Shown here: positions 1 to 20,295 of the stretch, piece by piece
Layout of the letters: the number at the start of each line of letters is the position of its first letter
How positions within the stretch are numbered: the first letter of the stretch is position 1
Virus record (IMG/VR): IMGVR_UViG_3300027320_000066
Location: 1-20,295 of that record
Source of the DNA: a virus
Direction: 5' to 3' (one strand)
Length of the DNA: 20,295 nucleotides
The notes under the pieces: generated by a model
The model's input: the letters and a program-made list of their open reading frames with translations, nothing else
Told to the model about the DNA's origin: nothing
Database searches by the model: none
Translations under genes and position numbers: made by a program

Positions 1-16
1 TTTATTCTGCATACAA

Positions 17-151
17 ATGGCAAAGCAAACTTCGTTTATTGTAAAAATTGAAAAGAATATTTCAAGACCAAATATTCACGCTAAATCTAAAAGTTCACAA
101 TTAAAAACTTCTAAGAACTATAAAAAGAAATATGCAGGTCAAGGAAGGTAA
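17..151 (+). CDS. Small basic hypothetical protein (44 aa)
   Basis: A 44-residue reading frame from ATG to TAA. It is rich in Lys, Ser and Asn and ends in a strongly basic tail (KNYKKKYAGQGR). The tail suggests nucleic-acid or ribosome contact, but that is inference from composition only; no domain, membrane segment or catalytic motif is visible. The family is not recognised with certainty, although small proteins with a KKY..GQGR-type end look familiar from Bacteroidetes phages. It lies upstream of the NinG-like gene on the same strand, separated by a nearly pure AT spacer. The sequence upstream of position 17 is too short to tell whether it is the last gene of a longer operon. Confidence 0.6.
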   Translation: MAKQTSFIVKIEKNISRPNIHAKSKSSQLKTSKNYKKKYAGQGR

Positions 152-262
152 AATTTCTTTTCTAGTATATATTATAATATTATATTAATATATTATATTT
201 TTTTTTAATAATATATTATGTATATATTAAATATTATTAGTTATATTTATTAAAAATATATT
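152..262. promoter_or_regulatory. Nearly pure A+T spacer upstream of the NinG-like gene
   Basis: From 166 to 262 there are only two G residues (220 and 240) and no C. The tract is full of short self-complementary TATA/ATAAT words. A TATATTTA at 242-249 resembles the TAnnTTTG box with its last base changed and lies 13 nt before the ATG at 263. It may carry the promoter of the NinG-like gene or an easily melted region, but no iterons or strong hairpin define a function. Confidence 0.4.
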
Positions 263-631
263 ATGGCTAAGAAATTAAGCAGAAAATCATTGGTTTTAAA
301 ATTAGATCTAGTTTTTAGTCAATACATTCGTCAACGTTACGCTAAAGATGGAATTGCTGAATGCATTACGTGTGGTAAAAAAGATGAATGGAAAAAGCTT
401 CAAGCCGGACATTTCATGAGTAGAAGGCATTACTATACTAGATGGGATGAAGATAATGTTCATGTTCAGTGTTATAGTTGTAATATTATGCAACAAGGAC
501 AACAATATTTATTTTCTAAATACTTAGGAGAAGAATTGTCAATAACTTTATTGAATAAGTCTAGAGAAATAGCTAAATTTGCTGATGTAGATTTGCTCGA
601 AAAAATAGAATACTATAAAAGTAAAATATAA
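263..631 (+). CDS. ninG: NinG/Rap-like recombination protein (HNH-type, zinc-binding)
   Basis: A 122-residue protein matching the NinG (Rap) family of lambdoid phages, which act as structure-specific nucleases on recombination intermediates. Seen in the sequence: a CxxC pair (C34, C37), then LQAGHFMSRRH with H50, then QCYSCN with C70 and C73, the usual Zn/HNH arrangement of this family. It is shorter than lambda NinG (about 200 aa) and keeps mostly the catalytic core, as is common in Bacteroidetes phages. Its neighbours include ERF and SSB genes, which fits a recombination module. It ends 32 nt before a strong terminator, so it closes its transcript. Confidence 0.88.
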   Translation: MAKKLSRKSLVLKLDLVFSQYIRQRYAKDGIAECITCGKKDEWKKLQAGHFMSRRHYYTRWDEDNVHVQCYSCNIMQQGQQYLFSKYLGEELSITLLNKSREIAKFADVDLLEKIEYYKSKI

Positions 632-663
632 TTTGTCTGTTCTTTGTTATTTCTTTGAAAATC

Positions 664-691
664 GGGTAGTGTAAAAGCTACCCTTTTTTTT
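664..691 (+). terminator. Rho-independent terminator after the NinG-like gene
   Basis: A six-pair stem, GGGTAG (664-669) with CTACCC (678-683), closes the 8-nt loop TGTAAAAG and is followed by eight T (684-691). It lies just upstream of the promoter element at 700, so one transcript ends where the next begins. The same loop recurs in the terminator at 1999-2020. Confidence 0.9.
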
Positions 692-699
692 ACTTAAAA

Positions 700-750
700 G
701 TTAAAGTTTTGTTAAAAAAAATTAGTATATACTTTTTTAATATACATTTG
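700..750 (+). promoter_or_regulatory. Promoter with tandem GTTAAA boxes and TAnnTTTG (copy 1)
   Basis: GTTAAA at 700 and GTTAAAA at 711 are 11 nt apart, about one helical turn, and are followed by the -7 type box TACATTTG at 743-750. The distance from the upstream TTTG (708-711) to the -7 box is longer than the usual Bacteroidetes -33/-7 spacing, so the GTTAAA pair may bind a regulator rather than be the -33 element. The downstream leader is A/C-rich (ACAAATAACAAA) and leads to the ATG at 780. Related elements occur at 5279, 8353 and 12164. Confidence 0.7.
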
Positions 751-779
751 CTCTATCAAACAATAACAAATAACAAATT

Positions 780-884
780 ATGAAAACATTTTTTAAAAAC
801 TTTATTCAGAAGGCCGAGTACCAATACACATTTTGCTTTATAGCAGCAATGTATTTTTTATTACAAATAATTTTTAGATACTAA
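780..884 (+). CDS. Tiny membrane protein (34 aa)
   Basis: The first reading frame after promoter copy 1. It has a short basic N-terminal part (KTFFKNFIQKAEYQ) and then a single hydrophobic segment, roughly residues 18-32 (FCFIAAMYFLLQIIF), which should span the membrane once. The stop TAA shares its last A with the ATG of the next gene, so the two are probably translationally coupled. The family is not recognised. Support comes from position (promoter, A-rich leader, coupling) and not from homology. Confidence 0.6.
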   Translation: MKTFFKNFIQKAEYQYTFCFIAAMYFLLQIIFRY

Positions 885-1072
885 TGAAAGATTTAATAGA
901 TTACCAAAGATTTCAAATTGAAGCATTACAAAGAAATGTTTGCAAAATCAATAGTTTACTATCACAGTTAGAAACTTACTGCTTTGAATTAGCAGCTGAT
1001 GATTGCCCAACAGATTACAAAAGAATAATTAAACAACAGATTTATCAATTAAAACAAGAACAAAATGACTAA
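884..1072 (+). CDS. Small helical hypothetical protein (62 aa)
   Basis: A 62-residue, probably all-helical protein with Leu/Ile heptad-like spacing (FQIEALQRN...INSLLSQLE) and a Lys/Gln-rich C-terminus. It starts on the last A of the preceding stop codon and overlaps the ERF gene by 8 nt, so it is embedded in the recombination operon. No known domain. The pattern LLSQLE followed by YK..IK..I..L faintly resembles the N-terminal part of the protein at 4272, but this is too weak to claim paralogy. It could be a small accessory or anti-host factor; no function is assigned. Confidence 0.7.
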   Translation: MKDLIDYQRFQIEALQRNVCKINSLLSQLETYCFELAADDCPTDYKRIIKQQIYQLKQEQND

Positions 1073-1649
1073 ATTAACTTTAGCTGAAAAGCTATCAAAA
1101 ATTCAAGTGGAGTTTAAATCGAATAAAAGTAGATTTAATTCATTTGGTAAATATAACTTTAGAAGTGCTGAAGATATATTAGAAGGTTTAAAACCATTTA
1201 ACGAAAAGTACGGTGTTTACTTTACTATTCGTGAAGAAGTAAGTGTAATATTTGAAACTACACCAATTATTGTTTCTACTGCTACTATTCACGATAACAA
1301 CGAAATTAACGAAATAGAAGCTACTGCAATTGTAGGTGTAGATTTACAACAAAAAGGAATGCAAGTTCCGCAGCAGTTTGGTTCTGCTTCATCTTATGGT
1401 AAAAAGTATGCATTAGGCAACCTGTTACTAATTGACGATACACAAGATGCTGATGCTACTAATTCACACGGAAAAGAAGTTGGTGCAAAAAACGCTACAA
1501 CTGCTACAGAAGAAAAGTGGTTAAACAAAAATACACCTGAATTTAATCAAGCTATTGAATATTTAAAAAAAGGTGGTAATATTGCAACGATAGAAAATAA
1601 ATATAAATTAGCAAAATCAGTAAAAGAAGAACTTTTAAAAATCAAGTAA
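1065..1649 (+). CDS. erf: ERF-family single-strand annealing protein
   Basis: A 194-residue protein of the ERF superfamily (as in P22 Erf), which anneals complementary single strands for phage recombination and replication. Family signatures seen: KYNFRSAEDILEGLKP near residues 29-44, and further on GSASSYGKKYALGNLLLIDD, followed by TQDADATN. The remaining C-terminal part (about 135-194) is a variable Lys-rich helical tail, as usual in this family. It overlaps the upstream gene by 8 nt and is followed after 2 nt by an SSB gene. Annealing protein, SSB and NinG-like nuclease together form a typical phage recombination set. Confidence 0.92.
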   Translation: MTKLTLAEKLSKIQVEFKSNKSRFNSFGKYNFRSAEDILEGLKPFNEKYGVYFTIREEVSVIFETTPIIVSTATIHDNNEINEIEATAIVGVDLQQKGMQVPQQFGSASSYGKKYALGNLLLIDDTQDADATNSHGKEVGAKNATTATEEKWLNKNTPEFNQAIEYLKKGGNIATIENKYKLAKSVKEELLKIK

Positions 1650-1651
1650 AT

Positions 1652-1990
1652 ATGAGTACATTAATTAATTTTAGTTTAAGGGTAGATAAACTACCAAAAG
1701 AAAAATTTGTAATTGGTAAAGATGGTGCAGTATATTATAACGGCACAATTTCAATTAGTGATGAAACAAACCAATGGGGACAAAATGTTTCTATAACTGA
1801 TTCACAAACACAAGAAGAACGTGAAGCTAAAAAAGCTAAAAACTATCTTGGAAATGGTAAAGTAGTTTGGACTGATGGTAAAGTAACAACTGCTACAAAG
1901 CAAGAAGTAAAAGCTACAGGTAAATTAAATGGTGATATGGCACAGCAATTTAACGCAAGCCAAAACGATGATAATGATTTACCATTTTAG
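1652..1990 (+). CDS. ssb: Single-stranded DNA-binding protein
   Basis: A 112-residue protein that starts 2 nt after the ERF gene. The N-terminal 85 or so residues have the alternating pattern expected of a small OB fold (INFSLRVDKLPK, GAVYYNGTISISD, NVSITDSQTQEER, GNGKVVWTDG). The C-terminus is an acidic, disordered tail ending in DDNDLPF, the hallmark of bacterial and phage SSBs that use the tip to recruit partner proteins. Overall identity to classical SSB is not evident by eye, so the call rests on the tail, the size and the neighbouring annealing protein. The gene is followed at once by a terminator. Confidence 0.8.
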   Translation: MSTLINFSLRVDKLPKEKFVIGKDGAVYYNGTISISDETNQWGQNVSITDSQTQEEREAKKAKNYLGNGKVVWTDGKVTTATKQEVKATGKLNGDMAQQFNASQNDDNDLPF

Positions 1991-1998
1991 ATTTAATA

Positions 1999-2020
1999 GG
2001 GGTGTAAAAGCCCCTTTTTT
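1999..2020 (+). terminator. Rho-independent terminator after the SSB gene
   Basis: GGGG (1999-2002) pairs with CCCC (2011-2014) across the loop TGTAAAAG and is followed by six T (2015-2020). The stem is short but all G:C, and the loop is identical to that of the terminator at 664-691. It may be partial, letting some transcription enter the ATPase gene, because no clear promoter is seen before 2032. Confidence 0.8.
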
Positions 2021-2031
2021 AATAAAGACAA

Positions 2032-2880
2032 ATGACGATAGACAAAGACGCACACAGATTAATAATGCAATTGTATGAAGAAGAATGTTACATAAACCCT
2101 TTAGAAAAAATAGATTATCCGTTACCTGCTATTTCATTTGGAACTAAACAATTTGAAACAAAAGATGGTGTAATTGAATATCCTATTCCTGTAGGAACTT
2201 ATGGTAACTTTAGCTTTGTACAAGCACCACCTAAAAGCAAAAAAACATTTTTTATTAGTTTATTATCAGCAGTATATTTAAACGATGAAATAAACGGAAT
2301 ATCAGGTGATTTAAAAGGTTTTAGACAAAATAAACATTTAATTCATTTTGATACTGAGCAAGGAAACTTTCATGCTTCTTTAGTTTTTAAAAGACCTATG
2401 GAAATGAGTGGTAATAAAATAGAAAACTATCACACTTACGCATTAAGGCAATTAAGCGCAAAATGTAGAATAGATTTTATAGAATATTGCCTTTATGAAA
2501 AGTTAGAAGGTAAAGAAATAGGTTTAGTAATTATAGATGGTATTGCAGATTTATGTTCAGATGTAAACAACATAGAAGAATCTAATTTAGTAGTGCAGAA
2601 ACTAATGAAATGGACAAAAGAATTACACTGCCACATAGTAACTGTTATTCACTCAAACTTTGGAACTGATAAACCTACAGGGCATTTAGGTTCAGCATTA
2701 GAAAAAAAAGCAGAAACACAGATTCAATTAGAACTAAACACAGTCAATAAAGAATTAGTAACCGTGTCGTGTAAAAGAAGTAGAAACACAAGTTTTGAAA
2801 ACTTTAGTTTTAAAGTAAACAAAGCAGGTTTACCACAAGTAGAAGGTAATTTATACGATATATTAAAAGGAGTATTTTAA
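2032..2880 (+). CDS. RepA/RecA-like P-loop ATPase (candidate replicative helicase)
   Basis: A 282-residue protein resembling RepA-type hexameric helicases and RecA-fold ATPases (AAA_25-like). Features in order: a Walker A-like loop APPKSKKT (65-72), a DTEQGN motif (107-112) as in RepA-like proteins, Walker B LVIIDG (165-170, D169), and HIVTVIHSN (201-209) followed by TGHLGSALEKKAETQ, which matches the strand and sensor region of this family. The P-loop is degenerate: both usual glycines are replaced (A65, K70) while K71 and T72 remain. It lies between the recombination genes and the regulatory genes, as expected for a replication protein. It could instead be a helicase loader or a recombinase. 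Confidence 0.8.
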   Translation: MTIDKDAHRLIMQLYEEECYINPLEKIDYPLPAISFGTKQFETKDGVIEYPIPVGTYGNFSFVQAPPKSKKTFFISLLSAVYLNDEINGISGDLKGFRQNKHLIHFDTEQGNFHASLVFKRPMEMSGNKIENYHTYALRQLSAKCRIDFIEYCLYEKLEGKEIGLVIIDGIADLCSDVNNIEESNLVVQKLMKWTKELHCHIVTVIHSNFGTDKPTGHLGSALEKKAETQIQLELNTVNKELVTVSCKRSRNTSFENFSFKVNKAGLPQVEGNLYDILKGVF

Positions 2881-2881
2881 G

Positions 2882-3172
2882 ATGCAAATAGAAAACAAAA
2901 TTCAGGAACTAAAAACAGAAGCAGCACGTATGGAATTACATTGGTGTGATAATTGTGAAATGCTGCATTACTTTAGAACATTACAGGTTGATTTACATTT
3001 AATTGAAAGATTGTGTAATACAGAATCTAAATTTGATTACATTGCGCTCGAAGAAGTAATTACCGGATTGCAAGATAAAGATGAAACACTAACTGATATA
3101 ACCGTTAACTTTCAAATTAAACCGATACAACGTGAACGAAAAGAAGCACGTATAACCGCTAAAATGTTTTAA
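2882..3172 (+). CDS. Hypothetical protein (96 aa)
   Basis: Starts one base after the stop of the ATPase gene; the AAAGGAGT at the 3' end of that gene could serve as one of the few real Shine-Dalgarno sequences here. The N-terminal half is predicted helical with a cluster of His/Cys (HWCDNCEMLHYFR at about 20-32), which could bind metal. The C-terminal third is basic (PIQRERKEARITAK). No known family is recognised. Its position directly behind the ATPase suggests an accessory role in replication, by context only. Confidence 0.72.
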   Translation: MQIENKIQELKTEAARMELHWCDNCEMLHYFRTLQVDLHLIERLCNTESKFDYIALEEVITGLQDKDETLTDITVNFQIKPIQRERKEARITAKMF

Positions 3173-3174
3173 TT

Positions 3175-3387
3175 ATGATTTTATTTCTTGTTTGCTTTTG
3201 CTTAATTTGTTTAATAGTATTTCAGTTTGTAGACTGCGAAATTATTATAACTCCAATTAAAGGTGTAATGCTTGGTGCATTATATAATGATGATGATTTT
3301 GAAGATGAAGTAGAACATACTATACAAGTGCTTTTATTTGTAATTTCATTTTCTTTCGTATGGACAACAAATGGCTCAACCAAGTAG
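3175..3387 (+). CDS. Small two-segment membrane protein (70 aa)
   Basis: A hydrophobic N-terminal segment (about residues 1-18), a short loop with an acidic stretch (NDDDFEDEVEH, about 38-48) and a second hydrophobic segment (about 49-64) predict a small integral membrane protein with two spans. The ATG lies 2 nt after the preceding stop. The 3' end overlaps the sigma-factor gene by 28 nt, so the two are probably coupled. The family is not recognised, and holin function cannot be claimed because no lysis genes are nearby. Confidence 0.6.
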   Translation: MILFLVCFCLICLIVFQFVDCEIIITPIKGVMLGALYNDDDFEDEVEHTIQVLLFVISFSFVWTTNGSTK

Positions 3388-3899
3388 CACAGCACCACAA
3401 TGAATGGATTAAGATAATTAATTCGTTTGGTGAATATGACTATGCAGAAGATATTGTACAAGAAACTTATATTGCTTTGTACAAGTATGCAGATGCTACA
3501 AAGATTATAGATGCCTCAGGCAATGTAAGGAAAGGTTATGTGTTTTTTACTTTAAAAAGTTTATTCTTTCAGTACTATAACAAAAAAATGAAAATAAATA
3601 AAGTTTCTATAGATGAACAGTTTACTTTGTTTGATGATTCTAATTTAGATGAACACAATGCTTATAATGATATTTGTTTGCTAATAGATAAAGAAATAAA
3701 AAATTGGCATTGGTACGATGAAAAACTATTTAAACTTTATAGAGATTCTGATATGTCGATGCGTGATATAGCAAAAGAAACAAACATAAGTTTAATTTCA
3801 ATTTTTAATTCAATAAAAAACTATAAAGAAATATTAAATACTAAATTCAATAAAGATTATCAGGATTACATTAATAACGATTATAACGGAATTTACTAA
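3360..3899 (+). CDS. Sigma-70-like RNA polymerase sigma factor
   Basis: A 179-residue, ECF-sized protein. The N-terminal part has a region-2-like helix pair ending in YDYAEDIVQETYIALYKY (27-43), the hallmark EDIVQE...LY segment of region 2. The C-terminal part has a region-4-like helix-turn-helix, MSMRDIAKETNISLISIF (about 132-149). It would redirect host RNA polymerase to phage promoters. The gene overlaps the small membrane protein upstream and is followed 11 nt later by a Cys-rich protein. It is a good candidate for reading the spaced GTTAAA/TAnnTTTG promoters or a distinct late promoter class; which one cannot be told from sequence. Confidence 0.85.
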   Translation: MDNKWLNQVAQHHNEWIKIINSFGEYDYAEDIVQETYIALYKYADATKIIDASGNVRKGYVFFTLKSLFFQYYNKKMKINKVSIDEQFTLFDDSNLDEHNAYNDICLLIDKEIKNWHWYDEKLFKLYRDSDMSMRDIAKETNISLISIFNSIKNYKEILNTKFNKDYQDYINNDYNGIY

Positions 3900-3910
3900 A
3901 ACTAAAAATT

Positions 3911-4282
3911 ATGGCACGTAGAAAAAAAGCAGCAGGTTTAGGTGATACAATAGAACAAATCACAGAAGCAACAGGAATTAAAGCAGTAGTAGAAAAGTTT
4001 AGCAAAGCTACCGGTGTAGATTGTGGATGCGACAAAAGAAAAGAAGTTTTAAATAAATTATTTCCATATCACAAACCAAATTGTTTAAACGAAGAAGATT
4101 ATAACTATTTAACTAATTTCTTTATCGTTGTTAAAGACCAATTAACAGTTAATCAGCAGTACAAGTTAATAGATATTTATTATAGAATTTTTAATAAAAA
4201 AATAGAAAATTCAAATTGTGGTTCTTGTTGGAGAGATAGAATAGCTGAAATCAAAAAAGTCTATAACGAATATGAAAATTAA
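3911..4282 (+). CDS. Cys-rich hypothetical protein, probably DNA- or metal-binding (123 aa)
   Basis: A basic start (MARRKKAAGLGD) is followed by two similar helices, IEQITEATGIKAVVEKF and the shorter FSKATGVDCGC, then DKRKEVLNKLFPY. There are five cysteines: C38, C40, C58 and the pair C103/C106 in NCGSCWRDR. These could form one zinc site, though the spacing matches no standard finger that I recognise. Proteins with a GCDKRKExLNKLFPY segment look familiar from Bacteroidetes phages, but I know no assigned function. Its place directly after the sigma factor suggests a role in transcription or DNA binding. It overlaps the next gene by 11 nt. Confidence 0.72.
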   Translation: MARRKKAAGLGDTIEQITEATGIKAVVEKFSKATGVDCGCDKRKEVLNKLFPYHKPNCLNEEDYNYLTNFFIVVKDQLTVNQQYKLIDIYYRIFNKKIENSNCGSCWRDRIAEIKKVYNEYEN

Positions 4283-4643
4283 AATGAAAGAAAATCCAAT
4301 ACAATTAGAATACCTAAAATCAGTTTTACTATCGCAGTTATTACTTGAATCAAATGAAAATTTATTCTTTACAAAGCAATATAAGCAACAGATAAAACAC
4401 AAAATAAATTCTTTAAACAAAGATTTAGAAGAAGTGGTTAGAACAGAGTACGCGACGATTTATAAAACTGATGCAGAAATGACTACAAATATTTTAAATG
4501 CAATAGATGATATTATAAGCAAATTGCAAACTTCTACTATAGATGAACTTGTAATGATAAATGCAGTAATTGATAAATACAAAGAAAACAAAGAATGGTT
4601 TGCTCAATATGCACAGGCAGAATTTTTAAGAATAAATGTTTAA
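4272..4643 (+). CDS. Helical hypothetical protein (123 aa)
   Basis: A predominantly helical protein with coiled-coil-like stretches (YLKSVLLSQLLLE, YKQQIKHKINSLNKDLEEV, MTTNILNAIDDIISKLQ). No catalytic motif or membrane segment. The ATG at 4272 overlaps the previous gene by 11 nt; an in-frame ATG at 4284, just after the previous stop, is an equally good start. It overlaps the next reading frame by 8 nt. Not recognised. Confidence 0.68.
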   Translation: MKIKMKENPIQLEYLKSVLLSQLLLESNENLFFTKQYKQQIKHKINSLNKDLEEVVRTEYATIYKTDAEMTTNILNAIDDIISKLQTSTIDELVMINAVIDKYKENKEWFAQYAQAEFLRINV

Positions 4644-4897
4644 AAAGCAAGATGTAAGATTTTACCCTAATTATAAAGAACTTAATGATATGAGAATTTG
4701 CCATCAAAATAATTTGGCTTATGTTGTTGTACCAACAAAAAAAAAATAAATACTGGATTAGCAAGTACAGTTTAAAAGATTTATATACGGTAATTTATTT
4801 AGAAGAAAATAAGGTTAGAAAAGAATTTAGCCAATTTGAAGCTGACAAAAAGATAATGGAACTTTACACACAACACTCAAAAAGATTTAAAAAATGA
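4636..4897 (+). pseudogene. Small phage protein interrupted by a frame change at an A10 tract
   Basis: A reading frame opens at ATG 4636 and runs for 37 residues to a TAA at 4747, directly after ten A (4737-4746). From the A-tract, the frame one base later is open to TGA 4895-4897 and codes for a well-formed continuation (NKYWISKYSLKDLYTV, then LEENKVRKEF). That TGA overlaps the next ATG as ATGA, the same coupling used by the real genes around it. Removing one A would join both parts into one protein of about 86 residues (AYVVVPTKKNKYWISKYS across the joint). Alternatively the downstream part is a separate 58-residue gene from ATG 4721, or slippage on the A-tract makes the fusion. The family is not recognised. 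Confidence 0.55.
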
Positions 4898-5115
4898 CAC
4901 CACTTCACTACGATAACAACAAAAGTTACGATGTAATAGATTTTGTAAAAGATTATGATTTAAACTTTAATGAAGGTAACGTGATTAAATATGTAGCACG
5001 TGCAAGAAAGAAAGATAACCAAATAAAAGACTTAGAAAAAGCAATAGATTATTTAGAAAGAGAATTAACACATGCTAGAAAAGAACAAGCAAAATGGATA
5101 GAACTGAACAAATAG
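4894..5115 (+). CDS. DUF3310-family small phage protein
   Basis: A 73-residue protein with the signature of DUF3310, a widespread small phage family: HYDN near the start, then IDFVKDYDLNFNEGNVIKYV (15-34), KKD, and IKDLEKAIDYLERE. Members are sometimes annotated as nucleotide kinase-like, but no biochemical role is firmly established. Length is normal for the family. The start forms an ATGA overlap with the preceding frame and the 3' end overlaps the next small gene by 22 nt. Confidence 0.85.
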   Translation: MTPLHYDNNKSYDVIDFVKDYDLNFNEGNVIKYVARARKKDNQIKDLEKAIDYLERELTHARKEQAKWIELNK

Positions 5116-5261
5116 TATTTGAAAAATTAGAATTAGAATTTAAATTAACGCAGCTACTTAAGAAACGAGAACAACTATATTTAAAAGGTGGCAATGATGA
5201 AAAGCTAAATGATAAAATTAGAATTTTACAACAACAATTAAGAGATAAGGGTAGCAATTAG
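5094..5261 (+). CDS. Small coiled-coil hypothetical protein (55 aa)
   Basis: A short frame overlapping the end of the DUF3310 gene. The product is charged and almost entirely helical (FEKLELEFKLTQLLKKREQL, KLNDKIRILQQQLRDK) with heptad spacing. Its last codons and the TAG stop (5259-5261) lie inside the stem-loop of the terminator, so the gene ends exactly where transcription does. No known family. Confidence 0.6.
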   Translation: MDRTEQIVFEKLELEFKLTQLLKKREQLYLKGGNDEKLNDKIRILQQQLRDKGSN

Positions 5262-5274
5262 CTACCTTTTTTTT
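5250..5274 (+). terminator. Rho-independent terminator overlapping a stop codon
   Basis: GGTAGC (5250-5255) pairs with GCTACC (5261-5266) across the loop AATTA, followed by eight T (5267-5274). The stem resembles the GGGTAG/CTACCC stem at 664-683, and promoter copy 2 starts 5 nt further on, giving the same terminator-promoter order. Confidence 0.9.
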
Positions 5275-5278
5275 AAAT

Positions 5279-5328
5279 GTTAAAGTTTTGTTAAAATGTA
5301 TTTTATATTAACAACTTGTTTATATTTG
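5279..5328 (+). promoter_or_regulatory. Promoter with tandem GTTAAA boxes and TAnnTTTG (copy 2)
   Basis: GTTAAA at 5279 and GTTAAAA at 5290 (11 nt apart), then TATATTTG at 5321-5328. Aligned without gaps to copy 4 (12164-12213), 43 of 50 positions are identical, including GTTAAAATGTA and ACTTGTTTA. It drives the exonuclease/modification block beginning at 5353. The leader AAACAAATAACA before the ATG resembles that of copy 1. Confidence 0.75.
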
Positions 5329-5352
5329 CTTATAATTTAAAAACAAATAACA

Positions 5353-5565
5353 ATGACAAAAACAGAAATTTTAAACGAACTACAACTGCTAACTGATTTA
5401 GCAAGTACAACACGAGATTCATTTAGTTTTAACAAACTAACTAAAATTAAAACTGAATTAGAATCTTTATGGCAAATAGAATATGCCTACTTTGAAGAAA
5501 TTAAACAAGTATTGAACTACGATGAAACAATGGATGATTTAAATCAATTAAAAATAAGACAATGA
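5353..5565 (+). CDS. Small hypothetical protein (70 aa)
   Basis: First gene after promoter copy 2, starting 24 nt after the TATATTTG box. A charged helical protein (EILNELQLLTDLAS, KLTKIKTELESLWQIEYAYF, DDLNQLKIRQ) without membrane segment or catalytic motif. It ends in an ATGA overlap with the exonuclease gene, so the two are likely translated together. Not recognised; it may be a leader or accessory protein of the following enzyme block. Confidence 0.72.
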   Translation: MTKTEILNELQLLTDLASTTRDSFSFNKLTKIKTELESLWQIEYAYFEEIKQVLNYDETMDDLNQLKIRQ

Positions 5566-6275
5566 TATTATTATTTGATGCTGATAGCTTAATATTTGCT
5601 AGTTGTTTGAAAAGACAAGAAGATAATCCTGGTGATAAATTTTATACCAATATAGAAGAATCTATACATAAATTTGACGAGGGATTTATGAGCATTATAA
5701 ATCATTTAGAAGAGTTATATGAAATAAATGAAGTATTAGTTTTTTCAGGATCAAAAGGTAATTTTAGAAAATATATATCTCCAAAATATAAAGCTAATAG
5801 AATTAATTCTGAATTGCCACCTTTATTAAATGAAATGCATGATTTCGTGAAAAATAATTATAATTCAATAATAGGTTATGGTGTTGAGACTGATGATATG
5901 GTTGCTAGGTATTGGTATAAATTATCTAATGAACATGGTAGGGAAAACGTTATGATCATTTCTTTAGACAAGGATTATAAGCAATTCCCTGCTTTGATTT
6001 ATAATTATCATTATAACCATAAATGCGTATATGACATTTCTGAAGATCAAGCTATTTATAATTTTTACGAGCAAATGATCATTGGTGATGGAGCAGACAA
6101 CGTACAATATTGTAAAGGTTATGGTAAAAAATACGCTGAAAAGCTATTTGTTAATTGCAAATCAAGTTACTCATATACTAAAAAGGTTTACGAATTATTT
6201 AAAAAATTACACAAAGGAAAAGCAAAACAACGTTATATTGAATGCTATAACTTGTTAAAATTAAGAACAAATTAA
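5562..6275 (+). CDS. FEN-like 5'-3' exonuclease / flap endonuclease
   Basis: A 237-residue PIN-like nuclease of the 5'-3' exonuclease/FEN superfamily (as T4 RNase H and T5 D15). The metal-binding acidic residues are in place: D6 and D8 in LLFDADSL; E109, D111 and D112 in GVETDDMVARY; D136 and D138 in SLDKDYKQF; and D176 and D179 in IIGDGADNV. Basic residues of the helical clamp region (KGNFRKYISPKYKANR, 65-80) are also present. The helix-hairpin-helix-like CKGYGKKYAEK follows. Expected roles are removal of RNA primers and flaps, or degradation of host DNA. It is translationally coupled to the small gene upstream. Confidence 0.88.
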   Translation: MILLFDADSLIFASCLKRQEDNPGDKFYTNIEESIHKFDEGFMSIINHLEELYEINEVLVFSGSKGNFRKYISPKYKANRINSELPPLLNEMHDFVKNNYNSIIGYGVETDDMVARYWYKLSNEHGRENVMIISLDKDYKQFPALIYNYHYNHKCVYDISEDQAIYNFYEQMIIGDGADNVQYCKGYGKKYAEKLFVNCKSSYSYTKKVYELFKKLHKGKAKQRYIECYNLLKLRTN

Positions 6276-6286
6276 ATTATTAAACA

Positions 6287-6547
6287 ATGAACATTTTAGA
6301 AGAAGCAAACAGAATTATTAATTTACGTTCTGAAGAAAAAGAACGTATGTATGGACCTTTTGAAGAAGGTATGGAAAGAGCAGCTATGATAGCTTCAGGT
6401 TGCACGGGTAAAAATATAACAGCTGGTGATATGTATCTATGCCTTGTGGCTTTAAAGTTATCTAGACAGTCTTATAATCATAAAGAAGATAATCTACTTG
6501 ATGCAGTAGCTTATTTAGGTAGTTTAAATAATTATAATAATAAATAG
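6287..6547 (+). CDS. DUF6378-like phage protein
   Basis: An 86-residue protein with the pattern of a widespread small phage family (DUF6378): an N-terminal helix ILEEANRIIN, an R..E..YGPFEEGMERAA block, GKNITAGDMYLCLVALKLSRQ, and a C-terminal H..DNLLDAVAYLG segment. The final D..D..AY part recalls MazG/dCTPase-like helical folds, and members sit among nucleotide-metabolism genes, but no activity is established. Here it stands between the exonuclease and the glycosyltransferase candidate, 1 nt before the latter. Confidence 0.78.
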   Translation: MNILEEANRIINLRSEEKERMYGPFEEGMERAAMIASGCTGKNITAGDMYLCLVALKLSRQSYNHKEDNLLDAVAYLGSLNNYNNK

Positions 6548-6548
6548 T

Positions 6549-7592
6549 ATGAATATAGTAACATCATTATCGAATCCTCAGTATAGTTTAAATAACCATA
6601 GAGGTTTAGAAATAGTATATCTTAAGAAATTGTTTATTGAAAATAATTTAGATTTAGATATAATTGGAAAAAAAGGAAGAACAAATAAAGACATTACATT
6701 CTTTAAGGATATAACTACAAATTTAGATTCAACTGAAAATATATTTTTACAATTAGCACCAATAAATTTTTTTGGTGGAGTTTTAGATGAATACATTGTA
6801 AAGTTTATGAAAAACATTGGTAATTTAAAACATAAGAATTTTTATGTGTTAGTTAACGATCCTAGAATTAAACCTCAAAATCCAGCTGAGGTAGTTTTTA
6901 ATAGATTTGGATTGTGTGAAGAATATATTGATCATTGGAATTATATATTTGAAAACGCTACTTTTTGTTTTCAAGGGAAATATTTGAATAAGTTCTTTAA
7001 TGAAAATGAAAATAGAAAAATAATGAACTTAGATTTTTTTACTTACATTTTTAAAAATGACACTAAGTATTCTAGTTTTATAGATTTAGAAAACAAAGAA
7101 TTTGATTTGATTTATTATGGAGATAAAAGAGGAAGTCATAGAGAAAAGAAAATAAACAAGTTTGTTGAAAGTTCTAAAAGAAATTTGTTAGTTGGATATA
7201 AGACAAACAAAATTGATTCAACTTTTATGAATAAAGTATCTCATAATGAATTAAAATCAGTTATTGATAAAAGCATTTGTAGTTTGATTATTGGAGACAA
7301 AGAACATGAAAACAATATAGCTACATTTAGATTGTATGAAACATTAGCGTCAAGTACTTTATGTGCTATAGATATAGACTATGATCCTAATAAAGAATTA
7401 ATTAAAAATGAAGTTCTTAAAAATGTTTTGTATGTTAAAAATACAAATGATATTAAAAAATTATGTAGTTTATATTCAAAAGAATTAATTGATTTACAAC
7501 AATTAGAATTAAAAAGAATATTTGAACAAGGCAATTACGAATTAAACATACAAACAAATGGAACTATTAAAGAACAATTTTTACTATTTTAA
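6549..7592 (+). CDS. Glycosyltransferase candidate (GT-B type)
   Basis: A 347-residue protein with features of GT-B glycosyltransferases. The N-terminal half has Rossmann-like strands (NFYVLVNDPRI, 97-107). The C-terminal half opens with FDLIYYGDKRGSHREK (185-200), a typical sugar-nucleotide domain start, and later has TFRLYETLASSTLCAIDID (259-277). The latter corresponds to the conserved acidic segment (E264) that contacts the nucleotide sugar. The length is close to that of T4 beta-glucosyltransferase (351 aa), though direct homology is not seen by eye. Lying next to a putative hydroxymethylase suggests it glycosylates hydroxymethyl-pyrimidine in DNA; a surface or capsid sugar target is the alternative. 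Codons are more A/T-ended than in the tail genes. Confidence 0.62.
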   Translation: MNIVTSLSNPQYSLNNHRGLEIVYLKKLFIENNLDLDIIGKKGRTNKDITFFKDITTNLDSTENIFLQLAPINFFGGVLDEYIVKFMKNIGNLKHKNFYVLVNDPRIKPQNPAEVVFNRFGLCEEYIDHWNYIFENATFCFQGKYLNKFFNENENRKIMNLDFFTYIFKNDTKYSSFIDLENKEFDLIYYGDKRGSHREKKINKFVESSKRNLLVGYKTNKIDSTFMNKVSHNELKSVIDKSICSLIIGDKEHENNIATFRLYETLASSTLCAIDIDYDPNKELIKNEVLKNVLYVKNTNDIKKLCSLYSKELIDLQQLELKRIFEQGNYELNIQTNGTIKEQFLLF

Positions 7593-7728
7593 GTTTGCTG
7601 GTGAGATTTTACATTGTAGACTTTATGAAATAATAGAAAAAGAAGGTGAATTAATATATTGGTTCACAGATAACAAATACAAATATCCAATTAGAAAAGA
7701 AAATATATGTGGCAATTCAATACAATAA
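7558..7728 (+). CDS. Small overlapping hypothetical protein (56 aa)
   Basis: A short frame overlapping the glycosyltransferase 3' end by 35 nt and the next enzyme's 5' end by 22 nt. It fills what would otherwise be a 114-nt gap. The sequence looks beta-rich and protein-like (FYYFKFAGEILHCRLYEI, ELIYWFTDNKYKYPIRKENI), compatible with a small SH3-like fold. The overlaps fit the gene packing elsewhere in this genome. No family is known. Confidence 0.55.
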   Translation: MELLKNNFYYFKFAGEILHCRLYEIIEKEGELIYWFTDNKYKYPIRKENICGNSIQ

Positions 7729-8357
7729 CAGAAGCTTTTGAATACTATTACGAAAAAATAGATAGTCAAGTACCTCAAAAAGAAACAGGAACAAAAGCAT
7801 TATACAATCAAATGTTTACTATATTAGATACATCTCAAAAAATAGTTAAATCTAATTTTAGAAATTTTAAGTTAGATTATGCTGAGAAAGAATGGGAATG
7901 GTATTTAAGTAAAGATAGAAGCGCTGTTGAAATAGCTAAAGTAGCTAAAATTTGGTACAATCACATGGATGAACGTGGTTATGTTAATTCAAACTATGGT
8001 TGGCAATGGAGTAGAAACAATCAATTAGAATATGTAATTAAAGAACTTAAGAGGGATAAATATTCTCGTCGTGCATTGATATCTATCTACGATGGTAAAG
8101 AACACTCAGAGTATTCTAAAGATACTCCTTGCACATTGTCAATTCAGTTTTACTTTACACCTGATTCAGATAAACTTCATATGACTGTTTTAATGAGAAG
8201 TAATGATTTATGGTTTGGTTTTTGCAATGATGCTTATACATTTTTAAAATTGCATGAATTAGTAAGTAAATCTTTAAATGTTCAACAAGGTTTTTATACA
8301 CACTATGCTCAAAATTTACATATATATGAAAGACATTATGACAAACAAAAGTGTTAA
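7707..8357 (+). CDS. Thymidylate-synthase-family enzyme, probable dCMP hydroxymethylase
   Basis: A 216-residue member of the thymidylate synthase/pyrimidine hydroxymethylase family. Conserved features in order: EWEWYL (62-67), YGWQW (97-101), the paired arginines RR (121-122), the catalytic cysteine in DTPCT (C142), MRSND (163-167), and HIY (205-207). At the position of the dUMP-recognising Asn (eight residues after the Asp of RSxD; Asn177 in E. coli ThyA) it has Asp175. In T4 gp42 and CMP hydroxymethylase MilA, Asp at this place selects a cytosine base. The enzyme therefore probably makes 5-hydroxymethyl-dCMP rather than dTMP. The adjacent glycosyltransferase candidate supports DNA-base modification. 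dUMP methylation or hydroxymethylation is not excluded. Confidence 0.82.
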   Translation: MWQFNTITEAFEYYYEKIDSQVPQKETGTKALYNQMFTILDTSQKIVKSNFRNFKLDYAEKEWEWYLSKDRSAVEIAKVAKIWYNHMDERGYVNSNYGWQWSRNNQLEYVIKELKRDKYSRRALISIYDGKEHSEYSKDTPCTLSIQFYFTPDSDKLHMTVLMRSNDLWFGFCNDAYTFLKLHELVSKSLNVQQGFYTHYAQNLHIYERHYDKQKC

Positions 8358-8413
8358 ACTTATGTTAAAATGTAAATAACTTGTAAATAAGTATATAATA
8401 ATTAGTATATTTG
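8353..8413 (+). promoter_or_regulatory. Promoter with tandem GTTAAA boxes and TAnnTTTG (copy 3)
   Basis: GTTAAA at 8353 and GTTAAAATGTA at 8364 (again 11 nt apart) are followed by two copies of TGTAAATAA at 8371 and 8382, also 11 nt apart, and TATATTTG at 8406-8413. It is about 10 nt longer than copies 1, 2 and 4, close to one extra helical turn. It overlaps the end of the hydroxymethylase-like gene and precedes the ATG at 8433. Confidence 0.65.
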
Positions 8414-8432
8414 TAAGATAAAATAAATAAAA

Positions 8433-8657
8433 ATGGCACAAGTATTCGAAGATTTAGGATTTTTTATAGAATATCATGTTGATAATAAATATATTGGTAG
8501 TATAAGTATTATTGAAAATGATAGAGATACTATCGGTTATTATAGTAGAATAGAAAGTATAGCTACTGATGATATTAAATTTAAGAATAATAAAGTCATA
8601 AAAAAAGGAACTAAGTATGTTTCTTATGTTTATCCTATGTGTGGTAAAAAAGCTTAG
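8433..8657 (+). CDS. Small hypothetical protein (74 aa)
   Basis: First gene behind promoter copy 3. The product looks like an alternating beta protein (FFIEYHVDNKYIGSISIIEN, YVSYVYPMCG) with no recognisable domain, signal peptide or membrane segment. It ends 2 nt before the GIY-YIG/MazG gene and is probably co-transcribed with it. No function is assigned. Confidence 0.7.
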   Translation: MAQVFEDLGFFIEYHVDNKYIGSISIIENDRDTIGYYSRIESIATDDIKFKNNKVIKKGTKYVSYVYPMCGKKA

Positions 8658-8659
8658 TC

Positions 8660-9394
8660 ATGTACTATTATATTTACCATATAAAAGGAGTAAAAGTAGG
8701 TTGCACTACTGATTTAAAAAAAAGAGTTGAATTAGTTCAAGGATTTAAAGACTACGAAGTATTATATAAAACTAGAGATATATTAAATGCTTCAATAGCT
8801 GAGTTATATTATCAAAACATATTCAAATACAAATTAGATAAAAATTCATATTTAAAATTAACACAAAAAAAAATGCTACACATCACTGAAAGAACAATTA
8901 CATTTAGAAATACTAATGATAGTAAGTTTATTGGATATAAATTTCCACAAATAATAGAGTTACTTGATGGAACTCATATTGAATTAAATGATCAAACAAT
9001 AGAATGGATATTAAATAACAATAGTGAATCACATCGAAATAAAGAAAGATTTGTTTATATACAAGCTTTATTGAATTACGTGAATTCAAGTAAAACAAAT
9101 GAATTAGATATATTTAAGAACATAAGAGAATGGGCATCTAATAAAGGTATATTTGAAAAAGGCGATGTTAAAACTCAGTACATTAAATTACAAGAAGAAG
9201 CTGGTGAATTAGCTAAAGCATTATTAACTAATGATAAAGAAGAGATTATAGATGCTATTGGAGATTGTGTAGTTGTGTTGACTAATTTATCTAAGTTAGC
9301 TGGTTATAATATTGAAGACTGTATTTTGTCTGCTTATAATGTTATTTCTAAACGCACTGGCAAAATGGAAAACGGAACATTTAAAAAAGATTAA
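8660..9394 (+). CDS. GIY-YIG-like domain fused to a MazG-type nucleotide pyrophosphohydrolase
   Basis: A 244-residue, probably two-domain protein. Residues 1-55 resemble a minimal GIY-YIG nuclease: YYIYHIKG, VKVGCTTDLKKR with R22, and a helix with E48 (ASIAELYYQ), the layout of the T5orf172-like subtype. Residues about 150-240 resemble the MazG/all-alpha NTP pyrophosphohydrolases: KLQEEAGELAKAL (E179, E180, E183), then EEIIDAIGD (D198, D202) and a second helix. The middle (60-145) is unassigned. The MazG part could remove canonical dNTPs, which fits the modified-nucleotide genes upstream. The GIY-YIG part is the weaker call. The stop overlaps the next ATG. Confidence 0.75.
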   Translation: MYYYIYHIKGVKVGCTTDLKKRVELVQGFKDYEVLYKTRDILNASIAELYYQNIFKYKLDKNSYLKLTQKKMLHITERTITFRNTNDSKFIGYKFPQIIELLDGTHIELNDQTIEWILNNNSESHRNKERFVYIQALLNYVNSSKTNELDIFKNIREWASNKGIFEKGDVKTQYIKLQEEAGELAKALLTNDKEEIIDAIGDCVVVLTNLSKLAGYNIEDCILSAYNVISKRTGKMENGTFKKD

Positions 9395-9615
9395 TGAAAG
9401 AAATTACTGCTGAACATTATAACCTTGCGATATACGAATACGAACAAGGAATGAGTTTAGAAGAACTACGTGAAGTTATAAAACACTACGAAGATTTACA
9501 ACTATTTGAAGTTTGTCAGGGTGTACATTTAGCAGTAGAAGTAATTAGATTTCACATCTTATTTGATGAAGCAAAAAAGCAAGAAATAAAAACAAAGAAA
9601 TTAAAATGGAAATAA
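9394..9615 (+). CDS. Small helical hypothetical protein (73 aa)
   Basis: Starts on the last A of the MazG stop codon and overlaps the DnaA-like gene by 10 nt. Charged and helical (LAIYEYEQGMSLEELREVIK, HYEDLQLFEVCQGVHLAVE) with a basic tail (KTKKLKWK). MSLEELREVI resembles the first helices of a helix-turn-helix, but no recognition helix is evident. Not recognised. Confidence 0.7.
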   Translation: MKEITAEHYNLAIYEYEQGMSLEELREVIKHYEDLQLFEVCQGVHLAVEVIRFHILFDEAKKQEIKTKKLKWK

Positions 9616-10118
9616 ACGATAAAATAAAAGAATTAGTATTACAACAAACTAACATAAATGTAGATGATACTACACGTACACGTGAGCAGGTAGAAGCACG
9701 TAGTTTATATTACACACTAATAAAAGAAATAACACCTAAAACAACTTTAAAACAAATAGGTAAATCAGTAAATAAGAATCACGCTACAGTTATACACGGT
9801 TTAAATCAATGGGATATGCTTGTAAGATACAACCCAACACTAAATAAGTACAAGGAACGCATTTTAAAGATGTTTGACAAACAAATAGATTCAACTGACA
9901 TAGATTTACTGCGCAAACAAATTAACCGCTTACAAGGCGAATTAATAGATTTGCAAATAGAGAATGAAAGATTAAAGAAACAGTTACTATTGGATGAGCA
10001 AGCAACAATACAAAATATTAAAATATTATTGCATAGATTTGAAGGCACAGAACACCACGAATTGTTTTTGTTTAGATTAAACCAATTAGTAGATATAAAT
10101 AGCAAAAGAAAGATATGA
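9606..10118 (+). CDS. DnaA domain-IV-like DNA-binding protein with a coiled coil
   Basis: A 170-residue protein. Residues about 24-70 match the C-terminal DNA-binding domain of DnaA: TREQVEARSLYYTLIKEIT, TLKQIGKSV, then the signature NKNHATVIHGL (57-67), equivalent to RDHTTVLHA in DnaA. The ATPase domain of DnaA is absent. Residues about 98-132 form a likely coiled coil (IDLLRKQINRLQGELIDLQI) for dimerisation. It probably binds DnaA-box-like sites, as a phage origin-binding protein or a competitor of host DnaA. It forms an ATGA overlap with the next small gene. Confidence 0.8.
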   Translation: MEINDKIKELVLQQTNINVDDTTRTREQVEARSLYYTLIKEITPKTTLKQIGKSVNKNHATVIHGLNQWDMLVRYNPTLNKYKERILKMFDKQIDSTDIDLLRKQINRLQGELIDLQIENERLKKQLLLDEQATIQNIKILLHRFEGTEHHELFLFRLNQLVDINSKRKI

Positions 10119-10261
10119 GTACATCAAAAGAAAGAGCAGAACTACTACATAAGAAATACACTAAAGACTATTTACGATTTGTAGTAAGTGGTTACATAAA
10201 ACAAGGTTATCCAGAATGGATAGAAATAGGAAAAGAACTTAAACAACTTTACAATAAATAA
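10115..10261 (+). CDS. Small hypothetical protein (48 aa)
   Basis: Begins with an ATGA overlap at the end of the DnaA-like gene and ends 1 nt before the next ATG. Basic, with an N-terminal helix (KERAELLHKKYTKDYLRF) and a GYIKQGYPEWIEIGKELKQL tail. No domain recognised; support is from coupling and spacing. Confidence 0.6.
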   Translation: MSTSKERAELLHKKYTKDYLRFVVSGYIKQGYPEWIEIGKELKQLYNK

Positions 10262-10262
10262 T

Positions 10263-10394
10263 ATGAACGAATATATTGATATTTTAATTGCAATAATAGT
10301 TAGTTGCGTAGCTATAGGTTTTATATTAGCTTTACTTATATTTGTGTTTCAAATTTATATAGAAATTAAACATTACTTAAAAGATGAATTATGA
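10263..10394 (+). CDS. Tiny single-span membrane protein (43 aa)
   Basis: A hydrophobic stretch covering residues about 6-31 (ILIAIIVSCVAIGFILALLI and on) predicts one transmembrane helix, followed by a charged tail IKHYLKDEL. It is joined to the following frame by an ATGA overlap. A holin-like or membrane-anchor role is possible, but no lysis gene is seen nearby. Confidence 0.6.
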   Translation: MNEYIDILIAIIVSCVAIGFILALLIFVFQIYIEIKHYLKDEL

Positions 10395-10492
10395 TATACT
10401 TATTCATATTACTGATGTACGAATTTATAAGGCCAAAACTAATTTGGTTATGGTATTACTTAATTAATTATAACGATAGAAACAAAAAGTAA
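10391..10492 (+). CDS. Tiny hydrophobic protein (33 aa)
   Basis: Starts inside the stop of the preceding gene (ATGA). Two short hydrophobic stretches (IYLFILLMY and LIWLWYYLI) separated by EFIRPK, then a polar tail NYNDRNKK. Probably membrane-associated. The last of three very small genes before the terminase; 40 nt without obvious signals follow. Confidence 0.5.
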   Translation: MIYLFILLMYEFIRPKLIWLWYYLINYNDRNKK

Positions 10493-10532
10493 AATAGATT
10501 ATTTTTATTTCATTAATAATTACTTATTTGAT

Positions 10533-10838
10533 ATGGAAGATAGAAGAAAATTTAACGGTGGTAATAAAAACGCAGGCCGTAAATCAAAAGTAGAAGAAGA
10601 AAAAGTAAACAACATTTTTCTAAAAGCATTAGGTGAACTTTACAATAAAGAAACTGAAGAAGAAACAAAGATTGAATTTGTTAAAACTACTTTGATGGAT
10701 TCACAACGTGGGCAGTTGTTTATAGCTGAACACATATTCGGCAAACCAAAAGAAATTATAGAAGCTACACACAACGTAAATGATTTTAATATAAAAGACA
10801 TCTTCAAAGTTGGGAATAGCAATAAATCAGAAATATAA
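10533..10838 (+). CDS. terS: Terminase small subunit
   Basis: A 101-residue protein. The N-terminal FNGGNKNAGRKSK is the GG..GAGRKSK motif common at the start of phage terminase small subunits. It is followed by helices (VNNIFLKALGELYNK, EFVKTTLMDSQRGQLFIAEH) and FGKPKE, also typical. It is short compared with most TerS proteins. It overlaps the large subunit gene by 29 nt, the standard order. The role is recognition of phage DNA and regulation of the packaging motor. Confidence 0.82.
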   Translation: MEDRRKFNGGNKNAGRKSKVEEEKVNNIFLKALGELYNKETEEETKIEFVKTTLMDSQRGQLFIAEHIFGKPKEIIEATHNVNDFNIKDIFKVGNSNKSEI

Positions 10839-12018
10839 TTTACTTGGTTCAGATAGTAGATACTTTGTAATAACAGGTGGAAGGGGTTCAGGGAAATCAT
10901 ATTCTTTGAACTCATTTCTATTATTACTTACTTATGAATCAGGACACGTTATATTATTTACAAGATATACTTTAACATCAGCAAACATTTCTATTATACC
11001 AGAGTTTATAGACAAGATTGATAGGGCTAATCTAAGCAACGATTTTTATATAACTAAGGATGAAATAGTAAATCTTAAAACAGGGTCTAAGATTCTATTT
11101 AAGGGTATCAAGACAAGTAGTGGTGTACAAACAGCATCTTTAAAATCATTAGCTGGAGTTACTACTTGGGTATTAGATGAAGCAGAAGAACTAACAGATG
11201 AAGAAACATTTGAAAAGATTGATTTTAGTATAAGAACAAAAGGAATACACAATAGAGTTTTATTAGTATTAAATCCTGCAACAAAAGAACACTTCATTTA
11301 TAAAAAGTTCTTTGAAGATAAAGGAGTACAAGCAGGAAGCAATTTAATAAAAGGTGATACTACATACATACACACTACATACTTAGATAACATAGAAAAT
11401 CTATCTGAGTCTTTCATAAGTCAAGTAGAAAACATAAAAAAGCGTAGACCAGAAAAGTATAAACATCAAATATTAGGTGGTTGGTTAGACAAAGCAGAAG
11501 GAGTTATATTTACTAATTGGACAATAGGCGAATACAAACAAATAGGTAAATCTATCTTTGGTCAAGATTACGGATTTGCAGCAGATGAATCAACACTATT
11601 AGAATGTAATATAGACACATCTAACAAACGTATTTATATCAATGAAAGGTTTTACTTAAAAGGTTTAACAACGTCTCAGATATACAGTTTAAACAAGCAG
11701 CACGCAAACGATGCGTTAATAGTTGCTGATTCAGCAGAACCAAGATTAATTAGTGAACTACAAACATTAGGTTTAAATATTGTACCCGCAGTTAAAGGGC
11801 CTGATTCAGTAACGTATGGTATTAGCATTTTACAAGATTACGATTTGATAGTATCACCTGAATCTATTAATTTAATCAGGGAACTAAATAACTACTGTTG
11901 GTTAGAAAAGAAATCTAAAACTCCACAAGATGCGCACAACCATTTACTTGACCCATTACGTTATTGCGTTACCTACCAATTAGAAAATAAAAACAAGGGT
12001 AATTACTTTGTTTATTAA
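10810..12018 (+). CDS. terL: Terminase large subunit (PBSX/Terminase_3 type)
   Basis: A 402-residue packaging motor. ATPase domain: Walker A GGRGSGKS (23-30), Walker B WVLDEAEEL (120-128, D123/E124), and coupling motif LNPATKE (154-160). The nuclease domain has the RNase-H-like acidic residues D253 in GQDYGF, D307 in ADSAEP and D381 in DPLRY. The start is TTG at 10810: the frame is closed by TAA at 10792 and offers no ATG between there and the P-loop, while translation from TTG gives the usual GIAINQKYN opening. The 29-nt overlap with terS suggests coupled translation. Confidence 0.95.
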   Translation: MGIAINQKYNLLGSDSRYFVITGGRGSGKSYSLNSFLLLLTYESGHVILFTRYTLTSANISIIPEFIDKIDRANLSNDFYITKDEIVNLKTGSKILFKGIKTSSGVQTASLKSLAGVTTWVLDEAEELTDEETFEKIDFSIRTKGIHNRVLLVLNPATKEHFIYKKFFEDKGVQAGSNLIKGDTTYIHTTYLDNIENLSESFISQVENIKKRRPEKYKHQILGGWLDKAEGVIFTNWTIGEYKQIGKSIFGQDYGFAADESTLLECNIDTSNKRIYINERFYLKGLTTSQIYSLNKQHANDALIVADSAEPRLISELQTLGLNIVPAVKGPDSVTYGISILQDYDLIVSPESINLIRELNNYCWLEKKSKTPQDAHNHLLDPLRYCVTYQLENKNKGNYFVY

Positions 12019-12168
12019 ATGACATACGGCCAATTCATAGCTACTATACAATGCTACATACATCACGTTAAAAACGTAGAAGTAGATATTGCTTTGCCAA
12101 GAAACATTGGTGAAATAAAGCTAATGCATAAGATGTACGAAATAGCAGTAGCCTATTTGAATAGTTAA
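12019..12168 (+). CDS. Small hypothetical protein (49 aa)
   Basis: The ATG directly follows the terminase stop codon with no gap, and the frame runs 49 residues (YGQFIATIQCYIHHVKNVEV then a helical C-terminus). Its stop overlaps the start of promoter copy 4. No family recognised; likely read through from the terminase. Confidence 0.58.
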   Translation: MTYGQFIATIQCYIHHVKNVEVDIALPRNIGEIKLMHKMYEIAVAYLNS

Positions 12169-12213
12169 ATATTTGTTAAAATGTAATTTGTATAAATAAC
12201 TTGTTTACATTTG
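12164..12213 (+). promoter_or_regulatory. Promoter with tandem GTTAAA boxes and TAnnTTTG (copy 4)
   Basis: GTTAAA at 12164 and GTTAAAATGTA at 12175 (11 nt apart), then ACTTGTTTACATTTG with the -7 type box TACATTTG at 12206-12213. It has 43 of 50 positions identical to copy 2 at the same spacing. It precedes the small gene at 12237 and, through it, the tRNA-like element. Confidence 0.75.
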
Positions 12214-12236
12214 TTGAAACAAAAACAAAGAACAAT

Positions 12237-12509
12237 ATGAGAACATACAGAATAAGTTACTACACAGAATACGCTGATGAATGTTTTGATTCAGAAACTA
12301 CAATAGATGCTACAGGTATTTACGATGCGCTTATTACGTTTAATTCTAAGAACGTATGTAAACGCATTTACAAGGTAGAAGAAATGCCTGAGATGTCTTT
12401 AGAACGCAGAATAGAATTAAAGGTAAACGAAGGAAACGATGTATGGATTCCATACGCACAAATATCACAATCACTTCGAGATTTTTGGATAGAGTATTTT
12501 AATAAATAA
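12237..12509 (+). CDS. Small hypothetical protein (90 aa)
   Basis: ATG 12237 is chosen because a longer frame from TTG 12201 would start inside the promoter box at 12206-12213. The A/C-rich leader (AAACAAAAACAAAGAACA) before 12237 resembles those after promoter copies 1 and 2. The N-terminus looks like alternating strands (TYRISYYTEYADE, CFDSETTIDATGIYDAL, SKNVCKRIYKVEEM), and the C-terminus is helical (QISQSLRDFWIEYFNK). No known family. It stands alone between the terminase genes and the tRNA-like element. Confidence 0.72.
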   Translation: MRTYRISYYTEYADECFDSETTIDATGIYDALITFNSKNVCKRIYKVEEMPEMSLERRIELKVNEGNDVWIPYAQISQSLRDFWIEYFNK

Positions 12510-12514
12510 AGTTT

Positions 12515-12604
12515 AGTCAGTTGGTGTAAGTGGGAATAAATACCACCATAGGGAAACATATTGATTAAGTTCAATAGATACAGGTTCGAATCCTGTACTG
12601 ACTT
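12515..12604 (+). tRNA. Atypical tRNA-like element, anticodon arm not canonical
   Basis: Clear tRNA parts: a perfect 7-bp acceptor stem AGTCAGT (12515-12521) with ACTGACT (12597-12603); T8 and G9; a D-stem GTGT/ATAC (12524-27/12540-43, one G.T pair) with D-loop AAGTGGGAATAA; and a perfect T-arm ACAGG-TTCGAAT-CCTGT (12580-12596). CCA is not encoded. The 36 nt between D- and T-arms (12544-12579) do not give a normal anticodon arm. The only good hairpin is TATTG (12559-63) with CAATA (12572-76), enclosing an 8-nt loop ATTAAGTT and preceded by 15 extra nt. It could be a degenerate tRNA, a tRNA with an insertion, or a tRNA mimic. No amino acid is assigned. Confidence 0.55.
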
Positions 12605-12635
12605 TTAAAATTGGTTGGTTAAATAGTCGGAATTA

Positions 12636-12660
12636 GGGTAGCAGAAATGTTACCCTTTTT
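12636..12660 (+). terminator. Rho-independent terminator after the tRNA-like element
   Basis: An 8-bp stem GGGTAGCA (12636-12643) with TGTTACCC (12648-12655, one G.T pair) closes a GAAA tetraloop, followed by five T. It ends the transcript carrying the 12237 gene and the tRNA-like element before the tail operon. Confidence 0.88.
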
Positions 12661-12667
12661 CTGTTTC

Positions 12668-12684
12668 AATAGCTTTGCTATTTT
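12668..12684 (+). terminator. Second, weaker terminator hairpin in tandem
   Basis: AATAGC (12668-12673) pairs with GCTATT (12677-12682) around a TTT loop, followed by TTGTTT. It lies directly downstream of the stronger terminator and may act as a backup. The rest up to 12730 is A/T-rich with no recognisable TAnnTTTG box. Confidence 0.55.
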
Positions 12685-12730
12685 GTTTAATACAATTTCA
12701 CATAAAAGTTATTATTAAATAAAAAACTTT

Positions 12731-13408
12731 ATGAAGTTAGAAATTTCTATACCTACATCTTTAAAAGAAATAACATTAGAACAATACCAAAGATTTACAA
12801 GTATAGCTAAATCAAATCCTGAAGGTGATTTTTTGCAGCACAAGATGATTGAAATATTTTGTAATGTTTCACTAAAAGAAATATCACTAATGAAGTTAAA
12901 GGATATTAACGCAATAACAAATAAGTTAGGCGAAATGTTCAATAACAACTATCCATTAATTCAAACATTTAAACACAATGGTTTAGAGTTTGGTTTTATT
13001 CCTAATTTAGACGAAATCAGTTTAGGAGAATATACCGATTTAGAAACATATATTTCTGATTGGGATAATATGCACAAAGCAATGGCAGTTTTATACAGAC
13101 CTGTAATAAACAAGCTAAACAAGAAATACCTAATAGAAGAATACAAAGGTTCAGCAGAATATGCAGAAGCAATGTTGCAAATGCCTTTAGATGTAGCTTT
13201 AGGTGCAATGGTTTTTTTTTATCATTTAGGCAACGCATTGTTGATGTCTACCCTGAATTATTTGGAGAAGGACAAAGCTCTGATGGATTTAGCCGAGAAG
13301 CACAGTTTGGACGCGAATGGAGTTGGTATAGTTCCTACTATGGTCTTGCTCAGGGAGACATTAGAAGATTTGATGAAATTTCAAAACTTCGGCTTACAAC
13401 CTGTTTAA
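12731..13408 (+). CDS. Tail-module protein, zero-frame product (225 aa), candidate tail assembly chaperone
   Basis: First gene of the tail operon. The N-terminal 160 residues look well conserved (IPTSLKEITLEQYQRF, then FGFIPNLDEISLGEYTDLET at about 87-106, a pattern I associate with Bacteroidetes phage structural-module proteins). The codon string GTT TTT TTT TAT at 13211-13222 is a T9 tract where the -1 frame becomes open. After it the zero frame continues 62 codons but switches to TTG, CTG, GAG and GAC codons that are otherwise rare here. This suggests that the overlapping -1 frame imposes the main constraint. The function as a chaperone is inferred from the frameshift layout; the gene is not directly next to the tape measure as in lambda. 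Confidence 0.78.
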   Translation: MKLEISIPTSLKEITLEQYQRFTSIAKSNPEGDFLQHKMIEIFCNVSLKEISLMKLKDINAITNKLGEMFNNNYPLIQTFKHNGLEFGFIPNLDEISLGEYTDLETYISDWDNMHKAMAVLYRPVINKLNKKYLIEEYKGSAEYAEAMLQMPLDVALGAMVFFYHLGNALLMSTLNYLEKDKALMDLAEKHSLDANGVGIVPTMVLLRETLEDLMKFQNFGLQPV

Positions 13409-13482
13409 CATATTTAACATTTGAAAAAGAAAAAAACGAATTAGAAGCACAACAACTAAGAAGAAATGAAAACATATTATAA
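12731..13482 (+). CDS. Predicted -1 frameshift fusion product (about 250 aa)
   Basis: Reading -1 at T_TTT_TTT (13213-13219) adds 87 residues ending at TAA 13480-13482. That frame has no ATG, GTG or TTG from its last upstream stop (13066) to its end, so it can only be made by frameshifting or by an indel. Its protein is convincing: FGREWSWYSSYYGLAQGDIR followed by LTTCLTYLTFEKEKNELEAQ. The W-x-WY...LA.GD pattern recalls the C-terminal parts of frameshifted tail assembly chaperones. Its codons (GAA, GGA, GAT, AGA) match the genome better than those of the zero frame. It overlaps the next gene by 17 nt, like other real genes here. A missing T in the sequence would give the same picture. Confidence 0.65.
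13213..13219 (+). other. Candidate -1 ribosomal frameshift site (T-tract)
   Basis: Nine T (13212-13220) within GTT TTT TTT TAT provide the slippery heptamer T_TTT_TTT in the correct phase for a -1 shift. A weak hairpin CAAC-GCATT-GTTG (13231-13243) starts 10 nt downstream; no strong stimulatory structure is obvious. Transcriptional slippage on T9 adding one T would have the same result. Confidence 0.6.
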
Positions 13483-13927
13483 AGTTACAGAAGCACTAAG
13501 AGATTCACTACTACAAGATGGTATAGTAAACAACTGTTCTACAGGTGATATATTCAACGTAGATTTAAACAAGCGTACTATATTCCCTTTAGCACACGTT
13601 ATTGTAAATAGTGTAGCAGAATCAGCAAGTGGTAATACAAACCTATTTAATGTTTCTGTATTGCTTATGGATGTTTGCGATATTTCACCGGATGAATCTA
13701 CTGATTTATGGTTAGATAACGATAACGAGCAGGATATATTTAACACGCAATTTGAAGTAGGTAAAAGATTTGTTGAATCAATGCGTAGAGGCGATTTATA
13801 CACCTTAGGATTTCAATTAAATGGCAATGCAAATTACGAAGCGTTTAGTGATAGATTCGAAAACAAGTTAGTAGGTTGGACAATTACATTTAACGTAGAA
13901 GCAGCAAACGATACAACTATCTGTTAA
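13466..13927 (+). CDS. Putative tail completion/terminator protein (153 aa)
   Basis: A 153-residue protein of the size of tail terminators, beginning with a helix (YYKVTEALRDSLLQDGIVNN) and continuing with strands (IFPLAHVIVNSVAES, NLFNVSVLLMDVCDIS, LVGWTITFNVEA). The build resembles small tail-completion proteins that have an N-terminal helix with a VN or VT...GDI turn and a beta sheet. Between the frameshift gene and the HK97 gp10-like gene it is in the expected place for a connector or tail-terminator protein. The assignment is by length, pattern and position, not by clear homology. It is coupled to the next gene (TAATG). Confidence 0.6.
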   Translation: MKTYYKVTEALRDSLLQDGIVNNCSTGDIFNVDLNKRTIFPLAHVIVNSVAESASGNTNLFNVSVLLMDVCDISPDESTDLWLDNDNEQDIFNTQFEVGKRFVESMRRGDLYTLGFQLNGNANYEAFSDRFENKLVGWTITFNVEAANDTTIC

Positions 13928-14466
13928 TGGCGTATAATTTAGTAAATACACAAAAGACATTAGAACGCTTTAGGGATTACGTAATACAACAAAGTAGAAC
14001 TAATCTAACTAAAGGCGGTAAGAACGTTACAAGCAATTTGTATAGCCAATTAAGAGGTGAAGTAAAAGCAATGCCTAATTCAATAGGTGTTTATTTTGAA
14101 ATGCCTGAATATGGCCAATATCAAGACAAAGGAGTAAAGGGTAAATTAAGTTCATTAAAAGCACCAAACTCACCGTTTAAATTTGGTTCAGGTACAGGAA
14201 AAAAAGGTGGATTAACTGAAGGAATAAACAAATGGGTAAAAGCACGTAGAATACAATTTAAAAAGAAAGACGGTAAATTTATGTCTTATGAATCTACTGC
14301 ATTTATGATTACACGCAGTATTTATAATAAAGGAATAAGACCAAGTTTATTTTTTACAAAACCATTTGAAGCAGGATATAAGAAATACATAACAGAAGAT
14401 TTGATAAAAGGATTCGCATTAGATGTAGAAGATTTAATGAAAACAAGTTTAAAAGACATAAAATAA
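13927..14466 (+). CDS. HK97 gp10-like neck/tail completion protein
   Basis: A 179-residue protein with an N-terminal helix (TQKTLERFRDYVIQQSRTNL) and the segment PEYGQYQDKGVKG (60-72), typical of HK97 gp10/Mu gpG-like neck proteins, where it follows a strand ending in a Tyr-rich turn. The C-terminal half contains the usual IRPSLFFTKPFEAGYKKY (about 136-153), equivalent to the (R/P)P.PFl.PA stretch of that family. The role is in head-tail joining or tail completion. It shares TAATG-type overlaps with both neighbours. Confidence 0.72.
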   Translation: MAYNLVNTQKTLERFRDYVIQQSRTNLTKGGKNVTSNLYSQLRGEVKAMPNSIGVYFEMPEYGQYQDKGVKGKLSSLKAPNSPFKFGSGTGKKGGLTEGINKWVKARRIQFKKKDGKFMSYESTAFMITRSIYNKGIRPSLFFTKPFEAGYKKYITEDLIKGFALDVEDLMKTSLKDIK

Positions 14467-15566
14467 TGAAAGTAATAAATGCACGTTCACCATACTTTGT
14501 AGAAGTAGAAGAAGTAGACCAAGTAGCAGCACAATTAAGATTATTTATTTGGAATAAAGGTGAAACAGAACCTGCTACACCTACATACACTATTGAAAAG
14601 AAAATACCTTCTACAACGCAACCTTTAATTGTGTTTAATATATCACCTTATATTGCAGAACAAATAGAAACAATAGATGCGTTCACAAGGTCTTACGCTC
14701 ACGAAGATGAAAATGATATGTGGGTTTATGTACGTGCTGAATGGTATTATAATGTTGCAGACGATAAAACGTGGGTGCTTGTACGTGAAATTAATTACAT
14801 TGGTGTAAGTGGGTTTAATAATTATTTAGGTGGTGCAAATCAAGATACAACTGCACCTATTGTTTATTTAACTAATCCTACAATTACGCAGTATTATAAC
14901 GAAACTTTAGCGCAGGATAAATTACCATACTTTAACGTATTAATTGAACACGATGGAGTTTCACTAACTGAAGCAAAGTGGACAAATAGAAGAACTAATA
15001 CTTCAAGCACACAAGTACTATTAGACGATTCGTTTGCTGCTGATACATATATTTTTATGATACCTGCTAAAGATGCAGGAATAGCAGACCATAATTTTGG
15101 AAACGATATAATAATAGAATCAGAATTAACAGGCACACTACAACCTACAGTTACTTTTTTACCTGTGTGTGAATCTAAATACACCCCTGTAATTTGTGAA
15201 TTTATAAACAGATTTGGTGGATGGCAATTTCTTACATTTTTTAAAGCACAAACAAATAACGTAGAAGTTAAGAATAGTGAATTTAGATTACTACCTGATT
15301 TTTGGGATTACAATCCGTTAAGGAATCAAACACAACAATTTAATTTTAATGGAACGCAAAGTGTTAAACTAAACACAGGTTGGGTAGATGAAAACTATTC
15401 TGATTTGATGTTTGATTTAATGGCTTCAGAAACCATTTTATTAGATAACAAACCTGCTAACATTAAAACTAAATCTATGCCTATTAAAACAGGTTTAATG
15501 GATAAGATGATTAATTACGAAGTTGAGTTTACATATTCTTACAATCTAATAAACGATGTAGTATAA
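14466..15566 (+). CDS. Virion structural protein, probably tail-associated (366 aa)
   Basis: A 366-residue protein rich in beta-strand patterns and Thr/Asn/Asp, without membrane segments. Notable parts are an N-terminal strand-rich domain (about 1-115), a linker with TTAPIVYLTNP (128-138), and a C-terminal domain with VICEFINRFGGWQFLTFFKA (about 239-258), resembling structural proteins of flavobacterial phages. Its place between the gp10-like protein and a large tail protein suggests a tail tube, tail sheath-like or distal tail component. I cannot decide which. It overlaps the next ATG by one base. Confidence 0.7.
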   Translation: MKVINARSPYFVEVEEVDQVAAQLRLFIWNKGETEPATPTYTIEKKIPSTTQPLIVFNISPYIAEQIETIDAFTRSYAHEDENDMWVYVRAEWYYNVADDKTWVLVREINYIGVSGFNNYLGGANQDTTAPIVYLTNPTITQYYNETLAQDKLPYFNVLIEHDGVSLTEAKWTNRRTNTSSTQVLLDDSFAADTYIFMIPAKDAGIADHNFGNDIIIESELTGTLQPTVTFLPVCESKYTPVICEFINRFGGWQFLTFFKAQTNNVEVKNSEFRLLPDFWDYNPLRNQTQQFNFNGTQSVKLNTGWVDENYSDLMFDLMASETILLDNKPANIKTKSMPIKTGLMDKMINYEVEFTYSYNLINDVV

Positions 15567-17941
15567 TGCAAAGTGTAGAAATATATATTTACGTTGATGG
15601 TGTAGCAAATAGAATTGAATTGTTTGGCGATGAAAAAATTTCAGTCGTTTCAAGCATACAGAATTTTAGCGATTTAGGGAAGCTGTTTACGGATTATTCA
15701 AATAGCTTTACAATTCCTGCAAGTAAACATAACAACGCTATTTTACGCCATTGGTACGAATCAGCAGTAGGTGAAACAAACTTAGAAAACCCACAAGATG
15801 TAGATGGTGCTTTCGACCATAGAATAAAGTATTTCGGATTTATTGAAATAGATACTATTCCTTTTCGAGATGGTAAATTTACAATGGACAAAGCCAATAA
15901 GAAAAATGGTTTTATAGAATCTTATACAATTAATTTTGTTGGTAACTTAGTTCAGTTAAAAGACAAGTTCAAGGCTGATAAATTAAACACATTAGCAAAC
16001 GAAAATAACGTAAGCTATTACAATCAATTAAACTTTGGCTACACATTAACAAACGTATTCAGTAGATGTACAAGTTCACCTACACTTGATGTAGCCTTTC
16101 CATTATCGGGTAGCACACGTAGGTTTGAATTTAATACAGGCGATATTGTAAACGATATTGCTTTATTAAGTGGTGGCATTAACTATCAGGAGTTATTCCC
16201 TGCAATTAGAGTTACAAAGATTTTAGAGTACATACAATCAGCATACGGATTAGAATTTACAGGTGAGTTTTTAAATAGTCAAACTTTTAGTAAATTGTTT
16301 TTGTATTGTAAAAATTCTGAAACATTAAGAGTTTCAACTGAATTAATGAGAATTAATTTAACAAGCCAAACAGGAACACCTGCAATAGGTACAGAATATA
16401 ACTTAACTACCGATACTTTAAACGTACAACGCAGACAAATTTATATGGAAGGATTGTCGAGTAGTTACATTACTGACTTCCCGCAATCAAACAGGTTCAA
16501 TATACAAATAACAACAAGTTCAACAGATTACAATGTACACGTTTATAATAATGGACAACCATTTGTTAGTTTCTTAAATCAAAGTGGAACACAAGCGCTA
16601 CAATTTTTAAATGTAGGTGATTTTTTTACAGATGTTTACAATTTTACATTTTTTATAAATTCAGATTTAGGCCCTGTAACTTTTACAAGTACAATAATTA
16701 GTTCATATACTAAAATAATTGATGGTGATATTTATTCAGCTACACACCGAGCGTTTGGAACATCACAAACTACTTTAGCTAACTTGAATATTAGAAACTA
16801 TGTACCTGATATAACGGTTACTGATTTTATAACAGGTTTAGTTAAAATGTTTAATATGGTAATTGTACCTACTGCTGAAAATACATTTGAGTTTTTACCT
16901 TTAGAAAAATGGTATCAGGATGGCGATACAATAGACATTACTAAATTTATTCAGGCAAATGAATTAGAAATAGGTAAACCTAAACTATTTAAACGGATTG
17001 ATTTTAAACACGAAACTTCAGAAAATGTTTTAAATAATTTTTATAGAAGTGCAAACAATAACCAAGAATATGGCGATGTGTTTTTTGAAAATCCTAATTC
17101 AGCGTTTACAGAAAATTACGAAGTTAAAACACCTTTTGAAGATGTAATTTGGGAACGTACAACAGGCGAAAACTTTCTAACTACTACGATGTGGGATAAA
17201 GACCAAAACCCATATACACCTAAACCTGTTTTAATGTACGATAATGGTTTAAGTGATTTGGGCGCATATTGGTATATGATTGATGGTTTGGGTAATGATT
17301 TTGGAGATTTTAATTACACACGTTTTTCAAATGAAATACAATTAGCGGCAAGTGATTTATCATACTTACAAACTTTAAATTGGGGTGTAGAAAATTCAGT
17401 ATGGAATTTAACATTTGCACCTAATGGATTATATCAGCAGTTTTATAGTCAATACATAAACAACTTATACAACCAACGCACAAGGGTAATAAAAGCAAAA
17501 GGAAATTTTAATCCTTATTTATTAGCTTCAATTAAACTAAATGATAGGGTAATAGTTTCTAATAAACGATATATTATAAACACACTTACAACTGATTTAA
17601 CAACAGGTGAAGTAGAATTAGAACTACTAAACGATTTCAGGGATATATTGCAGAATACAACATATTTAAGATTTTCTAACATACCTTTTTTACAAGTAGA
17701 TAACACGGCACAAGTAGTTCAATTTATAATATACAAAAACAACTACGATACATTTGATGTAAAACTATCTACAGACTTTTTAAGTTACCCACTAACAACT
17801 GATAACGATGCTGATATATTATTAAATGTAACTATTCCTGCAAATGCAACGGCAGCCGATAGAAGTGATTTTGTAGTATTAGAATACTTTAAAAACGGAG
17901 TTGGAACTATAATACAAATACCTGTAATACAATATGCTTAA
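15566..17941 (+). CDS. Large tail/baseplate structural protein (791 aa)
   Basis: The largest gene in the window. It begins with a beta domain (VEIYIYVDGVANRIEL) and the segment FTDYSNSFTIPASKHNNAIL (41-60), recurrent in Bacteroidetes phage tail proteins. The middle is strand-rich with Thr/Ser/Asn; ITDFPQSNRFNIQITTSSTD looks like a host-exposed insert. A hub-like part follows, with LVKMFNMVIVPTAENTFEFL and DITKFIQANELEIGKPKLFK. The C-terminal 90 residues may be a separate Ig-like domain. No enzyme motif was seen. Baseplate hub or receptor-binding functions are inferred from size and from the position upstream of the tape measure. Confidence 0.68.
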   Translation: MQSVEIYIYVDGVANRIELFGDEKISVVSSIQNFSDLGKLFTDYSNSFTIPASKHNNAILRHWYESAVGETNLENPQDVDGAFDHRIKYFGFIEIDTIPFRDGKFTMDKANKKNGFIESYTINFVGNLVQLKDKFKADKLNTLANENNVSYYNQLNFGYTLTNVFSRCTSSPTLDVAFPLSGSTRRFEFNTGDIVNDIALLSGGINYQELFPAIRVTKILEYIQSAYGLEFTGEFLNSQTFSKLFLYCKNSETLRVSTELMRINLTSQTGTPAIGTEYNLTTDTLNVQRRQIYMEGLSSSYITDFPQSNRFNIQITTSSTDYNVHVYNNGQPFVSFLNQSGTQALQFLNVGDFFTDVYNFTFFINSDLGPVTFTSTIISSYTKIIDGDIYSATHRAFGTSQTTLANLNIRNYVPDITVTDFITGLVKMFNMVIVPTAENTFEFLPLEKWYQDGDTIDITKFIQANELEIGKPKLFKRIDFKHETSENVLNNFYRSANNNQEYGDVFFENPNSAFTENYEVKTPFEDVIWERTTGENFLTTTMWDKDQNPYTPKPVLMYDNGLSDLGAYWYMIDGLGNDFGDFNYTRFSNEIQLAASDLSYLQTLNWGVENSVWNLTFAPNGLYQQFYSQYINNLYNQRTRVIKAKGNFNPYLLASIKLNDRVIVSNKRYIINTLTTDLTTGEVELELLNDFRDILQNTTYLRFSNIPFLQVDNTAQVVQFIIYKNNYDTFDVKLSTDFLSYPLTTDNDADILLNVTIPANATAADRSDFVVLEYFKNGVGTIIQIPVIQYA

Positions 17942-18083
17942 ACAAATATTAGAACTTCTGCAATGCACAGAGCATTACGGACAAAGCGAATTAATAGAAA
18001 TTGCTAAAGGTAAATACGAACTACCTAAAACATTTAAAAAAGGATTTACACAACTTAAAAGGGAATTAAAATGTCTGAAATAA
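17934..18083 (+). CDS. Small hypothetical protein linking the tail gene and tape measure (49 aa)
   Basis: This short frame overlaps the large tail gene by 8 nt and the tape measure by 13 nt, filling the gap exactly. Helical and basic: LKQILELLQCTEHYGQSELI, then FKKGFTQLKRELK. The position directly before the tape measure is that of tail assembly chaperones in many siphoviruses, but at 49 residues this is too small for a known one. No frameshift signal is seen here. Confidence 0.62.
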   Translation: MLKQILELLQCTEHYGQSELIEIAKGKYELPKTFKKGFTQLKRELKCLK

Positions 18084-19933
18084 AGGTAATTGAATTACAA
18101 GTAAAAACAAACTTAGACAATGCTAATTCAGGTCTTGGAAGGTTTAAAACAGGATTAAAAGAAGTAAGTAACCAAGCTAAAGAAACTACGCAAAGTGTTA
18201 CAGGAATGTCTAAAGTTGAAGGCACTATTAACGCTATTGGTGATGGTGTAGGCAAACTAAATCCTGCGTTTGGTGCAGCAGTAAAAGGTGCAAATGGTTT
18301 AATACTTAAAATGTGGGAAATGGTCGCCAACCCTATTGGCGCTATTTTAGCAGGTATTGTTATTACTGCTAAATTTCTATATGAGGCTTTTCAAAGTAGT
18401 GTAGCAGGTGGTAAAGAATTAAAAACAATTTTTGCAGGAATTAGCGCAGTTGGTACACAAGTAAAAGATGCTTTATTTGGCTTAGGCAGGGCATTAATAA
18501 ACGTATATACTGCGGCTTATAAATTCATTACTTTAGATTTTGCAGGTGCAATGGAAAGTATGAAAGATGCGAATAAAGAAGCTACAGAATCTTTTAAACA
18601 ATTAGGTAATGCTGCTGATGGAACTACATTTAAAATTATTAAGAACTTAGAAAAACAACAACAAGCAAACGATAAAGCACGAAAAGTACAAGCGGTAGTA
18701 CAATCTGAAACAAATAAATTACTTGTACAATCACGTGAAATATTAACTGATGAAACTGCTTCAATAGCTGCAAAGAAAAAGGCATTAGAAGAAGTAACAA
18801 AAGCAGAAAAAGAATCAAGTAAAGAAAAAGTAAGAATTGCAGCAGAAGATTTGCGTATATTAAAAGAAAAAGCAGTAGCATTAGGTGGCGAAGCAGAAAA
18901 GAAAATGAAAGGTGAAATTCGTGAAGCTACTATAGCTTTAAACGAAGCAGAAACTGAAAATGCAATGACAGGTATTAAGTTGAATAAACAACGTAAAATG
19001 TTATTGCGCCAAGAATCAGCAGATGCAAAAGCAGCAGCCGATGCAAGAATAGAACAATTAAAAATACAAGAAGAAGCTGAAAAAAAGGCTTACGATGAAA
19101 GACAAAAAAGAGCAAGTGATTTAGGAAAAGATGCGGAATCAAGATATGATGCTTTATTAAAAGCAGAATCAGATGCACGTGAAAGAAATCGCTTGGCTTT
19201 AATGACAGACCAAGAAAAAGATTTAGAATTAATAAATCAAAAATACGATACGCAAATACAAAAAGCTAAAGAAGCAGGTATTTCAACTGTTGCATTAGAA
19301 ACTGCTAAATTAAATGAACTAAATGATGTTAATTTAAAATATCAAAAAATAACTTATGATGCAGAAGAAGAAAATTCAAAGAAAAAAATAGCAAATGCAA
19401 AAGCAGAAGCTGATGCAAAAAAAGCTATTCAAGATGCTTCATTTTCGGTTGCTGAAGGTGGAATAGGTTTAATTAAAAATTTATTTGAAAAAAATAAAGG
19501 TATTCAAAAAGCAGCTATTATAGCAGAAAACGCAATAGGTATAGCGAAAATTTTAATTAATACAAATGCCGCAAATGCTGCAGCTAATTTAAAATATGCT
19601 TTAGTTCCCGGTGGTCAGGCTTTAGCAGCAACTGAAATAGCTTTAAATAAAGTTAGTGCAGGTATAGGTATTGCTTCTTCTGTTTTAGCAACAACAAAAG
19701 CATTAAGCGCTTTAGGTGGTGGTGGAGCAGGTGGTGGTAATGCACCAAGCGGGACAGCAAGTAGTGGTAATGCTCCGCAATTTAACGTAGTAGGTGCTAC
19801 AGGTGTAAATCAATTGGCAGGTGCAATTAGCAATAGAGAACAACAACCTGTCCAAGCGTATGTAGTAGCAAATAACGTAACTACTGCGCAAGGTTTAGAT
19901 AGAAACATAATTCGTTCAGCTACATTAGGATAA
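18071..19933 (+). CDS. Tail tape measure protein
   Basis: A 620-residue protein with tape-measure architecture. There is an N-terminal helical part (VKTNLDNANSGLGRFKTGLK), a hydrophobic region at about 82-107 (WEMVANPIGAILAGIVITAK), and a long charged Ala/Lys/Glu coiled coil (about 195-455). A second hydrophobic stretch follows at about 458-540 (AAIIAENAIGIAKILI; VSAGIGIASSVLATTKALSA), then a Gly-rich flexible segment near 546-555 and a Gln/Asn-rich C-terminus. By the usual 0.15 nm per residue, the tail would be roughly 90 nm, indicating a siphovirus-like tail. No peptidase or lytic domain is visible. It ends the tail module; a 197-nt spacer follows. Confidence 0.88.
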   Translation: MSEIKVIELQVKTNLDNANSGLGRFKTGLKEVSNQAKETTQSVTGMSKVEGTINAIGDGVGKLNPAFGAAVKGANGLILKMWEMVANPIGAILAGIVITAKFLYEAFQSSVAGGKELKTIFAGISAVGTQVKDALFGLGRALINVYTAAYKFITLDFAGAMESMKDANKEATESFKQLGNAADGTTFKIIKNLEKQQQANDKARKVQAVVQSETNKLLVQSREILTDETASIAAKKKALEEVTKAEKESSKEKVRIAAEDLRILKEKAVALGGEAEKKMKGEIREATIALNEAETENAMTGIKLNKQRKMLLRQESADAKAAADARIEQLKIQEEAEKKAYDERQKRASDLGKDAESRYDALLKAESDARERNRLALMTDQEKDLELINQKYDTQIQKAKEAGISTVALETAKLNELNDVNLKYQKITYDAEEENSKKKIANAKAEADAKKAIQDASFSVAEGGIGLIKNLFEKNKGIQKAAIIAENAIGIAKILINTNAANAAANLKYALVPGGQALAATEIALNKVSAGIGIASSVLATTKALSALGGGGAGGGNAPSGTASSGNAPQFNVVGATGVNQLAGAISNREQQPVQAYVVANNVTTAQGLDRNIIRSATLG

Positions 19934-20130
19934 ATAAAAACTATTAAAAAACATATTACTATAAATAAAAACTTGCGCTGTTAAGTATTGATTTTAAAGG
20001 GATTTTTAATTTAATAAACAAACTAAAAAAAAACAACAGGTAATATATAAAATAAATAAAGTGCCTTAAAACGCAAAAAAACGCTATTTAAAACAAAATC
20101 AATAAAATTTAATTTTAAAATAAAAACAAA
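19934..20130. other. Non-coding spacer between tape measure and head gene, with an inverted repeat
   Basis: A 197-nt A-rich gap without a convincing reading frame. It contains an interrupted inverted repeat: TTGCG (19973-77) + TTAAG (19981-85) opposite CTTAA (20065-69) + CGCAA (20072-76), with 79 nt between the arms. No GTTAAA pair, TAnnTTTG box or T-tailed terminator hairpin was found. It probably holds the leader and promoter of the head operon, possibly one read by the phage sigma factor. Confidence 0.4.
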
Positions 20131-20295
20131 ATGCGAATAGTAGAATTAATATTAGATGATGATAAAGCTACAGGTGTAGAAGCTATTTCTATTGTAGAAA
20201 ATCCTGCAATAGAAGAAAACTTTGTAGCACTAAATAAAGAAATAGAAATTAAACTTGCTGAAGTAGATTCTGATAAAAGAATTTTAATGGGTGCT
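20131..20295 (+). CDS. XkdF-like head protease/scaffold protein, 5' part only
   Basis: Fifty-five codons, open to the end of the window. The start MRIVELILDDDKATGVEAIS, followed by IVENPAIEENFVAL and later DKRILMGA, matches the opening of XkdF-like putative serine proteases and head-maturation proteins in Bacteroidetes phages (the pattern GvEaIS.V.nPAIe.nF and RILMG). If correct, head genes begin here, after the tail module. The catalytic region lies beyond the window. The ATG is preceded by an A-rich leader. Confidence 0.68.
   Translation, partial: MRIVELILDDDKATGVEAISIVENPAIEENFVALNKEIEIKLAEVDSDKRILMGA

Follow-up and report, generated by a model that had tools for sequence, protein, structure and literature searches.

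A conserved run of at least nine T residues in a tail-assembly-chaperone-like gene of Bacteroidetes viruses appears to give rise to two proteins with different C-terminal ends

In this study, we asked how many proteins are made from a gene in the virus record IMGVR_UViG_3300027320_000066 whose reading frame crosses a run of nine T residues, and at which step of gene expression a second product could arise. The window, by which we mean the whole stretch of DNA analysed, comprises 20,295 nt of this record. The gene lies on the plus strand at 12731–13408 and encodes 225 aa in the zero frame, where the T9 run (13212–13220) is read within the codons GTT TTT TTT TAT. The initial annotation had placed the run at these positions in a phase that allows a −1 slip on T_TTT_TTT, and this heptamer is indeed found in phase at 13213–13219. 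It had also described a −1 frame of 87 codons without a start of its own, and in the window sequence this frame is open from 13069, after a stop at 13066, to a TAA at 13480–13482, with no ATG, GTG or TTG start in the open frame (13066–13482). A −1 slip after TTT TTT would join zero-frame codons 1–163 to the 87 codons of the extension (13219–13482 on the plus strand, including the TAA), resulting in a 250-aa long form. The stretch common to both frames measures approximately 187 nt, close to the 190 nt first estimated; 62 zero-frame codons (13220–13405, plus strand) are here also read in the −1 frame, and the zero frame ends with a TAA at 13406–13408. In the +1 frame a TAG is located two codons past the run (13227–13229), which would terminate translation of mRNAs lacking one U. 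Other homopolymers of 9–10 nt in the window are T9 at 198–206, A10 at 4737–4746 and A9 at 8865–8873 and 20025–20033.

To compare the locus with its relatives, we analysed 319 loci, represented by 149 sequences with less than 90% DNA identity to each other; loci whose stored DNA ended before the slip site are excluded from this number. The loci came from five viral scans and from two genome MAGs (Winogradskyella sp. and a Bacteroidetes bacterium). The IMG/VR scan with the 250-residue product gave 80 loci. For further scans we used the N-domain alone from a divergent member, and phage P12024S and a Bacteroidetes MAG sequence, the latter two with N-domain seed patterns; one more scan supplied the P12024-like loci. 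Altogether, the scan seeds lay mostly within the N-domain. An unbroken T run is present at the same place at every one of the 319 loci, with nine T at 281, ten at 36 and 12 at two of them; runs of seven or eight T were not found at any of these slip sites. Behind the run the −1 frame is open for approximately 77–90 codons. Fused or closed frames, or other slippery sequences in place of the run, were found at none of the 319 loci, and the dual stretch is free of stops in either frame, which is the opposite of what would have spoken against the initial annotation. The run, both open frames and, as described below, selection on both peptides are thus conserved among the homologues. Runs of nine or more T are otherwise rare, with 25 others in 942 kb (plus strand), four of which are inside ORFs. 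Based on these comparisons, it appears that one gene in Bacteroidetes viruses makes two proteins with different ends through a slip at a T run.

The same data argue against a trivial explanation, namely that the T9 is a sequencing error or the gene is decayed and that the true run is a T10 within a single continuous frame. Homopolymers are error-prone, and in some distant fold relatives both domains seemingly reside in one protein; however, at least nine T with the same two-frame layout are present in all 319 contigs and in the GenBank phages P12024S and P12024L, and the zero frame is free of stops and under selection. With 319 concordant loci and selection on the zero frame, we regard this explanation as refuted for practical purposes and give it only a negligible chance.

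The initial annotation had considered it unusual that the zero frame stays open up to 13408. When the window was resampled from its −1 protein with the local codon usage, the zero frame was open in 0/500 and 0/400 sequences, with 4.2 stops expected. Across the family, the zero frame continues past the run for 16–83 codons (45–83 codons in 135 of 148 representatives and 16–40 in the rest). It has no stops in 8485 dual codons, compared with 542 in the 3676 codons (14.7%) between the zero-frame stop and the −1 stop; since an ORF ends at its first stop, the former count has to be zero, and its weight rests on the length reached. Synonymous resampling of the −1 protein gave an expected 3.1 zero-frame stops per sequence across the family and left the zero frame open in 2.5% of cases on average, and the reverse test gave 4.4 stops per sequence and an open frame in 0.9%. 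The openness of the zero frame is therefore not due to chance, and the window fits a family in which about 60 codons are truly dual-coding. A further remark, that the codon usage looked as if shaped by the overlapping frame, needs to be amended in its detail. A shift in leucine codons is real across the family; however, it consists of a loss of TTA (27% of leucine codons in the dual stretch as against 52% before it and 60% beyond the zero-frame stop) and a preference for CTT and CTC (CTC: 21, 3 and 1%, respectively) and not of a gain of TTG or CTG. Counted in −1 codons, change is slowed at position 3 and raised at position 1, which is the wobble position of the zero frame.

Could the zero frame be kept open after the run only to hold ribosomes on the mRNA near the next gene, with the long −1 product being the one that matters? 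AlphaFold2 has low confidence in the zero-frame tail (pLDDT below 50 from residue 189), which moreover ranges between 16 and 83 codons in length; both findings would be consistent with such a role. Several clades (L242–L249, L253–L267, L291, L310, L325 and L329) keep T9 but have only approximately 16–40 zero-frame codons past the run, and the dual-coded tail has therefore been gained or lost more than once. However, in each of three subgroups the similarity of the zero-frame peptides exceeded that of all 300 synonymous-relabelled nulls, which ignore stops, whereas the matched control, 60 codons upstream treated in the same way, equalled its null and had no excess. Since the similarity exceeds the nulls only after the run, the zero-frame tail behaves as a constrained peptide and we consider ribosome retention as its sole purpose unlikely. 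As judged by these tests, protein-level selection acts in both frames on the 62 codons that follow the run.

The −1 frame also appears to be part of the normal layout of the operon. An ATGA or TAATG overlap between its stop and the start of the next gene is seen in 89 of 102 representatives, and in the window the next ORF (13466–13927, plus strand, 153 aa) shares a longer stretch of 17 nt with the end of the −1 frame and not with that of the zero frame. When the short form and the −1 domain were folded separately with AlphaFold2, the −1 domain, for which the alignment was used without one GenBank phage row, was predicted to consist of helices (pLDDT 81.6).

What is the likely function of these proteins? 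The short form matches phrog_32199 (E=1.3e-19), a family of unknown function, and no match was obtained in Pfam, in the PDB (by sequence or by fold, using the short form) or among named PHROGs. Among its high-probability fold matches to BFVD models, the functional name that appears is 'tail assembly chaperone', for example A0A8S5V8Z8 (probability 1.00, E=0.016, TM-scores 0.41/0.46). Fold and position suggest that a tail-chaperone-like gene heads the tail module, as the initial annotation had proposed, and two products in a −1 relation with a common N-domain are the predicted architecture at all 319 loci. However, the gene is not located directly upstream of the tape measure gene, which had already been pointed out; the probable tape measure gene (18071–19933, plus strand; assigned by position and a weak match to phrog_1538, E=0.0059) begins 4.6 kb downstream, in line with the distance of about 5 kb given before, and four genes lie in between. 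A similar spacing is seen in the contig of L006. The separation from the tape measure, which is unlike the situation in lambda, and the lack of Pfam and PDB matches would also fit with a tail or neck protein of a different kind that has alternative C-termini. This seems improbable to us, as the functionally named high-probability fold matches are tail assembly chaperones, the gene is located in the tail module and its two C-terminal forms are in a −1 relation; a role as a tail assembly chaperone of the lambda G/GT type, which we infer from fold and position, is quite likely. The N-domain and the −1 domain are both matched by some BFVD proteins of approximately 226–267 residues, and, going by these models, distant fold relatives seem to encode within a single frame the fusion that slippage would produce here. 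These one-protein relatives do not contradict slippage in the T9 family. A further fold relative, gp10 of Flavobacterium phage 6H (L252, 10020–10940), is without T9 and its downstream domain seemingly lies in other frames.

We propose the following model for the synthesis of a short (G-like) and a long form of a tail-assembly-chaperone-like protein with 163 N-terminal residues in common. The RNA polymerase would slip at T9; most mRNAs would keep U9 and direct the synthesis of the 225-aa short form, a fraction would gain one U and give rise to the 250-aa long form with a T-like domain, and translation of mRNAs that have lost one U would terminate within about three codons. A +1-frame stop is found no more than three codons after the run in 100 of 102 representatives and would end the products of a one-base loss, although a Phe-Arg/Lys motif of the −1 frame accounts for much of this conservation. 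It has been reported that bacterial polymerases slip at Tn with n>8 (PMC3711429), that slippage is efficient at nine A or T (PMC5009743) and that the RNA:DNA hybrid has a length of nine (PMC5574713). A homopolymer of this kind with a conserved length (9, 10 or 12 T) is present at 319/319 loci. Nine T is not a sharp limit, however, since the E. coli polymerase slips at 5–10% already at T7/T8 (PMC6260861).

The same two products and the same dual coding could also result from programmed −1 ribosomal frameshifting with tandem tRNA-Phe on T_TTT_TTT as in lambda G/GT, which was the mode the initial annotation had in mind. Ribosomal slippage is possible because every run of nine contains an in-phase T_TTT_TTT, and this heptamer is in phase at all 319 loci; furthermore, known G/GT genes elsewhere among phages rely on −1 ribosomal frameshifting (PMC5009743). 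In some marine members (L063 and 18 loci of one scan, e.g. L141 and L142), a classical heptamer T_TTA_AAC is present four codons past the run, which possibly provides a second or replacement shift site and would again fit with the ribosome as the slipping machine. However, depending on the codon phase of the run, an in-phase heptamer requires seven, eight or nine T, so that in two of three phases seven or eight would already be enough, and yet the floor is nine in all three phases. Extra T residues on the 5′ and 3′ sides compensate for each other: no run is shorter than nine where 8.1 would be expected, a result reached by 0 of 20,000 permutations. The permutation ignores kinship, and the safer figure is that, on the tree, run length was kept through at least 14 layout changes. 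The flanking T residues are partly forced because hydrophobic residues are conserved in both frames. In addition, all 149 representatives have TTT as the second Phe codon, whereas TTC accounts for 20% of the Phe codons in these genes; a TTC at this position would alter the protein in neither frame and retain a T_TTT_TTC heptamer, yet it was not found in any of the 149. Programmed −1 ribosomal frameshift sites are usually, though not universally, followed by a stimulatory stem-loop or pseudoknot. Downstream of the run no RNA structure was detected in 51 representatives (mean MFE z-scores of −0.17 for 80 nt and −0.20 for 50 nt, pseudoknots being outside the model), and U_UUU_UUU has been reported to be far less shift-prone than A_AAA_AAG in E. 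coli (PMC5009743). Because of the floor of nine in every phase, the lack of a TTC variant and the lack of a downstream structure, polymerase slippage is favoured; by our reading of the sequences it fits better and should be weighted about two to one over ribosomal shifting, to which we assign a real but clearly smaller chance. The −1 product proposed initially is hence supported by the comparisons, while the ribosomal mode fits less well with at least nine T in whatever phase and no structure downstream. On balance, we think it rather probable that polymerase slippage at T9 yields two chaperone-like forms with 62 codons selected in both frames; what we infer is that both forms are synthesised, that it is the polymerase and not the ribosome that slips and that this sets the product ratio.

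The only cultured relatives found with tblastn and divergent queries were the Nonlabens phages P12024S and P12024L. Their gp38/gp39 are homologous (approximately 29% identity) and have the same T9 and context with a −1 extension of 81 codons, but unlike in the window the zero-frame extension is only 25 codons. In P12024S, gp38 and gp39 (L082, 9001–9695) correspond to the two frames of this gene, with T9 as the junction; the annotation of both phages lists them as distinct hypothetical proteins. Gene-finding software would predict just one of the products, or else two separate hypothetical ORFs, as happened in P12024S.

Ribosomal frameshifting has a textbook example in the G/GT ratio. Lambda G/GT and the T9 family have in common a short form and a −1 extended long form with a shared N-domain, encoded in a siphophage tail module. 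The lambda gene adjoins the tape measure gene, whereas in the window four genes intervene, and in most members of the T9 family the short form has a dual-coded tail of approximately 50–80 codons. In lambda the ribosomal shift takes place near the end of G (PMC5009743), whereas a run of at least T9 is found in all members of the T9 family. With regard to the run, the family resembles Thermus dnaX, Shigella mxiE and spa13, where transcriptional realignment takes place on a slip run of at least nine A or T (PMC5009743). As in Thermus dnaX, a stop in another frame is close by, and as in spa13/spa32 the extension overlaps the start of the next gene (PMC5009743). The T9 family differs from these cases in that the gene belongs to a phage structural operon and both post-slip frames are long and selected, and in that slippage is here proposed from sequence. 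Relatives of lambda G/GT have reportedly been surveyed by Xu, Hendrix and Duda in 2004. In the accessible literature, outside which lie most subscription papers including the full text of Xu et al. (2004), we came across neither polymerase slippage nor long dual coding for a tail chaperone gene, and absence is thus not proven. We put it at slightly better than even that a widespread Bacteroidetes siphophage lineage sets the ratio of short to long chaperone by polymerase slippage at a strictly conserved stretch of nine or more T and that most members evolved a second, selected short-form C-terminus inside the −1 region. If the polymerase is used by a whole phage lineage, a different step of gene expression would serve the same need, and more than 300 homologues would provide a natural set for comparing slip-run length, layout and products. 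The dual-coded stretch is a clear tailed-phage example of two frames that are both selected at the protein level, which implies that the short form has more to it than truncation of the long one.

In the window, the terminase large subunit gene (10810–12018, plus strand; phrog_2, E=1.4e-43) is located upstream of the tail module, and a tRNA-Met (CAT) gene lies at 12515–12604 between the terminase and chaperone genes. In the contig of L006 the terminase gene is likewise upstream of the tail genes, and the head genes, a protease-like gene and a portal gene (phrog_33693, E=1.5e-94), are found downstream of them (L251, 5778–11330), giving a tail-before-head order.
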